Positions 1 to 64,000 of a DNA stretch of 64,000 nt are shown in pieces (positions within the stretch are counted from its first letter, which is position 1; each line of letters begins with the position of its first letter). The stretch comes from Bacteroidota bacterium (GTDB lineage Bacteria; Bacteroidota; Bacteroidia; 2-12-FULL-35-15). Location: NCBI GenBank assembly GCA_025963725.1, contig JAOQAE010000006.1, forward strand, positions 310,001-374,000, in the 5' to 3' direction. Below the pieces are notes generated by a model, which was not told where the DNA came from, did not search any database, and saw nothing but the letters and a program-made list of their open reading frames with translations. The position numbers and the translations under genes are program-made.

Positions 1-2242
1 GCGCCGCCAGCTGCGATGCAAAATCATTTGCAGGAGGTTCCGGCTTTGCCTTTTTATTTGGATTGTTATTTTGAACCGGAGCTTTTGCCGCAGGGGCATT
101 GCCGCTTACAGCATCCTTCATCGACAAAGCGATCCGCTTGCGCTGCACATCCACTTCGGTGACTGTTACCGTTACTTTCTGCGCCACTTTCACCACCGTA
201 TTCGGATCGGAAACATAGGTGTTTGATAATTGCGAGATATGAACGAGGCCATCCTGGTGCACACCGATGTCGACAAAAGCCCCAAAATTAGTGACGTTGG
301 TGACAATGCCCGGGAGCTTCATCCCTATCCGCAGGTCTTTCATTTCATGAACGCTGTCGTCGAAAGCAAACACCTCAAACGATTTACGCGGATCGCGGCC
401 CGGCTTGTCGAGCTCGGAAAGAATATCATTCAGAGTAGGAAGCCCTACTTTTTCGGTTACATATTTCTGTAGCGAAATTTGCTTGCGCAATTCCTTATCG
501 CTCATCAATTGCTCGATGGTGCAGTTAAGGTCGGCGGCCATTTTCTCAACGATGTGGTAGCTTTCCGGGTGAACCGCGCTTTTATCCAGCGGATGCTTCC
601 CGTTGGAAATGCGCATGAACCCTGCAGCCTGCTCGTATGCCTTTTCTCCCATGCGTGGCACTTTCAATAATTCTTTTCTTGACTTGAACGGACCGTTCTC
701 ATTCCTGTACTCCACAATGTTCCGCGCCAGCTGCGGCCCCAATCCCGACACATACGTGAGCAGCTGCTTGCTCGCCGTGTTCACTTCCACTCCTACTTTA
801 TTCACCGAGCTTTCCACCACTTCATCCAGCTTTTTCTTCAATAGGTACTGATCAACATCGTGCTGGTACTGTCCCACGCCAATCGATTTCGCATCGATCT
901 TCACCAGCTCTGCCAGCGGATCCGCCAGCCTTCTGCCAATGGAAACAGCGCCGCGAACGGTAATGTCCTTGTCGGGAAATTCCTCGCGTGCCACATCCGA
1001 AGCGGAATAAATAGATGCGCCGCTTTCGTTCACCATGATCACGTTGATCTCTTTCGGCAATTCATCGATGCTCTTGATAAACGCTTCCGTTTCACGCCCC
1101 GCAGTGCCGTTGCCGATCGCGATGGCCTCCAGGTTATGCTTTGCGCACAGCGCCATCACCGTTTGCTTCGAGTGAAATAATTTATTCTGCTCATGCGGGT
1201 AGATCACGGTATCTTCCAATAATTTTCCCTGCTTGTCGAGGGCAACCACCTTGCAGCCGGTACGAAATCCCGGATCGATCGCAAGGATCGCCTTCTGCCC
1301 CAGCGGCGATGCCAGCAGCAGCTCACGCAGGTTATCTGCAAACACCTGGATCGCTTTCTCATCGGCCAGCTCTTTGGTCATCATGCGCATTTCACTTTCT
1401 ATGGAGCTTTGCATCATACGCTCATAAGAATCCGTCACAGCAAGCTTCACCTGCTCCGATGCAGCATTGTTGCCTGTTACGAATTGCTTGTGTAAAATAT
1501 CAAGCGCGCTTTCTTCCGGCGGCGCAATAAATATGCTGAGCACCTCTTCGCTTTCGCCCCTGCGGATCGCGAGCAGGCGGTGCGAGGGACAAGCCATCAG
1601 CGGCTCTTCCCATTCGAAATAATCCTTGAACTTTTCTCCCACTTCTTCTTTTCCTTTCAGCACCTTGCTTTTGATGGTGGCTTCACGCCTGAATAAATTC
1701 CGGATCTTATCGCGTGCTTCGGCATTCTCATTCACCCATTCCGCAATAATATCGCGGGCGCCGGCAAGCGCTTCGGCCGCCGACTTCACTTCCTTCTCTT
1801 CCGAGATGAATTTATCCGCTTCGGCTTCCACATTTATTCTTCCCTGCTCAAACAGCAGCTGTGCCAATGGCTCCAGCGCTTTTTCCTTTGCGATGGTTGC
1901 ACGCGTGCGGCGCTTCGGCTTGTATGGCAGGTAAATATCTTCGAGTGTGGATAAGGTTTCTGCGGCACGAAGCTGCTCTATCAGCTCCGGCGTTAATTTC
2001 CCTTGGCCTTCAATGGAATCGATGATCGCTTCCCGCCTCTTCTCAAGGGCGCGTAAACGCTCGATCTCATCGCGCACAGCGGCCACCTGCACTTCATCGA
2101 GCGTGCCGGTCATTTCCTTACGGTAGCGTGAAATGAATGGAATGGTTGCGCCTTCATCGAGCAGGCCTACAGTGGCGCTTACCTGCTGTTCCCTGATGCC
2201 CAATTGCAGGGCGATCTTTTTATAAAAACGTGTGTCTGACAT
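1..2242 (-). CDS. tex: Tex-family transcription accessory / S1 RNA-binding protein, cut by left edge
   Basis: The minus-strand reading frame begins MSDTRFYKKIALQLGIREQQ and stays open for 747 codons to the window edge, so only the last residues are missing (Tex is usually about 750-780 aa). Visible family landmarks are the N-terminal helical region (IPFISRYRKEMTGTLDE), the YqgF/RNase H-like fold (ILAIDPGFRTGCKVVALD), the helix-hairpin-helix stretch (YVSGLGPQLARNIVEYR) and a C-terminal S1 domain (MKLPGIVTNVTNFGAFVDIG), followed by an Ala/Pro/Lys-rich tail. Tex binds nucleic acid and acts with RNA polymerase in the cytoplasm. recG lies 248 bp upstream on the same strand, separated by dispersed repeats, so co-transcription is uncertain. 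Confidence 0.96.
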   Translation of the reverse strand, partial: MSDTRFYKKIALQLGIREQQVSATVGLLDEGATIPFISRYRKEMTGTLDEVQVAAVRDEIERLRALEKRREAIIDSIEGQGKLTPELIEQLRAAETLSTLEDIYLPYKPKRRTRATIAKEKALEPLAQLLFEQGRINVEAEADKFISEEKEVKSAAEALAGARDIIAEWVNENAEARDKIRNLFRREATIKSKVLKGKEEVGEKFKDYFEWEEPLMACPSHRLLAIRRGESEEVLSIFIAPPEESALDILHKQFVTGNNAASEQVKLAVTDSYERMMQSSIESEMRMMTKELADEKAIQVFADNLRELLLASPLGQKAILAIDPGFRTGCKVVALDKQGKLLEDTVIYPHEQNKLFHSKQTVMALCAKHNLEAIAIGNGTAGRETEAFIKSIDELPKEINVIMVNESGASIYSASDVAREEFPDKDITVRGAVSIGRRLADPLAELVKIDAKSIGVGQYQHDVDQYLLKKKLDEVVESSVNKVGVEVNTASKQLLTYVSGLGPQLARNIVEYRNENGPFKSRKELLKVPRMGEKAYEQAAGFMRISNGKHPLDKSAVHPESYHIVEKMAADLNCTIEQLMSDKELRKQISLQKYVTEKVGLPTLNDILSELDKPGRDPRKSFEVFAFDDSVHEMKDLRIGMKLPGIVTNVTNFGAFVDIGVHQDGLVHISQLSNTYVSDPNTVVKVAQKVTVTVTEVDVQRKRIALSMKDAVSGNAPAAKAPVQNNNPNKKAKPEPPANDFASQLAA

Positions 2243-2333
2243 ATCTTCTTATTCTTTGAGCAAAGATAAGGAAAGCAACTGGCGGGAATTATAATGTTTT
2301 CAACAGGTACAGGGGTTTTGTTGAAAAAAAAGC

Positions 2334-2385
2334 ATTCCGGATGATGGAAGAAGATCCATTCGCTTCGCTCAGGATGACATTTCGG
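2334..2385. repeat. dispersed GTCATCCTGAG-type repeat between recG and tex
   Basis: Read on the minus strand this is GTCATCCTGAGCGAAGCGAA followed by TGGATCTTCTTCC, an interspersed motif of the same GTCAT-starting style as other repeats in the window (10155, 16481, 16541, 38042, 46880). It lies in the 248 bp gap between recG and tex. Single copy here; membership in one family is my inference. Confidence 0.6.
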
Positions 2386-2456
2386 AAACATCGTTAACTA
2401 TAGTTTTTCAGATGCTTTCAGAATACTGCGTTATTCCGTAAGAATAACACAGTAAA

Positions 2457-2490
2457 GATTCGTAAAATTCGTAAAAATTCGTTATTCGTA
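2457..2490. repeat. ATTCGTAA/ATTCGTTATTCG intergenic repeat
   Basis: A run of reiterated ATTCGTAA and ATTCGTTATTCG units sits directly behind the recG stop codon. The same AT-rich unit (GAATTACGAAT / ATTCGTTATTCGT) recurs at 14329-14370, 16388-16533 and 39220-39285, always between genes. Confidence 0.6.
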
Positions 2491-4599
2491 TTATGATATT
2501 CTGCTCCAGTTCGTATTGTTCCTTCCCATCATGGAAAAGTGATACGCGATGTTTGCATTCTCGGGCTTCTGCAATTCGGGATCTTCGGAAAGCAGTTCTA
2601 TTACCATGTTCCGCGCAGCATGAAGGATCTGCGCATCTTTTGCAAGGTCGGCAAGATTGAGGTCGAGAACGCCGCTCTGCTGTGTGCCGGCCATATCTCC
2701 CGGGCCGCGTAATTTCAGGTCCACATCGGCGATCTCAAAGCCATCGTTGGTCCTGCACATGGTTTCCATCCGCAATTTTCCATCCGGGCCTAACTTATGC
2801 GAGGTCATTAAAATGCAATACGATTGCTCCGCACCGCGTCCCACTCTTCCGCGGAGCTGGTGCAGTTGCGAAAGGCCGAAGCGTTCCGCGCTTTCGATTA
2901 CCATCACGCTTGCATTCGGAACATTTACTCCCACTTCTATCACGGTGGTCGCCACCATAATGTGCGTTTCACCCTTTACAAAGCGCTGCATCTCGAATTC
3001 CTTGGCATCCGCTTTCATTTGTCCGTGCACAATGCTTACCTGGTAAGGCGGCGGGAATGCGCGCACTATGCTTTCATAGCCATCCATCAGGTCCTTGTAA
3101 TCCATTTTTTCGGATTCCTTGATCAGCGGGTAAACCACATAGATCTGCCTTCCGACCTCGATCTGCTCCTTCATAAAGCCGAACACCCGCATCCGGTTGC
3201 TGTCGAAGCGGTGCACCGTCTGGATCGGCTTTCTACCCGGCGGCATCTCGTCGATCACACTTACATCAAGGTCGCCATACAGCGTCATTGCCAGCGTGCG
3301 CGGGATCGGCGTGGCGCTCATGATGAGCACATGCGGGGAGATCGTATTCTTCGACCACATCTTCGCGCGCTGCGCCACACCAAAGCGGTGCTGCTCATCG
3401 ATCACCACGAGGCCGATGTTTTTGAACTGCACCGCATCCTCGAGCAGGGCATGCGTCCCGATCAGGATCTGCATTTCACCATTCTGTAATTGCTCATGCA
3501 GCACCCTTCTTGCCTTCGCCCTTGTGGAGCCCGTGAGCAAGCCTATTGTAATGTTCAGCGGCTTTAACAACTGGGAGATCGTTTCATAATGCTGGTTGGC
3601 GAGGATCTCCGTGGGCGCCATGAGGCAGGCCTGGAAGCCATTATCCAGTGCGATCAGCATGTTCATCAGCGCCACCAGTGTTTTCCCGCTTCCCACATCT
3701 CCCTGGATCAGCCGGTTCATCTGCTTGCCGCTGCCCATGTCGAGCCGCACTTCCTTGATCACCCGCTTCTGTGCGCCGGTAAGCTCGAACGGTAAATGAT
3801 GATTGAAAAAATTATTGAAGTAATCTCCCACTTTTGAAAATACATTTCCGCGGAATGTTTTTTCCCGCAGCCCTTTTTGCCTCAGCAATTTCAGCTGGAT
3901 AAAAAAGAGCTCGTCGAATTTCAACCGCAGCTCCGCACGCTTCAGCGACCCGGGATCTTTCGGCAGGTGGATCTGGCGGAATGCCTCTTCGCGTGAGATC
4001 AGCTGGAACTTATCGATGATGGACTTTGAAAGCGTTTCGGGAATGTTATTCTTTATTTGCAGCACGAGCGCCTTTTGCAGGCGTGCAATGCCTTTGGTAT
4101 CGAGCATGCGGAGCTTTAATTTTTCCGTGCTGTTGTAAACGGCCTGCAGCGCGGAAGCCAGCAATGTGTTCTCATCGCTTACCGGGTCGATCTCGGGATG
4201 TGCGATGTTGAACTTTCCGTTGAAGGCTGTAGGCTTGCCGAAAACCACGAACTCATGTGTGGCATGCGGCTTTATCTTTTCACCGATCCATTTCGCGCCC
4301 TGGAACCAAACAAGCTCCAGTGTTCCGCTGCCATCGGAAAGCGTGGCAACAAACCGCTGCGAGCGCTTAACACCGACCATTTCCGTATGTACGATCTTCC
4401 CTCTCAGCTGCACGTAAGGCAGATCGGCATTGATCTCTTTGATCTTATAAAATTTGGTGCGGTCAACATAGCGAAAGGGATAAAACGTAAGCAGGTCGCC
4501 ATAATTGAAAATGCGGAGCTCCTTCTTCAGCAGCTCTCCCTTCTGGGGCCCAACGCCCTTCAGGTATTCAATTGGTGTATGTAAAAAGTTGCCCGACAT
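2491..4599 (-). CDS. recG: ATP-dependent DNA helicase RecG
   Basis: The 702-aa product matches RecG in length and motif order. The N-terminal wedge/OB region (YPFRYVDRTKFYKI through the 140s) binds the branched DNA. The helicase core shows Walker A (QGDVGSGKT), Walker B (VVIDEQHRFG, the DEQH form), motif III (MSATPIPRTL), the C-terminal lobe (ATTVIEVGVNVPNASVMVIE) and motif VI (QLHQLRGRVGRG). RecG remodels stalled forks and branch-migrates Holliday junctions. The start MSGNFLHTP is the first Met of the frame. The gene runs toward tex, is divergent from the tail-specific protease at 4791, and appears intact. Confidence 0.97.
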   Translation of the reverse strand: MSGNFLHTPIEYLKGVGPQKGELLKKELRIFNYGDLLTFYPFRYVDRTKFYKIKEINADLPYVQLRGKIVHTEMVGVKRSQRFVATLSDGSGTLELVWFQGAKWIGEKIKPHATHEFVVFGKPTAFNGKFNIAHPEIDPVSDENTLLASALQAVYNSTEKLKLRMLDTKGIARLQKALVLQIKNNIPETLSKSIIDKFQLISREEAFRQIHLPKDPGSLKRAELRLKFDELFFIQLKLLRQKGLREKTFRGNVFSKVGDYFNNFFNHHLPFELTGAQKRVIKEVRLDMGSGKQMNRLIQGDVGSGKTLVALMNMLIALDNGFQACLMAPTEILANQHYETISQLLKPLNITIGLLTGSTRAKARRVLHEQLQNGEMQILIGTHALLEDAVQFKNIGLVVIDEQHRFGVAQRAKMWSKNTISPHVLIMSATPIPRTLAMTLYGDLDVSVIDEMPPGRKPIQTVHRFDSNRMRVFGFMKEQIEVGRQIYVVYPLIKESEKMDYKDLMDGYESIVRAFPPPYQVSIVHGQMKADAKEFEMQRFVKGETHIMVATTVIEVGVNVPNASVMVIESAERFGLSQLHQLRGRVGRGAEQSYCILMTSHKLGPDGKLRMETMCRTNDGFEIADVDLKLRGPGDMAGTQQSGVLDLNLADLAKDAQILHAARNMVIELLSEDPELQKPENANIAYHFSMMGRNNTNWSRIS

Positions 4600-4744
4600 G
4601 CTGCAGCGAATTTAAAGAAAAAGCAGCCTTGTGCTGTGATTTTTAATTTTACACCCCTCGTGGAAAGCACGAAGTTCCGCATTTTACAAAGGCATAAAAA
4701 GAGCCTATACCATGCAAAACAGGGCGGAGAAATGGTTTTTTTAT

Positions 4745-4752
4745 TAAATTTG
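4745..4752 (+). promoter_or_regulatory. putative -7 box (TAAATTTG) for the S41 protease
   Basis: TAAATTTG fits the Bacteroidota -7 consensus TAnnTTTG, 38 bp before the ATG at 4791. A matching -33 TTTG at the expected distance is not evident, so this is a partial match only. Confidence 0.35.
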
Positions 4753-4790
4753 TTGTCAGAACAAGCTCCAGCGCCGCCGGTACTCTATTG

Positions 4791-6899
4791 ATGAAGAAAT
4801 TTATTTTCCCTTTTTATCTTTTATTTTTTTTATTCCAGCCCTTGTTTTCACAGGATAAAAACAATCCCTGTGAGCGTACGGCGCTGATGATCGGGATGCT
4901 CAACAAATTCCATTACCAGCCTGTGGAGCTGAACGACAAGGTCTCCGAACAGATCTTCGATGACTTTATTAATGCGCTCGATCCCTACAGCCTGATCTTT
5001 ACCGACCTCGAGCTGAAAAAGCTGGAGATGTTCAAAACCAGCATCGATGACATCAACCGCAGCAGCAATGCCTGCGCCTTCCTGAAGCTTGCCACCGAGC
5101 TATACCGTGAACGCCTCATAAAAGTGGACACTATGGTGGGAAGCATCTTACAGAAGCCTTTTGATTTCACTGCAAAAGATACGATCACATTTTTCCCGAT
5201 GGCGGAAAAGATCACTTCCGCGGATGACATACAGCTTGAAAAAAGATGGAAAAGACGCCTGAAATACAAAGCGCTCGAGCTTATCTTTTCCGCCGCCGAT
5301 GAAAATGACGATCCCTTGAAAGCTGACAATAAAACCCTTTTACTGAAAGAGCCCGAAGCCCGAAAAAAACTCCGCGTAAAGGAAAAGCGGTTTACACAAC
5401 GCATTCTTGATTACCCGATGGGCTTCGACAATTATGTTTCCGTGATGTTCCACAATGCCATCGCGAACAGGTATGATCCGCACACGCTTTATTTTTCTTC
5501 CCTTGAAAAAGAGAATTTCCAGGCCGGGCTTTCAACCGAAGCAAAATCATTCGGCTTGTCGTTCAGTGAAGGAAAGAACGGTGAAGTGGCCATTGGGGAG
5601 CTTACACCGGGCGGCCCTGCATGGAAATCGAGCGAGCTCCATAAAGACGATGTGGTGCTGAAGATCAAATGGCCGGATGCGGAAGCGATCGAACTTGCGT
5701 ATTCCAGCGCATCCGAAGTGGATGACCTGATCCACTCTTCCACATCCGATAAGGTGGAGCTGACGGTGAGGCAGGGAAACGGGATGGTAAGCACTGTTAC
5801 GCTTTACCGCGAAGTGATCAGCGTAGATGAGAACAGCATCACCGGCTTTGTGCTGAATGGCGAAAAGAAGATCGGTTACATTTCACTCCCGGGATTTTAC
5901 ACCGAGATGAACAGCACACAGGCACTGGGATGTGCGAACGATGTGGCAAAGGAGATCCTGAAATTACAGAAGGAGAATATTGAAGGCATCATCCTCGACC
6001 TTCGCTATAACGGCGGCGGCTCCCTGTATGAAGCGGTGAACCTTGCCGGGATCTTTATTGACGAAGGCCCGCTCTGCATGATGCGCGATAAGAATGCAAA
6101 ACCGCAGCTGGTAAAGGACATGAACCGCGGAACCATTTACAGCGGCCCGCTGATCCTGATGGTGAACGGATTGAGCGCATCCGCCTCCGAAATATTTTCG
6201 GCCGGGCTGCAGGATTATAACCGCGCGCTCATCGTTGGGAGCAACACCTATGGCAAGGCGATCGGGCAGGTTACATTGCCCGTGGATACTACCATCGACC
6301 CGAACAACTACCGTGAAGGACAGGATAACAACGCAACGGATTTTGTGAATGTAACGCTCAGCAAATTTTACGGCATCGACGGGGTGAGCCACCAGCGAAG
6401 CGGCGTTAAGCCCGATGTGCTGCTTCCCGACTTTTACAGCAACGAGCTTTACGGTGAGGCTGCGAACCCATATTCCCTAAAGCCGGATACGATCGTAAAG
6501 AAAGTTTTCTTCAACCCTTCACCTGCCCTCCCGAAGGCTGAGGTTGCCGCGCTGAGCAAAGCGCGCTTAGCTAAGGACGGCTCTTTCAACCGCATCAGCG
6601 CAGTTTCGGATTCGATCCGGAACAATGCAAAGCAGCGCGAAAAAATTGCGCTGACCCTGGATGCATACAGGCAGTACAGGAAAAAATCGGATGAAACGGA
6701 AGGTCAGGTATTGAAGCTTGTTTATCACCCATCTGAAAAGTACAAGGTATCGGGAACGCTCTATGATGAAGACCTGCTACAGGCCGATACCTACAAGAAA
6801 GAAATGAACGACATACTTATCAAAAACATTCAGAACGATGTGTACATCGAAGAATCGTTTTTGATCATGAACGATTTAATTAACTATAACCACAAATAA
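4791..6899 (+). CDS. prc: carboxy-terminal (tail-specific) processing protease, S41 family
   Basis: I start at ATG 4791; an in-frame TTG lies just before it. The product of about 702 aa opens with a signal peptide (KKFIFPFYLLFFLFQPLFSQ). A Tsp-type N-terminal helical region follows, then a PDZ domain (GEVAIGELTPGGPAWKSSEL) and the S41 catalytic core. The core contains the strand GYISLPGFYTEM, LDLRYNGGGSL, the nucleophile region NGLSASASEIFSAGLQDY and the lysine in GSNTYGKAIGQV, roughly residues 460-490, forming the Ser-Lys dyad. The C-terminal region after the protease core resembles the tail of the long Prc form. It should cleave tagged or misfolded periplasmic proteins from the C-terminus. 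The next gene, a secreted helical protein, starts 10 bp downstream. Confidence 0.93.
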   Translation: MKKFIFPFYLLFFLFQPLFSQDKNNPCERTALMIGMLNKFHYQPVELNDKVSEQIFDDFINALDPYSLIFTDLELKKLEMFKTSIDDINRSSNACAFLKLATELYRERLIKVDTMVGSILQKPFDFTAKDTITFFPMAEKITSADDIQLEKRWKRRLKYKALELIFSAADENDDPLKADNKTLLLKEPEARKKLRVKEKRFTQRILDYPMGFDNYVSVMFHNAIANRYDPHTLYFSSLEKENFQAGLSTEAKSFGLSFSEGKNGEVAIGELTPGGPAWKSSELHKDDVVLKIKWPDAEAIELAYSSASEVDDLIHSSTSDKVELTVRQGNGMVSTVTLYREVISVDENSITGFVLNGEKKIGYISLPGFYTEMNSTQALGCANDVAKEILKLQKENIEGIILDLRYNGGGSLYEAVNLAGIFIDEGPLCMMRDKNAKPQLVKDMNRGTIYSGPLILMVNGLSASASEIFSAGLQDYNRALIVGSNTYGKAIGQVTLPVDTTIDPNNYREGQDNNATDFVNVTLSKFYGIDGVSHQRSGVKPDVLLPDFYSNELYGEAANPYSLKPDTIVKKVFFNPSPALPKAEVAALSKARLAKDGSFNRISAVSDSIRNNAKQREKIALTLDAYRQYRKKSDETEGQVLKLVYHPSEKYKVSGTLYDEDLLQADTYKKEMNDILIKNIQNDVYIEESFLIMNDLINYNHK

Positions 6900-6909
6900 A
6901 AACACAAAC

Positions 6910-7953
6910 ATGAAGAAGATCAAAAGAAGCTTACTATCAGTACTCTGCATCAGCCTTTTTATAGCGAACCCGGTGAAAGCACAAAAATCGGCGGTGGAAT
7001 ACCTCGAAAATATCAACAAGGAATTAACCGCGCTCATGGCCGATACCTGGGATTATACAAGCGCCGTTGCTCACGGGAAAACTGCGCGCAAGATCGACAG
7101 CCGGAGGAAAGACCTCATCAAAACCTCCCTGCAGGCAAAGAACCGCATCGGCAGGATGCCGGCCTTCAATGGCGATGCAGGCCTTCGCGATTCGGTAGTT
7201 GCCTTTCTTACGATCAACTACAATGTACTCACCCAGGATTACGAGAAGATCGTAAACATGGAAGAGATCGCGGAACAATCGTACGACATGATGGAAGCAT
7301 ACCTCCTTGCACAGGAAAAAGCGAATGAGCGGCTGAACACGGCTGGTGACCGTATGGAAATTGAGCAGAAAAAGTTCGCGGCAGCAAACAACATCAACCT
7401 GCTGGAGAATAAGGACAAGGTTGCAAAGAAGCTGGAAAGCGCCGGAGATGTGATCAAATATTACAACGAGATCTACCTGATCTTTTTCAAAAGCTATAAG
7501 CAGGAAGCATACCTGATGGATGCGATGAACCGCAGCGACCTGAATGCGATGGAACAGAACAAAAATGCATTGGCCACCACTGCGGCGGAAGGCCTTGAAA
7601 AGCTTGCGAAGATCCAGCCGTTCAAAGGCGATGCCAACTTAAAGGCAGCCTGCAAGAGCATGCTCGAATTCTACAAGGATGAAGCCGCAACAAAAATGCC
7701 CGGCATCATTGAGTTTTACATGAAGAAAGAAAAGCTGGATAAGGTAAAAGCCGCCTTTGATGCAAAGCCGGAAAACAAGCGCACACAGCAGGATATCGAC
7801 CAGTACAACACTGCTGCAAACGATATGAATGCAGGACTGAACAAATACAACAGCAACAACGAGGCATTGAACAAGAACAGGAACAACCTGCTGGAGAAAT
7901 GGAACAATGCCGCTGCAAAGTTCATGGACAGCCACGTTCCGAAGTACAAATAA
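6910..7953 (+). CDS. secreted helical protein, LIC11966-like (tentative)
   Basis: 347 aa with a signal peptide (KKIKRSLLSVLCISLFIANPVKA). The mature part is nearly all charged, amphipathic helix (YLENINKELTALMADTWDY, YLLAQEKANERLNTAGDRM, QYNTAANDMNAGLNKYNSNN) with no catalytic motif and few cysteines. The overall pattern resembles the poorly described LIC11966 surface-protein family; I hold that comparison loosely. It is probably co-transcribed with the upstream S41 protease (10 bp gap) and is followed by a strong terminator, so the two form a unit. It could be a partner or substrate of the protease, but that is inference from position. Confidence 0.6.
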   Translation: MKKIKRSLLSVLCISLFIANPVKAQKSAVEYLENINKELTALMADTWDYTSAVAHGKTARKIDSRRKDLIKTSLQAKNRIGRMPAFNGDAGLRDSVVAFLTINYNVLTQDYEKIVNMEEIAEQSYDMMEAYLLAQEKANERLNTAGDRMEIEQKKFAAANNINLLENKDKVAKKLESAGDVIKYYNEIYLIFFKSYKQEAYLMDAMNRSDLNAMEQNKNALATTAAEGLEKLAKIQPFKGDANLKAACKSMLEFYKDEAATKMPGIIEFYMKKEKLDKVKAAFDAKPENKRTQQDIDQYNTAANDMNAGLNKYNSNNEALNKNRNNLLEKWNNAAAKFMDSHVPKYK

Positions 7954-7973
7954 AAAAATCAGATCTCAGTGAT

Positions 7974-8001
7974 AACGCCTCCTGCATACGCGGGAGGCGT
8001 T
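7974..8001 (+). terminator. hairpin terminator after the protease unit
   Basis: A 9-bp stem (AACGCCTCC ... GGAGGCGTT) with a 10-nt loop, followed by CTTATTTC, lies 21 bp after the stop at 7953. Confidence 0.8.
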
Positions 8002-8095
8002 CTTATTTCAAAAGGGCATGATTTTCCCTGTAAGCCGGAAATTTACAGGCAACTTTTAAACTTTATTACGTTATAGTAATAACTGCTACTCGTTT

Positions 8096-10117
8096 ATGAC
8101 TTACAGGATCCGCTGTTTTTACACCGCGTTGCTTTTACTGCTGCTTATCCCGCGCCTGCAGGCACAAAAGGATTATTCCGCAGTTGATGCCTTTGCAAAG
8201 CATGCGCCTCCCGGCATTTCGCGTATGGTGAAGCCGCTGACGCATTATCTCACCGACCGCTATTCATCGGAGGAGGACAAGGCCAGGAGCATCGCGGTAT
8301 GGATCGCCCACAACATTAAGTATGATGTGAAGATGTACCGCACCGACCGCCGGAAAAAATTATCACCCGCTAAGATTCTGAGAAGAAAAAAAGCCATTTG
8401 CCAGGGCTACTGCGACCTGTTCGAGGCCATGTGCAAGGAAGCGGGCCTCACCGCTGCAACCATTACCGGATATGATAAAGGAGGAACCTATGAGCCACAG
8501 GACATTTTTGTGAGGGATGATCATGCCTGGAGCGCAGTGAACACCGGCGGAGGCTGGCACCTGCTCGATCTTACATGGTCGGCGGGATACGTAGTGCCCA
8601 GGCGGCAGGCATTCAGGAGATGGCTGTATTTAAGGTTCGATATTCCATTCACCCAGAAATACAGGTTCATCCGCCATGTCACATACGATTACTACTATAC
8701 CGAACCCGGGAAATTCGCAAAAGACCACCTTCCTGCCTATCCCTGGTGGCAAATGACGGACAGCGAGATCAGCATCGGGGCATTTGAAAAGGACACCGTT
8801 CGTTTCCGGGATTATAAGACAGATAAAACAGAAGCTCCACATGCCGTGAGCATCCCGGATTTTGAGAACAGCACCGAGCCGGTAGCTTACCTGAAGCAGG
8901 GAAAGGCGGCATTTAAATTTAACCCGAAGAATTACCGCATCCTTTCGGAGAAAAAAGCAATGTATGCATACACCTGGTTCCTTGAAACAAAAAGATCGAA
9001 AAGCATAGAGAACAAAACGAAGGTGGAAGCGTACGACTCCTGCAAAACGGTGATCGATGAAGCGAAGGACGCCGACAAGGAATACATGCGGTATACCGGC
9101 AAAGAGCGTGTACTGCGGGTACTGAAGAACAAAGATTATCACAAGGCTTCCGCCGATTTTAACAAAGAGCAGAAAAACAGGATCAAGAAAGAGACACAGC
9201 TGAACTTCAGGTATGCCGACCAGATCGACAAGCAGATCTCGCTGCTGAAAAAAGAAAGAAGCTCTCTCCAGAAAGAAAATACCCGCATCGGTGCTGAGCG
9301 CCTTCCCGAAAAGAAAAAGAACAGCATTCCCGATAACAGCGCCCTGCTGAAAAGCATTCGCCTGCTGCTCGATTCCATTGCCTCGGGACGCAATACGCTG
9401 GAAACGCTTTTCCAGCGCAAGGACTTATTCCTTGATTCGCTCGAGGACAATAAAAAAGCAACAGACTCAGTGATCAACCATGCCGGAATGCTGATGAATT
9501 ACAAAATGTTCTACCGCTATTATTTTAACTGGAACTACAAAGATGCGGTAGACACCTTGCAAATACAGCACGCAGCCCTTTCCCTTGAAAAAGACTCGCT
9601 GATCTTTGAGCACGACTCCTGCCTGAGAAGCTTCGCCGCCTATTCCGAAGCGCTTTCGAACCGTTCCAATATGATCCGTGGCTACTACAGGCAGCGGCTT
9701 ACCATCGCGGGCCGCCTGTATGCATACAGCAGCGACTCCGCCAGCGGTGTGAGCGACAGCTTCAGATTAGCGAAAAGCGACTGGAGAAGTTACAATAACA
9801 GCAGGCAGGTGCAGCTCGATGAACAGATCCTCAACCTGAAGTCGGAAAAACGTTCGGTGCGCAGCCAAAACAGGAAGCTGCGAAGGGAACGCAAGAATAA
9901 CGACCATGAAATAGCTTTTGAGCGCTTCCGTTATAAATATTATAACCGGCAGTACCGGAACTTCTATAAAAGGGAAAGAAAAAAAGCAGTGGGCTACCTG
10001 AAAACGCTTATCCGCCTAAAAAGTGTTGTGCAGCAGGAAGAGAAGGACTGCAAGGAAAAAATAAAGGAAGAGGAACGCAAAGAGCGGGAAGAAGCGGAGA
10101 AGAGTAAGGCGGAGTAA
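8096..10117 (+). CDS. secreted transglutaminase-like protein with long coiled-coil tail
   Basis: 673 aa. A signal peptide (TALLLLLLIPRLQAQ) is followed by a transglutaminase-like fold. The expected Cys-His-Asp triad is visible as C102 (KKAICQGYCDLF), H143 (RDDHAWSAV) and D158 (HLLDLTWSAG). From about residue 300 to the end the protein becomes highly charged coiled coil (LLKKERSSLQKENTRIGAER, EEKDCKEKIKEEERKERE). Such proteins in Bacteroidota are exported or periplasmic and are often assigned peptidase or cross-linking roles; the true substrate is unknown. The unusual part is the roughly 370-residue coiled-coil extension. The gene stands alone between a terminator and a repeat. Confidence 0.82.
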   Translation: MTYRIRCFYTALLLLLLIPRLQAQKDYSAVDAFAKHAPPGISRMVKPLTHYLTDRYSSEEDKARSIAVWIAHNIKYDVKMYRTDRRKKLSPAKILRRKKAICQGYCDLFEAMCKEAGLTAATITGYDKGGTYEPQDIFVRDDHAWSAVNTGGGWHLLDLTWSAGYVVPRRQAFRRWLYLRFDIPFTQKYRFIRHVTYDYYYTEPGKFAKDHLPAYPWWQMTDSEISIGAFEKDTVRFRDYKTDKTEAPHAVSIPDFENSTEPVAYLKQGKAAFKFNPKNYRILSEKKAMYAYTWFLETKRSKSIENKTKVEAYDSCKTVIDEAKDADKEYMRYTGKERVLRVLKNKDYHKASADFNKEQKNRIKKETQLNFRYADQIDKQISLLKKERSSLQKENTRIGAERLPEKKKNSIPDNSALLKSIRLLLDSIASGRNTLETLFQRKDLFLDSLEDNKKATDSVINHAGMLMNYKMFYRYYFNWNYKDAVDTLQIQHAALSLEKDSLIFEHDSCLRSFAAYSEALSNRSNMIRGYYRQRLTIAGRLYAYSSDSASGVSDSFRLAKSDWRSYNNSRQVQLDEQILNLKSEKRSVRSQNRKLRRERKNNDHEIAFERFRYKYYNRQYRNFYKRERKKAVGYLKTLIRLKSVVQQEEKDCKEKIKEEERKEREEAEKSKAE

Positions 10118-10154
10118 TTTAGCTTTAGCAATCATCAGACAACTACAATGCTTG

Positions 10155-10281
10155 GTCATGCCGTGCTCCGACACGGCATCTCTCTATAAACACAAGGTGA
10201 AGAGAATCCTGCACGCCTTATGATTGCGTAGAGATACCGTGTCCCCGGATCAGGTCCGGGGCAAGCGAGGCACGGTATGAC
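10155..10281. repeat. GTCATGCCGTG...CGGTATGAC palindromic element
   Basis: The 127 bp element begins GTCATGCCGTG and ends CACGGTATGAC. Its two arms are inverted copies of the same unit. The right arm, read in reverse, carries the extra palindrome GCCCCGGACCTGATCCGGGG that the left arm lacks. A single arm of the same unit occurs at 38042-38096. It fills most of the 189 bp gap between the transglutaminase-like gene and the next, convergent gene. Confidence 0.75.
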
Positions 10282-10306
10282 AAACACTTTCAATCACTAT
10301 AACTAC

Positions 10307-10723
10307 TTATTTCTTCTCTGGCGCAGGCGGCGGAGGCGGAGCGGCTCCCTCTTCAGCATCCGGCGGCATTCTCTTTTCCTCGCGCTTCTTTTTCATCTCC
10401 TCTTTTTTCTTTTTGTATTTTTCGAACTGCTCGGGGCTCAGGATCTTCTGGAAGTCAGCTTCCATTTGTTTCTCCATCTGCTCCCGTGAATCTTTCGCTT
10501 TTGCCATCAGCTCTTCCCGCTCCTTCTCCCTTTTCAGGATCATCTCCTTTACCTTCTGCTGCTGTTCAACGCTTAGTGCAAGTGTTTTGGTCATGCGTTC
10601 CGTAATGCTGGCGGCGCGCTCTTCCGGGCTTTTCTTTGGTGGTGGCGGTTGCTTACCTTCCTGTGCCACCGTGGTCGCTGTCGCTATCGCAACTGCAACA
10701 AGGATCATCATTAGTTTTTTCAT
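10307..10723 (-). CDS. small periplasmic LTXXQ/Spy-like helical protein
   Basis: 138 aa with a signal peptide (KKLMMILVAVAIATATTVAQ), a Pro/Lys stretch, then long charged helices. The segment ALSVEQQQKVKEMILKREKE recalls the LTxxQ repeat of Spy/CpxP-type proteins, and it is repeated as ILSPEQFEKYKKKKEEMKKK. The tail is a proline run (PPPPPAPEKK). Family members are periplasmic chaperone-like or stress-sensing proteins; here the function is inferred from shape only. The gene diverges from the next gene with about 100 bp between starts. Confidence 0.6.
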   Translation of the reverse strand: MKKLMMILVAVAIATATTVAQEGKQPPPPKKSPEERAASITERMTKTLALSVEQQQKVKEMILKREKEREELMAKAKDSREQMEKQMEADFQKILSPEQFEKYKKKKEEMKKKREEKRMPPDAEEGAAPPPPPAPEKK

Positions 10724-10824
10724 AAGTGTATCGGTTTAAATTCGGAGGTAAGACGGAAGTTCGAAATAAAGGTTTAACCGCCGGTGATTTTTTGTATATT
10801 TATAGAAGCACCTTCATTCCAGAC

Positions 10825-11496
10825 ATGAAATACCTGTTTCACATATTTATCTGCATGCTCGCCTTCAGCCCGTTGCATGCGCAGGTTCACGACAAATGGA
10901 ATCGGCAAACGCTTACGCTCATAGAAAAGGAACATTTCAGCCATGAGTCGATCTCTTCCGACAGCCTCAAAATTTTATTCAGAGAACTTGTAAAAGCAAG
11001 AGGAGATCATTTTCAGCCCTGCTTCGATTCGGCACGAGGATTCATTCTTATCACGGAGATCTATGATCTTTCCTCCGGCAGGAAAATGCGCCGGGAACAA
11101 TCTGCCGACTATTCAAATGCGAAAGGATGTTTCTGCACTTTCGAAAATGATACACTGAACGCTGATTCTATGGATTGGAATTTCCTGCCCGACTGGAATA
11201 ACAAAACGGTTAATGAATTAAAACCGCGTCCGTATGTTTATTGGACCGGCTCCTGCACCGGCAGCAGAAGCGATATAAGAGCTGCAATGCGGAAAGAAAA
11301 GCGCATTAATAAGGATACAAGCTTTATTGAAACCTATGTTAAGATTGAAACACGGATCGACGTGAAGAAAAACACCATCGATATTGCATTCTTTATTCCT
11401 CAGCGGGGAAAAAGAGAAGTGAATCCATACAATGGGATGTGGGGTGACGAAACAATGCGGCTGAGCGGCTATTTCGACAGAGATGACAATTATTAA
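10825..11496 (+). CDS. secreted protein of unknown function
   Basis: A longer frame opens at a GTG at 10726, but the ATG at 10825 gives a proper signal peptide (KYLFHIFICMLAFSPLHAQ), so I start there (223 aa). The mature part has no motif I recognise. It ends with an acidic/aromatic segment (GMWGDETMRLSGYFDRDDNY). Four cysteines occur after the signal peptide. It is monocistronic, followed by an AT-rich spacer and then the vWA protein on the same strand. Exported, function unknown. Confidence 0.7.
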   Translation: MKYLFHIFICMLAFSPLHAQVHDKWNRQTLTLIEKEHFSHESISSDSLKILFRELVKARGDHFQPCFDSARGFILITEIYDLSSGRKMRREQSADYSNAKGCFCTFENDTLNADSMDWNFLPDWNNKTVNELKPRPYVYWTGSCTGSRSDIRAAMRKEKRINKDTSFIETYVKIETRIDVKKNTIDIAFFIPQRGKREVNPYNGMWGDETMRLSGYFDRDDNY

Positions 11497-11584
11497 AAAG
11501 CTGGCAAAAAAAAATCTTTTATATTAAAACCTGTGTCTTTTATAGGACTGCTGCATTATAGTAACAGAACTTAAATCCTTTCCC

Positions 11585-12748
11585 ATGAAAAGATCGTCAT
11601 TAAAAGGTTTAACCGCCGCTGTTCTCCCGCTGATCCTCATATTCGGCGCCTGCCAGCAAACCACCGAAAAACAGGACCAGACGGCCTATGCGCAGCAATC
11701 TGTGATCGCGCCTGCCTCCGAAGACCCGGAAGAAAAACAGTCAGATACTGAACATGCCTCTTATCTCGGGAACCCGCCCATTTCAAAAAGCGTTTCTGTG
11801 AAAAACGACGAAGGCCTTGAAAAAACAGCCGTTACCATCCGCGAGCGCTTTATCGATTCACTAAACAAAGTAGTGTCTGTTTACAACAAAACGAAATACA
11901 ACAAGGTTTCCGTAAGCTATTTCACATCGCTGGCTCACAGCCTTGGCGGGAAAACGTTTTTCGCCGACAATGCCGACAGCCTTACCGGCACTATCATGGA
12001 GATCCTGAGCAGCCGTCTCGATGACGGCACCGATATTGTTTTCCTGATCGACAAAACAGGAAGCATGGATGATGACCTTGAGAACGTGAAGCAGAGCCTC
12101 AGCACGATCATGAAATATCTTTCTAACTTTAATAATGTGAAGCTGGCCATTGCTTCCTATGGCGATAAGAATTACCAGTATGATTTCTGGTACAACCGCG
12201 GCGACCTCAGCTCCGATGTTACCCAGCTGCAAACATTCATGGATGGCTATACAACGATCGGGAATCCGGACGTGCCCGAATCGGTGAACGATGCAATTGT
12301 GCGCACCGTGAGGGAAATGAACTGGACCGAAGGGAATAAGCGGCTGATGCTGGTGATCGGGGATGCGCCTTCCCAGCAGCCGCCTTTATCATCCTATACT
12401 GAAAAGGAAGTAATTGCCGTGTGCGACTCCATGCACGTGAAGTTCAACCTCTATCCTATTATTTTGTCGGTAACCGCCGACGGACAACTGGATGTACCCT
12501 TCAGGACAAACTTTGTGAAAACATATCCCAACCCTGTGCGTGACTACCTGAATGCTGATTTTGATGAGGAAGGACAATACTTTTATGAGCTGAACGACAT
12601 CAGCGGGAAGAAGATCCTGCAGAACTCGCTCAGTGAGAAAAGCTCCACCATCGATATGAGCTCCATTTCAAATGGTACGTATTTGCTGCAGATCTATAAT
12701 CAAAGTACCGATAAATATTACAGCTCGAAGGTGCTGGTGCAGCATTAA
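11585..12748 (+). CDS. vWA-domain protein with lipobox-like signal and T9SS type-A tail
   Basis: 387 aa. The N-terminus ends its hydrophobic stretch with LILIFGAC, a lipobox-like site, followed by a Gln/Thr/Glu-rich linker. A von Willebrand A domain follows, with the MIDAS-type sequence DIVFLIDKTGSMDDDLENVK and later conserved turns (LAIASYGDKN, LMLVIGDAPSQQPP). The last 80 or so residues are a typical T9SS type-A sorting domain: FVKTYPNPVRDYLNADF, then NDISGKKIL, SSISNGTYLLQIYN and the final strand SSKVLVQH. vWA domains bind ligands through a metal ion. A lipobox together with a T9SS tail is unusual, because each signal normally decides the anchor alone. Confidence 0.85.
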   Translation: MKRSSLKGLTAAVLPLILIFGACQQTTEKQDQTAYAQQSVIAPASEDPEEKQSDTEHASYLGNPPISKSVSVKNDEGLEKTAVTIRERFIDSLNKVVSVYNKTKYNKVSVSYFTSLAHSLGGKTFFADNADSLTGTIMEILSSRLDDGTDIVFLIDKTGSMDDDLENVKQSLSTIMKYLSNFNNVKLAIASYGDKNYQYDFWYNRGDLSSDVTQLQTFMDGYTTIGNPDVPESVNDAIVRTVREMNWTEGNKRLMLVIGDAPSQQPPLSSYTEKEVIAVCDSMHVKFNLYPIILSVTADGQLDVPFRTNFVKTYPNPVRDYLNADFDEEGQYFYELNDISGKKILQNSLSEKSSTIDMSSISNGTYLLQIYNQSTDKYYSSKVLVQH

Positions 12749-12777
12749 AGATTGGCCTATAGCTGTGGCCTTGCGGA

Positions 12778-13278
12778 TCATCGCCATTTGATGAAGCCTT
12801 TGTCCTTTGTATAACCTTCTAAAGAAACAATTTTACCGTCAAGCATGAGGAAATAATCAACAAGGTCATATTTCCTTTCCGGGGTGTTTGTCCACAAAAC
12901 ATAAATATTGTTTTTCTGGCCTTCATAATAGTAATTGTATTCAACGATACTATCACCAAGTTGCTTTTTGGCTTTTTGAAGAGGGAGGATTTGATAGTCA
13001 ATAGAAGTATTCAGGATCTTATGATAGTTGCTGAACAACGTATCCTTGTAGTAAGTGATCTCACTCTCTACTCGGTCGGCCTCACCTGCAGGAGAATGAT
13101 AAAAGTAATCTGCATAGATAATGTCCTTGTTGTAATCGTTTGATTTTAATTTATCAAAAACAAGGTAAAGGGTTTTTATATTTTTGTCCTTTTCCTTAGC
13201 GCGATTTTGTCCGCTGGATGAAGCGATCAGGCAGCACCAGAAAAATAAGATCCCTATAATCCTCAGGTTATTTTTCAT
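12778..13278 (-). CDS. small secreted protein of unknown function
   Basis: 166 aa. A signal peptide (NNLRIIGILFFWCCLIASSSGQ) precedes a mixed charged region with several Tyr and Asp residues (FDKLKSNDYNKDIIYADYFY). No recognised domain. It is convergent with the vWA gene (30 bp gap) and lies 17 bp downstream of korB on the same strand, so it may be read through from the korAB unit. Function unknown. Confidence 0.65.
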   Translation of the reverse strand: MKNNLRIIGILFFWCCLIASSSGQNRAKEKDKNIKTLYLVFDKLKSNDYNKDIIYADYFYHSPAGEADRVESEITYYKDTLFSNYHKILNTSIDYQILPLQKAKKQLGDSIVEYNYYYEGQKNNIYVLWTNTPERKYDLVDYFLMLDGKIVSLEGYTKDKGFIKWR

Positions 13279-13295
13279 ATTCTAAGGCCTCCGAA

Positions 13296-14318
13296 CTAAA
13301 TGGTCCAGGTATTTTTTCCCCTGATCAGGGCATCAAGATCGCCTTTTCCTTTTTGTGCGATCGCCTCCTGCACCTGCAGGTTGAATGCCTGCTCATAGCA
13401 GAAGCGGTCTTCCTGGTAAAACACCCCAAACGGGCGCGGCAGTGCATTTTCAGAAGAAGCATTGTTAAAGAAGCGCACAAGGATATTTGCTTTCACCTGG
13501 TCCTTTTCATCGTGGATCCACAGATCATTGGCAGAAGCATCGGCAAGCTCTACCACCATCGGCTTAAATCCATCCAGCTTAATTCCCTTGCCGCCGTTCT
13601 CGCCGAACAACAATGGTTTTCCCTGCTCAACAAAAAGCGTATTCAGCTTCTTTGTGCCTTTCTCGGTAAACACTTCAAAAGCGCCATCGTTGAATACATT
13701 GCAGTTCTGGTAGATCTCCACCATTGAAGTTCCTTTGTGCGCATTCGCACGCTTCAGCACTTCGCGCAGGTGAACCGGATCGCGGTCCATGGTGCGTGCA
13801 ACAAAGGTTGAATCGGCCCCAAGGCACAATGCCAGCGGGTTGAACGGATGATCCACGGATCCCATCGGTGTGGATTTTGCGACCTTGCCTAATGGAGACG
13901 TCGGAGAATATTGGCCTTTTGTAAGCCCGTAGATCTCATTATTGAACATCAGCACATTCACATCAAAATTCCTTCTCAGCAAATGGATCAGGTGATTCCC
14001 CCCGATCGACAGCGCATCGCCGTCGCCGGTAACGATCCATACGCTCAGCTCGGGGCGTGTGGCCTTCAGTCCGCTTGCAATAGCGGTAGCCCGGCCGTGA
14101 ATGCTGTGCATCCCGTATGTTTCCATGTAATACGGAAAACGCGACGAGCATCCGATCCCTGAAATAAAAACGATCTCTTCGCGCTTTAATCCCAGCTCCG
14201 GCATTACGGTCTGTACCTGCTTTAATATCGAGTAATCACCGCAGCCCGGGCACCAGCGAACTTCCTGGTCGGTTACAAAATCTTTTGGTGACAACTTTTC
14301 TGCTGTTTGAGCTTCCAT
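13296..14318 (-). CDS. korB: 2-oxoacid:ferredoxin oxidoreductase, beta subunit
   Basis: 340 aa. The N-terminus carries [11 protein letters not shown], the Cys-rich turn typical of KorB. The TPP-binding motif is visible as [20 protein letters not shown] followed by [15 protein letters not shown]. Together with KorA it decarboxylates 2-oxoglutarate (or a related 2-oxoacid) to the acyl-CoA, reducing ferredoxin, and can stand in for the TCA-cycle dehydrogenase. The gene follows korA on the same strand, but the usual tight spacing is broken by a 227 bp gap holding a MITE-like element. Confidence 0.94.
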
Positions 14319-14328
14319 TTATTTATCT

Positions 14329-14370
14329 ACGAATTACGAATCTGTACTAATTTGCGAATTACGAATTGTT
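14329..14370. repeat. GAATTACGAAT intergenic repeat
   Basis: Contains ACGAATTACGAATC, a short spacer, then GCGAATTACGAATTG. Same unit as at 2457, 16388 and 39220. Located upstream of korB next to the MITE-like element. Confidence 0.65.
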
Positions 14371-14389
14371 GTCATCCCGTATGACTTGT

Positions 14390-14531
14390 AACACACCCCC
14401 GGCCCCTCTCAAGAGGGGAGCGGATCCTGCTATCCGGATAAGCTTATTCTTTAACGCTAATTCAATTAAAAACTATATTATTTTTTGTTTGCACGATCCG
14501 TTCCCCTCTTGAGAGGGGTTAGGGGTGTGTT
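14390..14531. mobile_element. 142 bp MITE-like element between korA and korB
   Basis: The left end (AACACACCCCCGGCCCCTCT through AAGAGGGGAGCGGATC) and the right end, read in reverse (AACACACCCCTAACCCCTCT through AAGAGGGGAACGGATC), form terminal inverted repeats of roughly 38 bp. Each end itself contains the inner palindrome CCCCTCTCAAGAGGGG. The AT-rich centre of about 65 bp has no reading frame. Related palindromes occur at 42460-42627 and inside kmo at 62826-62844. No transposase is present, so mobility would be in trans. Confidence 0.65.
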
Positions 14532-14545
14532 TTATTTGCAGCTAA

Positions 14546-16387
14546 TCATTTCAACATTTCCACGATCTTTTCCTTGATCTCACCCGAAGCAAAAGGCATT
14601 CCTTTGATCTTATTCAGGCCTTTCGCATCCACTAAGAATTTATCGCGGATGATCTTTATGAGCTGCCCGTTGTTCATTTCGGGGATCAGCACCTTATCAA
14701 AGCCTTTGATGAGCTCGCCTAAATTCTTCGGCAGCGGGTTCATGTATTTCACATGCGCATGCGAAACATCATAGCCTTCTGCAATGGCTTCCCGCACTGC
14801 CGTTTTAATGGAACCGTACGTGGAGCCCCAGCCGAGGATCAATAATTTTCCGGTTGTATTTCCATTATCGATGGATTGCAGCGGCACATAGTTGGCGATG
14901 TTATCCACCTTTTCCTGGCGGATCTTCACCATCAGCTCATGGTTTTCGGGATCGTATGAAATATTCCCCGTTTCATTCTCCTTTTCAATTCCTCCTACAC
15001 GGTGCTCCAGCCCTTTTGTTCCCGGGATGGCCCACTCTCTCGCTAATTTTTCATTGCGCTTATACGGAAGGAATTTTTCACCTTCCTTTAAATTGTTCTT
15101 TGCGAAATTCACCGTAAGCTCCGGAAGATCCGCTGCTGACGGGAATTTCCAGGGTTCGGATCCATTGGCTATATAGCCATCGCTTAAAAAGAAAACAGGT
15201 GTCATGAATTCGATGGCAAGGCGGCAGGCTTCAAACGCCATCTCGAAGCAATCGCTCGGGGTGCTTGCTGCAATCACAGGAACAGGCGCTTCGCCATTTC
15301 TTCCGTAGATCGCCTGCATCAAGTCGGCCTGCTCTGTTTTTGTGGGCAGTCCGGTGCTGGGTCCGCCACGCTGGATGTTCACGATCACCAATGGCAATTC
15401 AAGCATCAATGCAAGCCCGATCGCTTCGCCTTTAAGGGCAATGCCGGGCCCCGACGATGCGGTGATGCCGAGTGAGCCGCCAAATGACGCGCCGATGGCG
15501 GAAGTGATGGCTGCGATCTCATCTTCGGCCTGGAATGTTTTCACACCGAAGTTCTTATGCTTGGATAATTCGTGCAGGATGTCGGAAGCCGGCGTGATCG
15601 GGTAAGTGCCGTAAAACAAGGTGAGCCCGGCTTTCTGCGTTGCAGCGATCAGTCCCATGGCAACAGCCTGGTTGCCCATGATGCTGCGGTATGTTCCTTT
15701 GGAAACTGGCGCAGGCTTTACTTCATAACGGTTCATCGGCGTTTCCACCGTTTCACCGTAATTGTATCCGGCCTTTAATACTTTTATGTTGGCGTCCATG
15801 AGCTCGGGACGCTTTTTGAATTGCTCCTTCAGGAACTCAATGGAGTTATCGAGCGAACGGTTGTACATCCAGTAAATATAACCGAGCACGAACATGTTCT
15901 TGGAGCGGTCCATTTCCTTGGTGCCCAGTCCGGAGCCTTCCAGCGCCGTGCGTGTGATCTTGGTTACGTCGATCTCATACACCTTGTATTTTTCAAGCGA
16001 GTTATCCTTCAGCGGATTCACGCCATCCGGATATTTCGCGAGCTTTAAATTCTTTGCATCGAAGCCATCGGTGTTTGCAATGATGATCCCGCCGAGCTTT
16101 AGCTGCTTCAGGTTTGCCTTTAAGGCTGCGGCATTCATCACCACCAGCACATCGCTTGCATCGCCCGCGGTAAAGATCTCCACGCTGCCGAAATGCAGCT
16201 GGAAGCCGGAAACGCCGGCAATAGTGCCTTGCGGAGCGCGGATCTCAGCAGGGAAATTCGGGAAGGTGCTGATATCATTTCCGTACAAAGCAGCTGTATT
16301 CGTGAACTGCGAGCCTGTTAACTGGATCCCGTCGCCGGAATCACCCGCGAAAAGAATTACTACATCGGTTTTTATTTCTGTCGCCAT
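14546..16387 (-). CDS. korA: 2-oxoacid:ferredoxin oxidoreductase, fused gamma-alpha subunit
   Basis: 613 aa, the fused form of KorA. The N-terminal gamma domain ([20 protein letters not shown] ... [20 protein letters not shown]) takes up roughly the first 190 residues. The alpha domain then starts at [20 protein letters not shown], with the pyrimidine-binding part [15 protein letters not shown] and [20 protein letters not shown]. It partners KorB in ferredoxin-linked oxidation of 2-oxoglutarate. The start [11 protein letters not shown] is well supported. The 489 bp upstream gap contains repeats and a candidate short transcript on the same strand. Confidence 0.94.
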
Positions 16388-16533
16388 CTACTGCTAATTA
16401 CGAATCATTACTAATTTACGAAATACGAATTGTTACTAATCTACCAATTACGAATTGTTCTAATTGTCATTCTCCAAAACGTCATTGCGAGGAGGTACGA
16501 CGAAGCAATCTCAACTGCGAATTACGAATCTCT
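16388..16533. repeat. cluster of GAATTACGAAT units plus one GTCATTGCGAG unit
   Basis: This part of the 489 bp korA-porin gap holds repeated units of AATTACGAATC / AATACGAATTG / AATTACGAATTG. They are interrupted at 16481-16512 by GTCATTGCGAGGAGGTACGA followed by CGAAGCAATCT, a relative of the hairpin at 46880. No gene was seen. Confidence 0.6.
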
Positions 16534-16540
16534 GTGCGTT

Positions 16541-16626
16541 GTCATTTCGAGTTCGACCGAAGGGAGAGTATCGAGAAAGCGGGCGGCTTGTTCTCGATAT
16601 GCTCGTTCCTCGCTACTCGAACTGAC
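16541..16626. repeat. GTCATTTCGAG...CTCGAACTGAC imperfect palindrome
   Basis: The 86 bp element starts GTCATTTCGAGTTCGACCGA and ends with the inverted relative ACTCGAACTGAC. TATCGAGAA and TTCTCGATA form the inner arms. It belongs to the same style of GTCAT-bounded dispersed repeats. Confidence 0.6.
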
Positions 16627-16653
16627 GCTATTAACATTTACCACAAAAGCAAA

Positions 16654-16684
16654 AAAGGCTTTTCCTTCCGGGAAAAACCTTTTA
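16654..16684 (-). terminator. terminator-like hairpin upstream of korA
   Basis: On the minus strand AAAAGGTTTTTCCC GGAA GGAAAAGCC then TTTTTTGC makes a stem with a T-run. No annotated gene ends here; the only candidate served is the short minus-strand ORF at 16706-16777. The element could also work as an attenuator for korA. Confidence 0.5.
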
Positions 16685-16705
16685 AATATGTTGATTTAAA
16701 TATAA

Positions 16706-16777
16706 TTAAAAGCAATTCCCGCAAACACTAAATATACAACACATGCAGGCCATTTTTGTTGATGCGGTAACGATCAT
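16706..16777 (-). CDS. candidate 23-aa Cys-rich mini-ORF (leader peptide or sRNA)
   Basis: ATG at 16777 reads MIVTASTKMACMCCIFSVCG then NCF and a TAA stop. Five of 23 residues are cysteine. A perfect -7 box on this strand (TATCTTTG, 16801-16808) lies just before it, and a terminator-like hairpin (16654-16684) follows about 22 bp after the stop, giving a self-contained transcript of roughly 120-140 nt. Possibilities are a cysteine-sensing leader peptide, a short metal-binding peptide, or a non-coding RNA in which the frame is chance. There is no strong ribosome site, which is normal in Bacteroidota. Only comparative data can settle it. Confidence 0.3.
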   Translation of the reverse strand: MIVTASTKMACMCCIFSVCGNCF

Positions 16778-16800
16778 TTTGTTCTTATTTTTCTGCCCTG

Positions 16801-16808
16801 CAAAGATA
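16801..16808 (-). promoter_or_regulatory. putative -7 box (TATCTTTG) on minus strand
   Basis: The + strand CAAAGATA is TATCTTTG on the minus strand, an exact TAnnTTTG match. A -33 box at exact spacing is not clear. It would drive the mini-ORF transcript and possibly korA. Confidence 0.35.
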
Positions 16809-16876
16809 AAGATTTAAAAATGATTTTGAGCCACAAAAATTTGATTTCTCTGTATAAAATCCCTTATTTTGCTTCT

Positions 16877-18112
16877 ATGAACAAATTCCGGATCCTTACT
16901 GCTGCCCTGAGCTTTTTAACCACCACTGTGCTTGCAGGAGGCTTCCAGGTGAACCTTCAGGGACAAAAGCAAACGGGCATGGGCCATACCGGCACAGGGC
17001 TGCTGCTCGACAATTCAAGCATTTTCTTTAACCCCGGAGCGGTATCTTTCCTCGACTCCCTCCGCGGAATTTCACTCGGCGCAAGCTTCATCCTTCCGCG
17101 CACTACGTATTTAGAGCCTTACCCGGGCAATTATACCGCAAACATCGTAAAGCATACAGGCACGCCATTTACCGTATATGCCGTATGGAAATTCAAAAAA
17201 ACAGCTAAATGGAATGCGGGCCTCGGTATTTACACACCTTTCGGAAGCAAGGTGCAGTGGCCTGATAACTGGAAAGGGCAATTCCTGATCCGGGAGATCG
17301 ACCTGAAAACTATCTTTATCCAGCCCACGCTTTCCTTAAAGCTGAACGATAAAATAGGGATCGGTGCAGGCTTTATATACGCTACCGGCGGATTCAGCCT
17401 CCGCAAGGGAATTCCCATCCAGGATACCCTCGGCAACTACGGCGAAGGAAACCTCCATGGAAAAGCCAGCGGATACGGCTTCAATGCCGGGATCTATTTC
17501 AAGCCGAATGATAAATTATCCATCGGGATCGATTACCGCTCACAGGTGGCCGTGAAAGTAAACGGCGGAACCGCAGAGTTCAACGTGCCTTCCTCGGTGG
17601 AAAAATACTTTCCTGAAACCACTTTCTCCACGCAGCTGAATCTCCCGCAGACCATTTCCATCGGTGTCGGATATGCAGCAACATCAAAGCTGAAGCTGGC
17701 GCTCGACATCAATTACGTAGGCTGGAAATCGTACGATTCGCTGATCATCGACTTTGAAGATAACACAGATAAGCTGGCCGACATCCATTCGCCGCGCATG
17801 TACCAGAATTCCTTTATTTACCGCATCGGCGCGCAATACGATCTGAAAGAGAAATGGACGGTTCGCCTGGGCGCTTATTACGATTCAAGCCCCGTACAGG
17901 CAGGCTACTTAACGCCGGAAACCCCTGATGCCGACAAGATCGGCGTTACAGCGGGTGTGAGCTTCCATGTTACGAAAATGATCCATGTGGATGCCTCCCT
18001 CCTTTACATCGAAGGCATGAAGCGCACCGACACCAACCTCGAAACGCAATTCGGCGGAACCTTCAAATCAAAAGCGGTAGTTCCGGGGATCAGTTTGGAG
18101 TGGAATTTTTAG
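16877..18112 (+). CDS. FadL/OmpP1-type outer-membrane transporter
   Basis: The frame extends upstream to 16820, but ATG 16877 gives a clean signal peptide (NKFRILTAALSFLTTTVLAG), so the product is 411 aa. It starts GGFQVNLQGQKQTGMGHTGT, the N-terminal hatch pattern of FadL/OmpP1 porins (compare 'A.GTA..LDDASAIFFNPAG', here LLLDNSSIFFNPGAVSFLD). The rest is alternating beta strands ending ...VPGISLEWNF with a terminal aromatic residue, as in beta-barrels. These channels pass hydrophobic compounds such as long-chain fatty acids. The gene borders the cassette island on its right. Confidence 0.85.
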   Translation: MNKFRILTAALSFLTTTVLAGGFQVNLQGQKQTGMGHTGTGLLLDNSSIFFNPGAVSFLDSLRGISLGASFILPRTTYLEPYPGNYTANIVKHTGTPFTVYAVWKFKKTAKWNAGLGIYTPFGSKVQWPDNWKGQFLIREIDLKTIFIQPTLSLKLNDKIGIGAGFIYATGGFSLRKGIPIQDTLGNYGEGNLHGKASGYGFNAGIYFKPNDKLSIGIDYRSQVAVKVNGGTAEFNVPSSVEKYFPETTFSTQLNLPQTISIGVGYAATSKLKLALDINYVGWKSYDSLIIDFEDNTDKLADIHSPRMYQNSFIYRIGAQYDLKEKWTVRLGAYYDSSPVQAGYLTPETPDADKIGVTAGVSFHVTKMIHVDASLLYIEGMKRTDTNLETQFGGTFKSKAVVPGISLEWNF

Positions 18113-18132
18113 GGGTTTAAAAAAGACAATCA

Positions 18133-18326
18133 ATGAACAATAGACGCAGGTTCTCCCGCATTTTCTTCTTGCTTACTTTCTTTGGGGTCATGAACCTTTT
18201 AGCCATGATAAGTAGCCCCACCTGAGCGAACATCCGAGGGGTAGATATTGTCGCCTAATCGGCACAGGTATGTGCTTTGGAGCTGCAATCGTTTCCTTTG
18301 CGGTATACTTTCGGGATTTGAAATAG
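18133..18326 (+). pseudogene. remnant of a small two-TM membrane protein, frameshifted
   Basis: An ATG at 18133 encodes a 30-aa piece (NNRRRFSRIFFLLTFFGVMN...) with one hydrophobic helix, ending at a TGA at 18223-18225. A second frame, ending at TAG 18324-18326, encodes LIGTGMCFGAAIVSFAVYF then RDLK, another membrane-like helix. Together they look like a 60-70 aa two-helix protein broken by a frameshift. It sits at the left border of the cassette island without a palindrome after it. The call is tentative; the pieces could be unrelated chance frames. Confidence 0.3.
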
Positions 18327-18329
18327 CAC

Positions 18330-18977
18330 ATGACAGTTAAACATTTATTTCGACTTGCATTTTTAATTTGCCTTTATGGTTGTTCAGGTAATTCAGACAA
18401 CCAAGTATATATACTGAACAGGAAGGAGTTCAGGCCTGATATTGAGAATGATCCAAGACAAGGATTTAAATATCACTACTTGCAATTTGGCCTTTACATT
18501 GAAAATGGTCCAAGACGAGGAATGCCGTATGTCGATACTACCGGTGCAGAGTATAATTACAGAACTAATACCATAACAATTTGGAACGATTCAACAGTTG
18601 CAATTCAACTGGAAATTGGTTTCCCAGAGGTGGGGATGAATTTGAAAGATAGTATTAGATCTAAAACTTTTCTGTTACCCAGACACTTGACACCTAAAGA
18701 GCAACGCTTTGACAAAGGCAGAAGGTCAAAGGAATTGACAAGGTTTCTGGATTTTGAAATTGACAAACCTGTGCACTTGAGCCAAGTATTGAGGCCGAGA
18801 GAAAAATGCGTTTTGACCTTTGGCGTTCTGACCGACACAAAATATCGGGACCCAACCACTCCTTATGGCACAGAGCTTCTTACTTCACAGGAAGGCTCAT
18901 CCGCAATATCTTTAAAGCTTAAAATAAACGACACATTAACAGTTCCATGCGGACAATTTTGGTATATGAAACAATAA
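18330..18977 (+). CDS. cassette gene 1: lipoprotein of unknown function
   Basis: 215 aa beginning with a lipoprotein signal (KHLFRLAFLICLYGCSGNSD, lipobox LYGC). The mature part is soluble and mostly beta, with duplicated-looking phrases (FRPDIENDPRQGF and LYIENGPRRGMPY) and the segment NTITIWNDSTVAIQLEIGFP, which resembles a beta-sandwich. No known domain was recognised. The stop at 18975-18977 lies 8 bp before the TGCTAAC box of the first attC-like site, as expected for a cassette. Base composition is AT-richer than the neighbours outside the island, suggesting transfer. Confidence 0.7.
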   Translation: MTVKHLFRLAFLICLYGCSGNSDNQVYILNRKEFRPDIENDPRQGFKYHYLQFGLYIENGPRRGMPYVDTTGAEYNYRTNTITIWNDSTVAIQLEIGFPEVGMNLKDSIRSKTFLLPRHLTPKEQRFDKGRRSKELTRFLDFEIDKPVHLSQVLRPREKCVLTFGVLTDTKYRDPTTPYGTELLTSQEGSSAISLKLKINDTLTVPCGQFWYMKQ

Positions 18978-18984
18978 GCACAGC

Positions 18985-19032
18985 TGCTAACAGCGGTTTT
19001 GCGAATATGCTGGAAGCCGCAAACCGTTAGCT
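18985..19032 (+). repeat. attC-like site A
   Basis: TGCTAAC (18985-18991) pairs with GTTAGCT (19026-19032). Just inside, GCGGTTTTGCG pairs with CGCAAACC, leaving a few unpaired bases as in attC stems. GTTAGCT differs from the GTTRRRY core at one position. The 48 bp site lies between cassette genes 1 and 2. Confidence 0.6.
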
Positions 19033-19062
19033 GTAATAGGGCGACAGACATTACGCAGACGA

Positions 19063-19512
19063 ATGAACATTAAGGAAACGATTGAACGAATTGAGCATTT
19101 AATGTACGGACACAACTTCGAAGTGTGTCTGGGCGTTGACATTTTTAATGGAACAACCGAAGATGATTTCAGCAAAGAATTAAAGTCTAAATACCCAAAC
19201 ACAGACCCTTACAGAAGTCCGCTTAACGAATGCTCAAAGCAAGAATTTTTTGAAGACATTCAAGATAAATTCAACTATCGTGGCGACCGAGGTGCAGGGC
19301 TAAGTTTAACAAAAACAAAAGAACTTGAATTAAAGAATTTTCAAAGACAATTTTTCGACTTCATTACTCAAAATATAAATGAAAAAAGTAAATTCTATAC
19401 TTATCCTGATCCAGACGGAATCCCCGGGTATCCTGTTTTCTGGGAATACCGATTTGTAGTGTTTACAGACCAAGGAAATATCTTATTTGTTTATGGTTCT
19501 TCATCAGACTAA
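19063..19512 (+). CDS. cassette gene 2: soluble protein of unknown function
   Basis: 149 aa, no signal peptide and no membrane helix, acidic and aromatic (VDIFNGTTEDDFSKELKSKY, NYRGDRGAGLSLTKTKELEL). It ends FRFVVFTDQGN-type beta strands (YRFVVFTDQGNILFVYGSSS). No family was recognised. The ATG is 30 bp after the GTTAGCT box of site A; site B starts 36 bp after the stop. It is the only clearly cytoplasmic product in the array. Confidence 0.65.
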   Translation: MNIKETIERIEHLMYGHNFEVCLGVDIFNGTTEDDFSKELKSKYPNTDPYRSPLNECSKQEFFEDIQDKFNYRGDRGAGLSLTKTKELELKNFQRQFFDFITQNINEKSKFYTYPDPDGIPGYPVFWEYRFVVFTDQGNILFVYGSSSD

Positions 19513-19548
19513 AATTTGAATTTTACAGACCTTTGTGTGCCTTACTTC

Positions 19549-19679
19549 AGCTAACAGCCGTCTGGCGCCATTTGGGCATTACACTTCGTAAGACAAATTT
19601 TAGTAAATTTAAGATCAAGCTCCGTAATTAAAAACACAGGAAGAAACCCAAACGAGCGCCAGGCGGCAAAACGTTAGTG
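19549..19679 (+). repeat. attC-like site B
   Basis: AGCTAAC (19549-19555) opens and GTTAGTG (19673-19679) closes the site. The inner arms TCTGGCGCCATTTGGGC and CCCAAACGAGCGCCAGG are inverted copies with small bulges. The arms are almost the same as in site D, although the intervening centre differs. 131 bp, within the known attC size range. Confidence 0.65.
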
Positions 19680-19715
19680 CCAATGCGAATTGACCTTCTT
19701 GCTAAGACATAAATA

Positions 19716-20246
19716 TTGAAAAAATTAATTATCACATTTATTATTACGTTTCCAACCAGTATGTTTGGGCAGAAATCAGCCGACCTGTACCGTAACAAAC
19801 TACCGAAGACGTTCAATTATTCCGCAGACACAATAAAAGATATTTATGTACAAATTAACGTTTTGAAAGAAGATGATTCTTACGGTAACGTTGGTGCATA
19901 TGGCTTGGAGTTGGATACCACAATCAATTTGGACAAATCTCAATTAACAACTTTTATAGGTGAATTTAATAAAAACGTATACGATACTGCGTGTCTATTT
20001 TATAAACCTATGCAACAAAATACTTCCTACGTAGACTTTTATACGTTGGTGTTTGTTTCAAACAACGACATAAAAACATATTATAGAATACAAGATAATT
20101 TGTTTGTCGTAACCGCCCTATGGAAAAATGACAAGTTTGTATTAATGGTACCTGACGATGCAGACATTGAAGTTATTTATAAACTAGAGTCAAGGAATAT
20201 CCTCGAAAAATTTAACCTGGTAAGAACGAAACGCGCTGGGCACTAA
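19716..20246 (+). CDS. cassette gene 3: secreted protein of unknown function
   Basis: 176 aa starting at a TTG codon (no better in-frame ATG before the signal peptide KKLIITFIITFPTSMFGQ). The mature part has alternating strands (DIYVQINVLKEDDSYGNVGA, YVDFYTLVFVSNNDIKTYYR) and no known motif. The TAA stop (20244-20246) lies inside the CACTAAC box of site C, a hallmark of cassette genes, whose reading frame often ends in the attC. Function unknown. Confidence 0.65.
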   Translation: MKKLIITFIITFPTSMFGQKSADLYRNKLPKTFNYSADTIKDIYVQINVLKEDDSYGNVGAYGLELDTTINLDKSQLTTFIGEFNKNVYDTACLFYKPMQQNTSYVDFYTLVFVSNNDIKTYYRIQDNLFVVTALWKNDKFVLMVPDDADIEVIYKLESRNILEKFNLVRTKRAGH

Positions 20247-20412
20247 CACAGGTAGCACAATTGCGGCTTTCAAGTTCGCAAATGCAAATTTGGCTGCTTC
20301 GCGGAATTTCTGGCATTTGCTAATTTCCTTTTGTACTTTTAATCAACTTTATCGGTTTAGACAGTTTTGCTTTTCAAATCCGCAACTGATGCCTAGCCGG
20401 AAACCGTTAGCT
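20241..20412 (+). repeat. attC-like site C (long)
   Basis: CACTAAC (20241-20247) to GTTAGCT (20406-20412). The arms ATTGCGGCTTTCAAG and CTTTTCAAATCCGCAAC pair, with a further nested hairpin (GCAAATGC ... GGCATTTGC). At 172 bp it is longer than most attC sites. The stop of cassette gene 3 is within the first box. Confidence 0.55.
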
Positions 20413-20420
20413 GTAATTAA

Positions 20421-20927
20421 ATGAAACTCATACCCTTTTATAAAATAACATACAGACTCAATTTAAAGACCGAAGAGGAGCTTGAAAGACTTCTACACGA
20501 GTTTGTGAAACCCGACATTCGATCCACGAGCTTTCTTACCTTACCAAACTCCGACAAAGTATATCAAGGTCGGCTTGATACCGAAAAAAACGAATTCACT
20601 TTAATACGCAACTATGGACTTGCATACGGTTCTAATATTATTCAAGCGAAAGGAACTTATAAAAAAAACGAAATAGGATCAGAACTGACATTGACGGTAA
20701 GACCGAATTTTGTTTGGCTATTATTGCCATTAGCTATCATGACTGTTGGTTTTATCTTTGGAAACAATATTGTCGGTCCATTTATTCTATTTCTCATAAC
20801 ATATTTTTTAGTTTGCGTAATTCCCATTAACGTAACAGGACAAAGAATGACTGAGGATCTTTCTTATAAACTACGTAGACATTTATTAGGGATGACAGAC
20901 CTTGCGACAGGTATATCTAAATATTAA
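20421..20927 (+). CDS. cassette gene 4: membrane protein of unknown function
   Basis: 168 aa. The N-terminal half is soluble and cytoplasmic in look (YKITYRLNLKTEEELERLLH). The middle holds two adjacent hydrophobic helices (FVWLLLPLAIMTVGFIFG and IVGPFILFLITYFLVCVIPI), followed by a short charged tail. The ATG comes only 8 bp after the GTTAGCT core of site C. No family was recognised; the layout of soluble head plus helical hairpin suggests an inner-membrane protein. Confidence 0.7.
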   Translation: MKLIPFYKITYRLNLKTEEELERLLHEFVKPDIRSTSFLTLPNSDKVYQGRLDTEKNEFTLIRNYGLAYGSNIIQAKGTYKKNEIGSELTLTVRPNFVWLLLPLAIMTVGFIFGNNIVGPFILFLITYFLVCVIPINVTGQRMTEDLSYKLRRHLLGMTDLATGISKY

Positions 20928-20931
20928 CTAC

Positions 20932-21060
20932 TGCTAACACAGGTCTGGCGCCAATTGGGCATCTGGCTCCGGAAGACAATTATATTAACTTTGAAACCAG
21001 GCCCGCAATTAAAAATATAGTAAGAAACCCAAACGAACGCCAGGCCTGAGAAAGTTGGCA
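20932..21060 (+). repeat. attC-like site D
   Basis: TGCTAAC (20932-20938) pairs with GTTGGCA (21054-21060), i.e. TGCTAAC against TGCCAAC, so the two ends appear to change together rather than keep one fixed sequence. The inner arms GTCTGGCGCCAATTGGGC and CCCAAACGAACGCCAGGC match those of site B. 129 bp. Confidence 0.65.
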
Positions 21061-21075
21061 GTAATAAACCAAAGA

Positions 21076-21633
21076 ATGACACGAATACTGATTATCATCT
21101 TTACTTTTATTAATATATATTCTTTCGGACAGACCGACCCCTTAAATCAACTTGATGAAAAAAAGGAAAAGGATGGTTATTGGGTTCAATATCTTGACAG
21201 TTTACTTTATCCAATAGATAGCGCTAATGCTTATTTCTATGGTTACGACTTATACGACCACGGACTCCAAGTGTTTAAATTTTCTAATCGTCCTAAATCA
21301 TGGAAAAAGGACAAAATGATTTTCGAGGGCCGACTACCTGAGAAAGGGAAACCAAGCCCTGTTGAAGGCACATTTAAGTTTTACTGGCCTGAAATGAGAC
21401 TTGAAAGTGAAGAAATATATAAAGGCGGAAAGCCTTTATATATGAAATCATTTGTCTACAACAGGCGAGATCAGGTAAACGCGGCATTTAATGAAGTACT
21501 CTATTTTGACAAACTCTATAATAATATTCCCGGAACCTTTTATTACGAAGAATACTGGCACGGAAAACTTTCAAAGAAGTATTGGTTTAGAAAAGGAAGA
21601 AAAAAGTGGGAAAGCATTAGGATAAGAGAATAG
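21076..21633 (+). CDS. cassette gene 5: secreted MORN/YwqK-like protein (tentative)
   Basis: The frame opens at a TTG within site D, but ATG 21076 gives a signal peptide (TRILIIIFTFINIYSFGQ), so 185 aa. The mature part has repeating Gly/Tyr-rich strands (KKEKDGYWVQYLDSLLYP, GTFKFYWPEMRLESEEIYKG, PGTFYYEEYWHGKLSKKYWF) that recall the MORN-type sheets of YwqK-like proteins. This is a shape resemblance, not a firm family match. It is followed 10 bp later by a decayed attC-like site. Confidence 0.6.
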   Translation: MTRILIIIFTFINIYSFGQTDPLNQLDEKKEKDGYWVQYLDSLLYPIDSANAYFYGYDLYDHGLQVFKFSNRPKSWKKDKMIFEGRLPEKGKPSPVEGTFKFYWPEMRLESEEIYKGGKPLYMKSFVYNRRDQVNAAFNEVLYFDKLYNNIPGTFYYEEYWHGKLSKKYWFRKGRKKWESIRIRE

Positions 21634-21643
21634 TAATTGCTAC

Positions 21644-21700
21644 TGCTAACCGCGCACTGAGCAATCGACTGTGCCTGGCCCGAAGAAACATTTGACGTAA
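21644..21700 (+). repeat. attC-like site E (degenerate)
   Basis: TGCTAAC (21644-21650) is intact, but the right end reads TTTGACGTAAT instead of GTTAG. Only a short GCGCAC...GTGC pairing is left inside. Likely a decayed site, so cassettes 5 and 6 may be fixed together. Confidence 0.4.
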
Positions 21701-21717
21701 TATATTTTAAGCCCGAT

Positions 21718-22125
21718 ATGCAAAAATTAATTTTCCTTCTGACACTTGGCTTCCTGACATTGAGTTGCGGCGAGACAGACACAAAGCCAGGCGATAATGA
21801 GGCTCCCGCCTCGACGAATGATCTTCGAGACAAAAAAGTAAATTGGTATGAAGAACTGATGATAAATTACATCAGCAAATCCGACAACGAATTAATTAAG
21901 TTATCCCGTAAAAATCCCGCAATCAAAATTGAATGGCTACTCGACAGAGTTGAGAATACAGACACAGCAAAATATCTCATCTTCCATATTGGACATGACG
22001 TAACCGACGATGCCAATACCAACATGCGATTTGTGACAGATGGCTGGGTTTACATAGACAGCCTGACACGAAAACTTTATGAATATGATGTTGCAAATGA
22101 TAGTTTAATGGAATGGAGAAGATGA
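21718..22125 (+). CDS. cassette gene 6: lipoprotein of unknown function
   Basis: 135 aa with a lipoprotein signal (QKLIFLLTLGFLTLSCGETD, lipobox TLSC) and a Pro/Glu linker. The small domain that follows has an internal GHDVTDDANTNMRFVTDGWV segment and ends LYEYDVANDSLMEWRR. No family was recognised. Start ATG 21718 is 17 bp after degenerate site E. A CGCTAAC box lies 8 bp beyond the stop. Confidence 0.65.
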   Translation: MQKLIFLLTLGFLTLSCGETDTKPGDNEAPASTNDLRDKKVNWYEELMINYISKSDNELIKLSRKNPAIKIEWLLDRVENTDTAKYLIFHIGHDVTDDANTNMRFVTDGWVYIDSLTRKLYEYDVANDSLMEWRR

Positions 22126-22132
22126 ATACCAC

Positions 22133-22200
22133 CGCTAACAGAGTCTGAGAGATTGAGATTAAAACAAATACTTAACCAGCCCAGCTGCTAACAGCTGTAA
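22133..22200 (+). repeat. attC-like remnant F and array boundary
   Basis: CGCTAAC at 22133-22139 is followed by non-pairing sequence. Then CAGCTGCTAACAGCTGTAAA (from 22182) fuses the left end of a site like A (CAGCTGCTAAC) with what looks like the right end (AGCTGTAAT) of sites A and C. This looks like the scar of an excised or deleted cassette. Confidence 0.4.
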
Positions 22201-22302
22201 ATACACTGATCCTTACTTCTGATTTTATAAACATCTACGGAAATTTTTCTTTATCGGATAAAGTGCTATCTTTATGCTTACCGAATAAAAACCAGGAACC
22301 TC

Positions 22303-23619
22303 ATGAAAAAAATTTACACAGCCATTACAGCGGTCGCTTTATTATTAAGCGCTGCAACAGCCAATGCCCAATGCCCGGGCGAGCGCTATCATAACTTCGT
22401 TTTCCCCGGACACACACTTACTTCGGGAGTTCAGTACGGAAGTAACTTAAAAACAAATTATGCCGGGGTTGGCACCATGCAAAACCTGCTCATGGACATT
22501 TACCAGCCTACAGGCGATACGATGAGCAACCGTCCGCTGGTGATCGTTGCCCATGGCGGAAGCTTTATCGGCGGAAGCAAAACAGGCACCGATGTGGTGC
22601 AGCTTTGTAAAGACCTTGCCAAGCTGGGCTATGTAGCCGTTTCCATTGATTACCGCCTCGGGATGACCAACTTCCCGTTCAGCTCTACACATACCGTGGA
22701 TTCAACGGATGCAGGCGCTGCCGTAATGCGCGCCGTGCACGATGGCCGCGCGGCTGTGCGCTATTTCCGCAAGAACGCTGCTGTGGGAGGCAACACGTAT
22801 AAGATCGATCCGAACAATATATTCTTCGCAGGCGTTTCAGCAGGTGGATTTATTGCCGTTCACGTGGCATACATGGATCAGCTGTCGGAATTCCCAAGCT
22901 ATGTTGATACAACAGGACAACCCGGCCTACACGGCGGAATTGAAGGCGAAAGCGGGAACCCGGGATATTCATCCGATGTAAAAGCGGTAGTGAACGTTTG
23001 TGGCGCACTCGGCGATGTGAACTGGATGCAGCCGGGAGATGAGCCGATCATCAGCTTCCACGGCACTAACGATAACACTGTTCCATACGGCTCAGCAACC
23101 ATTTACCTTTCCGGAACTTATCCTTTACTGGTTGTAGACGGGAGCTCCACTATTGCAGCAAAGGCGGATGCGCTTGGCATTGAAAATTGCTTTGAAACAT
23201 GGGAAGGACAGGATCACGTGCCGGAAGTAGGCACCAGCGCCAACGCCCTTGCTCATTATGATTCTATGCTTGTTATGACGCGCAGCTTCCTGCAGCGCCA
23301 GGTATGCGGAACGCCGCTTGTTTGCGGCTATAACGGAGCATTGTACTCTGTAGTTGGCATCTCGGAAAATACGATCGGACAATGCCTGAACGTATATCCT
23401 AATCCTTCCGAAGGCACTTTCACCATCGACCTTTCAGCTTTCAAAGGCGCGGAAGTTCAGATCGACCTGTATGATGTGCTTGGCCAAAATGTAAAGAGCA
23501 TCAGGAGCGTTAAAGATGACCGCCTGAGCGTTGCAAGTGAGGGCCTGAAAAGCGGACTCTATACCTTAACCGTTACAAGCAACGGAAAGCAGTTCAGCAG
23601 AAAGCTGACACTTAAATAA
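22303..23619 (+). CDS. T9SS-secreted alpha/beta-hydrolase (esterase)
   Basis: 438 aa. A signal peptide (KKIYTAITAVALLLSAATAN) is followed by an alpha/beta-hydrolase of the carboxylesterase/BD-FAE type. The oxyanion-hole segment is VIVAHGGSFIGGSK, the nucleophile elbow is FFAGVSAGGFIAVH (G-x-S-x-G, Ser catalytic), and candidate acid and His lie in SFHGTNDNTVPY and WEGQDHVPEVG. The last 80 residues are a T9SS type-A sorting domain (LNVYPNPSEGTFTIDLSAF ... GLYTLTVTSNGKQFSRKLTL). The enzyme is therefore probably released or anchored at the cell surface. It is single, flanked on the left by the cassette island and on the right by a strong terminator. Confidence 0.9.
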   Translation: MKKIYTAITAVALLLSAATANAQCPGERYHNFVFPGHTLTSGVQYGSNLKTNYAGVGTMQNLLMDIYQPTGDTMSNRPLVIVAHGGSFIGGSKTGTDVVQLCKDLAKLGYVAVSIDYRLGMTNFPFSSTHTVDSTDAGAAVMRAVHDGRAAVRYFRKNAAVGGNTYKIDPNNIFFAGVSAGGFIAVHVAYMDQLSEFPSYVDTTGQPGLHGGIEGESGNPGYSSDVKAVVNVCGALGDVNWMQPGDEPIISFHGTNDNTVPYGSATIYLSGTYPLLVVDGSSTIAAKADALGIENCFETWEGQDHVPEVGTSANALAHYDSMLVMTRSFLQRQVCGTPLVCGYNGALYSVVGISENTIGQCLNVYPNPSEGTFTIDLSAFKGAEVQIDLYDVLGQNVKSIRSVKDDRLSVASEGLKSGLYTLTVTSNGKQFSRKLTLK

Positions 23620-23638
23620 AATTTTAAAACTTATCTCA

Positions 23639-23670
23639 AACGCCCCGGATGATTCCGGGGCGTTTTTTTT
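23639..23670 (+). terminator. strong rho-independent terminator after the esterase
   Basis: The 10-bp stem AACGCCCCGG / CCGGGGCGTT with a 6-nt loop is followed by a run of T residues, 20 bp after the stop. Confidence 0.9.
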
Positions 23671-23804
23671 TGTTTTATAATAATTCTCTCCTCCGGAGTT
23701 CTTGTGGGTGTTAGGAGGCTTGTTATTAATAAGATGCTCCCCCGGGGCATCTGTCCCACGGAAGTGATAATTAAAAGGTTTGAAAAAAATATTCATTATT
23801 TTCA

Positions 23805-23832
23805 TAAGTGAATGAACATTCATTTATATTTG
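23805..23832 (+). promoter_or_regulatory. palindromic operator overlapping the -7 box of tetR
   Basis: TAAGTGAATGAACATTCATT followed by TA is a 22 bp palindrome (one mismatched pair) built from TGAATG-AA-CATTCA. It overlaps the -7 box TATATTTG (23825-23832), 9 bp before the ATG of the TetR gene. This fits autorepression by the TetR protein and co-control of the efflux gene behind it. A clear -33 box is not seen. Confidence 0.55.
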
Positions 23833-23841
23833 TGCCCGTAA

Positions 23842-24429
23842 ATGAGAACAAGGGACGAAAATAAGGAAGCGCTCATCCGCCAGAAAGCCATCGAAATGAT
23901 CGTGAAGAAAGGCTTTGACGGCCTCAGCATGCAGAAGCTTGCCAAAGCCGCAAAGGTTTCCCCTGCCACCATTTATATTTATTTCAGGGACCGCGAAGAC
24001 CTTGTGAACCAGCTGTACATCGAATGCGAAAAGGATTTTGCGGAAACCGTGCTGGCATCCTTCGACCCCGAGATGCATTTCAAAGAAGGCTTGTGGCAGC
24101 AATGGAAAAATCGATACACGCTCATCCTCAAAGACCCGTACCGCTTTTATTTCATGGAGCAGTTCCGGAACTCGCCGCTCATCCGCCACAAGGATGTGAA
24201 AGAAAACACATTCCGCGAAACCATGATGAAATTTGTAAAAAATGCCATTAAGCGGAAAGAGCTGATCGAGCTGCCGGTGGAAACATACTGGTCATTGGCA
24301 TACGGCCCTTTTTATTCGCTTATAAAATTCCACCTGAACCAGAAATTCATTTCCGGCAGACCCTTCATTTTAACAGAAGAAAAAATGAAGCATGCCTTTA
24401 ACCTTGTTCTTCGCTCCCTTCAACCTTAA
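23842..24429 (+). CDS. TetR/AcrR-family transcriptional regulator
   Basis: 195 aa. The N-terminal helix-turn-helix is typical of TetR (RQKAIEMIVKKGFDGLSMQK, then LAKAAKVSPATIYIYFRDRE). The C-terminal helices form the ligand and dimer domain without recognisable specificity. The ATG at 23842 sits next to a palindromic operator. The MFS efflux gene starts 10 bp after the stop, so the pair is a regulator-efflux operon; the inducer is not predictable from sequence. Confidence 0.92.
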   Translation: MRTRDENKEALIRQKAIEMIVKKGFDGLSMQKLAKAAKVSPATIYIYFRDREDLVNQLYIECEKDFAETVLASFDPEMHFKEGLWQQWKNRYTLILKDPYRFYFMEQFRNSPLIRHKDVKENTFRETMMKFVKNAIKRKELIELPVETYWSLAYGPFYSLIKFHLNQKFISGRPFILTEEKMKHAFNLVLRSLQP

Positions 24430-24439
24430 AAAAAATAAA

Positions 24440-25699
24440 ATGGATACCACCAAACAGAAAAAAACGCCTGTATTCTCAGGATACCAGAAATTCATCATCG
24501 CGATCCTCGCTATCCTGCAGTTCACCATCATCCTCGACTTTATGGTGTTGTCGCCGCTCAGCGCTATCCTGTTAAAAGAGCTGAGCCTGGCCCCGTCACA
24601 ATTTGGCTGGGTGGTATCGGCCTATGCGTTCAGCGCAGGCATCTCCGGGTTCCTCGCTGCCGGCTTCGCGGATAAGTTCGACCGCAAGAAAATGCTTATG
24701 TTCTTTTACACAGGCTTTCTTCTCGGAACTGTATTATGCGCAATAGCACCCAATTATTATTTCCTGCTCAGCGCACGTATTGTTACCGGGATCTTCGGGG
24801 GTGTGATCGGCTCTGTGAGCTTTGCCATTATCACCGACGTCTTCAGAATGGAAGTGCGGGGCCGCGTAATGGGCTTTGTACAAACGGCATTCGCAGCCAG
24901 CCAGATCCTTGGCCTCCCGATCGGGCTGATCCTCGCCAACCGCTTCGGCTGGCATTCTCCTTTCTGGATGATCGCGGGGTTCGGGATCCTCGTAGGGATT
25001 GTTATTGTGGTTTACATGAAGCCGATCAACGAGCACCTGCTCATCAAATCGGAACGGAGCGCCTTTCAGCACCTGATCAAAACACTTACAACAAAGCATC
25101 ATATCCGCGGGTTTGCAGGCACCATCCTGCTGGCCACAGGCGGCTTTATGCTCATGCCTTTCGGAAGCGCATTCAGCATTTTCAACCTTCACCTTACGAT
25201 GGATCAGCTGCCATTGCTTTATGGAGTAACAGGAGTTTTCTCGATCGTGTTCGGGCCGCTGATCGGAAAAATGAGCGACAAGATCGGCAAGTTTAAAACC
25301 TTCGCGGTGGGAACGCTCATCAGCATGCTCATGGTAGGGATATATACCAATCTGGGCCCTACGCCGCTCTACCTTGTAATCACCCTCAACGTGCTGCTTT
25401 TTGTCGGCATCTCATCCCGCATGATCTCGTCTTCCGCTTTAATGACGGCTATTCCGGCACCGCAGGACAGGGGCGCATTCATGGCGATCAACTCCGCGAT
25501 CCAGCAGATCTCGGGCGGCGTTGCTTCCGTTGCAGCAGGAATGATCGTGGTACAAACTCCTTCGGGCGAGCTCCTGCATTACAGCACCCTCGGCATCGTG
25601 GTGATCTGCTCCATGGTATTCGCAGCAATTATGATGTGGCGCGTGAACCAGTATGTGCAGAACAATCCGCCTGCACCGCCACCGATTAAAAATGCATAG
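24440..25699 (+). CDS. MFS efflux transporter (DHA1-like)
   Basis: The frame reaches upstream into tetR, but ATG 24440 (DTTKQKKTPVFSGYQKFIIA) is the natural start, giving 419 aa and 12 hydrophobic segments. MFS motif A between TM2 and TM3 is visible as GFADKFDRKKMLMFFYTGFL, and the same pattern repeats in the second half (PLIGKMSDKIGKFKTFAVG). Drug:H+ antiporter-1 or AraJ-like exporters have this form. It is co-transcribed with tetR (10 bp spacing). The C-terminus ends in a proline-rich tail (NNPPAPPPIKNA). It is convergent with the OmpA gene, with 7 bp between the stops. Confidence 0.9.
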   Translation: MDTTKQKKTPVFSGYQKFIIAILAILQFTIILDFMVLSPLSAILLKELSLAPSQFGWVVSAYAFSAGISGFLAAGFADKFDRKKMLMFFYTGFLLGTVLCAIAPNYYFLLSARIVTGIFGGVIGSVSFAIITDVFRMEVRGRVMGFVQTAFAASQILGLPIGLILANRFGWHSPFWMIAGFGILVGIVIVVYMKPINEHLLIKSERSAFQHLIKTLTTKHHIRGFAGTILLATGGFMLMPFGSAFSIFNLHLTMDQLPLLYGVTGVFSIVFGPLIGKMSDKIGKFKTFAVGTLISMLMVGIYTNLGPTPLYLVITLNVLLFVGISSRMISSSALMTAIPAPQDRGAFMAINSAIQQISGGVASVAAGMIVVQTPSGELLHYSTLGIVVICSMVFAAIMMWRVNQYVQNNPPAPPPIKNA

Positions 25700-25706
25700 A
25701 ACGTTA

Positions 25707-26726
25707 TCAGTTGCCGCTTGCGGGTTTATAATCCAGCGAAATGATCATGACCTCAGCGCGTACATTCATAATATTCTCCCTGATCGTTTTGGGATGCTCC
25801 ACCTTTTTGCGGGTGCTGCCGTAGCCTCTCGTCCTGATCCTTTCGGCTGCAATACCTCGTTTGATAAGATATTCAGCAATGACCACAGCCCTTCTCTGCG
25901 AAAGCTGGAACGATGTATAGGGAGGCTTTCCGTGGATGCGCACCGGATGGTTGGAGCCTGTAACGTTAGTATGTCCCTGGATCTCCACCTTTAAATTCGG
26001 GTGCTGAACAAGAAAGCGGTAGAGGCTGTCGAGGTCCTTCTCAGAACCTTTTTTGAACTCATCGTCACTATCCTTAAATGTGATGTGCTCAAAAGGAATC
26101 ATCTTGCCGACATAGAGTTCGCCGGGGGCAACAGCCTTCATGTGAAACCTGAGCGTGTGCCCATTCCCGTTCGCATACACATTATCCACCAGCAAATAAT
26201 ACACATCGCCCTTGCTTACATCGAGATGGCGCACATACGACCCTCCTTTCCCGCTGTGAATATAGTTCGGCAGCTCACAATCGGTTTTAAGCCCGGTCAT
26301 GCCTTTGATCGACTCGTCGTTGCGGGAGATGCATGACCGCAGCGGCTCTGCCTGCTTCGTCATTATTTTTGCACCGAGATCGCCGCCTTCCCATTTATAC
26401 AGCATGAAATCATAATCGTCATTCGCATCTTCCGGAACAAGGTCGAAGGTAAGCTGTCCGTTCTCGGGCACCACGTATTTATACCACACCGTGTTATGCT
26501 CCATTTCGAAATGCAGGGGATCATCCGCGGCATTGTCTTTTATTTCAAGTATGTTTCCCGCACCCCGCGGACTGTCGGGACAAAACACCACAGAATCGGT
26601 TACATATACGGCATGGGCGCAATCCGCATTTTCCTTCACTATTTTCACCACCTGCCGCCCTTCACCGGCATGGCAGAAAGCGACAGGAAGAAAATAAAAT
26701 AAAAAAACACTCTTCATCACACTCAT
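25707..26726 (-). CDS. OmpA-family cell-wall-binding protein
   Basis: 339 aa with a signal peptide (KSVFLFYFLPVAFCHAG; either of two nearby Met codons could start). The first 190 residues form a beta-rich domain (NTVWYKYVVPENGQLTFDLV) of the type that often precedes OmpA modules in Bacteroidota. The C-terminus is an OmpA domain, with the peptidoglycan-binding signature LKVEIQGHTNVTGSNHP, SQRRAVVIAEYLIKRGIAAE and RIRTRGYGSTRKK. It follows the SUMF1-domain gene by 48 bp on the same strand and likely belongs to the sigma-factor operon. Confidence 0.85.
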   Translation of the reverse strand: MSVMKSVFLFYFLPVAFCHAGEGRQVVKIVKENADCAHAVYVTDSVVFCPDSPRGAGNILEIKDNAADDPLHFEMEHNTVWYKYVVPENGQLTFDLVPEDANDDYDFMLYKWEGGDLGAKIMTKQAEPLRSCISRNDESIKGMTGLKTDCELPNYIHSGKGGSYVRHLDVSKGDVYYLLVDNVYANGNGHTLRFHMKAVAPGELYVGKMIPFEHITFKDSDDEFKKGSEKDLDSLYRFLVQHPNLKVEIQGHTNVTGSNHPVRIHGKPPYTSFQLSQRRAVVIAEYLIKRGIAAERIRTRGYGSTRKKVEHPKTIRENIMNVRAEVMIISLDYKPASGN

Positions 26727-26774
26727 TTATCGCATAATGCTCAAAGCTGGGAAAAGACACGAAATTGTGTGTTT

Positions 26775-28268
26775 TTATCTTTTGATCCTTGCAGCGGTGA
26801 ACACAGGCCTGAAGCCAATGTATGGGGATGCTCCGGCGACACCTACAAATTCGGGTGCGGCATTTATTTTTACCTGCTCCGCATCGCTGTTCCAGCTACC
26901 GCCCTTAGCGCATGGTTGGCGGCTTCTGTACTGCCATACCATTTCTGCCACGTTCCCCGACATACAGTATAAATCGAAATCATTGGGGTTATACGAATTG
27001 ACTTTGGCTGTGCAGTAAAAATCATTGGAAACAGAGCCGGCTGAAGTGATCGGGTGCTTTACTTCCTTATTGGCACATTCGCATTTTTTCTTTAAGCTGT
27101 CGGGATAATTCACAATTGAGAAGTTGCAGAGATAACAGCCTTTTGAGTTCTGAACGCTTTGCTTTCCGGGGCTTAAGGCCCATGGGTATGGAATATCGCC
27201 ATGCCCCGCACGCGCCGCCGTAAGCCATTCTTCCTCCGCAGGGATCCTGAAGTCGTTGATATACGGCGAATCCTGTTTATCCTTCGTGTAAGCATGCTTC
27301 ACTTTTTCATTGACTGCATTGGTAAGCCAGTCGCAGAACATTTTCGCAGCCTCCCTTGTCACAGTCACTACCGGGTAATCATCATAGGCCGGGTGCCAGT
27401 AATAATTCTTCCGCATTGGCTCAGAATACGACTTTCCATCGATGAGCCATTTAGCGGTATCGGGAACAGCCTTGATAAAATCATCTATCTTATCCTGCAT
27501 TAGCAGATCATTCAGGAATGTGCGGTAAGTGTTATTAGTAACTTCCTGTGTAAATATGTAAAAGCCGTTCATCGAAACAGTATCTCCGTAAATGATCTCT
27601 GTACTCGCCGGCACATAGGCAATCATTTGCTTGTCGCGTTTCATGATCGCTTTCACAAGCTTTTCCTTATTCTTTTTTGTCCAGGCCTTTTCTTTTTCTG
27701 TCAGCACCGGGATATTTTCATACGCATCCACGAACGCAGGATCATACTTCTTTTTCGGCGCCGTATACTCCACTTTTATTCCGGGATCCCCCACCAGCCA
27801 TTTGCCGGGATCGTCCTGTTTTACTGAATCAACAGTGCCGGCAGCGTTCGCCACTCTACTTATTACAGCAGATTCAGCCGCTTGTACGGCATCAGGCAGC
27901 TCCGCACTATCCGGTTGAATGAGAGCGGATGTTCCTGCTTCCGGGAGCTCAAAGAGATTGCCGGTTGTGGGTGGAGCAGGCACTTTAGGCGGGTGCAGGC
28001 AGATCACGATGCAGAAAGATGCAGCCAGCAACAGGAACGGCAGGATCCATTTAAAAAAAATGGGCGTACCCGGGTTGCTTAGCTTTTCAAATAATTCTTT
28101 TTCCTTTTGTGCTGAAGGCACATGCAGCGCCTCCAACCCGAATGCGATCTTTGCTTCCATGTCAGTTAGTTTCTGGGTTAGTAAATCATCCTCAGCCTGC
28201 TCAAGTAAGCGCCATTTGAGCAGGTCGCGGATGTTCTTATCGGTCAGTTCCGGATTATGATCGTTCAT
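26775..28268 (-). CDS. membrane-anchored SUMF1/FGE-type protein, probable anti-sigma partner
   Basis: 497 aa. Residues 1-70 are cytoplasmic and helical (RDLLKWRLLEQAEDDLLTQK). One TM helix at about 70-91 (FFKWILPFLLLAASFCIVIC) is followed by a Pro/Ser/Ala linker. From about residue 195 to the end lies a formylglycine-generating-enzyme (SUMF1) fold: FYIFTQEVTNNTYRTFLNDL, DDYPVVTVTREAAKMFCDWL, INDFRIPAEEEWLTAARAG, CMSGNVAEMVWQYRS and GFRPVFTAARI. The start overlaps the sigma-factor stop by 14 bp, the usual link between sigma and anti-sigma. GldJ/GldK share the SUMF1 fold but are lipoproteins. Here the outer domain may sense or scaffold rather than oxidise cysteine. Confidence 0.8.
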   Translation of the reverse strand: MNDHNPELTDKNIRDLLKWRLLEQAEDDLLTQKLTDMEAKIAFGLEALHVPSAQKEKELFEKLSNPGTPIFFKWILPFLLLAASFCIVICLHPPKVPAPPTTGNLFELPEAGTSALIQPDSAELPDAVQAAESAVISRVANAAGTVDSVKQDDPGKWLVGDPGIKVEYTAPKKKYDPAFVDAYENIPVLTEKEKAWTKKNKEKLVKAIMKRDKQMIAYVPASTEIIYGDTVSMNGFYIFTQEVTNNTYRTFLNDLLMQDKIDDFIKAVPDTAKWLIDGKSYSEPMRKNYYWHPAYDDYPVVTVTREAAKMFCDWLTNAVNEKVKHAYTKDKQDSPYINDFRIPAEEEWLTAARAGHGDIPYPWALSPGKQSVQNSKGCYLCNFSIVNYPDSLKKKCECANKEVKHPITSAGSVSNDFYCTAKVNSYNPNDFDLYCMSGNVAEMVWQYRSRQPCAKGGSWNSDAEQVKINAAPEFVGVAGASPYIGFRPVFTAARIKR

Positions 28269-28806
28269 TTAATTTCTTTTGTAATTGTTCCTTCAGCCGC
28301 TGATAATATACTTTCAGCTGGTTCGCAGGCTTATCGATGTATGCTGCGATCTCAGAATATGCCATTCCTTCGCTGCGCATCAGGAGCAGCATGCGCTCCC
28401 AGTCTTCCATTCCGTCCAGCACTTCGTTCAGCGCTTTCATCTTCGCACTTGGCGCGGCCTCCTGTTCCGCGCTCTGCTTCGAGCTGAGATCGGCATCATC
28501 TATCGCGCTGAACTCAAACTCCTTTTCACCTTTATGGTCCCTGTAATGGTTCCGCAGGTAATTGATGAAGATCCTGAAGATGAACGAGGCGAATTTCTCC
28601 TCCGACTCAAACGTATAGCCCGCGTAGCTTTCCGTTACCCTGTAAATGGTCTTGTAGATCAGGTCCCATGCCGCATCCTCATCCAGCTTCCAGGAATGCA
28701 TCGCATAGGAATATAATTTTTTTCCGTAACGGTTGTAGATAACAGTGATGAAGCCGTTACGGTCCAGTTCCTTTAAATTATATGTCTCCTGAAAAGCGCT
28801 GCTCAC
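28255..28806 (-). CDS. RNA polymerase sigma factor, ECF/sigma-70 type
   Basis: I choose the GTG at 28806 (VSSAFQETYNLKELDRNGFI), giving 183 aa; an upstream ATG at 28866 would add 20 residues but gives an unlike-sigma hydrophobic start. Region 2 is seen around FITVIYNRYGKKLYSYAMHS and FASFIFRIFINYLRNHYRD. An acidic linker follows. Region 4 is EVLDGMEDWERMLLLMRSEG then MAYSEIAAYIDKPANQLKVY, a helix-turn-helix binding the -35 element. The stop overlaps the downstream SUMF1 membrane protein by 14 bp, so the two form a sigma / membrane-regulator pair. Confidence 0.85.
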   Translation of the reverse strand: MSSAFQETYNLKELDRNGFITVIYNRYGKKLYSYAMHSWKLDEDAAWDLIYKTIYRVTESYAGYTFESEEKFASFIFRIFINYLRNHYRDHKGEKEFEFSAIDDADLSSKQSAEQEAAPSAKMKALNEVLDGMEDWERMLLLMRSEGMAYSEIAAYIDKPANQLKVYYQRLKEQLQKKLNERS

Positions 28807-28925
28807 AAATATGGGTCCCGGTGAATATTCAATAAGTATAACACAAGATGGTAACAAAAGGTACAAAATCTCTCCAGCTACCGATTCATAGATTATTTCC
28901 TAAATTTATAGACAGAATTCTGAAG

Positions 28926-29411
28926 ATGTACGAAGAGGCAAAACCTAAAAAGAAGCTTACACCGAACCAGGCGATCATTAAAGCGCAGATGACATGCGCT
29001 TACCAGGAGCGCTGCCAGCAGGAGATGCGCGACAAGCTGTACGAATGGGGGATGCACAGCAACGAGGTGGAGAACATCATCGCTAACCTGATCACCGATA
29101 ATTTCCTGAATGAGGAACGCTTTGCCAAAGCATTTGCGGGAGGCAAATTCAGGATTAAGAAATGGGGAAGGGTAAAGATCAAGATCGAGCTGAAGAAAAG
29201 AAAGATCTCCGATTATTGCATCCGCAAAGGGCTACAGGAGATCGATGAAGATGATTACATAAAAGCGCTGCAGGAGCTGATCGCAAAAAAATTAAAGGAT
29301 TATCCGAAGGGAAAGCAACAGGTTAAAAATTACAAGGTAGCGCAGTATGCAATGTCGAGAGGATTTGAGGGAGACCTTGTGTGGGAAATAGTTAAAAAGG
29401 TTTCAGGTTGA
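28926..29411 (+). CDS. recX: regulatory protein RecX
   Basis: I start at ATG 28926 (161 aa); a longer frame from 28848 is possible but RecX usually begins as here. The product has the three-helix repeats of RecX: IIKAQMTCAYQERCQQEMRD, NIIANLITDNFLNEERFAKA with FAGGKFRIKKWGRVKIKIEL, and YKVAQYAMSRGFEGDLVWEI. RecX binds RecA filaments and limits their extension. It is divergent from the sigma-factor gene, and recA is not in the window. Confidence 0.9.
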   Translation: MYEEAKPKKKLTPNQAIIKAQMTCAYQERCQQEMRDKLYEWGMHSNEVENIIANLITDNFLNEERFAKAFAGGKFRIKKWGRVKIKIELKKRKISDYCIRKGLQEIDEDDYIKALQELIAKKLKDYPKGKQQVKNYKVAQYAMSRGFEGDLVWEIVKKVSG

Positions 29412-29452
29412 TGCGGCAGCTGTGTTTAGCCCTTGGTTAGAGAAGAAGGTGC

Positions 29453-29929
29453 TTACTGCAGCAAACCCGTTTCCTTCAGCACAGGCAGGGCTTCCTGCTT
29501 GTACAGGATAGGGATGGTCCTTTTCAGCACCTTTCCTTCAGGGCCTTCAAAATAGATCACAATTCGCGGATAGGAGAACCGCGGGCTCTTTAATAACACG
29601 TTCTTGATTTTGCTCCTGGTGATGGTTGGTGTTCGGCTGCCGTTAAAGCCATCCTGCACACGCTTAAAAGAAAGGAACAACAGGAACAGCGCGCCGTAGT
29701 TCAGCGGCTGCTTCATAAAATCAAAGCCATAATAGGTGGCTGAAACCGCGACGTATACAAAGAGAAAAAAGAAGGTGATGTAATTGAGCACGCTCATGAT
29801 CCCCCAGCCTTCCCCCAGCTCATGCTCCAAAGGAATGCGTGAAGGCGTTTTAGAATTTACTATGAAGATCAGCTCATCGTTGATGTGACAATACTCTTTT
29901 TTATTTACCCTGAAATATTTTGTCTGCAT
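29453..29929 (-). CDS. small membrane protein of unknown function
   Basis: 158 aa. The N-terminal part is soluble (KYFRVNKKEYCHINDELIF). Two hydrophobic helices lie in the middle (VLNYITFFFLFVYVAVSATY and LNYGALFLLFLSFK), then a basic/aromatic tail (SRIRVIYFEGPEGKVLKR-like, here PRIVIYFEGPEGKVLKRTIP). This resembles PH-like small membrane proteins, but I do not recognise a family. It is convergent with recX. Confidence 0.6.
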   Translation of the reverse strand: MQTKYFRVNKKEYCHINDELIFIVNSKTPSRIPLEHELGEGWGIMSVLNYITFFFLFVYVAVSATYYGFDFMKQPLNYGALFLLFLSFKRVQDGFNGSRTPTITRSKIKNVLLKSPRFSYPRIVIYFEGPEGKVLKRTIPILYKQEALPVLKETGLLQ

Positions 29930-30016
29930 GGTTCGATGTACTGCGCTGTTTGGATTTACAGGGCAAAAATACGCTTATTTCTCCTTATCGTTCCGCATAT
30001 TTATTAACTTTACCCC

Positions 30017-31106
30017 ATGATCACAACCGACCAACTAAAAGACCTTCGGGAGCGCACGGATGCGTTAAGGGGGCATCTTTGACATCGAACGTAAGCTTCG
30101 CGAGATAGCTGAGGAGGAAGAAAAAGCACTCGCACCGAACTTTTGGGATGACCCGAAAAAAGCAGAGGAACTGCTCAAACAAACCAAAATCAAAAAAAAC
30201 TGGACCCGCTCCTACGATGATCTTTGCCGCAGCATGGATGATCTTGCGCTGATGTACGACTTCTTCAAGGAAGGCGAGGCATCGGAGGAAGATGTGATGC
30301 AGCAGTATAGCAGCACACTAAAGATGCTGGAAGACATCGAATTTAAAAATATGCTGAGCCGCCCGGAAGACATCCTGAGCTGCGTGGTGCAGATCAATGC
30401 AGGCGCCGGTGGAACGGAAAGTTGCGACTGGGCAGCGCTGCTGCTCCGCATGTACCGCATGTGGGCGGAAAAGCACGGATTTAAAGTGAAGGATGTCGAC
30501 ATGCAGGATGGTGACGTGGCTGGCATCAAATCCGCCACCATCGAAATTGAAGGCGAATACGCCTTCGGCTACCTGAAAGGCGAGAACGGCGTGCACCGGC
30601 TGGTGAGGATCTCTCCTTTCGATGCAAATGCAAAGCGGCATACCTCGTTCGCTTCCGTTTATGCATATCCCCTGATCGATGATTCCATTGAGATCGAAGT
30701 GAATCCTGCGGAGATCGAATTTGAGACCTTCCGCTCGGGAGGTGCCGGCGGACAAAATGTAAATAAAGTAGAGACCGCAGTCCGATTATATCACAAGCCT
30801 TCGGGCATCATCATCAAAAACCAGGAATCGAGGTCGCAGCTGCAGAATAAAGAGAATGCGATAAAGCTGTTGAAATCGCAGCTCTTCGAGATCGAGATGC
30901 GTAAAAAACGCGAAGCCATCAATGTGATCGAAGGGAACAAAAAGAAGATCGAATGGGGATCACAGATCAGGAACTATGTTTTTCATCCGTACAAGCTGGT
31001 GAAGGATATTCGCACCGACACCGAAACCTCCAATGTGCAGGCGGTGATGGACGGCGACCTGGATGATTTCATTAAAGCATACCTGATGGAATACGGGAAC
31101 AGTTAA
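30017..31106 (+). CDS. prfB: peptide chain release factor 2, with programmed +1 frameshift
   Basis: The reading frame starts at ATG 30017 ([20 protein letters not shown]) and meets an in-frame TGA at 30080-30082. Reading continues in the +1 frame from GAC (30081-30083) to the stop at 31104-31106, giving about 362 aa. RF2 signatures are the GGQ motif ([18 protein letters not shown]), which enters the peptidyl-transferase centre, and the SPF stop-recognition tripeptide ([19 protein letters not shown]). The recoding signal is present in full, so this is not a mutation. RF2 ends translation at UGA and UAA. arsC starts 16 bp downstream. Confidence 0.97.
30067..30083 (+). promoter_or_regulatory. 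prfB recoding site (SD-like AGGGGG + CTT TGA C)
   Basis: AAGGGGGCATCTTTGAC contains an internal Shine-Dalgarno-like stretch three bases before CTT-TGA-C, the same layout as the E. coli prfB frameshift site. When RF2 is scarce the ribosome slips +1 at CTT, restoring RF2 synthesis. Confidence 0.95.
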
Positions 31107-31122
31107 ATAAACAATTACGAAG

Positions 31123-31482
31123 ATGGCTGCCAAACCAACCTTAACAATTTACCACAATGCCCGCTGTTCCAAAAGCCGCGGCGTTTGTGAGCTGCTCGAT
31201 GAAAAAAAAGTAAAGCCCAACGTGATCGAGTACCTGAAAACTCCGCCAACTCAGAAAGAGCTGAAAGAGCTTTTAAAAATGCTTGGCATGAAAGCATCAG
31301 AACTTGTGCGAACGAATGAGCCGGTGTACAAAGAAAAGTTTGAAGGCAAAAAGATGACGCAGGCGCAATGGCTCAAAGCACTGGCAGAGAACCCGATCCT
31401 CATAGAACGGCCGATCATAGTTAAAGGCGACAAAGCGATCATTGGCAGGCCGCCGGAAAGAGTATTGGAATTTTTAAAATAG
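31123..31482 (+). CDS. arsC: arsenate-reductase (ArsC/Spx-fold) family protein
   Basis: 119 aa with the thioredoxin-like ArsC fold. The active-site segment is YHNARCSKSRGVCELL, holding the nucleophilic Cys followed by S-R. Further ArsC landmarks are EYLKTPPTQKELKELLKMLG, LVRTNEPVYKEKFEGK, and the cis-Pro/Arg region ENPILIERPIIVKGDKAIIG with the final RPPERVLEFL. It may reduce arsenate with glutathione or glutaredoxin, but many Bacteroidota members are uncharacterised. It is separated from prfB by 16 bp and ends in a shared terminator. Confidence 0.85.
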   Translation: MAAKPTLTIYHNARCSKSRGVCELLDEKKVKPNVIEYLKTPPTQKELKELLKMLGMKASELVRTNEPVYKEKFEGKKMTQAQWLKALAENPILIERPIIVKGDKAIIGRPPERVLEFLK

Positions 31483-31517
31483 TTCCGACCGAAAACAACG
31501 GTTTAGCAATAAATATT

Positions 31518-31557
31518 AAGGCTTCAGTCAAAGAATAAATTCTCAGACTGAAGCCTT
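31518..31557. terminator. bidirectional terminator between arsC and the PorE-like gene
   Basis: The 12-bp perfect stem AAGGCTTCAGTC / GACTGAAGCCTT, with a 16-nt loop, is A/T-flanked on both sides and lies between convergent genes. Confidence 0.85.
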
Positions 31558-31580
31558 TTCACAAATCACAAACTCACATT

Positions 31581-33500
31581 CTATTTCGTTCCCGCGAGCT
31601 GGTTGATCTTTGTCACTTTAAATTCTGTCCTCCGGTTTTGCTGATGCTCCTCTTCCTTACAATTAACGCCATTTCCACAGCTGTTCACCAGCGCCGATTC
31701 GCCATAACCTTTCCATTTCAGCCTGTTCGGGTCAATTCCTTTTTTGATGAGATATTCCACGGCAGCTTTTGCACGTTTTTCTGAAAGCACCTGGTTATAC
31801 CGGTCATCCGCCCTTGCATCGGTATGTGAGCTCAGTTCCACGCTGATCTGCGGGTTGTTGTTCAGCAATGTGATGAACTTATCAAGCTCAAGCGCCGCAT
31901 CTTTCCGGATCTTCCATTTATCAAGGTCGTAATAAATATTCTCCAGCACAATAGGCTTATCGATTTGCAATTTCTCCAGCTGGAAATTCACAACAAATGT
32001 TTCGGACTTCTTTTTATTTTCTGTGGATACAGTCACCACTTCCGGCTTCAGGTATCCGTCCATGATCGCCTGCACTTTGTATACAACGCCTTCCTTGAGC
32101 TTCATTGCGTATTTACCTTCTTCATCCACAGTCAATACACGGATCAGGCTATCCTTATTATTTCTCACCTCTACAATGGCATCGCTAAGCACCTCATTGC
32201 TGCCTTTCACTGTTACCTGACCTTTGAGGATCAGCTTCAGGTCCATTCTTATTTCGTAGATCTTATCCAGCTCGTTACGGTTGGATGAAATGTAGCCCGT
32301 CCTGTCATCATCGTTCAGCACAAATGCAAAATCATCTTTCGATGAGTTGATCGGGTAATTCAGGTTTTCCGGTACCGACCAGCTTTTGCCGTTGAACGTA
32401 GAGGAGAATATATCAAGTCCGCCCAGCGTGTTATGCGCATCGGATGAGAAATAGAACGTTCCGTCCTTATGCAGGTAAGGGAACATTTCGTTACCGGCTG
32501 TATTGATAGCGGCACCAAGGTTTTCCGGCGCTGACCATTCCAGGACACTGTCCTTGTTCATTGTACAGCTCACTTTGTAAAGGTCGGTTCCACCCATTCC
32601 TCCCGGCATATCCGAAATAAAATACAATGTTTTTCCATCCTGTGATAAAGCGGGATGTCCGCAAGAATACTCATTGCTGTTGAACGGCAGCTCTTCCAGG
32701 TTTGTCCACATGCCATTCTTCAGCTCTGCACGAAAGAGCTTTAAATTGCTTTCGTCCTTATCATTTTTCTTTAGCTTTTTCGAGCCCGAATAATTGCTGC
32801 GTGTAAAATACACCACTGTTCCTTCCTTGCTGAATACGGCAGGCCCTTCGTGATAGATGCCATTTACTTCGCCTTTCAGCGGCTCCGGTGCCGCCCAGGT
32901 TCCGTCATCATTCTTTTTGGAAAAGTACAGGTCGAGGTAAGAGCGGCCTGTCCAGCCGGTTTGCTTCTGCGCCGAGCTGAATGTTTGCTTATCCGCAGCG
33001 AACACAATTCCATCGGCAAAGATCACCTGTGAAAAAGCGGTAGTCACTTCAGGGATGTCCACCGTTTTCAAAGCATAGCGCGTGGAGTCGGAATAGAATT
33101 TATTGATGGAATCGCAGGAAGCAGCCAGCGTAAGCGCAACAGGATCGCTGTTCTTCACCTTCAGGTAGTTCTGGAACCATGTTTTGGCCTCCTTATAATT
33201 CCCATTGTTCATCAGCACTTTTGCATAGTAAAAAAGATTGGCAGGCTCAACACCGGGAATAGCAACCACTTCAGCATACCACTTCTCCGCATTCTTATAA
33301 TCGTTGTTCAGGCGGTACGAATCCGCGAGCTTGATCTTCACTTCATCTGAAGTTTTCTGGCCGAGTGACTTTGTGTAGTTATCGATCGCCTTGTTGTACT
33401 GCATCGTTTTATAGTACGCATCCCCTTTTTTAACATAGTAGCGGGAGCAGGAAGCAAGTGTAAGGCCGGCAAGCAACAGGAGAGTTATATGTGTTTTCAT
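31581..33500 (-). CDS. PorE-like OmpA lipoprotein (TPR - WD40/PD40 - CarboxypepD_reg - OmpA)
   Basis: 639 aa lipoprotein (lipobox TLASC). Order of parts: TPR helices (KKGDAYYKTMQYNKAIDNYT, NYKEAKTWFQNYLKVKNSDP); PD40-like propeller blades (HPALSQDGKTLYFISDMPGG, EMFPYLHKDGTFYFSSDAHN); a carboxypeptidase-regulatory-like sheet (LKGQVTVKGSNEVLSDAIVE); and a C-terminal OmpA domain (QISVELSSHTDARADDRYNQ, RLKWKGYGESALVNSCG). This is the architecture of P. gingivalis PorE, a T9SS outer-membrane component that binds peptidoglycan. It lies 18 bp behind PorP/SprF in one operon, which supports a T9SS role. Confidence 0.87.
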   Translation of the reverse strand: MKTHITLLLLAGLTLASCSRYYVKKGDAYYKTMQYNKAIDNYTKSLGQKTSDEVKIKLADSYRLNNDYKNAEKWYAEVVAIPGVEPANLFYYAKVLMNNGNYKEAKTWFQNYLKVKNSDPVALTLAASCDSINKFYSDSTRYALKTVDIPEVTTAFSQVIFADGIVFAADKQTFSSAQKQTGWTGRSYLDLYFSKKNDDGTWAAPEPLKGEVNGIYHEGPAVFSKEGTVVYFTRSNYSGSKKLKKNDKDESNLKLFRAELKNGMWTNLEELPFNSNEYSCGHPALSQDGKTLYFISDMPGGMGGTDLYKVSCTMNKDSVLEWSAPENLGAAINTAGNEMFPYLHKDGTFYFSSDAHNTLGGLDIFSSTFNGKSWSVPENLNYPINSSKDDFAFVLNDDDRTGYISSNRNELDKIYEIRMDLKLILKGQVTVKGSNEVLSDAIVEVRNNKDSLIRVLTVDEEGKYAMKLKEGVVYKVQAIMDGYLKPEVVTVSTENKKKSETFVVNFQLEKLQIDKPIVLENIYYDLDKWKIRKDAALELDKFITLLNNNPQISVELSSHTDARADDRYNQVLSEKRAKAAVEYLIKKGIDPNRLKWKGYGESALVNSCGNGVNCKEEEHQQNRRTEFKVTKINQLAGTK

Positions 33501-33518
33501 GGCATTCAGTTTTTTTGA

Positions 33519-34442
33519 TTAGAAATAACGCGGTGTTTTTACTTTCACCAGCTCCCTGCCAAAATCGTATCCGATCATGATCTCGTGGGTGCCGGAGGAA
33601 TAATTTCTGATCTTCGAGGTGGTATAGTCGTAAGCATAGCCGATGCGGAAGCGGTTATTGGTCTGGTATTCGATCATCGCTGTGAATGCATCATTGGTGC
33701 GGTAAGAAACGCCGAACCATAGCTGGTCGCGGTACAGCAGGTTTACGTTCAGGTCGGCTTCCAGCGGAGCTGCAGGAACATATTTCAACAGGATGGAAGG
33801 CTTTAGCTTGAAGGAGCTGTTCAGGTCGAACACATAGCCCGACACTGCATAATAATGCCTGCGCACAAAGCTGGTACGGTTCACGTTCATCCCGAAATTA
33901 TTATCAGGGTCGTATGCCACTAACGAAGGAACCGAGATCCCTGCATACCATCTTTCGGCATAATAATACAGCCCTGTTCCGAACTTCGGAAGCCATGCCG
34001 TGCTGCGGTTTCCTACAAACACCTGGTCGTTGTTATCCCAGATCACAAGGTCATCGAATTTATACGTATATCTTGAAACACCTGCTTTGATGCCGAATGC
34101 AAGCTTCCCTTCGCCCAGCTTCAGGTGATAGGAGTAATTAGCATACAGGTCGGTTTGATCGGTAACGCCGATGTGATCATTGGAAACGATGAGCCCGAGC
34201 CCCATTTTCTCATTGTTAAAAGGCCCGTCAACTGCGAGGATAGAGGTTTTTGGGGCACCTTCAAGCCCGGCCCACTGCGTACGGTGGAGCAGGCTGGAGC
34301 TGATGTATTTGTGGCTTCCCGCATAAGCAGGGTTCAGCAGCAGCCCGTTGAACATATACTGGCTTACCATAATATCCTGCTGCGCGCTTAGGCTAAAGCG
34401 GAGAAGGAAAAACAGTACCGGGAGGAGTATTACTTTTTTCAT
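33519..34442 (-). CDS. PorP/SprF-family outer-membrane protein
   Basis: 307 aa with a signal peptide (KKVILLPVLFFLLRFSLSAQ). The N-terminal signature QQDIMVSQYMFNGLLLNPAY then AGSHKYISSSLLHRTQWAGL, and the internal FGIKAGVSRYTYKFDDLV and the ending HEIMIGYDFGRELVKVKTPR, are typical of the PorP/SprF barrel family. SprF-like proteins are needed for the export or surface attachment of cargo with type-B sorting domains. The cargo gene lies 20 bp upstream and the PorE-like gene 18 bp downstream. Confidence 0.93.
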   Translation of the reverse strand: MKKVILLPVLFFLLRFSLSAQQDIMVSQYMFNGLLLNPAYAGSHKYISSSLLHRTQWAGLEGAPKTSILAVDGPFNNEKMGLGLIVSNDHIGVTDQTDLYANYSYHLKLGEGKLAFGIKAGVSRYTYKFDDLVIWDNNDQVFVGNRSTAWLPKFGTGLYYYAERWYAGISVPSLVAYDPDNNFGMNVNRTSFVRRHYYAVSGYVFDLNSSFKLKPSILLKYVPAAPLEADLNVNLLYRDQLWFGVSYRTNDAFTAMIEYQTNNRFRIGYAYDYTTSKIRNYSSGTHEIMIGYDFGRELVKVKTPRYF

Positions 34443-34462
34443 GGTGTATCAGTTAAGGTTGA

Positions 34463-35572
34463 TTAATGTCTTTTCAATTCCACATAGCCTTTCAGCACCA
34501 GCTCTGTTGATCTGATCTCGAGGATGGCGAAGTAAGTTCCGTCGGGCAGCTCTTCGCCCTTTGAGTTATAGCCATTCCACTGGTTGTTGTAGTTCGGCTT
34601 CTGGTAAACAATGTTTCCCCAGCGGTTAAAAATGGTAAGCACGTTATCAGGATATTCTTCCAAGCCATGAACGATGAAAATATCATTTGCCCCGTCGCTG
34701 TTTGGCGTAAAGCCGGAAGGCAGCTCCACCATTACAGGCTGGTCGAGTGAAATGGACGCGGTTGCGGTGCAGGCATTGGAATCGGAAACCACTACGCTAT
34801 AGGCGCCGGCAGTTAAGCCGGCAAGGTCCTGCGTGTGCTGACCGTTCGACCATGCATATAGATAGGGGCTCACACCGCCTGACACAGAAAGGTCGACGGA
34901 GCCGTCGTTTCCGAGATAGGTGCTTACATTATATCCTGCAACCGGCTCCGGGCTGTATAAGCTGAGGCTGATGGCCGGAGGCTGGGAAATTACGGCGGTA
35001 TCTTTCGTTATGCAGCCATGGTAATCTACAACGGTCACCACATAGGTTCCCGCCGTTAAGTTCACCGCATTTGCGCTCTGAGAGCCATTTGACCAGAAAT
35101 AAGAATATGGGGAGGTACCGCCGCTTACATTGGTCATCACATACCCGGTAGCGGCGCCATTGCACAATACGTTCTGCTGAACAAGCACATCGTTCAGCGG
35201 AAGCGGCTGGGTAAGTGTAACTACCGCAGTGTCCATGCAGCCGTTCTGGTCGGTAACAACAACGGAATACACCGAAGCGGTAAGGCCGGTAAGGTCTTCC
35301 GTAACCGCGCCGTTGCTCCAGCTGTAGGTATACGGGGCAAGTCCGCCGCTCATTGTTACATTCACAGCTCCGGTGGCGGCACCATTGCAGCCCGGGTTGG
35401 TAATTGTATAGTTAAGCTGCACGGAATCGCAGGCACCCTGCGCCATGAGGTGATGATTGTTGCATAAAAAAACAGAAAGGCTGAAGATCAAAGCCGAAAG
35501 CCTTTGCAGTATGGAAGTACAGGTACTTAGAAGCTGAGCTTTTTGTATACCGGGAAGTAATGGTCTTTTCAT
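34463..35572 (-). CDS. T9SS type-B cargo with SprB-like repeats
   Basis: 369 aa. An N-terminal hydrophobic signal is followed by SprB-type repeats, each starting with C-N-G-A-A-T-G and containing G-G-x-x-P-Y-x-Y-x-W-S-N-G (for example TNPGCNGAATGAVNVTMSGG and APYTYSWSNGAVTEDLTGLT; three to four copies). The last 90 residues are the gliding-motility-associated type-B sorting domain (LPSGFTPNSDGANDIFIVHG ... NRWGNIVYQKPNYNNQWNGY ... LPDGTYFAILEI). It is the first gene of the PorP/PorE operon and likely a surface-exposed adhesin-like protein. Confidence 0.9.
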   Translation of the reverse strand: MKRPLLPGIQKAQLLSTCTSILQRLSALIFSLSVFLCNNHHLMAQGACDSVQLNYTITNPGCNGAATGAVNVTMSGGLAPYTYSWSNGAVTEDLTGLTASVYSVVVTDQNGCMDTAVVTLTQPLPLNDVLVQQNVLCNGAATGYVMTNVSGGTSPYSYFWSNGSQSANAVNLTAGTYVVTVVDYHGCITKDTAVISQPPAISLSLYSPEPVAGYNVSTYLGNDGSVDLSVSGGVSPYLYAWSNGQHTQDLAGLTAGAYSVVVSDSNACTATASISLDQPVMVELPSGFTPNSDGANDIFIVHGLEEYPDNVLTIFNRWGNIVYQKPNYNNQWNGYNSKGEELPDGTYFAILEIRSTELVLKGYVELKRH

Positions 35573-35780
35573 AGCATTTAATGTTATTTAAAGCTAAATT
35601 AGACCAGTAATATGCCACCGCAGCCGTCCATTCGGTAACAGGCGGCTTTCTATAGCCGAACCTACCTAAATCGTGTCCCGGAACTTCTCCCCTGTAAACC
35701 GCTAATCCTCAAATGGGTATTAACATCAACATCTCTCCGAAAAGCATGCCCGCTTCCGCCTCACCAAAGCAAATAAACCG

Positions 35781-35788
35781 TAAATTTG
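35781..35788 (+). promoter_or_regulatory. putative -7 box (TAAATTTG) for fumC
   Basis: An exact TAnnTTTG match 47 bp before the fumC ATG, in the 263 bp gap between divergent genes. No clear -33 TTTG at 19 bp. The rest of the gap holds no gene that I can see. Confidence 0.35.
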
Positions 35789-35835
35789 ACGCTGTTAATC
35801 TCAGTACTAAAATCTAATTATCTCTATACAGCATT

Positions 35836-37233
35836 ATGGAATACAGAATTGAAACAGACACCATGGGCGAGGTGAAAGTACCTGCCGATAAATACTGGGG
35901 CGCACAAACGGAACGCTCACGCAACAATTTTAAAATAGGGCCTGAGGCAAGCATGCCAAAGGAGATCATTTATGCTTTCGGCTACCTGAAAAAGGCGGCT
36001 GCAATGGCCAACCACGAGCTCGGGGTTTTATCGGCAGAGAAAAAAGACCTGATCGCAAAAGCATGCGATGAAATTATTGCAGGCAAGCTGGACGACCAGT
36101 TCCCTTTAGTGATCTGGCAAACCGGCTCCGGAACGCAGTCGAACATGAACGCCAACGAAGTGATCGCTTACCGTGCACACGTATTGAGCGGCGGAAACCT
36201 GGCCGACGAGAAAAAAGTGCTGCACCCGAATGATGATGTGAACAAATCGCAGTCGTCGAACGATACCTACCCTACTGCCATGCACATTGCGGCATACAAA
36301 CAGGTGGTGGATATTACCCTCCCGGGAATGGAAAAGCTGAGGAACACGCTCCGGAAAAAATCGGAAGATTATAAAAATATTGTAAAAACCGGCCGCACCC
36401 ACTTTATGGATGCTACGCCATTAACGCTCGGACAGGAGTTCTCCGGCTATGCGCAACAGATGACCAACAGCATCCGCGCTGTGAAAAATGCGCTGGAAAT
36501 GGTAAGTGAGCTGGCGCTGGGCGGAACTGCCGTTGGAACCGGGCTGAACACTCCCAAGGGATACGATGTGCTGGTTGCAAAAAAGATCGCGGACCTTACC
36601 GGTTTGCCTTTTGTAACTGCACCGAATAAATTTGAAGCCCTTGCCGCTCACGATGCCATGGTGGAATTATCTGGCGCCTTAAAACGCTCTGCGGTTTCAC
36701 TTATGAAGATCGCGAACGATATCCGTATGCTTTCCTCAGGGCCGCGCAGCGGGATCGGCGAGATCATTATTCCGGACAACGAGCCGGGATCGTCCATTAT
36801 GCCGGGCAAGGTAAACCCTACCCAGCCGGAAGCCATGACAATGGTTTGTGCACAGGTGATGGGCAATGATGTGGCGGTTTCGATCGGCGGATCAAACGGG
36901 CATTTTGAGCTCAACGTGTTCAAGCCGCTCATCGCTGCAAATGTATTGCAGTCGGCACGACTCATCGGCGATGCCTGCGTTTCCTTCAACGATAAATGCG
37001 CGGAAGGCATAGAGCCGAACCTCGAGATCATTAAGAAGCACATGGAGAACTCGCTCATGCTGGTAACTGCCCTCAACACGCACATCGGTTATGAGAAAGC
37101 TGCCAAGATCGCGAAAACGGCGCACAAGGGAAACAAGACCCTTCGCGAAGCCGCCATCGAGCTGGGATATGTAACAAACGAGCAGTTCGACCAATGGGTA
37201 AGGCCGGAGGACATGACCGGATCCATGAAATAA
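35836..37233 (+). CDS. fumC: fumarate hydratase, class II
   Basis: 465 aa, the normal size for FumC. The signature [20 protein letters not shown] is complete. The earlier conserved segments are [39 protein letters not shown] and [20 protein letters not shown]; the catalytic Ser is in the GSS loop and the His in GRTHFMD. It hydrates fumarate to L-malate in the TCA cycle without an iron-sulfur cluster. Monocistronic, ended by a terminator hairpin. Confidence 0.97.
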
Positions 37234-37241
37234 TAAAAGCA

Positions 37242-37270
37242 ATCCCCTCTCTGCGCGAGAGGGGATCTTT
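37242..37270 (+). terminator. terminator after fumC
   Basis: The 10-bp stem ATCCCCTCTC / GAGAGGGGAT with a 5-nt loop (TGCGC) is followed by CTTTAT. Confidence 0.85.
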
Positions 37271-37331
37271 ATACTAACTGTTCTCAAAAAGCGTTATAAG
37301 CAACCATCCCCTGTTATTTAAATCCTTCACA

Positions 37332-38018
37332 TTGAAAAAGCACTTTTCCATATTTTTCCTTTTCGCATGCATCTTCCTTTCGAAATTGAATGCGCAAACG
37401 GATACGGTGATCAACGGGAAGCATTATAAGATAGTGGAGGAAAGCAAGGGAACGCCTGCCGACAGCATCGCGAAGCAGGTAAAAAAGAAAAAACACATCC
37501 CTCCTACCGACAGTACTTTTGTGCTGAACAATAAAAAGCTGAAATATTACAACAGCTGGCTTACCGCCGGCGCTGGAATCCAACAGAACCTTACTTACAA
37601 GCGCAAATACGGGTTTGCCGGTGGAGTTGATTTTAACGTCCACATTTCACATCATTACTTCCAGCTGGGCACTGTGATCACGGGTGAAAAATTCGGCTCG
37701 TACGACAATTATAATTTTCACGTCGGCTACGGAAAGCGCTTCGAGGACAAAGATCTTCATGCCGCGGCATTCGTTGGCATCTCCTATTCTTCGGGATATG
37801 CAAAAGTGGATTCTTCAGGGAGATATGAACGGCATTACAAAGAGCCGGGTATTTACATTGAGGGGCAGGTAGTGAAGAAATTAACCTATGATGTAGGCGT
37901 TGGCGTAAGCATTTTCGGGGATTACAACCAGGAACAGGCGATCGTTGGCGGGCGCTTCATTATCTATTTCTCCGGGGCTTACCAGGGGAAGAACAATACA
38001 CAATACAGGGGAAAGTAA
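37332..38018 (+). CDS. secreted / outer-membrane beta-barrel-like protein
   Basis: 228 aa starting with TTG; there is no in-frame ATG upstream before a stop and none in the signal peptide KKHFSIFFLFACIFLSKLNA. After a Lys-rich linker the protein shows alternating aromatic strands (SWLTAGAGIQQNLTYKRKYG, SGYAKVDSSGRYERHYKEPG, AIVGGRFIIYFSGAYQGKN), suggesting an outer-membrane barrel. Function unknown. It is followed by a GTCATGCCGTG repeat and convergent manC. Confidence 0.65.
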   Translation: MKKHFSIFFLFACIFLSKLNAQTDTVINGKHYKIVEESKGTPADSIAKQVKKKKHIPPTDSTFVLNNKKLKYYNSWLTAGAGIQQNLTYKRKYGFAGGVDFNVHISHHYFQLGTVITGEKFGSYDNYNFHVGYGKRFEDKDLHAAAFVGISYSSGYAKVDSSGRYERHYKEPGIYIEGQVVKKLTYDVGVGVSIFGDYNQEQAIVGGRFIIYFSGAYQGKNNTQYRGK

Positions 38019-38041
38019 AATAGGTTAACACGAGTGTTTAT

Positions 38042-38096
38042 GTCATGCCGTGCGCGCCTGCCCCGGACCTGATCCGGGGACACGGCATCTCTCTAT
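38042..38096. repeat. GTCATGCCGTG-type palindromic repeat (single arm)
   Basis: Starts GTCATGCCGTGCGCGCCTGC and contains the palindrome CCCCGGACCTGATCCGGGG, then CACGGCATCTCTC. Same unit as the arms of the element at 10155-10281. Confidence 0.75.
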
Positions 38097-38100
38097 AATC

Positions 38101-39189
38101 TCAGACGAACTTCTCACCTTTCAACACCTTCGCATCATTCACAAAGGTCCTGATCTGCTGCTCATCTTCTTTTCGGCAGATCAGCAGGATGCCATCCGAT
38201 TCAACTACAATATAATCTTCCAGTCCCTGCATTACTACCAGCTTGTCTTTGGGAACATTCACAATGCAGTTTTTGGAATCGTAAAGCATTACATTTTTTC
38301 CCACAACGGCATTCTCGTTCTCATCATGCTTGATATGATCGTACAATGATCCCCATGTCCCGAGGTCGCTCCAGCCGATGATGGAAGAACGCACATATAC
38401 ATTATCGGCCTTCTCGAGGATCGCGTAATCGATGGAAATATTCTTACAGTTAATGTATGCCTTCGCAATAAATTCCTCTTCCTTCGGCGTGTTATACACA
38501 TCATTGCCTTCGCTGAAAAGAGTGTGCATTTCCGGCGCATGCTGCTCAAAGGCATTGATCACGCTTTTAACGCTCCAGATGAAGATCCCGGAATTCCACA
38601 GGAAGTCGCCGCTCTGCAAAAAGAATTTCGCCATTTCCAGCTCCGGCTTTTCCGTAAATGTTTTTACTTTTTTAATACGCTTGTCCTTTTCCTTTACGGA
38701 AGATTCATTGAACTGGATATAGCCGTAGCCCGTATCCGGACGGCTTGGACGGATGCCCAATGTTACGAGGCAATCTTCCGAGGCTGCTTTTACATAGCAG
38801 GCTTTCACCGCTTTGATGAAGGTATCCTCCTTGGTGATAAGATGGTCGGAAGGCGCAACCACGATCAGCGCATCGGGGTTGATCTGGTTGATCTTATAAG
38901 AAGCATAAGCAACGCAGGGCGCCGTATTTTTACGTGCAGGCTCGCTTAATATATTCCGGATGTCGATCCCTTTGATCTGTTGTTTTACCAGGTCAACATA
39001 GGAATCGTTGGTGACAATGAAAATATTCTCTTTGGGACAGAGGCGCAAAAAGCGGCTGTAGGTCTGCTGAAGCAGCGTTTGCCCCGTTCCGAGTATATCG
39101 ATGAACTGCTTCGGATGTGCCGTTCTGCTCATCGGCCAGAAGCGGCTTCCCACTCCACCGGCCATTATCACGCAATAATTATTTTTCAA
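38101..39189 (-). CDS. manC: mannose-1-phosphate guanylyltransferase
   Basis: 362 aa nucleotidyltransferase without the C-terminal isomerase domain found in bifunctional enzymes. The N-terminal pyrophosphorylase motif is VIMAGGVGSRFWPMSRTAHP then KQF. The other family landmarks are VVAPSDHLI, LGIRPSRPDTGYGYIQ, FTEKPELEMAKFFLQSGDFL then WNSGIFIW, and ISIDYAILEKADNVYVRSS. It makes GDP-mannose for surface polysaccharide. On the right a repeat-filled gap separates it from the aminotransferase gene on the same strand. Confidence 0.94.
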   Translation of the reverse strand: MKNNYCVIMAGGVGSRFWPMSRTAHPKQFIDILGTGQTLLQQTYSRFLRLCPKENIFIVTNDSYVDLVKQQIKGIDIRNILSEPARKNTAPCVAYASYKINQINPDALIVVAPSDHLITKEDTFIKAVKACYVKAASEDCLVTLGIRPSRPDTGYGYIQFNESSVKEKDKRIKKVKTFTEKPELEMAKFFLQSGDFLWNSGIFIWSVKSVINAFEQHAPEMHTLFSEGNDVYNTPKEEEFIAKAYINCKNISIDYAILEKADNVYVRSSIIGWSDLGTWGSLYDHIKHDENENAVVGKNVMLYDSKNCIVNVPKDKLVVMQGLEDYIVVESDGILLICRKEDEQQIRTFVNDAKVLKGEKFV

Positions 39190-39219
39190 AACGCTCTGAT
39201 TATTCAGGTTAATATTTCA

Positions 39220-39285
39220 ACGAATAACGAATCTATGCGAATAGCGAATCTATATTCGTTATTCGTACAATTCGTTATTCGTTGA
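39220..39285. repeat. CGAATAACGAATC / ATTCGTTATTCG repeat
   Basis: The unit CGAATAACGAATC, then GCGAATAGCGAATC, is followed by the inverted ATTCGTTATTCGT twice, filling the gap between manC and the aminotransferase. Same family as at 2457, 14329 and 16388. Confidence 0.65.
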
Positions 39286-40578
39286 TTATTTTAATTTCTT
39301 TAAAGCAGCCCTTAAATTTTCGATCACGCCATCCACATCTTCCAGCCTGCAGGTTCCAACCGATAAGCGGTACCAGCTCGAATCGGCCGATGCGCCAAAA
39401 GCATAGAACGGCACCAGCGCCACTTTTGCTTCATCCAGGATGTATTTGGTAACATCCTGCGTTGTGCTCAACACGGCTCCCGCTTCTGTTTTTTGTCCGT
39501 GCAGCGAGAATTGCACCGTAAGGTAAATAGCTGCCTCCGGCGCGATCGCATCCACTTTGTAGCCTTCCGCCTTCAGGCTTTGAAAGCCTTTGTAGAAGCC
39601 CACCAAACGGTCGTTGATCTTTGATTTGATATCGGCAAGGAAGGTATCGTATCCTGCAAGGTCGTTCAGGTATACCGCCGTTGCCAGCTGCTCCGCCTTC
39701 GGTGCCCATGCGCCAACGTGCGTGAGGATCGATTTCATTTTATCGATTATTTTTTTCGGGCCCATGCTCCAGCCAACGCGTACGCCGGTTGCAGCAAGGG
39801 ATTTGGAGATCCCGTCAACAAACACCGTATAATTTTTCATTTCCGGGCGAAGCGATACCGGGTCGAAATGCTGTGTATTGCCATGTGTTAATGCCCAGTA
39901 GATCTGGTCATACATCAGGTACAAAGGCTTTTTCTTTTCCGCATTGCGCTTTACGTTCTCCGCAAGGATCATATCGCAGATCTCTTCTAAATCTTTTTTG
40001 CGGAAGGTTGTTCCTGTAGGGTTTAGCGGTGAGCACAGCGCGATAAGGTTGGCAGAAGCAATATGCGGCTGCAGGTCGGCTGCGGTAGGCATGAACTTGT
40101 TCTCAGGGGTGGTTTCTATCAGCACCTGCTTTGCATTGTTCAGGTAGGTGTAGTGATTGTTATTCCAGGATGGCACAGGGAATAACACCGTATCGCCCGC
40201 ATCCACCAGTGCCCTGAAAATAGCATAGATCACGGGGCGTGCGCCGCCTGCGATCACGATCTCATCTGTTTTATAATCCAATCCGCCGCGCTCCTTCAGC
40301 AGCTTCGATACCGCAGTGCGAAGCTCCAGCATGCCATCTGCAGCAGGGTAATTGGTCATGTCGTTCTCGTATTCCGTAATGATCGCCTTCTTCAGTTCTG
40401 CAGGGATCGGGAACACTTTCGGATTAAAATCGCCGATGGTAAGGTTATACACCTTCTCGCCTTTTTTGATCTTTTCGTTCACCTCGGCGGCAAGCTTAAT
40501 GATCTCGGAGCCGATAATATTCTCGGCAAGCTTCGAAACTTTCAAATCAATATTCTGGTCAACTGCTGTATTGCTCAT
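39286..40578 (-). CDS. PLP-dependent aminotransferase, class I/II
   Basis: I choose ATG at 40578 (SNTAVDQNIDLKVSKLAENI), giving 430 aa. Fold-type I markers are LTIGDFNPKVFPIP, AGGARPVIYAIFRALVDAG, ALCSPLNPTGTTFRK, YLMYDQIYWALT, and the PLP lysine in FVDGISKSLAATGVRVGWSM, followed by an Arg-containing C-terminal domain (SSWYRLSVGTCRLEDVDGVI). It resembles aspartate or aromatic aminotransferases, but the substrate cannot be fixed from sequence alone. Confidence 0.88.
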   Translation of the reverse strand: MSNTAVDQNIDLKVSKLAENIIGSEIIKLAAEVNEKIKKGEKVYNLTIGDFNPKVFPIPAELKKAIITEYENDMTNYPAADGMLELRTAVSKLLKERGGLDYKTDEIVIAGGARPVIYAIFRALVDAGDTVLFPVPSWNNNHYTYLNNAKQVLIETTPENKFMPTAADLQPHIASANLIALCSPLNPTGTTFRKKDLEEICDMILAENVKRNAEKKKPLYLMYDQIYWALTHGNTQHFDPVSLRPEMKNYTVFVDGISKSLAATGVRVGWSMGPKKIIDKMKSILTHVGAWAPKAEQLATAVYLNDLAGYDTFLADIKSKINDRLVGFYKGFQSLKAEGYKVDAIAPEAAIYLTVQFSLHGQKTEAGAVLSTTQDVTKYILDEAKVALVPFYAFGASADSSWYRLSVGTCRLEDVDGVIENLRAALKKLK

Positions 40579-40714
40579 TATTAATAAAATTAGATCGTAA
40601 ATGAATAAACCTTCTCCCTTTCTCTCATGGCTCAAAAGAGCCAATTCCGCCGGAAGACAAATTTAAAAAAAACACAACAGGAAAGGGTATTTATGAGGAA
40701 ATATTTGAGAATTT

Positions 40715-41356
40715 TCAGGAATTAGCGGCAAATAGCGGGCTTGAGATCACCAATACTTCCGTGAGCGGATTGAACAGGTACTCGCGGTTGCTGCTTAACT
40801 CCTTGCACTTAAAGCGCTTACGCACCTGCACGCCTTTTACAAAATAGCGGCTTTTGTTGTAGCAAAAGGTGCTGCCTTCTTTCACATCTTCCAGCAAAAC
40901 GGTATCCTGCCGGTTATCGTATCGTTTCAGCACGCGCAGCAGGTTCATGTCGGAACAGCTGGATGCCGCCGGATTGCTCATGTAGCGCTTCAATGCTTCG
41001 ATCACATCGATCGGGAAGACCTCGTAATCCATGAACTGCCGCATCAGCAGCTTGTATTCCTGCTTCCACTCTTCACCATGCGGCTTCACCCTGTCCTGCC
41101 GCTTGTTCCAGTTGGTCAGGTGCGCGATCTCATGCACCAGCGTGATGAGAAACGCATATTTGTTCATGTCGTGGTTGATGGTGATCTGGTGGTTCTCGCC
41201 TCTCACGGGCGGACGGTAATCTCCATACTTGGAAGAGCGGCTTTTTTTGATGCGCAGCTTGAAATCATGCACATAGATCCATTCGGCGATCACGGGGACC
41301 GCCTTTTCGGGAATGTACTTATAAAGAATTGATTGATTGCGCTCGAGCTGATCCAT
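40715..41356 (-). CDS. SprT-like zinc-metalloprotease domain protein
   Basis: The frame runs to 41446, but ATG 41356 (MDQLERNQSILYKYIPEKAV) is the sensible start (213 aa). The SprT core is visible as FLITLVHEIAHLTNWNKRQD with the H-E-x-x-H zinc motif, then KPHGEEWKQEYKLLM with the third His. A C-terminal zinc-ribbon-like or beta part follows (GSTFCYNKSRYFVKGVQVRK). A role in DNA-protein crosslink repair is known for eukaryotic relatives; bacterial function is open. Confidence 0.85.
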   Translation of the reverse strand: MDQLERNQSILYKYIPEKAVPVIAEWIYVHDFKLRIKKSRSSKYGDYRPPVRGENHQITINHDMNKYAFLITLVHEIAHLTNWNKRQDRVKPHGEEWKQEYKLLMRQFMDYEVFPIDVIEALKRYMSNPAASSCSDMNLLRVLKRYDNRQDTVLLEDVKEGSTFCYNKSRYFVKGVQVRKRFKCKELSSNREYLFNPLTEVLVISSPLFAANS

Positions 41357-41417
41357 TTTTGACGCTGCAAATTTACGAACGAAGTGTGGATAGGAACACG
41401 AATTTATTTTAACAAAT

Positions 41418-41452
41418 TGTTCACCACGGATAACACGGATTTGCACGGATTG
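41418..41452. repeat. dispersed CACGGAT repeat
   Basis: ACCACGGATAACACGGATTT then GCACGGATTG, a simple CACGGA-containing dispersed motif. A related CACGGAGGCACGGAGG unit lies at 59158-59192. Confidence 0.5.
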
Positions 41453-41476
41453 TTTTTTTCCGTCCAGATCAGGCGA

Positions 41477-42322
41477 CTACAAATTGGGATCGTTGAAGGT
41501 ATCGCCTTTCTTTATGTCGCCTGTTTCAAATCCTTTTTTAAACCAGTACATCCGCTGCGCGGAAGTGCCGTGTGTAAATGCATCGGGCACCACTCGTCCC
41601 TGTGATTCTTTTTGAAGCCGGTCGTCACCGATCGCATTGGCGGCGTTCAGCGCTTCTTCAATATCGCCGGCCTCCAGCACGGTATCCATGGCTTGTGCAT
41701 GATGCGCCCATACGCCGGCAAAAAAATCGGCCTGCAGCTCCAGCATCACCGAATAACGGTTGAACTCCTTTTCAGAAAGCTCTCCTCTCAGCCTGTCCAC
41801 CTTTGCAGAGATACCCATTAGCTTCTGGATATGATGTCCTACCTCATGCGCTACTACATACGCCATGGGGAAATCGCCGGGCGACTGAAAGCGGTGCTGC
41901 AATTCTTCGTAAAATGAAAGGTCGATGTAAACCGATTCGTCGCCGGGACAATAGAAAGGGCCGGAAGCGGAGCTATTGCTGCCGCATGCCGATTCCACGC
42001 CATCGCGGAACAGCACCAGCGTCGGCTCCTTGTAAGTAAGCCCGTTCTCACGGAACAGCTTGTGCCATACATCTTCAGTTTCGGCAAGCACCACTTTCAC
42101 AAATGCAGCGCGCTGATCGTCCGTAAGCTGCTCCTCCGCTGTCATTGGCGCCTTCTCCTGCTGCAGCGAATTGCTGAGCTGTGCCGGGTCGCCGCCGCTA
42201 AGCAGGAAATTTACCAGGTACACCACCAACCCTAAAAATCCGCCACCGATCGCGATCCCTTTGCCGGAAATGCCTCTCCGGTCGCTCACATTATTGCTTT
42301 GTCTTCTGCCTTGCCATAACAT
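41477..42322 (-). CDS. YpfJ-type neutral zinc metallopeptidase
   Basis: 281 aa with a short N-terminus (MLWQGRRQSNNVSDRRGISG), one TM segment (GIAIGGGFLGLVVYLVNFLL) and a periplasmic peptidase domain. The zinc site is seen in MAYVVAHEVGHHIQKLMGIS (H-E-x-x-H) and in ELQADFFAGVWAHHA. The ends match the KPN_02809/YpfJ family (YCPGDESVYIDLSFYEELQH, FTHGTSAQRMYWFKKGF). Substrate unknown. It is not closely coupled to the SprT-like gene. Confidence 0.92.
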   Translation of the reverse strand: MLWQGRRQSNNVSDRRGISGKGIAIGGGFLGLVVYLVNFLLSGGDPAQLSNSLQQEKAPMTAEEQLTDDQRAAFVKVVLAETEDVWHKLFRENGLTYKEPTLVLFRDGVESACGSNSSASGPFYCPGDESVYIDLSFYEELQHRFQSPGDFPMAYVVAHEVGHHIQKLMGISAKVDRLRGELSEKEFNRYSVMLELQADFFAGVWAHHAQAMDTVLEAGDIEEALNAANAIGDDRLQKESQGRVVPDAFTHGTSAQRMYWFKKGFETGDIKKGDTFNDPNL

Positions 42323-42459
42323 ACGCTCAAAATTTGGTTCAGGATGCAGATTAAAATTTTGTGCCGCAGGAAGCGAGTGTTTCCAAGGAGGGGAATGCTC
42401 CGTCGGAATAATTTGAGCAGAATGTTAAAATAGTTTTCTATCACGATTTTCGCAGTATC

Positions 42460-42627
42460 AGCTCCCTCCTCTTAGGAGGGTTGGGGTGGTCTTTTGATGC
42501 ACCACCCCTTGCCCCTCCTGCGAGGAGGGGAATGCATCCTGCGAGTGGGAAAGATATTAGTAAAGAATAATGACATAGTAATGCAGGATCAGCTCCCTCC
42601 TCTTAGAAGGGTGGGAATGCATCCTGC
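42460..42627. repeat. cluster of CTCCCTCCTCTTAGGAGGG palindromic repeats
   Basis: The 341 bp gap between ypfJ-like and feoB contains AGCTCCCTCCTCTTAGGAGG G, then GGTGGTC...GCACCACCCC pairing, CCCCTCCTGCGAGGAGGGG with AATGCATCCTGC, and after a spacer a second shorter copy (AGCTCCCTCCTCTTAGAAGG G). It is related in style to the MITE-like element at 14390. No gene in the gap. Confidence 0.65.
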
Positions 42628-42663
42628 ATGCAAAAGGCACTTGGTAAAATGATAATGATCTTG

Positions 42664-44817
42664 CTATTTCAGAAGGTTATACACCAGCAAACTTGCCAGG
42701 TAAGCAAGTGCGCTCATATAGAAGAACTGGATGAGCGGCCATTTTATCTTTTTTGTTTCGCGGTACACAATGGCAAGCGTGCTCATACACTGCATCGCGA
42801 AAGCATAAAAAATGAGCAGTGAAAAGCCGACAGCCATGGAGAATTTCGGCAGGCCCGTTTCGGGATTTATCTCCGCACGCATCTTGTCCTGTATGGATTG
42901 TGTATTGTCGGCATCGCCAACGCTGTAAATGGTTGCCATTGTTCCTACAAACACTTCACGTGCAGCAAAGGATGTGACCAGCGCAATGCCTATTTTCCAG
43001 TCGAAGCCCAGCGGCGCAATGGCAGGCTCTATCGCTTTTCCAAGGATGCCCGCATAGGAAGCTTCCAGCTTTTCGGAAGCGATCTGCGCATTTACCTGGC
43101 CCGGAGTTTTTGACGACAATGACCCAACATACGCAGGGTCTTCGTATTTTTTCTCGATCCGCTCAAAACGTTGGCCCGGTGCATGGGAAGAGAGAAACCA
43201 GAGGATGATCGAAATCGCGACAATGATCTTTCCCGCATCCCAGAGAAACATTTTTACCTTATCGAAAATGGTAAGCCCTACTGTTCTCCACTGCGGACTG
43301 CGGTACACGGGCAGCTCCATGATGAAATAACTTTTTTCCCTTGCTTTCAGGATCCATTTCATCACAATGGCAGCGCCGATGGCAGCTAAAAACCCGACGA
43401 GGTAAAGCCCCATCAGGATAAGGCCCTGGTAATTGAAAAAGCCGAAGTGCTTGTCCTGCGGGATCACCAGCGAAATGAGCAGCGTATACACCGGCAATCG
43501 CGCCGAGCAGCTCATCAATGGCGTTACCATAATGGTGATGATCCGCTCTTTCCAGTTGCTGATCGTACGGGCACTCATAATGGCGGGCACTGCACAGGCA
43601 ACGCCGCTCATCAATGGGATCACGGAGCGGCCGTTGAGCCCGAACTTGCGCAGCAGCTTGTCCATGATAAAGCTCACACGCGCCATGTAGCCGGTATCTT
43701 CAAGAATGGCAATGAATGCGAACAGCAATGCGATCTGCGGAATAAACACCACCACGCCGCTTAAGCCGGCAAGGATCCCGTTCACGAGCAGGCTTGTAAG
43801 CTCGCCCTGCGGAAGCGCCTTTGTGGCCCAGTCGGAGAGTGTTACAAACATTGTTTCGATCCACTCCATCGGGAAGGCCGCGAGGAAAAATATAGTTTGA
43901 AAAATAAGGAACAGGATAGAAAGAAAGATCACATAGCCCCAGATGCGGTGCGTCAGGATCCCATCGAGCTGCTGCGTGAACGACCGGGACTGCACGGCAG
44001 TTTTGCGTGTGATGCACTCCTCCACAATGCGGTTGATCTTTTTATAGCGCTCCACGCTTTCCTGCGCCTGCAGCTTGTTCTTATCAACGATGAGGGTGTT
44101 CAGCGCATCCGCGATCTTCTGCGATTGCCTGTTGCGGATGTCGGCATTGGTATCCTCGAGGTTGTTCGCCATCTGGAAGGCCATAAAATCGCTCTTCACC
44201 TTCACCACCGTTTTTACGCGCTCGATGATCTCCGGCGCTATTTTCTTTATGTCGATGAAATCGTAGGCAGGAATCGGCAATGGCTGCAGCAGCGACCGCT
44301 TCAGCTCCTCGATGCCGCTTTTGTTCCTTGCGCTTAAGCCTACGACTTTTACGCCAAGGCGCTCCGAAAGGCGCACGAGGTCTATGGTATCGCCGTCTTT
44401 CTCCACCATGTCCATCATGTTCAGGGCAAGGATCACGGGGATCTTCAGGTCGATGATCTGGGAAACGAGGAAGAGGTTACGCTTGAGGTTGCTGGCATCC
44501 GCCACAATGATCACGAGGTCGGGATGCTCCTCGTTGTCCCCGTTGCAGAGCACATCGAAGGCTACGCGCTCATCGAGGGATTTCGGGTACAGGCTGTAGG
44601 TTCCGGGAAGGTCGATGAAATTGGCGATCACAGTATCGCTCAGCCTGGCGGTGCCTACTTTTTTATCCACCGTAACGCCCGGAAAATTCCCCGTACGCTG
44701 GTTCATTCCTGTAAGCGCATTGAAAAGAGTGGATTTACCGCTGTTGGGATTTCCAACGAGGGCGATCTTTATGGTATTTCTTTCAGAAAAGTTAGCGAGG
44801 GATTGAATGGGTTCCAC
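42664..44817 (-). CDS. feoB: ferrous iron transport protein B
   Basis: 717 aa. The N-terminal GTPase domain shows G1 (ALVGNPNSGKSTLFNALTG), G3 (NFIDLPGTYSLYPKSLDE) and G4 (VILALNMMDMVEKDGD). A helical spacer and two Gate regions of the membrane part follow (GVVVFIPQIALLFAFIAILE then DTGYMAR; VIPLMSGVACAVPAIMSART), ending with YKLSALAYLASLLVYNLLK-like helices. It takes up Fe2+ across the inner membrane. feoA lies 12 bp upstream, so the pair is one operon. Confidence 0.97.
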   Translation of the reverse strand: MEPIQSLANFSERNTIKIALVGNPNSGKSTLFNALTGMNQRTGNFPGVTVDKKVGTARLSDTVIANFIDLPGTYSLYPKSLDERVAFDVLCNGDNEEHPDLVIIVADASNLKRNLFLVSQIIDLKIPVILALNMMDMVEKDGDTIDLVRLSERLGVKVVGLSARNKSGIEELKRSLLQPLPIPAYDFIDIKKIAPEIIERVKTVVKVKSDFMAFQMANNLEDTNADIRNRQSQKIADALNTLIVDKNKLQAQESVERYKKINRIVEECITRKTAVQSRSFTQQLDGILTHRIWGYVIFLSILFLIFQTIFFLAAFPMEWIETMFVTLSDWATKALPQGELTSLLVNGILAGLSGVVVFIPQIALLFAFIAILEDTGYMARVSFIMDKLLRKFGLNGRSVIPLMSGVACAVPAIMSARTISNWKERIITIMVTPLMSCSARLPVYTLLISLVIPQDKHFGFFNYQGLILMGLYLVGFLAAIGAAIVMKWILKAREKSYFIMELPVYRSPQWRTVGLTIFDKVKMFLWDAGKIIVAISIILWFLSSHAPGQRFERIEKKYEDPAYVGSLSSKTPGQVNAQIASEKLEASYAGILGKAIEPAIAPLGFDWKIGIALVTSFAAREVFVGTMATIYSVGDADNTQSIQDKMRAEINPETGLPKFSMAVGFSLLIFYAFAMQCMSTLAIVYRETKKIKWPLIQFFYMSALAYLASLLVYNLLK

Positions 44818-44829
44818 TTCCTGAAAGTA

Positions 44830-45078
44830 CTATATTTTCTGCTTTACGGTCGATACCAGGATCGTGGAGGCTTCTTCCTTGCGGAGGCTCAGCAGGTATC
44901 CCGAAACGGAGATCGCGATAGGGTCGCCCAGTGGGGCAACGCGGTCGAGCTTCACAATTTCTCCGGGCGTACAGCCCATCTCCAGCAGCTTCAATGCCAT
45001 GATCTTATCCGTAAACGAATCAATAACAGCACTCTGCCCAACTTCTAATTGAGATAGATTTTTCAATTTGACCTTCAT
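44830..45078 (-). CDS. feoA: ferrous iron transport protein A
   Basis: 82 aa from ATG 45078 (MKVKLKNLSQLEVGQSAVID). It has the SH3-like FeoA fold: KIMALKLLEMGCTPGEIVKL, DRVAPLGDPIAISVSGYLLS and LRKEEASTILV. FeoA binds FeoB and helps iron uptake. It is the first gene of feoAB and is preceded by a good promoter match at 45094-45124. Confidence 0.93.
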   Translation of the reverse strand: MKVKLKNLSQLEVGQSAVIDSFTDKIMALKLLEMGCTPGEIVKLDRVAPLGDPIAISVSGYLLSLRKEEASTILVSTVKQKI

Positions 45079-45093
45079 AATTTGGATTGTATA

Positions 45094-45124
45094 CAAAATT
45101 ACGGCTTTTTTAGGCCTTACCGAA
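45094..45124 (-). promoter_or_regulatory. feoAB promoter, -33/-7 of Bacteroidota type
   Basis: On the minus strand, TAATTTTG (-7, 45094-45101) fits TAnnTTTG. Nineteen bp upstream TTCG (45121-45124) is one base from TTTG. The start codon is 15 bp after the -7 box. Confidence 0.5.
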
Positions 45125-45159
45125 ATAAAACGATACCTAAAAGAGGGTATTTTGCGGGC

Positions 45160-45279
45160 CTACTTCCACTTGGGGCAATCGCCGCAGCGGTTCTTCTTGT
45201 TGGCATGGCAGCCCTGGGAAGATACTGCAACTGTAAGCAGCGCGAGCAATAAGAGGTATTTGGAAAAACGTAGATTCAT
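45160..45279 (-). CDS. 39-aa Cys-rich lipoprotein
   Basis: ATG at 45279 after an AAGGAAACC ribosome-site-like stretch. The peptide is NLRFSKYLLLLALLTVAVSS then QGCHANKKNRCGDCPKWK. The lipobox QGC leaves a mature peptide of about 17 residues ending in CGDCPKW, with Cys at the lipid site and a C-x-x-C pair. Similar very short lipoproteins with a CGxCP ending occur in Bacteroidota. Role unknown; perhaps a redox or metal site at the outer leaflet. It is divergent from mlaE. Confidence 0.6.
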   Translation of the reverse strand: MNLRFSKYLLLLALLTVAVSSQGCHANKKNRCGDCPKWK

Positions 45280-45388
45280 GGTTTCCTTGCTTGTACTGCA
45301 AATATACAGATTACTTTCCTCATTCGCGTTCAGCCTGCGTTGCCGTTCGTTATTTATTCTTATTTTTATGAAAATTTTTAAAACGTAG

Positions 45389-46129
45389 ATGAAAATCTTT
45401 TTCCATTTCGGCAGGTATTTCATTCTTATAAAGCGCGCCTTCGGTAAGCCGGAAAAGATCTCGATCTACATCAGCCGTATTTTTGAAGAAATGAATCTTT
45501 TGGGCATCGGTTCACTCGGGATCGTAGCCATCATTTCCGTTTTTATGGGTGCCGTTATCACCATCCAGTCGGCATTCAACTTCGAAAGCCCTTTAATTCC
45601 ATTATATGCAGTGGGCGTAGCCGTAAGGGATTCGATGATCCTCGAGTTCTCCCCTGCCATCGTGAGCCTGATCCTTGCCGGCAAGGTTGGGTCCAGCATC
45701 GCCTCCGAAATAGGCACCATGCGTGTTTCCGAGCAGATCGATGCGCTGGAGATCATGGGGATCAACTCAGCGGGATACCTCATTTTCCCGAAGATCATCG
45801 CCTCCATGCTGTTCAACCCGATCCTCGTTGTGTTCTCCATGTTCCTCGGGATCCTTGGCGGGTATGTGTTCGGACTGATGTCCGGCGTTGTAAGCGACTA
45901 TGAGTATGTATACGGGATCACCTATGAGTTCCATCCTTACAATGTGGTGTATGCGCTCATCAAATCCATTGTGTTCGCCTTCATCATTGCATCGGTGCCC
46001 GCCTATCACGGATATTACACAAGCGGCGGAGCGCTGGAAGTGGGCCGCTCGAGCACCAAAGGCGTTGTTTACAGCAGCGTGCTTATCCTTGCATTCGACT
46101 TAATCCTTACTCAATTATTACTTGTTTGA
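45389..46129 (+). CDS. mlaE: ABC transporter permease, MlaE family
   Basis: 246 aa with five to six hydrophobic segments. MlaE markers are AVITIQSAFNFESPLIPLYA, VRDSMILEFSPAIVSLILAG then KVGSSIASEIGTMRVSEQID, and ALEIMGINSAGYLIFPKIIA. MlaE is the inner-membrane permease of a system moving lipids between the two membranes. The TGA stop overlaps the TTG start of the ATPase gene by three bases. Confidence 0.92.
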   Translation: MKIFFHFGRYFILIKRAFGKPEKISIYISRIFEEMNLLGIGSLGIVAIISVFMGAVITIQSAFNFESPLIPLYAVGVAVRDSMILEFSPAIVSLILAGKVGSSIASEIGTMRVSEQIDALEIMGINSAGYLIFPKIIASMLFNPILVVFSMFLGILGGYVFGLMSGVVSDYEYVYGITYEFHPYNVVYALIKSIVFAFIIASVPAYHGYYTSGGALEVGRSSTKGVVYSSVLILAFDLILTQLLLV

Positions 46130-46878
46130 TCGAGATCAGAAACATATCCAAATCGTTTTCGGGGCGCAGCGTCCTGAATGACATTTCGTTCACCTTTGAA
46201 ACGGGCAAAACGAACATGATCATCGGCGAAAGCGGCTCGGGCAAGACCACCCTGCTGAAATGCATGGTAGGGCTCAACGAGATCAATAACGGGCAGATCC
46301 TGTACGACGGAAGAAGCTTCACGGAGCTTGACTTCAAAGAAAAGAAGGATATCCGCAAAGAGATCGGGATGCTGTTCCAGGGCGGCGCGCTGTTCGATTC
46401 AAAAACGGTGGAAGAGAATGTGGTGTTCCCGCTCTCGATGTTCACCGACCTGAGCGAAAGTGAAAAGCGTGACCGTGCCAATTTCTGCCTTCAGCGCGTG
46501 AACCTCTCCAATGCAAACAATCTTTTCCCTTCGGAGATCAGCGGCGGGATGAAGAAGCGGGTGGCCATAGCAAGGGCCATTGCCGTACAGCCGAAATATC
46601 TGTTCTGCGATGAGCCTAATTCGGGGCTCGACCCTAAAACATCCATCGTGATCGATAACCTCATCAAGGAGATCACGGAAGAGTACAACATCACCACTGT
46701 TGTGATCACGCATGATATGAACTCGGTGATCGAGATCGGCGATCACATCATGTTCATTTACAAGGGCAACAAGCACTGGGAAGGCAGCAAGCATGAGATC
46801 CTGAAAACGGATAACCCCGAAGTATGCGATTTTGTGTATGCCACACAATTCATGAAAGACCTCAAAACGAAATTCTAA
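46126..46878 (+). CDS. mlaF: ABC transporter ATP-binding protein, MlaF family
   Basis: 250 aa from a TTG start (IEIRNISKSFSGRSVLNDIS), which overlaps the mlaE stop as TTGA. Walker A is IIGESGSGKTTLLKCMVG, the Q-loop is MLFQGGALFDSKTVEENV, the signature is EISGGMKKRVAIARAIAVQP, Walker B is YLFCDEPNSGLDP, and the switch His is in TTVVITHDMNSVIEIGDHI. It powers MlaE-type lipid transport. The MCE-domain partner (mlaD) is not next to it in this window. Confidence 0.94.
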   Translation: MIEIRNISKSFSGRSVLNDISFTFETGKTNMIIGESGSGKTTLLKCMVGLNEINNGQILYDGRSFTELDFKEKKDIRKEIGMLFQGGALFDSKTVEENVVFPLSMFTDLSESEKRDRANFCLQRVNLSNANNLFPSEISGGMKKRVAIARAIAVQPKYLFCDEPNSGLDPKTSIVIDNLIKEITEEYNITTVVITHDMNSVIEIGDHIMFIYKGNKHWEGSKHEILKTDNPEVCDFVYATQFMKDLKTKF

Positions 46879-46879
46879 C

Positions 46880-46947
46880 GTCATTGCGAGCGATAGCGAA
46901 GCAATCTCCCACCTGTAGCAGATTGCTTCGCTATCGCTCGCAATGAC
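46880..46947. repeat. 68 bp perfect palindromic hairpin of the GTCATTGCGAG family
   Basis: Two perfect 28-base arms, beginning GTCATTGCGAGCGATAGCGA and ending CGCTCGCAATGAC, flank a 12-base loop. The left arm begins two bases after the mlaF stop codon. A single unpaired relative occurs at 16481-16512. Confidence 0.85.
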
Positions 46948-46961
46948 ATCCTGAAATAAAA

Positions 46962-46996
46962 AAACCCGCTCCGGAACACGGAGCGGGTTTTTTATT
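46962..46996. terminator. bidirectional terminator between mlaF and the T9SS gene
   Basis: The 12-bp stem AAACCCGCTCCG / CGGAGCGGGTTT with a 5-nt loop has A-run and T-run flanks and lies between convergent genes. Confidence 0.9.
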
Positions 46997-47010
46997 TATT
47001 GATTCAGCTA

Positions 47011-48096
47011 TTATTTTGTAACAACCAATTTCTTAGTGAAGTTACGGCCGTTAGCCCTTAACTGGTAAATGTAAGTACCTGCAGCAAGGTTAGAAGCATC
47101 AACTTCCACTTTGTAAGTACCTGCATCCTGTTTGTCGTAAGTGTTATTTACCACTTTTTTACCATGCTGGTCATAAACAGTCAATGTTACATTGCTGGAA
47201 GATTTTTCCAGTGTGTACTCGATCGTTGTTTTAGAAACTACAGGGTTAGGGTAAGTAGTTAATTTCATTCCGTTGAAGAACTCGTTAACACCTGTTGCAT
47301 CTTCGATAACAGCCCACATTGCGATGTTGTTATCCAATCCGCCCGAACCAAAATCCGGAGAAGCAGGGTTGCTGAACAACTGGTCAGTTACATACCAGCT
47401 TGTACCGATCTTGTGGTAAGTTAAATCGATGTTACCTGCATCGTTCTGGTTGTCGCTCACTAAACCTACAGTATCACCTGCAGCTAAAGAAGTAACGTCC
47501 ATTACAAGCGCGAAATCATCAACGAATGTAGCAGGTGTTGGGAAAGGAACATAGTTCCATCCTAATGTGTCGATGTCAACAAACATAAGGTTAGCTGTAG
47601 ACTGAGCTGTTCCTGACGGCCCTTCCCAGTTGTTGGTAGTAGAGTTGAATGTTCCGCTTCCGTTTGTGTTTTTAGCTTTGTTAGGAGCCATGTTGTAAGC
47701 AGAGATTATAACTTTAGAGGTTGCAGAGCTTCCCAGGTCGCTTTCCTGTGCACCAAACCAAAGGATAACGCCTTCAACGTGAACCGGGATAACGTTCAAG
47801 TTATCATAACCCTGTGCAACAATTCTTAAGTTGTTTGCACTAACATTGTTTCCGTAAATATAACCACCGCCTGTGTAACCATAGATAGAAGCTGCGCCTC
47901 CTCCTGGTAAGAACTCAGGTAAAAATTCAGTTACATTCACAATACCTGTAGTATCAGGGCTTGTAATACGGTCAGGAGAAGTTGCATGTACAAATGGCTT
48001 TGTGCCAGTTACTGTTGCTTTTCCTGCTTCAGAAGTTTGAGCAACTGCGCTTACCGAAAGTAAAGCGGCACCTGCCATAAAGTAAATTTTTTTCAT
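47011..48096 (-). CDS. T9SS-secreted protein 1 of a three-gene cluster
   Basis: 361 aa. A signal peptide (KKIYFMAGAALLSVSAVAQT) is followed by a beta-rich body without a recognised enzyme motif (IYGYTGGGYIYGNNVSANNL, ANLMFVDIDTLGWNYVPFP). The last 80 residues are a type-A sorting domain (MKLTTYPNPVVSKTTIEYTL ... NLAAGTYIYQLRANGRNFTK). The product should reach the surface through the T9SS. It shares the sorting-domain pattern with the two next genes. Promoter at 48141-48170, terminator at 46962-46996. Confidence 0.85.
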   Translation of the reverse strand: MKKIYFMAGAALLSVSAVAQTSEAGKATVTGTKPFVHATSPDRITSPDTTGIVNVTEFLPEFLPGGGAASIYGYTGGGYIYGNNVSANNLRIVAQGYDNLNVIPVHVEGVILWFGAQESDLGSSATSKVIISAYNMAPNKAKNTNGSGTFNSTTNNWEGPSGTAQSTANLMFVDIDTLGWNYVPFPTPATFVDDFALVMDVTSLAAGDTVGLVSDNQNDAGNIDLTYHKIGTSWYVTDQLFSNPASPDFGSGGLDNNIAMWAVIEDATGVNEFFNGMKLTTYPNPVVSKTTIEYTLEKSSSNVTLTVYDQHGKKVVNNTYDKQDAGTYKVEVDASNLAAGTYIYQLRANGRNFTKKLVVTK

Positions 48097-48140
48097 CGGC
48101 TTTTTAAGTTTTTAAAATTTGAACTATTGATTAGAAGTAC

Positions 48141-48170
48141 TAAAGTAAACATTTATTTTTCAAAAACAAA
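48141..48170 (-). promoter_or_regulatory. promoter for T9SS cargo 1
   Basis: Minus strand: -33 TTTG (48167-48170), 19 bp spacer, then TACTTTA (48141-48147), one base off TAnnTTTG. Confidence 0.5.
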
Positions 48171-48191
48171 TGCTCATGCTTGTTAAAAAAC

Positions 48192-48222
48192 AAGAAATCC
48201 CCAAAATATACGTTTTTGGGGA
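48192..48222 (-). terminator. terminator of T9SS cargo 2
   Basis: Stem GAATCCCCAAAA / TTTTGGGGATT with a 6-nt loop, located downstream (minus strand) of the stop at 48255. Confidence 0.75.
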
Positions 48223-48254
48223 TTCCTGTAAAAAGTTTGTAAGAGGATGATGAA

Positions 48255-49262
48255 TTACTTCACCACCACCATTTTCATTGTAGAAGCTGCATTTCCGTTA
48301 ACGGAAAGCGTGTAATAATAAACACCGGCAGAAAGATTCTCAGCATTGAATTTCAAGCTGTGAGTTCCCGCTGTTTGCTGACCTTCGCTTTGAGAAGCAA
48401 CCATCTTACCTGTTACATCATAAACGGACAGAGCCACGCTGCAATTTTTTTCCAGCATATAGCTGATCGTTGAAGTTGTTCCGAATGGATTTGGAGAATT
48501 CTGTGCAACTTTAACTCCATTTACAAATTCAGTAACGCCAACACTTGAAGGACCTTCAATAACTACAAAATCATCAAAGTTAATGATAAACTGGTCATTT
48601 GCGTTGTGATGCAAAGCAAGGTAAATCGACTGTCCTGCGTATGCTGCAAGGCTAACCGACCTCTGATAGTAAGTGTTGCTTGGCGTTTGTGCCGTATCAG
48701 CTGCGGTGGTAGGATCATTATCAGCAACAGCGAAGATAGCTGGATCAGTAAAATCCGTAAGGTTGCTTAAGCCGGTAGTGGATACAAGAATTTCATAACC
48801 ATCCCTGTAAGTCGGATCCGGAAGATTGTGTCCCCAAGAATATGTTGCACCGGACATAGGAATATTGATCGGACCTACTTCAAACCAGTTGTCAGCACAG
48901 CATCCAACAGGGCTGAAATAAGAGGTTGCCGCCATGTAAAAGTTAGTATCCCCCGGAGTTGGCAAGAGTTCATAAAAGAACGTGAATGCATCCGTTGTAC
49001 CAAAGTAAGGCTGGCCTGCGGTCCAGATAGTTTTTCCATCCAAATCATCCAGGGCATAGTTAAAAGTTGCATCAAGACCTGTTCCGTAAAAGGATTCTCC
49101 GTCAAAATAATACAATGTATCCCCGGTAGTTCTTCCCGTATTTACAGTATGTTTAATTTTAGGAGTAAATCCGTCTAGTTTGTGTTGATTACTCATTGTA
49201 CGTTGAGCAGAGGCAGAAAAAACAATTGCCGTAGCCGCAATTAAAGTGTAAATTTTTTTCAT
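48255..49262 (-). CDS. T9SS-secreted protein 2, choice-of-anchor J-like
   Basis: 335 aa with a signal peptide (KKIYTLIAATAIVFSASAQR). The body looks like the choice-of-anchor / MAM-type beta-sandwich: LPTPGDTNFYMAATSYFSP, DPTYRDGYEILVSTTGLSN and the characteristic ISLALHHNANDQFIINFDDF-type ending (IYLALHHNANDQFIINFDDFV). The C-terminus is a type-A sorting domain (VAQNSPNPFGTTSTISYMLE ... NLSAGVYYYTLSVNGNAAST). It is a close relative of the gene at 49429; binding target unknown. Confidence 0.85.
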   Translation of the reverse strand: MKKIYTLIAATAIVFSASAQRTMSNQHKLDGFTPKIKHTVNTGRTTGDTLYYFDGESFYGTGLDATFNYALDDLDGKTIWTAGQPYFGTTDAFTFFYELLPTPGDTNFYMAATSYFSPVGCCADNWFEVGPINIPMSGATYSWGHNLPDPTYRDGYEILVSTTGLSNLTDFTDPAIFAVADNDPTTAADTAQTPSNTYYQRSVSLAAYAGQSIYLALHHNANDQFIINFDDFVVIEGPSSVGVTEFVNGVKVAQNSPNPFGTTSTISYMLEKNCSVALSVYDVTGKMVASQSEGQQTAGTHSLKFNAENLSAGVYYYTLSVNGNAASTMKMVVVK

Positions 49263-49292
49263 GGGTTTTTATAATTAGATTTTTAAACAGAT

Positions 49293-49323
49293 CAAATTTA
49301 CAGAATATTTAAGACAAAACAAA
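49293..49323 (-). promoter_or_regulatory. promoter for T9SS cargo 2
   Basis: Minus strand: -33 TTTG (49320-49323), exactly 19 bp, then -7 TAAATTTG (49293-49300), a full TAnnTTTG match. Confidence 0.7.
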
Positions 49324-49377
49324 CTTTTGAAAAAAGAATTTCCCGCCCATCAAAGGAATCCCCGGCCCTATCAACGA

Positions 49378-49412
49378 AAAAAGCCTTCCATAAACTATGG
49401 AAGGCCTTTTCA
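49378..49412 (-). terminator. terminator of T9SS cargo 3
   Basis: Stem AAAGCCTTCCAT / ATGGAAGGCCTTT with a short loop, 20 bp beyond the stop at 49429 on the minus strand. Confidence 0.75.
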
Positions 49413-49428
49413 GAATTCTGTGGATCAA

Positions 49429-50433
49429 TTACTTAACGATCAGCTTCACCGTGCTGCGGCCAGCTCCGGTTTGAACACATACCGTGTAGAAACCTTTTGC
49501 CATTGCAGCTGTGTTGATAGCTGAGAAATGACGGCCTGCCGCCTGGGTACCTTTATTATCAGAAGCAACCAGCTTGCCTGTTACATCATAGATGCTGATG
49601 GTCACTGAAGTTTCAGCAGACAGGTTATAATTAACCTGCGCCTGGTCAACAGAAGGATTAGGGAATACATTCAACCCGAGCTCGCCTGCATTTTCAGCGA
49701 TGCTGCTGGAAGTGTTTGTTCCGCGGATCATGAAATCATCAATAGAGATCATGTTGTCGTCAAATGAATTGTGGTGAAAAGCGATGAACACTGTTTGTCC
49801 TGCGTATGCATCCAAAGGCACAGAGAACGGACGCAGCTGCCCATTGTGCAGCATTTGAGCCTGGTCGGCAATATCAATGTAAGTTCCATCCTGTCCGTGT
49901 ACAAATCCCGAAGAGAAAGTGAAGGTGCTGAATACGGTATCAGTACCGGTAGCAGTCATTTCTGCTGCATCGAACAATGTTGTTGTGAACGACAATACAT
50001 CGTTATCGGTTGTAGAAAGCTTTACCTCGTAACCGTCAAGGTAACGCGGAGTCTGCAGCGGGGCCGCTCTCCAGAACAGCGTGTCATGCGCTTCCAGTGT
50101 GAAGGAAGGTGTGATCAGCCAGTTGTCGGATAATGCAGGCGATGCAAACCAGGAGTTAGACCCAATCGCAACGTTGTTTGTCGTATCAACAGGAGAGAAA
50201 GGCAATATCGCGAACCATTCGTCAGGGCGGCCGGCGCCTGAACCGTCGGATAGACCATCGCCATCATAGTTATACCACAATGCATCAGGTGTTGACCCGG
50301 AAGGAAAACCTGTTACGATATCGTCATAAAAAGACTGAAAGTTGAAACTTTCATAAACCAGCGTATCCTGTGCCTTTAAACCGGACACTGATAACGCAGC
50401 AAAACTTAAAGCTACCAAGTAAATTTTTTTCAT
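49429..50433 (-). CDS. T9SS-secreted protein 3, choice-of-anchor J-like
   Basis: 334 aa with a signal peptide (KKIYLVALSFAALSVSGLKA). The body includes WLITPSFTLEAHDTLFWRAA, QTPRYLDGYEVKLSTTDND and GQTVFIAFHHNSFDDNMISI then DDFMIRG, which is the choice-of-anchor J pattern. The C-terminal type-A sorting domain is GLNVFPNPSVDQAQVNYNL ... AMAKGFYTVCVQTGAGRSTV. It is parallel to cargo 2, suggesting duplication. Promoter at 50466-50496. Confidence 0.85.
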   Translation of the reverse strand: MKKIYLVALSFAALSVSGLKAQDTLVYESFNFQSFYDDIVTGFPSGSTPDALWYNYDGDGLSDGSGAGRPDEWFAILPFSPVDTTNNVAIGSNSWFASPALSDNWLITPSFTLEAHDTLFWRAAPLQTPRYLDGYEVKLSTTDNDVLSFTTTLFDAAEMTATGTDTVFSTFTFSSGFVHGQDGTYIDIADQAQMLHNGQLRPFSVPLDAYAGQTVFIAFHHNSFDDNMISIDDFMIRGTNTSSSIAENAGELGLNVFPNPSVDQAQVNYNLSAETSVTISIYDVTGKLVASDNKGTQAAGRHFSAINTAAMAKGFYTVCVQTGAGRSTVKLIVK

Positions 50434-50465
50434 TTTTTTGTTTTTATATATGATTGTTACGTGTA

Positions 50466-50496
50466 CAAAAATAACGATTATTCCGGCTCGGACAAA
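50466..50496 (-). promoter_or_regulatory. promoter for T9SS cargo 3
   Basis: Minus strand: -33 TTTG (50493-50496), 19 bp, then -7 TATTTTTG (50466-50473), a full match to TTTG-N19-TAnnTTTG. Confidence 0.75.
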
Positions 50497-50507
50497 TCTA
50501 TTATGAA

Positions 50508-50541
50508 AAGGCCGGCTCCATCACTGAATGCCGGCCTTTAA
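50508..50541 (-). terminator. terminator of gcvP
   Basis: Stem AAAGGCCGGC / GCCGGCCTTT with a 13-nt loop just downstream of the gcvP stop on the minus strand. Confidence 0.85.
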
Positions 50542-50558
50542 AATATACTATGCAGGTA

Positions 50559-53441
50559 CTAAACCAGCTCCGCTTCCATATAGCTTTCGATCGGAGGGCA
50601 GGCGCAGATCAGGTTCCTGTCGCCATGCGCATTATCCACCCTTGCAACACTTGGCCAGAACTTCGTATCCTTCACCCATTTCAGCGGGTAAACCGCTTTT
50701 TCGCGTGAATAGGAGTGTTTCCAGTCGCTGGTGATCACTGCTTTTGCAGTATGCGGTGCATTTTTGATCACATTGTCGTTCTTATCCGCTTTCCCTGCAA
50801 TGATCTCATCTATTTCCTGTTTGATCGCGATCATGGCGGAACAAAAACGGTCGAGCTCTTCCTTCGATTCGCTTTCCGTAGGCTCCACCATTAATGTATC
50901 ATGAACCGGGAAGGCCACTGTTGGTGCGTGAAAGCCATAATCCATCAGGCGCTTTGCAATGTCGCCCACTTCAATTCCCGCTTCGCGCTTGAAAGAAACG
51001 CAGTCGAGGATCATTTCATGCGCACAGCGGCCGTTCTTCCCGCTGTAAAGTGTTTTATAGTGCCCGCTCAGCGATTCCTTGATGTAATTCGCATTCAGGA
51101 TCGCCATTTTAGTAGCTTCCGTTACGCCTTCGCCACCGAGCATTTTAATATAGCCGTAAGAGATGAGCAGGATCAGCGAGCTGCCGAAAGGCGCTGCCGA
51201 TACCGCGGAAATACCTTTATCACCGCCGGTTTTCACCATCACGTGCGATGGCAGGAACGGCACCAGCTGCTTTGCAACGCCGATAGGGCCCATTCCCGGG
51301 CCGCCGCCGCCGTGCGGGATGGCGAATGTTTTATGCAGGTTGAGGTGGCAAACATCAGCCCCGATATTTCCCGGGCTGGTGAGCCCTACCTGGGCATTCA
51401 TGTTCGCGCCGTCCATGTATACCTGCCCGCCGTTCTCATGAATAATATCGGTGATCTCGATGATGCTTTCCTCGTATACGCCGTGTGTGCTCGGATACGT
51501 CACCATGAGGCAGGAAAGGTTGTCCTTGTGAAGCTTTGCCTTTTCGCGCATATCGTTCACATCGATGTTTCCTTTTTCATCGCATTTCACGAGTACGATC
51601 TTCATGCCGCACATGGCTGCGCTGGCAGGATTTGTACCATGCGCCGAGGTAGGGATCAACGCAATGTTGCGGTGATGGTCGCCTCTCGACTGGTGGTATG
51701 CCTGGATCACGAGCAGGCCCGCATATTCGCCCTGTGCGCCGCTGTTTGGCTGAAAGCTCATTTTTGCAAAGCCGGTGATCTCGCTGAGGTTGCGGTCCAG
51801 TTCATCGATCATCTCGAGGTAGCCTGCCGCCTGCTCCACCGGCACAAAGGGGTGGATGTTGGCAAACTCCGGCCAGGTGATCGGCATCAGCTCTGCCGCT
51901 GCATTCAGCTTCATGGTGCAGGAGCCGAGGGAGATCATGGAGTGTGTCAATGAAAGGTCTTTATTTTCGAGGCGCTTGATGTAGCGCATCATTTCCGATT
52001 CGGAATGATAAGAGTTGAACACGGGATGCGACAGGATCGCGGATTTACGCTCAGCGATCACAGTTTTGAGGCCGAATACCTGATCCTGCGTTACTTTTGA
52101 AACAGGTTTTCCGGCTGCTTTCGCGAAGATCTCAATGATCGCATTCAGGTCGTCCGCCCCGGTTGTCTGGTCGAGCGCGATACAAACGCAATTATCCACA
52201 TAGCGGAAATTGATCTGAGCGCCAACCGCGAGGTTATGGATCATTCCTTCGGAAATGCCGGCAGGAAGCACCACTTTGATGGTATCGAAGAACTGATCGC
52301 CTTCAATTGTATATCCAAGCTTCTTCAGCTCCGAAGCCAGTGCCACGGCGGAAAGATGCACCTGCTGCGCAATGCCTTTGATGCCTTCGGGGCCATGATA
52401 CACGGCATACATGCCGGCCATGATCGCGAGCAGCGCCTGCGCCGTACAGATGTTGGAGGTTGCCTTATCGCGGCGGATATGCTGCTCGCGGGTTTGCAAT
52501 GCCATGCGCAATGCGGGGTTTCCCTGCGCATCTACGGAAACGCCGATAATACGGCCCGGAAGGATGCGCTTGTACTCTTCACGGCAGGCGAAGAAAGCAG
52601 CGTGAGGGCCGCCGTATCCCATCGGAACGCCGAAGCGCTGTGTATTTCCAACAACCACATCGGCGCCCCATTCGCCCGGAGGCGTGAGCAGCACAAGGCT
52701 CAGCACATCTGCGGCAACCGCAATTGCTATATTTTTTGCTTTCGCTTCTTTCGCAAAAGCGGTATAATCATGCACTTTTCCATCTGCAGACGGATACTGG
52801 AGCAGCATCCCGTAAAAAGATGAATCCAGCCCCGCAGCCTTCCAGCCGCCGATCACCAGCTCGATGCCCAATGGCTTTGAGCGTGTTTTCAGCAGGTCGA
52901 TGGTTTGGGGATAGCACTCGTCAGAGACAAAGAATTTCACTGCGCCTTCCTTCACCTGCTCGCGTGTGCGGTTATTGTAGAGCATCGTCATGGCTTCTGC
53001 GGCAGCTGTGGCTTCATCCAGCAGGGATGCATTGGCGATCTCCATGCCGGTGAGGTCCATCACCATGGTCTGAAAGTTCAGCAATGCTTCAAGGCGGCCC
53101 TGTGCGATCTCCGCCTGGTATGGCGTGTAAGCTGTATACCAGCCCGGGTTCTCAAGGATATTGCGCTGGATCACAGGAGGAATAATGGTTCCGCTGTAGC
53201 CGAGGCCGATGTATGACCTGAAAACCTTGTTTTTAGCGGCAATTCCGCGGAGGTGCTTATGGTATTCAAACTCCGTCATTCCTGCGGCAAGGTCCAATGG
53301 CTTTTTCAGCCTGATGGCAGATGGAATAGTTTGATCGATCAGTGCATCAACCGATGCTGCATTTATTTTTGCAAGCATTGCTGTTACATCGTTTGCGCGC
53401 GGACCGTTATGACGGTTTACAAATTTATCGGTAGTGATCAT
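50559..53441 (-). CDS. gcvP: glycine dehydrogenase (decarboxylating), P-protein
   Basis: 960 aa, the full homodimeric-type P-protein with both halves fused. The N-terminal half includes [20 protein letters not shown] and [20 protein letters not shown] then [20 protein letters not shown]. The C-terminal half includes the PLP lysine in [20 protein letters not shown]. It decarboxylates glycine in the glycine-cleavage system, passing the aminomethyl group to H-protein. The other gcv genes are not in the window. No glycine riboswitch was seen upstream; a -7 box TATATTTG lies at 53463-53470. Confidence 0.97.
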
Positions 53442-53462
53442 GTTCAGAAAATTTTAGGAATG

Positions 53463-53470
53463 CAAATATA
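53463..53470 (-). promoter_or_regulatory. putative -7 box (TATATTTG) for gcvP
   Basis: Exact TAnnTTTG match 21 bp before the gcvP start on the minus strand. The nearest TTTG (53494-53497) is 23 bp away instead of 19. Confidence 0.4.
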
Positions 53471-53576
53471 GTCAGAAAACAGCTCTGTTTTCCCAAATTA
53501 TCAACAAGTAAAGAAGAAAAATGTTGCGTTGGCAGAGAATGGTTATCTTTGATGAAATCAACCAAAAGCCCGTTTT

Positions 53577-54209
53577 ATGCCCCGTTCAGTTTTAGTCGCC
53601 GCATTCATCATTTTAATCCTTGCAGGAAAGGCATTTGCCCAGGATAACCGCGATACGGTGATCCTGCTGAATGGCGATGCGGTGATCTGCACGGTGCTCG
53701 ATACCACCAACGGCCTTACGAGCATCAAAAACCCGAAGAATCCGAAAAAGAACATCCTGATCGAGAACGACAGGATCTTTTCAATTAAAAGCCAAACGGG
53801 CGAAAGCGTGATGTACACTTATGATACGCTGATCGGGAACGAGTTCACAGTGGATGAAATGCGCTACTTTATCTATGGCGAGCAGGATGCGGATAAAAAA
53901 TTCAAGGCGAACGGATGCCTTGCGCTGGGCGCTGTTGTTGGCGTGCTCTCAGGGTTCACCGGCAGCTTCTTCTGCCCTATTCCGCCATTTGCATTTACAG
54001 CCTTATCTGGCATCCCGAAGGTAAAGATCAAAATGAACACCGTTTCCAATCCCGAGTATTTAAAGCATGATCCGTACCTGATGGGGTATGAGCGCGTTGC
54101 CCGCAAAAAGAGAAAGCTGAAATCGCTGATCGGCGGCGGCTTAGGCCTCGTGGTTGGCTTCGGTACTTACGAAGTGCTGAAGGAAACAGGGAATGATCCC
54201 TGGAAATAA
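53577..54209 (+). CDS. exported protein with C-terminal membrane segments, unknown function
   Basis: 210 aa. The N-terminus is a signal peptide (PRSVLVAAFIILILAGKAFA). A small beta domain follows (DTVILLNGDAVICTVLDTTN, NILIENDRIFSIKSQTGESV), then a charged linker, two hydrophobic segments (NGCLALGAVVGVLSGFTGSF and LIGGGLGLVVGFGTYEVL) and basic residues between them. No family was recognised, although the 'LNG..I.CTV' beta part resembles small exported proteins of Bacteroidota. It is convergent with the sensor phosphatase. Confidence 0.6.
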   Translation: MPRSVLVAAFIILILAGKAFAQDNRDTVILLNGDAVICTVLDTTNGLTSIKNPKNPKKNILIENDRIFSIKSQTGESVMYTYDTLIGNEFTVDEMRYFIYGEQDADKKFKANGCLALGAVVGVLSGFTGSFFCPIPPFAFTALSGIPKVKIKMNTVSNPEYLKHDPYLMGYERVARKKRKLKSLIGGGLGLVVGFGTYEVLKETGNDPWK

Positions 54210-54241
54210 TCTATGGGTAACTTTCACAGGTTATAATGTCG

Positions 54242-57200
54242 CTAAATCCTTACGCCCGCAACAAGCACATCATCGATCTGCTCAATGCCCTTCTTCCATT
54301 TGCGGAGCGTTTTTGAAACCACATCCTTCTGCTCGTTCATAGGCAGGTGGGCAATGGAAAGCAGGAGCTCTTTCAGTTGCTTTACCTTGAACTTTTTCCC
54401 GGCGGGCCCTCCGAACTGATCGGCATAGCCATCCGTAAACGTATACACGATATCTCCCACGAGCAGCGTTACTTCCTGCAGCCGGAACGGCTCATCCTCC
54501 CGGATATGCTTTCCTACGGGATATTTATCGGCCTTATATTCGATGATCGTTTTATCACGGCAGATCCACAGCGGATTATTGGCGGCAGAAAAAAGCAATT
54601 GCCTTGTTTTGAAATTATAAGCGCAGAGCACACAATCCATTCCATCCTTCCCGCCTTCTTCGCTTCCATCCGAGCGCAGCACGTCAATGATCCGCGTCCG
54701 CACCTCAGCGAGGATCTCAGCGGGAGAAACAAAGGCTGTTGTATTGATTGACTCATTTAAAAAGGAGATATTCAAAAGACTCATGAACGCGCCCGGTACG
54801 CCGTGGCCTGTGCAATCGGCAGTGATCATGTAGAGCCAGTCGCCTTTTGGCTGCGCCCAGTAGAAATCGCCGCTTACAATATCCTTCGGCTTGTAATAGA
54901 TAAAATATTCAGGAAGGTTTTCTCTTAGCAATTTATCGCTGGCAAGCAATGCATTCTGGATCCGCTTTGCATAACGGATGCTGTCCCTGATCTCCACATA
55001 GGCGGTTTCAAGCATCTGCTTCTGCGCCACCACCTCGGCGGTGCGCTCCATCACGATCATCTCCAGCTTCTCCTTCTGCCTGCGCAAACGCATTACCGTG
55101 ATCCTGATCGCGAGATAAATGATAACAATGAACAGCAGAAAATACAGGAAGTATGCAGCATACGTGCGGTACCAGGGCGGCGCAATGCTAAAGGTATAGC
55201 GGCCTTCGGAACTTGTGTTGCCGTATGCATCCACACTGCGCACCCTGAATGTGTAGGTGCCCTCGTAAAGGTTGGTATAGTTCTTCTCCGTTGCCAGGGA
55301 GGGCTTCGACCATGTTGTATCGTAGCCGTCGAGCCGGCAGCTGAAGTAAACCTGGTTATTCAGCATAAAGACCGGCGCATCGAAGCTGAAGGCAATTGAA
55401 TTGTCGCTGTAGCGGATCGCATTGGAATTTACAATAGCCTGATCGGCGCTGCCCATAAAGATCAGCGAGTCTTTCCCGATGGTAACGGTTTGTACGACCG
55501 ACCTGAATCCGGCAGGTGTTTTGTCGCCTGCGCGGAGATCATAGCTTGCAAAAAATTCGCTGGTCACTGTCCAGAGCAGCCCATCGGGCTCGATAACGGC
55601 GCATTGCAGGCTGTTATCCGAAAAGAGCGAGCCGAGCTTCACTTTTTGCGAAAACAGCTTTCCCTCATTGTCATATCCAAAGCAGGTAATGGATGCGGGA
55701 TCGGGAGGCGCGAGAAACAGGCGGAAATCATAAGGCGCTTTCAGCCCGGGACATTTCCCTTCCGCGAGCGCCCTGTATGTCCAGGGAGCTTTTGTAAAAC
55801 AAACAGCGTTTTTGGAAATGTCTTTTTCCGGGAGGTACTTATAGCAGCTGCCTGTATTGCAAACAAAGATGCTGTCACCGATGTACACAATATAATTTTC
55901 ATTCGCCGGTAGGCCGTTCAACGTATCGTACTGATGGATCTCCAGCTTTTTCTGCTGCAGCCCGAACTTTACATGAAATGTTTTTTTCTGCCGCGAAACC
56001 ATCCAGGTCTCATAGAGGTCATCTTCGCCTTTGCATTTGCTTACGCCGCCAAGCTTCAGCAGCTCCTGCCCCAGGATCTCGTAGAATTGTACACTTACAG
56101 GTATTTTCCCGGGCTTCACATCGATCACGCTGAACCCGCCCTTTTCTGCTGTTACGAGCATATCGGCACCGGGAATGGAGGTGATGCGGTTGGTAAGGTC
56201 GGGAGTGACTGCCTCGGCCCTGTCGCCGTTCATTCGCACCAATCCATTGCTGGTGCCTACATAAAGCACATCATTATGCTCATACAGGTCCCATACCTCC
56301 GTATTTGTAACCGCGGTAGGAAGCGCAGCAATGCCATGCGACAGCGGATCCTGCTTTAACCTGAACAGCCCGCTTCCGCAAGCGAGGTATAGCGTCCCAT
56401 TGTATTTTTTTATGTACTCGGCAATTCCCCTGAAGCCGGACCTGTCATCATACATAAAAGCAGCGCTGTTATAGCCAAGGCAGCTTACGCCGTTGTTGTG
56501 CATCAGCCATACATTCTTTTCGCGGTCTACAAATATATCCGCGATCCCCTCGTCGCTCAGTCCGGATGCCTTGTTAATGATCTCTTTCTGATCGCCATTC
56601 TTATCGTAAAACGCGATCCCGGCACGTGAATTCACCGCGAACACGGAGTCGTTTACCCATTGACAGCCGAGCACCCCGGCCTCTTCAAGGAATTTATCCG
56701 TTTTAAAAAGACTGATGGAAGTTTGTGCCTGGCTTGCGGGCCCTGCCCCGGGATCCATATAAAAAAAGCCTTCGTCACCGCTCAGCACCAGGCTGCGGCC
56801 ATGAAAAGGCATAATGGAAAGGATCCGCTTATCAGCAAACAATTCTCCTCCGGGCACCAGCTCCAGCCTGTTCCCGCGTATTTCCATAAGCCCCGAACTA
56901 CGCTGCCGCACATACAGGCGGTTGTGTGCAATGAACGACAAAGCGAACTTATGCGCAGTGGGCGCTTCGATCACATCGGCCACTTTTTTATCGCGCACCA
57001 CAAAGATCCGCTCCGAGCTTTGAAAATAAATGCTGCCATTGAGGGGCAGGATCTTCCAGAGGTCGTTGAATTCCTTCTGGCTCTTTGTAAGCTGCCCGGT
57101 CATTGAAACAAAATGAAACTTCCCCAGCCTGTTGCGCTCGAGGTATCCAAAGTCGCCGGCAACAGCCAGGTATATTGTTTCCGTAACCGTATCGATCATG

Positions 57201-57448
57201 ATCTGCCGGATGGCGGAGCCCGACTTAACAGGAACGGCTTCCCAATGTTTTCCCGAAAAGATAAATACGTTGGAAGTGCTGGCAAAGAAGAGGAGTCCGC
57301 TCTTGTCCTGCACCGCGCCCCACATCTGGTTAAAGCCCTTGTAGTCCTTAGGAAGGTAATTCTTTATGAAGTAGCCGGGCGACTGCGCAAGCGAAGCCAC
57401 CTGTATGAAGAGGGAAAAGATTATACTATGCAGGAGCTTGCTTTTCAT
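54242..57448 (-). CDS. propeller-Y_Y_Y-SpoIIE sensor phosphatase
   Basis: I start at ATG 57448 (MKSKLLHSIIFSLFIQVASL), giving 1068 aa with a signal peptide. About 700 residues of sensor propeller follow (blades such as GLSDEGIADIFVDREKNVWL and EVWDLYEHNDVLYVGTSNG). A Y_Y_Y domain comes next (NQVYFSCRLDGYDTTWSKPS, NLYEGTYTFRVRSVDAYGN), then one TM helix (YAAYFLYFLLFIVIIYLAIR), a coiled coil, and a PP2C-like SpoIIE phosphatase (GDFYWAQPKGDWLYMITADC then TGHGVPGAFMS; YTFTDGYADQFGG). It resembles hybrid two-component sensors outside, but the output is a Ser/Thr phosphatase. The substrate (an anti-sigma antagonist is typical) is not in the window. Confidence 0.9.
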   Translation of the reverse strand: MKSKLLHSIIFSLFIQVASLAQSPGYFIKNYLPKDYKGFNQMWGAVQDKSGLLFFASTSNVFIFSGKHWEAVPVKSGSAIRQIMIDTVTETIYLAVAGDFGYLERNRLGKFHFVSMTGQLTKSQKEFNDLWKILPLNGSIYFQSSERIFVVRDKKVADVIEAPTAHKFALSFIAHNRLYVRQRSSGLMEIRGNRLELVPGGELFADKRILSIMPFHGRSLVLSGDEGFFYMDPGAGPASQAQTSISLFKTDKFLEEAGVLGCQWVNDSVFAVNSRAGIAFYDKNGDQKEIINKASGLSDEGIADIFVDREKNVWLMHNNGVSCLGYNSAAFMYDDRSGFRGIAEYIKKYNGTLYLACGSGLFRLKQDPLSHGIAALPTAVTNTEVWDLYEHNDVLYVGTSNGLVRMNGDRAEAVTPDLTNRITSIPGADMLVTAEKGGFSVIDVKPGKIPVSVQFYEILGQELLKLGGVSKCKGEDDLYETWMVSRQKKTFHVKFGLQQKKLEIHQYDTLNGLPANENYIVYIGDSIFVCNTGSCYKYLPEKDISKNAVCFTKAPWTYRALAEGKCPGLKAPYDFRLFLAPPDPASITCFGYDNEGKLFSQKVKLGSLFSDNSLQCAVIEPDGLLWTVTSEFFASYDLRAGDKTPAGFRSVVQTVTIGKDSLIFMGSADQAIVNSNAIRYSDNSIAFSFDAPVFMLNNQVYFSCRLDGYDTTWSKPSLATEKNYTNLYEGTYTFRVRSVDAYGNTSSEGRYTFSIAPPWYRTYAAYFLYFLLFIVIIYLAIRITVMRLRRQKEKLEMIVMERTAEVVAQKQMLETAYVEIRDSIRYAKRIQNALLASDKLLRENLPEYFIYYKPKDIVSGDFYWAQPKGDWLYMITADCTGHGVPGAFMSLLNISFLNESINTTAFVSPAEILAEVRTRIIDVLRSDGSEEGGKDGMDCVLCAYNFKTRQLLFSAANNPLWICRDKTIIEYKADKYPVGKHIREDEPFRLQEVTLLVGDIVYTFTDGYADQFGGPAGKKFKVKQLKELLLSIAHLPMNEQKDVVSKTLRKWKKGIEQIDDVLVAGVRI

Positions 57449-57473
57449 TGTAAGCAAATATAGCAAGCTCTTC

Positions 57474-57785
57474 CTATTCAGGGGATTTAATCAGGAACTT
57501 TCTGATCACAAACGAATAAAGCAGCTGTGTGAGCACGATGAACACCGGCCCTACAGCGGCAGTAACAAGCCATAAGGGAAAAAAGAAGAACGCCCAGAAA
57601 TCCCCGGCGAAGAACCCGGCAAATACATCGGTAAATATAAAGAGGGAGCAAACAAGCCAGATGACCGTTGAGACGCAAATTAAAAAAGCACCGTTGCTGC
57701 TGAGGTGCTTTTTTAATAAGCCGGTAACATCCAGCAGGTAATTTAAAAGCAGGTGCACTGCGAGGATGCAGACAACCGCTATCAT
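57474..57785 (-). CDS. small three-TM membrane protein
   Basis: 103 aa with about three hydrophobic helices (VVCILAVHLLLNYLLDVTGL, CVSTVIWLVCSLFIFTDVFA, VTAAVGPVFIVLTQLLYSFV) and a short basic end. Function unknown. Its ATG overlaps the hemL stop by four bases (ATGA), so it is translationally linked to hemL. Close coupling with hemL does not by itself show a role in haem synthesis. Confidence 0.65.
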   Translation of the reverse strand: MIAVVCILAVHLLLNYLLDVTGLLKKHLSSNGAFLICVSTVIWLVCSLFIFTDVFAGFFAGDFWAFFFFPLWLVTAAVGPVFIVLTQLLYSFVIRKFLIKSPE

Positions 57786-59086
57786 GCTTTCATGGCAACC
57801 GCCAGTGCTTCCGCAAATGCCTTTGCTGTTTTCAGGAGGTCATCTTCGGTGTGCGCTTCACATACAAATCCCACTTCGTAGCCCGAAGGCCCGAGGTAAA
57901 TGCCCCGCTCCAGCAGCTCTTTGTGCAGCACCCTGAAATACTTCATGGAATCCGCATCGATCTCTTCTGCCGAACGAACCACTTCCTTGTCGGTGAATGC
58001 GATCCAGAAAATGGAGCCGACAGAAAATAGTTTCAGGTTTGCAGGTGTAAAGTTCAGCTGTTCTGTGTGCTTAAAGATCTGCTGAATTAAGAACTGCGTT
58101 TTTGATTCAAGGCTTTCATAAAAGCCCGGCCTAAGGCATTCGGTTAATTGCGCGATACCGGCTGCCATTGCAACGGGATTCCCGCTCAACGTTCCCGCCT
58201 GGTATACATTCCCTTCCGGGGAAATGCAGCTCATGATCTCAGCGCTGGCGCCGTACATGCCTACAGGCAGGCCGCCGCCAATGATCTTTCCGTACGTGAT
58301 GATGTCGGGCTGAATGTTGTAATAGCCCGCCGCTCCTTCAAAACCGATGCGGAAGCCATTGATCACTTCGTCGAAAATGAGCAGCGTTTTATTTTCGGTG
58401 CAGATGTCGCGCAGGAATTGCAAATACTCTTTGCGCTGCAGCAGCAAGCCGTTATTCGCAGGGATCGGCTCAATGATCACGCAGGCGATCTGATCCTTAA
58501 ACTCCGCGAAAGCCTGCTTTACGGCGTCTTCATTATTTAAGGAGACTACGATGGTTTCGTTCACGAAGCTTTCCGGAACACCGGCAGAGGAAGTATTCCC
58601 GAATGTCACTAATCCCGAGCCGGCTTTCACCAGCAGTGAATCGCTGTGTCCGTGGTAGCAGCCTTCAAACTTCAGGATCTTGTTTCTCGCTGTATATCCG
58701 CGCGCCAGGCGGATCGCGCTCATCACCGCTTCGGTGCCGGAGCTCACAAAGCGGATCTTCTGAATATATCTGTTATTGCCGAGGATCAGCTCTGCAAGCT
58801 CGTTCTCAAGCGCTGTAGGCGCCCCGAAAGAGCTGCCGTTCTCCACCGTTCTTTTGATCGCATCCACCACTTTATCATTCGCATGGCCAAGGATGAGAGG
58901 GCCCCAGGAGCCGCAGTAATCAATGAACTCATTGCCATCGGCATCCCAGATGTGCGAGCCTTTGCCTTTTTGTATGAACAAAGGTGTGCCGCCAACAGAG
59001 CGGAAAGCACGTACCGGACTGTTCACTCCCCCGGGAAAATATTGTTTTGCTTTCTCAAATAAAGCCTCTGATTTTTCTCTCTTCAT
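57782..59086 (-). CDS. hemL: glutamate-1-semialdehyde 2,1-aminomutase
   Basis: 434 aa from ATG 59086 ([20 protein letters not shown]). The N-terminal signature [20 protein letters not shown] then [17 protein letters not shown] is typical. PLP-binding motifs are [32 protein letters not shown] and the active-site lysine in [19 protein letters not shown]. It converts glutamate-1-semialdehyde to 5-aminolevulinate in C5-route haem synthesis. A -7 box TATATTTG lies at 59106-59113. Confidence 0.96.
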
Positions 59087-59105
59087 TATTGGATAAATTA
59101 GGCTG

Positions 59106-59113
59106 CAAATATA
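59106..59113 (-). promoter_or_regulatory. putative -7 box (TATATTTG) for hemL
   Basis: Exact TAnnTTTG match 19 bp before the hemL ATG on the minus strand; no clear -33. Confidence 0.4.
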
Positions 59114-59154
59114 TATCTTTGAAGGCAAGAACCTCTGTATGCACTGCGGTTATT

Positions 59155-59196
59155 TTTACCACGGAGGCACGGAGGCCACAAGAAACACGGAGAAAT
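59155..59196. repeat. CACGGAGGCACGGAGG repeat directly in front of kynU
   Basis: ACCACGGAGGCACGGAGGCC then ACAAGAAACACGGAGAAAT runs right up to the kynU ATG at 59197. The motif is of the dispersed CACGGA type (compare 41418). Its last part (CGGAGAAAT) would serve as the ribosome-binding region. Confidence 0.55.
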
Positions 59197-60465
59197 ATGA
59201 TTTTTGAAAATACACTGGAGTTTGCAAAGCAACAGGATGCTGCCGATCCATTAAAAAGCTACCGCAGCATGTTCTACTTCCCCATGATGCATGGCCGGGA
59301 AACAGTTTATTTCACAGGCAATTCGCTGGGGCTGCAACCCAAAACCACACAGGATTATGTGCTGAACGAGCTGGAAGACTGGGCAACATACGGCGTGGAA
59401 GGCCACTTTCATGCACGCAAGCCATGGCTTTCGTACCATGAGCAGTTTGCGGCGCCGGTGGCAAGGATCGTTGGCGCGCTGCCGGATGAAGTGGTGGTGA
59501 TGAACCAGCTGACCGTGAACCTGCACCTGCTGCTGGTGAGCTTTTACCGCCCGACCAAAACGCGCTACAAGATCCTCTGTGAAGCAAAAGCATTTCCTTC
59601 CGATCAGTATGCCATTGAGTCCCAGGTGAAATTTCATAACCTGAAGCCGGAGGATGCGGTGATCGAGATCGCACCGCGTGAAGGCGAGCATTGCATCCGC
59701 CATGAGGACATCCTTGAAGCCATTGAAAAGCATCATGAAGCGCTTGCCGTGATCATGATCGGCGGTGTGAATTATTATACCGGGCAGGCCTTCGACATGG
59801 AAGCCATTACGGAAGCCGGCCACCAGGCAGGCGCCCTCGTGGGATTCGACCTTGCGCATGCCGCAGGAAACCTGAAACTGCAGCTGCACGAATGGAATGT
59901 GGATTTTGCCTGCTGGTGCAGCTACAAATATTTAAACTCAGGCCCGGGAGGCGTTTCGGGTGTTTTCATCAACAGGCGCCACCTGAACAATCCTGAGATC
60001 ATCCGCTTTGCCGGCTGGTGGGGACATGATAAAGCCACGCGCTTTAAAATGGAAAAAGGATTTATCCCGATGCCAACCGCGGAAGCTTGGCAGATGAGCA
60101 ACGCCCCTGTATTATCGATGGCTGCACATAAAGCCGCCGTGGATATTTTTGATGCAGCCGGTATGGATAAGCTCGTAACCAAGGCAGGAAAGCTTACGGG
60201 ATATCTTGAATTTGTGATCGATGAGATCAACAAAGGGCTGGAGCAAAAGCTGGAGATCATTACACCACGCGATAAAACACAACGTGGCTGCCAGCTCTCC
60301 ATAGTGGCGCATGGAAGAGGCAAAGACCTCTTCAATAAATTAACGGAGGCAGGCGTGATCAGCGACTGGCGCGAGCCGAATGTGATCCGCTGCGCACCGG
60401 TTCCATTGTACAATTCATTTGAAGATGTTTACAGGTTCGGAGAGATCCTGAAAGCTTCGTTATAA
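59197..60465 (+). CDS. kynU: kynureninase
   Basis: 422 aa from ATG 59197 ([20 protein letters not shown]); the frame is longer but this start matches KynU. Key segments are [75 protein letters not shown] and the PLP lysine in [20 protein letters not shown]. It cleaves kynurenine or 3-hydroxykynurenine to anthranilate or 3-hydroxyanthranilate plus alanine. kmo lies 1.35 kb downstream on the same strand, indicating the kynurenine pathway, likely toward NAD or tryptophan breakdown. Confidence 0.97.
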
Positions 60466-60503
60466 ACATTTGCGCTATTTGCGTGGTTGCAGGAAATAAA
60501 AAA

Positions 60504-60995
60504 ATGCCGGTACAAAAATTCAAATCAAAGCTGGAAAAGGTCGGTTCCTGGACGATCGTAAAGGTGCCTTTTGATGCGAAGAAGATCTTCGGTTCTGCAT
60601 CGCACATCAGGGTGAAAGGCATGATCGATCATGTGCCCTTCAACATTTCCCTGATGCCGATGGGCGAAGGCGTTCACTGCTTTCCTGTGAAAGCGGAACT
60701 GCGCAAGGCCATCGGGAAAGATTCCGGCGACCCGGTGAGCGTGATCCTCGAGCAGGATCATGAAAAGCGCGTGTTCGAAGTGCCTTCCGAATTAACCGGC
60801 GCTTTCAAGGCCAGCAAGGAGGCTAAAAAGATGTTTGATTCTTACAGCGCTTCCATGCAGCGCGAACATTGCAGGTACATTGCCGAAGGAAAGAAAAAGG
60901 AAACCAGGGAGAGCCGCGCGGTGGCGACGGTGCTGAAGCTGGAGAAGCTGTATGCTGAAAAGCAGGCGGCCGGCACCGCTAAAAAGAAAAAATAA
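60504..60995 (+). CDS. DUF1905 / YdeI-OmdA-type protein
   Basis: 163 aa from ATG 60504 (MPVQKFKSKLEKVGSWTIVK). The N-terminal part is DUF1905-like (VKVPFDAKKIFGSASHIRVK then GMIDHVPFNISLMPMGEG). The C-terminal part, EVPSELTGAFKASKEAKKMF and DSYSASMQREHCRYIAEGKK then KETRESRAVATVLK, is the OmdA/YdeI helical repeat. Biochemical role unknown. It overlaps the next gene by 44 bp, which is itself OmdA-related. Confidence 0.85.
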   Translation: MPVQKFKSKLEKVGSWTIVKVPFDAKKIFGSASHIRVKGMIDHVPFNISLMPMGEGVHCFPVKAELRKAIGKDSGDPVSVILEQDHEKRVFEVPSELTGAFKASKEAKKMFDSYSASMQREHCRYIAEGKKKETRESRAVATVLKLEKLYAEKQAAGTAKKKK

Positions 60996-61638
60996 AACTG
61001 TTGACGCTGTGAAACCCGCCGTAAAAAAAACAAAAGTAAAGCACAATCCTGATGCGAAGGCCCTGATCGACGAAGGCATCAGCCAGGCGGAGCCAAAAGC
61101 GCAGGCCATCTGTAAAAAATTACGCGCCATCATTTTCAAGGCGGAGCCTGACATCATCGAAGACTGGAAATGGGGCCCGAATTATTACAAGGATGGAATG
61201 GTATGCGGATTCTGGTATTTCAAGACACACGTCTCCTTTGTGTTTTTCCAGGGAGCATTGCTGAAGGATAAGAAAAAAGTGCTATTGAAAAATGAAGGCA
61301 ACCTGCATAACCGGCACATCAAATTCACGGATCTAAAGCAGATCGATGAAAAGCTGCTGATCGAATACATTACCGAAGCGGTGATCAACAATGAAAAAGG
61401 ATTGAAGATCACGGAAGCGAAAGATAAAACGGTGGTGATCCCGGACGACTTCAAAAAGCTGCTCAGCAAGAACAAGCTGCTGAAAAACTTTGAGGAGATG
61501 TCGTACTCAAAGCGAAAAGATTATGTGGGCTGGATCAATGGAGCGAAACAGGCGGAAACAAGGGAACGGCGGATCACTCAGGCTTTGGAGAAAATTAAAG
61601 AGAAGTTGGGATTGAACGATCATTATTTGAAAAAGTAG
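60952..61638 (+). CDS. DUF1801 + OmdA/YdeI-domain protein
   Basis: 228 aa if started at ATG 60952; a GTG at 61009 would remove the overlap with the previous gene and the odd basic N-terminus (LKSRRPAPLKRKNKT). DUF1801 is visible in KKLRAIIFKAEPDIIEDWKW then GPNYYKDGMVCGFWYFKTH. The OmdA tail is FEEMSYSKRKDYVGWINGAK then QAETRERRITQALEKIKEKL. The two genes together may be products of a domain family expansion. Role unknown. Confidence 0.8.
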   Translation: MLKSRRPAPLKRKNKTVDAVKPAVKKTKVKHNPDAKALIDEGISQAEPKAQAICKKLRAIIFKAEPDIIEDWKWGPNYYKDGMVCGFWYFKTHVSFVFFQGALLKDKKKVLLKNEGNLHNRHIKFTDLKQIDEKLLIEYITEAVINNEKGLKITEAKDKTVVIPDDFKKLLSKNKLLKNFEEMSYSKRKDYVGWINGAKQAETRERRITQALEKIKEKLGLNDHYLKK

Positions 61639-61790
61639 TTTCAGGTTGAAGTACTTTGTGTGTTAAGTTTCAGGTTTAATGTTGACGAACTAAGTGGGTT
61701 AGTTGCAGGTTGAAGTACTATGTGTTATTAGGTTTCAGGTTGACGAACTATGTGTGTTAGGTTTAAAGTTTAAAGTTAAAGTGCTGTGTG
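61639..61790. repeat. imperfect tandem repeat between the OmdA gene and kmo
   Basis: A unit like GTTTCAGGTTGAAGTACTTT then GTGTGTTA is repeated about three times with changes (GTTGCAGGTTGAAGTACTAT..., GGTTTCAGGTTGACGAACTA...). No reading frame. It fills the 181 bp gap before kmo. Confidence 0.65.
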
Positions 61791-61819
61791 AAATCAGAAT
61801 TTGAAAGAGAAAAAAAATT

Positions 61820-63196
61820 ATGACAAAAAAAGTAACAGTAGTAGGTGCAGGTTTGGTTGGTTCGCTTTTATCCATTTACCTGGCGAAGCGCGGATATAAG
61901 ATCGACCTTTTTGAACGCCGTCCCGATATGCGGAAGGCCAAGATCTCCGCAGGAAAATCGATCAACCTCGCGCTGAGCGACCGCGGCTGGAAAGGGCTTG
62001 AAGGCGTTGGCATTGCCGATGAGATCAAAAAGATCGCGATCCCGATGTATGGCCGCTACATTCACCACAAGGACGGCTCCACCGCTTTTCAGCCATACGG
62101 AAAGGATAACCAGGCGATCTATTCCGTTTCCCGCGCGGAGATCAACATGCGGCTGATGGACCTTGCGGAGCAGCAGGAAAATGTAAATATTCATTTCAAT
62201 GAGCGCTGCACCAGCATCGACAGGCAAAAGCTGGAAGCGCATTTTGAAAACATGGAAACTCATAAAACAAGTGCAGTTCAAAGCGATCTCCTGTTTGGCT
62301 CGGATGGGGCATTCGCAGCTTCGAGGCTCAACATGCAGCTGAGCAGCGACCGCTTCGAATACAACCAGCATTATATTTCCGCAGGATATAAGGAGCTGAT
62401 CATTCCTCCCGGCCCGAACGGAGAGTTCATGATCGAGAAGAACGCGCTGCACATCTGGCCCCGCGGCAGCTTTATGATGATCGCATTGCCCAACACCGAC
62501 GGCAATTTTACCTGCACGCTCTTTTTTCCTTTCGAAGGGGAAAAATCATTTGCAAGCATTAAAACCCGCGATGACGTTGAGAAATTCTTCAAGGAAGAGT
62601 TTCCCGATGCGGTTCCTCTGATGCCGACATTGCTGGATGATTACATGAACAATCCAACTTCCTCGCTTGTTACCGTTAAATGCTTTCCATGGACATTCGA
62701 CGAGAAGATCGCGCTGATCGGCGATGCCGCGCATGCTATTGTACCTTTTTACGGACAAGGCATGAACTGCGGCTTTGAGGATTGCGTGGTGCTGAATGAT
62801 CTGATCGATAAATACCTCAGCCCGCCCCTCTCCCAAGGAGAGGGAGGAAAAAATGCATGGGCTAAAATATTGGATGAATATCAAACGTTAAGAAAGCCGG
62901 ATGCCGATGCCATCGCCGACCTTGCCGTGATGAATTTTACGGAGATGCGCGACAAGACCGGCGATCCGAAGTTCCTGCTGCAGAAGAAGATCGAAGCGAA
63001 CTTCAGCAGCAAGCACCCGGATAAATGGATCCCGCTGTATTCGATGGTAACCTACAGTCCGCACATCCGCTACTCCACCGCCCTTAAAAACGGCATGAAG
63101 CAGGAGGAGATCATGCAGAAGGTAATGGCGATGCCTGACATCGACAAAAAATGGGACAGTGAGGAAGTTGAAAAGGAAATGCTAAAATACCTTTGA
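61820..63196 (+). CDS. kmo: kynurenine 3-monooxygenase with a repeat-derived insertion
   Basis: 458 aa FAD monooxygenase. The dinucleotide-binding motif is VTVVGAGLVGSLLSIYLAKR. The GD motif is ALIGDAAHAIVPFYGQGMNC then GFEDCVVLN. The family segment ISAGKSINLALSDRGWKGLE is intact, as is the ending YSPHIRYSTALKNGMKQEEI. It hydroxylates kynurenine at C3 using NADPH and O2. Odd: between LIDKYL and WAKILDEYQTLRKPDAD there is SPPLSQGEGGKNA, encoded by a palindromic repeat at 62825-62853, a loop insertion that most KMO sequences lack. The frame is kept. Confidence 0.95.
   Translation: MTKKVTVVGAGLVGSLLSIYLAKRGYKIDLFERRPDMRKAKISAGKSINLALSDRGWKGLEGVGIADEIKKIAIPMYGRYIHHKDGSTAFQPYGKDNQAIYSVSRAEINMRLMDLAEQQENVNIHFNERCTSIDRQKLEAHFENMETHKTSAVQSDLLFGSDGAFAASRLNMQLSSDRFEYNQHYISAGYKELIIPPGPNGEFMIEKNALHIWPRGSFMMIALPNTDGNFTCTLFFPFEGEKSFASIKTRDDVEKFFKEEFPDAVPLMPTLLDDYMNNPTSSLVTVKCFPWTFDEKIALIGDAAHAIVPFYGQGMNCGFEDCVVLNDLIDKYLSPPLSQGEGGKNAWAKILDEYQTLRKPDADAIADLAVMNFTEMRDKTGDPKFLLQKKIEANFSSKHPDKWIPLYSMVTYSPHIRYSTALKNGMKQEEIMQKVMAMPDIDKKWDSEEVEKEMLKYL
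62820..62858. repeat. in-frame palindromic repeat inside kmo
   Basis: CCCTCTCC CAA GGAGAGGG (62826-62844) with flanks GCC...GGAAAAAATGCATGGGC. Same type as CCCCTCTC-AAGAGGGG in the MITE-like element (14390-14531) and the cluster at 42460. It encodes SPPLSQGEGGKN in kmo. Confidence 0.75.
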
Positions 63197-63495
63197 TCTA
63201 TCATAAAAAATATTTGGTTGTAAAGCTGCTCATCGAGAACCTGGGCAAGTACGAGCTGATGGGCATTTACCGGCCGCAGGCATACTGTCAGGGCGCAAAA
63301 GGCTACAGCAGCGAATGCCAGATCGAGCTGTACAAAAAGCCCATCGAGCCCGGCAAATCGGAAGTGCTGAATGCGGTGCTTTTAAATCCTTTAGGCTTTG
63401 GCGACCATTTAAAACAAGGAAGTTTGTTAACTTTACGGAACGGATTGGATATTGAGGCGAAAGCGGTGGTGCTGGAAATAATCGGTTATAAGTAA
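63193..63495 (+). CDS. small protein, possible EF-Tu C-terminal-like barrel
   Basis: 100 aa from a TTG that overlaps the kmo stop as TTGA. Sequence features are YELMGIYRPQAYCQGAKGYS, IELYKKPIEPGKSEVLNAVL and LKQGSLLTLRNGLDIEAKAV then VLEIIGYK. The Gly-Tyr-Arg-Pro, 'EPG', 'F/L.LR.G...AKG.V.EI' pattern resembles the beta-barrel of EF-Tu C-terminal domains. This likeness is weak, and I would not name it. Translationally coupled to kmo. Confidence 0.5.
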   Translation: MIYHKKYLVVKLLIENLGKYELMGIYRPQAYCQGAKGYSSECQIELYKKPIEPGKSEVLNAVLLNPLGFGDHLKQGSLLTLRNGLDIEAKAVVLEIIGYK

Positions 63496-63539
63496 ACGAA
63501 GCCTTGCCAATCTTACAAAAAACAATCTGTGCTGATCCT

Positions 63540-64000
63540 GTGATTAAACTGAAAAACATATTCCTGATCCTTGCATTTGTATCCGTACATCTGCACATTG
63601 CCGCGCAGGTAAGCACGGACGAGCAGCTGGCGCAGCAGTTCTACCAGAACAAGGAGTTTGACAAAGCGCTGGATTACTACGAAAAGCTGTACAACAAAAA
63701 ATCGCCCGACCAGTTCTATTCGCCTTACCTGAATTGCCTGCTGGAAACAAAGGATTTCAAAAAAGCGGAGAAGATCGTAAAGAAGCAAATAAAGAATCAC
63801 CCCGAAAGCCTCAATTTTAACGTCGACCTGGGAATGGTGTACCTCCGCTCCGAAGAGCCGGATAAAGCCAGGAAGGAATGGGAGAACGCGATCAAACAGG
63901 TAAAAACGGATGACCAGGTATTCCCGCTGGCGAATGCATTCATCGCTCTCCGCGAATACACGTATGCCGTCGACACCTATTTAAAAGGAAGAAAAATTTC
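63540..64000 (+). CDS. TPR-repeat exported protein, cut by right edge
   Basis: GTG start at 63540 gives a signal peptide (IKLKNIFLILAFVSVHLHIA) and then TPR helices: EQLAQQFYQNKEFDKALDYY then EKLYNKKSPDQFYSPYLNCL, DFKKAEKIVKKQIKNHPESL and NVDLGMVYLRSEEPDKARKE. The frame is still open at the window end (153 codons seen). A role in protein-protein contact in the periplasm is likely; no further domain can be seen. A TTG 36 bp upstream is the only other start candidate. Confidence 0.75.
   Translation, partial: MIKLKNIFLILAFVSVHLHIAAQVSTDEQLAQQFYQNKEFDKALDYYEKLYNKKSPDQFYSPYLNCLLETKDFKKAEKIVKKQIKNHPESLNFNVDLGMVYLRSEEPDKARKEWENAIKQVKTDDQVFPLANAFIALREYTYAVDTYLKGRKI

Follow-up and report, generated by a model that had tools for sequence, protein, structure and literature searches.

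A partly decayed integron-like cassette array in a Bacteroidota genome and the non-IntI tyrosine recombinase associated with such arrays in its relatives

Between two core genes of a Bacteroidota genome lie six short open reading frames (ORFs) in one shared orientation, with palindromic sequences behind them. This locus raises the question of whether these genes are integron cassettes and, if so, which recombinase moved them. An earlier note had described a co-oriented array of genes and palindromes, with no integrase in view, and had inferred that an integron-type recombinase moves, or once moved, it. We analyzed the window (the whole stretch of DNA under study, 64,000 nucleotides) together with related genomes. 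The array very probably represents six partly decayed integron cassettes, derived from a Bacteroidota lineage with its own non-IntI tyrosine recombinase. Movement by an integron-type recombinase is supported; recombination is inferred, not observed, and the link between recombinase and sites is purely positional.

The six ORFs occupy positions 18330 to 22125 in the ORF list of the window, and all features described here are on the forward strand. Left boxes (TAAC) are found at 18988, 19552, 20244, 20935, 21647, and 22136, with a seventh at 22189, and right boxes (GTTA or GTTG) at 19026, 19673, 20406, and 21054. The GC content of the array is 37.4%, compared with 47.8% for the window, in agreement with the earlier remark that it is AT-richer than its neighborhood. 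Pfam provided no family for any of the six cassette proteins; a weak match of one of them to DUF7893 was disregarded. Nothing within the array was matched in Rfam at an E value of 1.

The first cassette, whose left boundary has been lost, contains an ORF for a lipoprotein-like protein of 215 amino acids (18330 to 18977) and is followed by a short attC-like site (site 1, 18986 to 19031). Cassette 2 (19026 to 19672) begins with GTTAGCTGTAATAGG, which pairs at 7/9 letters with its own left box at 19552, and carries an ORF of 149 amino acids (19063 to 19512); its attC-like site 2 (19550 to 19678; 125 nt) has homologous sites in 12/59 relatives. In cassette 3 (19673 to 20405; start GTTAGTGCCAATGCG), the ORF (19716 to 20246) has a TTG start and a stop codon within the left box at 20244, with which the first nine letters of the cassette pair exactly, and the attC-like site 3 (20242 to 20411) has a long loop. 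Cassette 4 (20406 to 21053; start GTTAGCTGTAATTAA, 8/9 letters paired with the left box at 20935) encodes a protein of 168 amino acids with a hydrophobic stretch in its middle (20421 to 20927) and is followed by the attC-like site 4 (20933 to 21060). Cassette 5 (start GTTGGCAGTAATAAA, 7/9 letters paired with the left box at 21647) extends from 21054 to 21700, its right end being approximate, and contains an ORF at 21079 to 21633; its site 5 (21645 to 21700) has a left box and no right box. The ORF of cassette 6 (21718 to 22125) encodes a lipoprotein-like protein of 135 amino acids, and at the right end of the cluster (22134 to 22200) the left boxes at positions 22136 and 22189 are what is left of one or two decayed sites. 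Judged by their letters alone, the sites after genes 5 and 6, where two or three further left boxes lack a right box, are decayed.

The sites were compared with those of relatives using R1, a covariance model trained on 30 sites from same-genus genomes other than this one. Searched against the 64-kb window, R1 gave exactly four matches, all in the array: site 1 (18988 to 19029; E value, 4.4e-5), site 2 (19552 to 19676; 3.5e-24), site 3 (20244 to 20409; 2.9e-5), and site 4 (20935 to 21057; 3.1e-17). The next best hit had an E value of 2.4, and site 5 was not matched. The array of genes and palindromes is thus confirmed by a model that knows only the relatives, and R1 has matches in 33/36 genomes of the genus. 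The earlier note had also remarked that the cores miss the GTTRRRY consensus. This is correct and general in the genus, where the canonical heptamers GTTRRRY and RYYYAAC fit only 4/52 right boxes and 4/52 left boxes, respectively.

Across the 30 aligned sites, 85.9% of cells are paired, compared with 66.6% after shuffling and 25 to 46% after sliding, and 11 of the 12 pairs of the L stem have changed on both sides. As in integron sites, R and L stems are separated by an unpaired central spacer, here asymmetric (1 nt/5 nt). A one-sided bulge inside the 12-bp L stem is absent in 29/30 sites; a 2-nt/3-nt internal loop beyond the L stem might be the equivalent of extra-helical bases. Site lengths range from about 42 to 185 nt, with one orientation throughout an array. 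Folding of each site, proposed earlier as a check, gave only weak support for sites 1, 2, and 4, which fold moderately better than shuffles (z scores of -2.0, -3.9, and -2.1), and little or nothing for the others. Single-site folding is too weak alone, and the comparative tests carry the case.

Among these are tests of the cassette register. In 35 cassettes of the genus, the left box of a site pairs with the first letters of the cassette it belongs to, at 4.8 of 6 letters, and not with the right box that follows it (2.43 of 6); the observed sum was 168, and the permutation maximum was 104. A 23-pair test gave 4.96 versus 2.61 of 6 (permutation, 0 of 20000). The genomes and loci in these tests had been picked for matching window site 2 or the recombinase described below. 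Pairing with the own start is the signature that integron-style insertion would leave. The two ends of a cassette form a terminal inverted repeat of 15 letters, in which letter 11 is a fixed mismatch. In 61 cassettes from other Bacteroidota loci, letter 11 matches in 0/61, though it was not selected on, and agreement is at chance level from letter 16; the reversed-sequence control of this set yielded 2 cassettes. The scanners were purpose-written, and at scored positions the letter counts are conditioned by their 12-of-13 threshold. A cassette reads as GTTR plus about 11 letters, one gene, the left box, hairpin arms, and a final G, and such one-gene-plus-one-site units occur in tandem in the window and in relatives. 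A boundary mosaic places the exchange at GTT inside the two-armed site.

Insertion is also supported by the surroundings of the array. The gene to the left of the array (16820 to 18112), for a FadL/OmpP1-like outer-membrane protein, and the gene to its right (22303 to 23619), for a hydrolase with a C-terminal sorting domain, are core genes and not cassettes, and they are direct, cassette-free neighbors in 15/15 relatives checked. A promoter-like TTTTTC...TATCTTT upstream of the right gene is common to genome G009, as found by intergenic comparison. Cassette 1 has a paralogue on contig C7 of the same genome (L032:4487-5202; 64 to 74% identity), which keeps its boundary, GTTAGCAGCAATGC; this boundary fits the right-end box of window cassette 1 at 8/9 scored letters. 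Such sites are dispersed in the genome. No homologues of cassette genes 2 to 6 were found among the loci examined.

In relatives, the arrays lie on the same strand as, and directly behind, a tyrosine recombinase of about 375 amino acids. The first cassette starts 90 to 103 bp past the recombinase stop codon in 5/6 loci, an attI-like point found in relatives only, and this start matches the first left box at 11 to 14 of 15 letters; loci G033 and G002 have a divergent arrangement instead. Among 49 recombinase loci, a cassette chain was found behind the gene in 21, upstream of it in 1, and in the reversed control in 0. The mirror strand is not an independent control because palindromic sites read both ways, and the reversed sequence is therefore the sole control for the chain finder. 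Cassettes were undetected near the recombinase in 28/49 loci, many of which are short contigs or from relatives outside Bacteroidota; the long contigs L237 and L239 gave no convincing cassette chain.

The linked recombinase resembles integrases of the IntI type without being one of them. Its best structural match is IntI4 (2A3V), and it scores 231.6 on the NCBI model NF040815, "site-specific tyrosine recombinase/integron integrase" (cut-off, 220). On the IntI model TIGR02249, recombinase P0001 scores 216 against a cut-off of 265. The span from the KGxKDR motif to RHSxAT is 60 to 66 residues, versus 103 in four IntI-clade proteins. IntI is marked by an insert around patch III (the I2 domain), and in the region of this extra domain the linked enzyme is about 42 residues shorter (IntI4 179-242 versus query 273-293). 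The linked enzyme also has an N-terminal extension of about 85 amino acids, with 1 to 3 modules. The extension matches PF07443 (HARP) in 2/18 members, weakly (best E value, 0.0011), and its top Foldseek match is 4O66 (HARP, SMARCAL1), again weak (E value, 0.041); VIA-align gives eIF1 and XPB folds at Z of about 6, with HARP not among its best. The domain is possibly DNA-binding-like and HARP-like. Lacking the IntI insert and having this extension, the recombinase is not IntI, which makes the cluster a CALIN-like relic left by an integron lineage other than the classical one.

Could the cassettes nevertheless come from an ordinary IntI integron, with the intI gene since lost or residing in another genome, as in a classical CALIN? 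Their anatomy and register are as in integrons, attC sites are very diverse, and an IntI over the TIGR02249 cut-off does occur in one genome of the same class (G173; 1/395). We consider this origin very unlikely, however, as no same-genus genome among the 395 searched has an IntI at an E value of <=1e-45, true IntIs form a separate clade (SH-aLRT, 100), so few boxes fit the canonical heptamers, and in many genera the cassettes lie directly behind the other recombinase. The earlier statement that no integrase is in view holds for the whole genome: no IntI was found in it, TIGR02249 matching just two Xer-like proteins, below cut-off. These two are its only tyrosine recombinases, and the cassette-linked family was not found. 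The genome is 97.9% complete, so that absence of the recombinase from the assembly could be due to incompleteness.

The two Xer-like proteins invite the idea that host XerC/XerD mobilize the cassettes, as they do pdif modules. This is highly improbable: dif sites in such modules are 28 bp long and alternate in orientation, whereas the sites here are hairpins of variable length that have a variable L stem and a single exchange point, and the relatives' arrays are tied to another recombinase. Gene-plus-palindrome elements moved by a different single-strand system, such as an IS200/IS605-like Y1 transposase, would likewise use folded single strands and would fit the dispersal of the sites in the genome; this is scarcely tenable, as the boundary mosaic puts the exchange at GTT inside a site with two arms and the linked enzyme is a tyrosine recombinase with IntI4 as its best structural match. 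An ordinary operon-like region that is not mobile and has REP-type palindromes or hairpin terminators between its genes would explain co-oriented genes, hairpins behind stops, and folding only moderately better than shuffles. It can practically be ruled out, because a terminator has no reason to pair with sequence at the other end of the gene before it, and because it is contradicted by the register test, by the fixed distance from recombinase to first cassette, and by the empty site in all relatives checked.

Collectively, the register, the empty site, the second cassette copy, and the recombinase-attI-cassette loci of relatives uphold the earlier inference of movement by an integron-type recombinase, except that this recombinase is not IntI. 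None of the outcomes named in advance as refuting (no model support, no recombinase in related genomes, and identical gene order in all relatives) was found.

The system thus resembles IntI integrons (class 1 and Vibrio sedentary), the kind of gene-capture system that disseminates antibiotic resistance. Both have an integrase gene with an attI-like point, and in both the cassettes stand in tandem, hold one gene each, and end in a hairpin site with two arms, exchange takes place at GTT, and R'' matches the own cassette start. It differs in its recombinase, its noncanonical boxes, its 15-letter end repeat with a fixed mismatch, and the lack of a one-sided bulge in the L stem. Like CALINs (PMC9024848), the window cluster has no integrase, its four sites falling within 2.1 kb; they were found with a model from relatives' sites, whereas a CALIN is defined by at least two attC sites less than 4 kb apart that the standard attC model detects with no integrase nearby. 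Unlike CALINs, its site type belongs to a non-IntI lineage. In Treponema integrons, too, the integrase is transcribed towards attI and the cassettes, but those integrases are described as IntI (PMC3607928). The part available of a study of an integron-like tyrosine recombinase subgroup reports incomplete conservation of the IntI insert within that subgroup and describes no cassette arrays or sites for insert-less members (PMC8138268).

From the anatomy and from what is established for integrons, a recombinase pair would bind a cassette circle in its folded, single-stranded form, in which the 15-letter end repeats are predicted to pair into one extended R stem beside the 12-bp L stem, with the 1-nt/5-nt spacer between them. 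The circle would be joined at GTT either to the attI-like point, which lies some 100 bp downstream of the recombinase gene, or to a different site, and excision would be the reverse reaction. In the window, the cluster lacks an attI and a recombinase and has lost its left boundary. The absence of the recombinase from this genome leads us to infer that an integrase acting in trans inserted the cassettes at a place other than attI, that this integrase either has since been lost or belonged to another element, and that the cluster is now decaying.

The recombinase family is present in 145/295 Bacteroidia genomes, and a recombinase of the same type (48% identity), annotated only by homology, has cassettes behind it on plasmid NZ_CP041688.1 of Chryseobacterium sp. 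SNU WT5. The system is apparently widespread in Bacteroidota and unrecognized; no description of it was found in the literature, bioRxiv and most subscription papers being outside coverage. Integrons have been regarded as rare in this phylum, with one complete example reported, in Salinibacter ruber M1 (PMC9024848). The present system suggests why standard integron searches would miss such loci. We think it likely that Bacteroidota have their own ancient integron system, with a non-IntI recombinase that does without the domain believed necessary for folded attC sites and has an extra, DNA-binding-like, possibly HARP-like N-terminal domain. Cassettes would be captured in as many as roughly half of the Bacteroidia genomes, with clusters spilling into integrase-less genomes like this one. 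Integrons are assumed to require the I2 insert that IntI carries. If our reading is true, a second integrase lineage handles folded sites without I2, folded-site cassette capture does not need it, and the purpose of the I2 domain becomes directly testable. It would also mean a large mobile-gene pool in a phylum that ranks among the commonest in bacteria, at least one example being carried on a plasmid.

Six open reading frames in the same orientation (18330-22125) make up the window array, each with a left box (TAAC) on its 3' side. Right boxes (GTTA or GTTG) were located at 19026, 19673, 20406 and 21054, and gene starts lie 15 to 43 bp from them, close behind the right box as the earlier note had stated. 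The right halves of the sites behind genes 5 and 6 are gone, and a solitary left box stands at 22189. To avoid circularity, a covariance model was trained only on 30 sites from other genomes of the genus. Across the 64-kb window it matched exactly the four complete sites (E values of 3.5e-24, 3.1e-17, 2.9e-5 and 4.4e-5; next match, E 2.4). The array has a GC content of 37.4%, compared with 47.8% for the whole window, confirming that it is AT-richer than its surroundings.

In the source genome (G000; 4.79 Mb, 7 contigs; completeness, 97.9%), whose contig C6 holds the window at 310001-374000, the array occupies a 4.19-kb gap between a FadL-like gene at 16820 and a hydrolase gene at 22303. These flanking genes are directly adjacent in all 15 of the 15 same-genus relatives examined, with a gap of at most about 560 bp and no cassettes. 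Judged by gene order, the window array is an insertion. The empty gap in the relatives contradicts its reading as an ordinary operon region. It also answers the earlier note's refuting condition of identical gene order in all related strains, and supports the proposal of a mobile array.

Relatives of the second window site were found at several further positions in the source genome and in 12 of 59 related genomes searched, often in runs spaced about 1 to 2 kb; with the covariance model, sites were present in 33 of 36 genomes of the genus. In the 30-site alignment, pairing is seen in 85.9% of the cells of the proposed stems; shuffling lowers this to 66.6%, and sliding one arm to 25 to 46%. The L stem has both-sided changes in 11 of 12 pairs, and the spacer between the R and L stems measures 1 nt in the left arm and 5 nt in the right (4 nt in two sites). 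Elsewhere in the source genome, at locus L031 (G000:C7:998500-1018000), an insertion of about 11 kb has divided another member of the site family, leaving one half at C7:1002924 and the other at C7:1013908; the insertion has inverted-repeat-like ends (GGCACCTATCCACTTTAG... and ...GTGGAGAGGTACC) and contains a transposase-like gene (L031:12496-13431). A long palindrome with CCCCTCTCAAGAGGGG-type arms, between two ferredoxin-oxidoreductase genes in the window (14389-14521), is not of the cassette-site type and is probably a dispersed repeat.

If exchange at the right box is what inserts units consisting of start, gene, left box and arms, the partner of each left box should be the start of the same cassette; the letters 3' of the site, being part of the next cassette, should not pair with it. 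This register is the decisive test of cassette behaviour, and the expected register was found. Among 23 neighbouring pairs, the own start matched 4.96 of 6 letters and the following box 2.61, and the observed sum of own-start matches was reached by none of 20000 permutations; among 35 pairs, the values were 4.8 and 2.43 (observed sum, 168; permutation maximum, 104). The pairing extends over 15 letters before falling to chance level, with a fixed mismatch at letter 11. Other Bacteroidota loci yielded 61 cassettes with like end pairing, none of the 61 matching at letter 11, and the reversed-sequence control yielded 2; the cassette finder selects the positions that it scores, leaving letters 10, 11 and 16-20 unselected. 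For window cassettes 2, 3, 4 and 5, the agreement between start and own left box is 7, 5, 8 and 7 letters of 9. The start of cassette 1 is lost; it is preserved with a paralogue of the cassette 1 gene that belongs to a second array in the source genome, and fits at 8 of 9 letters. That second array (L032:4340-6700, contig C7) is also decaying, and its paralogue of the window gene at 18330 is split by a frameshift. The exchange zone lies at or before GTT, and letter 4 travels with the cassette in 24 of 24 informative cases, a count partly conditioned by the finder.

As the earlier note had observed, no integrase accompanies the window array; the genome's two tyrosine recombinases are both Xer-like. 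In the relative G009, a gene for a tyrosine recombinase of 375 aa is followed directly, on its own strand, by a four-site array. Searching with this protein revealed the same layout in G003, G025, G010, G007 and G026 and a recombinase divergent from the array in G033 and G002, while in several other recombinase-bearing relatives no more than 1.5 kb of contig follows the gene. The first cassette starts 90, 100, 102, 102 and 103 bp past the recombinase stop (204 in G007) and matches the first left box at 11 to 14 of 15 letters. This attI-like point is preceded in most by an ATATAA-type sequence. For the recombinase matches at L103 (G025) and L106 (G031), the search flagged one in-frame stop each; the main frame is still a long protein, and the flagged stop may lie at the match end.

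At a cut-off of E<=1e-85, the recombinase family was detected in 145 of 295 sampled Bacteroidia genomes (89 of 155 genera), and a search of genome contigs found it in Algoriphagus, Flavobacterium, Cyclobacterium, Algibacter, Winogradskyella and others. A cassette chain followed the recombinase gene at 21 of the 49 loci that had 700 bp or more of sequence behind it, compared with 0 in the reversed control and 1 upstream; the first start mostly lay 78 to 178 bp past the stop. Most of ten long contigs from other Bacteroidia confirmed the chain. At least 14 minus-strand hits in the 295-genome sample begin 90 to 245 bp away from the start of a contig, a pattern that assemblies broken at repeated sites would give. 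In Chryseobacterium, a plasmid from rainbow trout (L244, NZ_CP041688.1) encodes the recombinase together with several cassettes, and its array includes an IS110 element and a group II intron; a plasmid of Chryseobacterium oryzae (NZ_CP094530.1) encodes a related recombinase, and no clear cassette chain was found on it.

The array-linked recombinase is not IntI. Its match to VchIntI4 (2A3V) is broken at IntI residues 179-242 (query 273-293), a region across which XerA and XerD align without a break, and the KGxKDR-to-RHSxAT distance is 60 to 66 residues versus 103 in four IntI-clade proteins. In a tree, the Bacteroidota integrases form a group apart from IntI (support 97 and 100, quick method). 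A 20-residue domain of IntI, I2, is described as making room for extra-helical bases and as unique to IntI (PMC4792948); it is part of the basis for recognising archaeal integrons (PMC9668308). One-sided bulges are absent from the L stem of the Bacteroidota sites, which would be in keeping with the lack of I2, though a 2/3-nt internal loop further in might be equivalent. The suggestion that an integron-type recombinase moved the array is supported by the integron-like unit structure and the linked recombinase in relatives, with the correction that this enzyme is not IntI.

At its N terminus the recombinase carries one to three copies of an extension of about 85 aa; some array-linked members (L107, L108, L109, L115, L155, L153) have two or three such modules (about 550 aa), and those at L155 and L153, at about 700 aa, seem to have an extra recombinase-like domain. 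Predicted alone (pLDDT 91), the extension best matched the HARP domain of SMARCAL1 (E 0.041) and XPB bound to forked DNA in Foldseek; a second aligner preferred eIF1-like folds (Z of about 6), and Pfam HARP matched 2 of 18 family members. That the extension reads the junction of the folded strand is a guess.

Of 395 genomes of the class, 1 encoded a true IntI by the criterion of a TIGR02249 score over cut-off. For Bacteroidetes, IntegronFinder 2.0 listed a single complete integron, from Salinibacter (PMC9024848). Bacteroidota are named without detail in lists of integron-bearing phyla (PMC8618304), the NCBI model NF040815 already labels such proteins "site-specific tyrosine recombinase/integron integrase" by homology, and a tyrosine recombinase survey describes an integron-like subgroup in which conservation of the insert is incomplete (PMC8138268). 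No description of the sites, arrays or system was found in the literature searched, which did not cover preprints and most subscription journals.

The unit structure, end repeat, exchange zone, attI-like point, linked recombinase and empty site are matters of observation. Excision of cassettes as circles, recognition of the folded strand by the recombinase and resolution as in integrons are inferred. Arrival of the window array by block transfer cannot be excluded. Since the source genome lacks the recombinase, the likeliest history is that an enzyme supplied in trans inserted the cassettes at a place other than attI and that the array then decayed. The Bacteroidota system differs from IntI integrons in two tested defining features, the IntI insert and canonical boxes, and as a cassette system it works like an integron.
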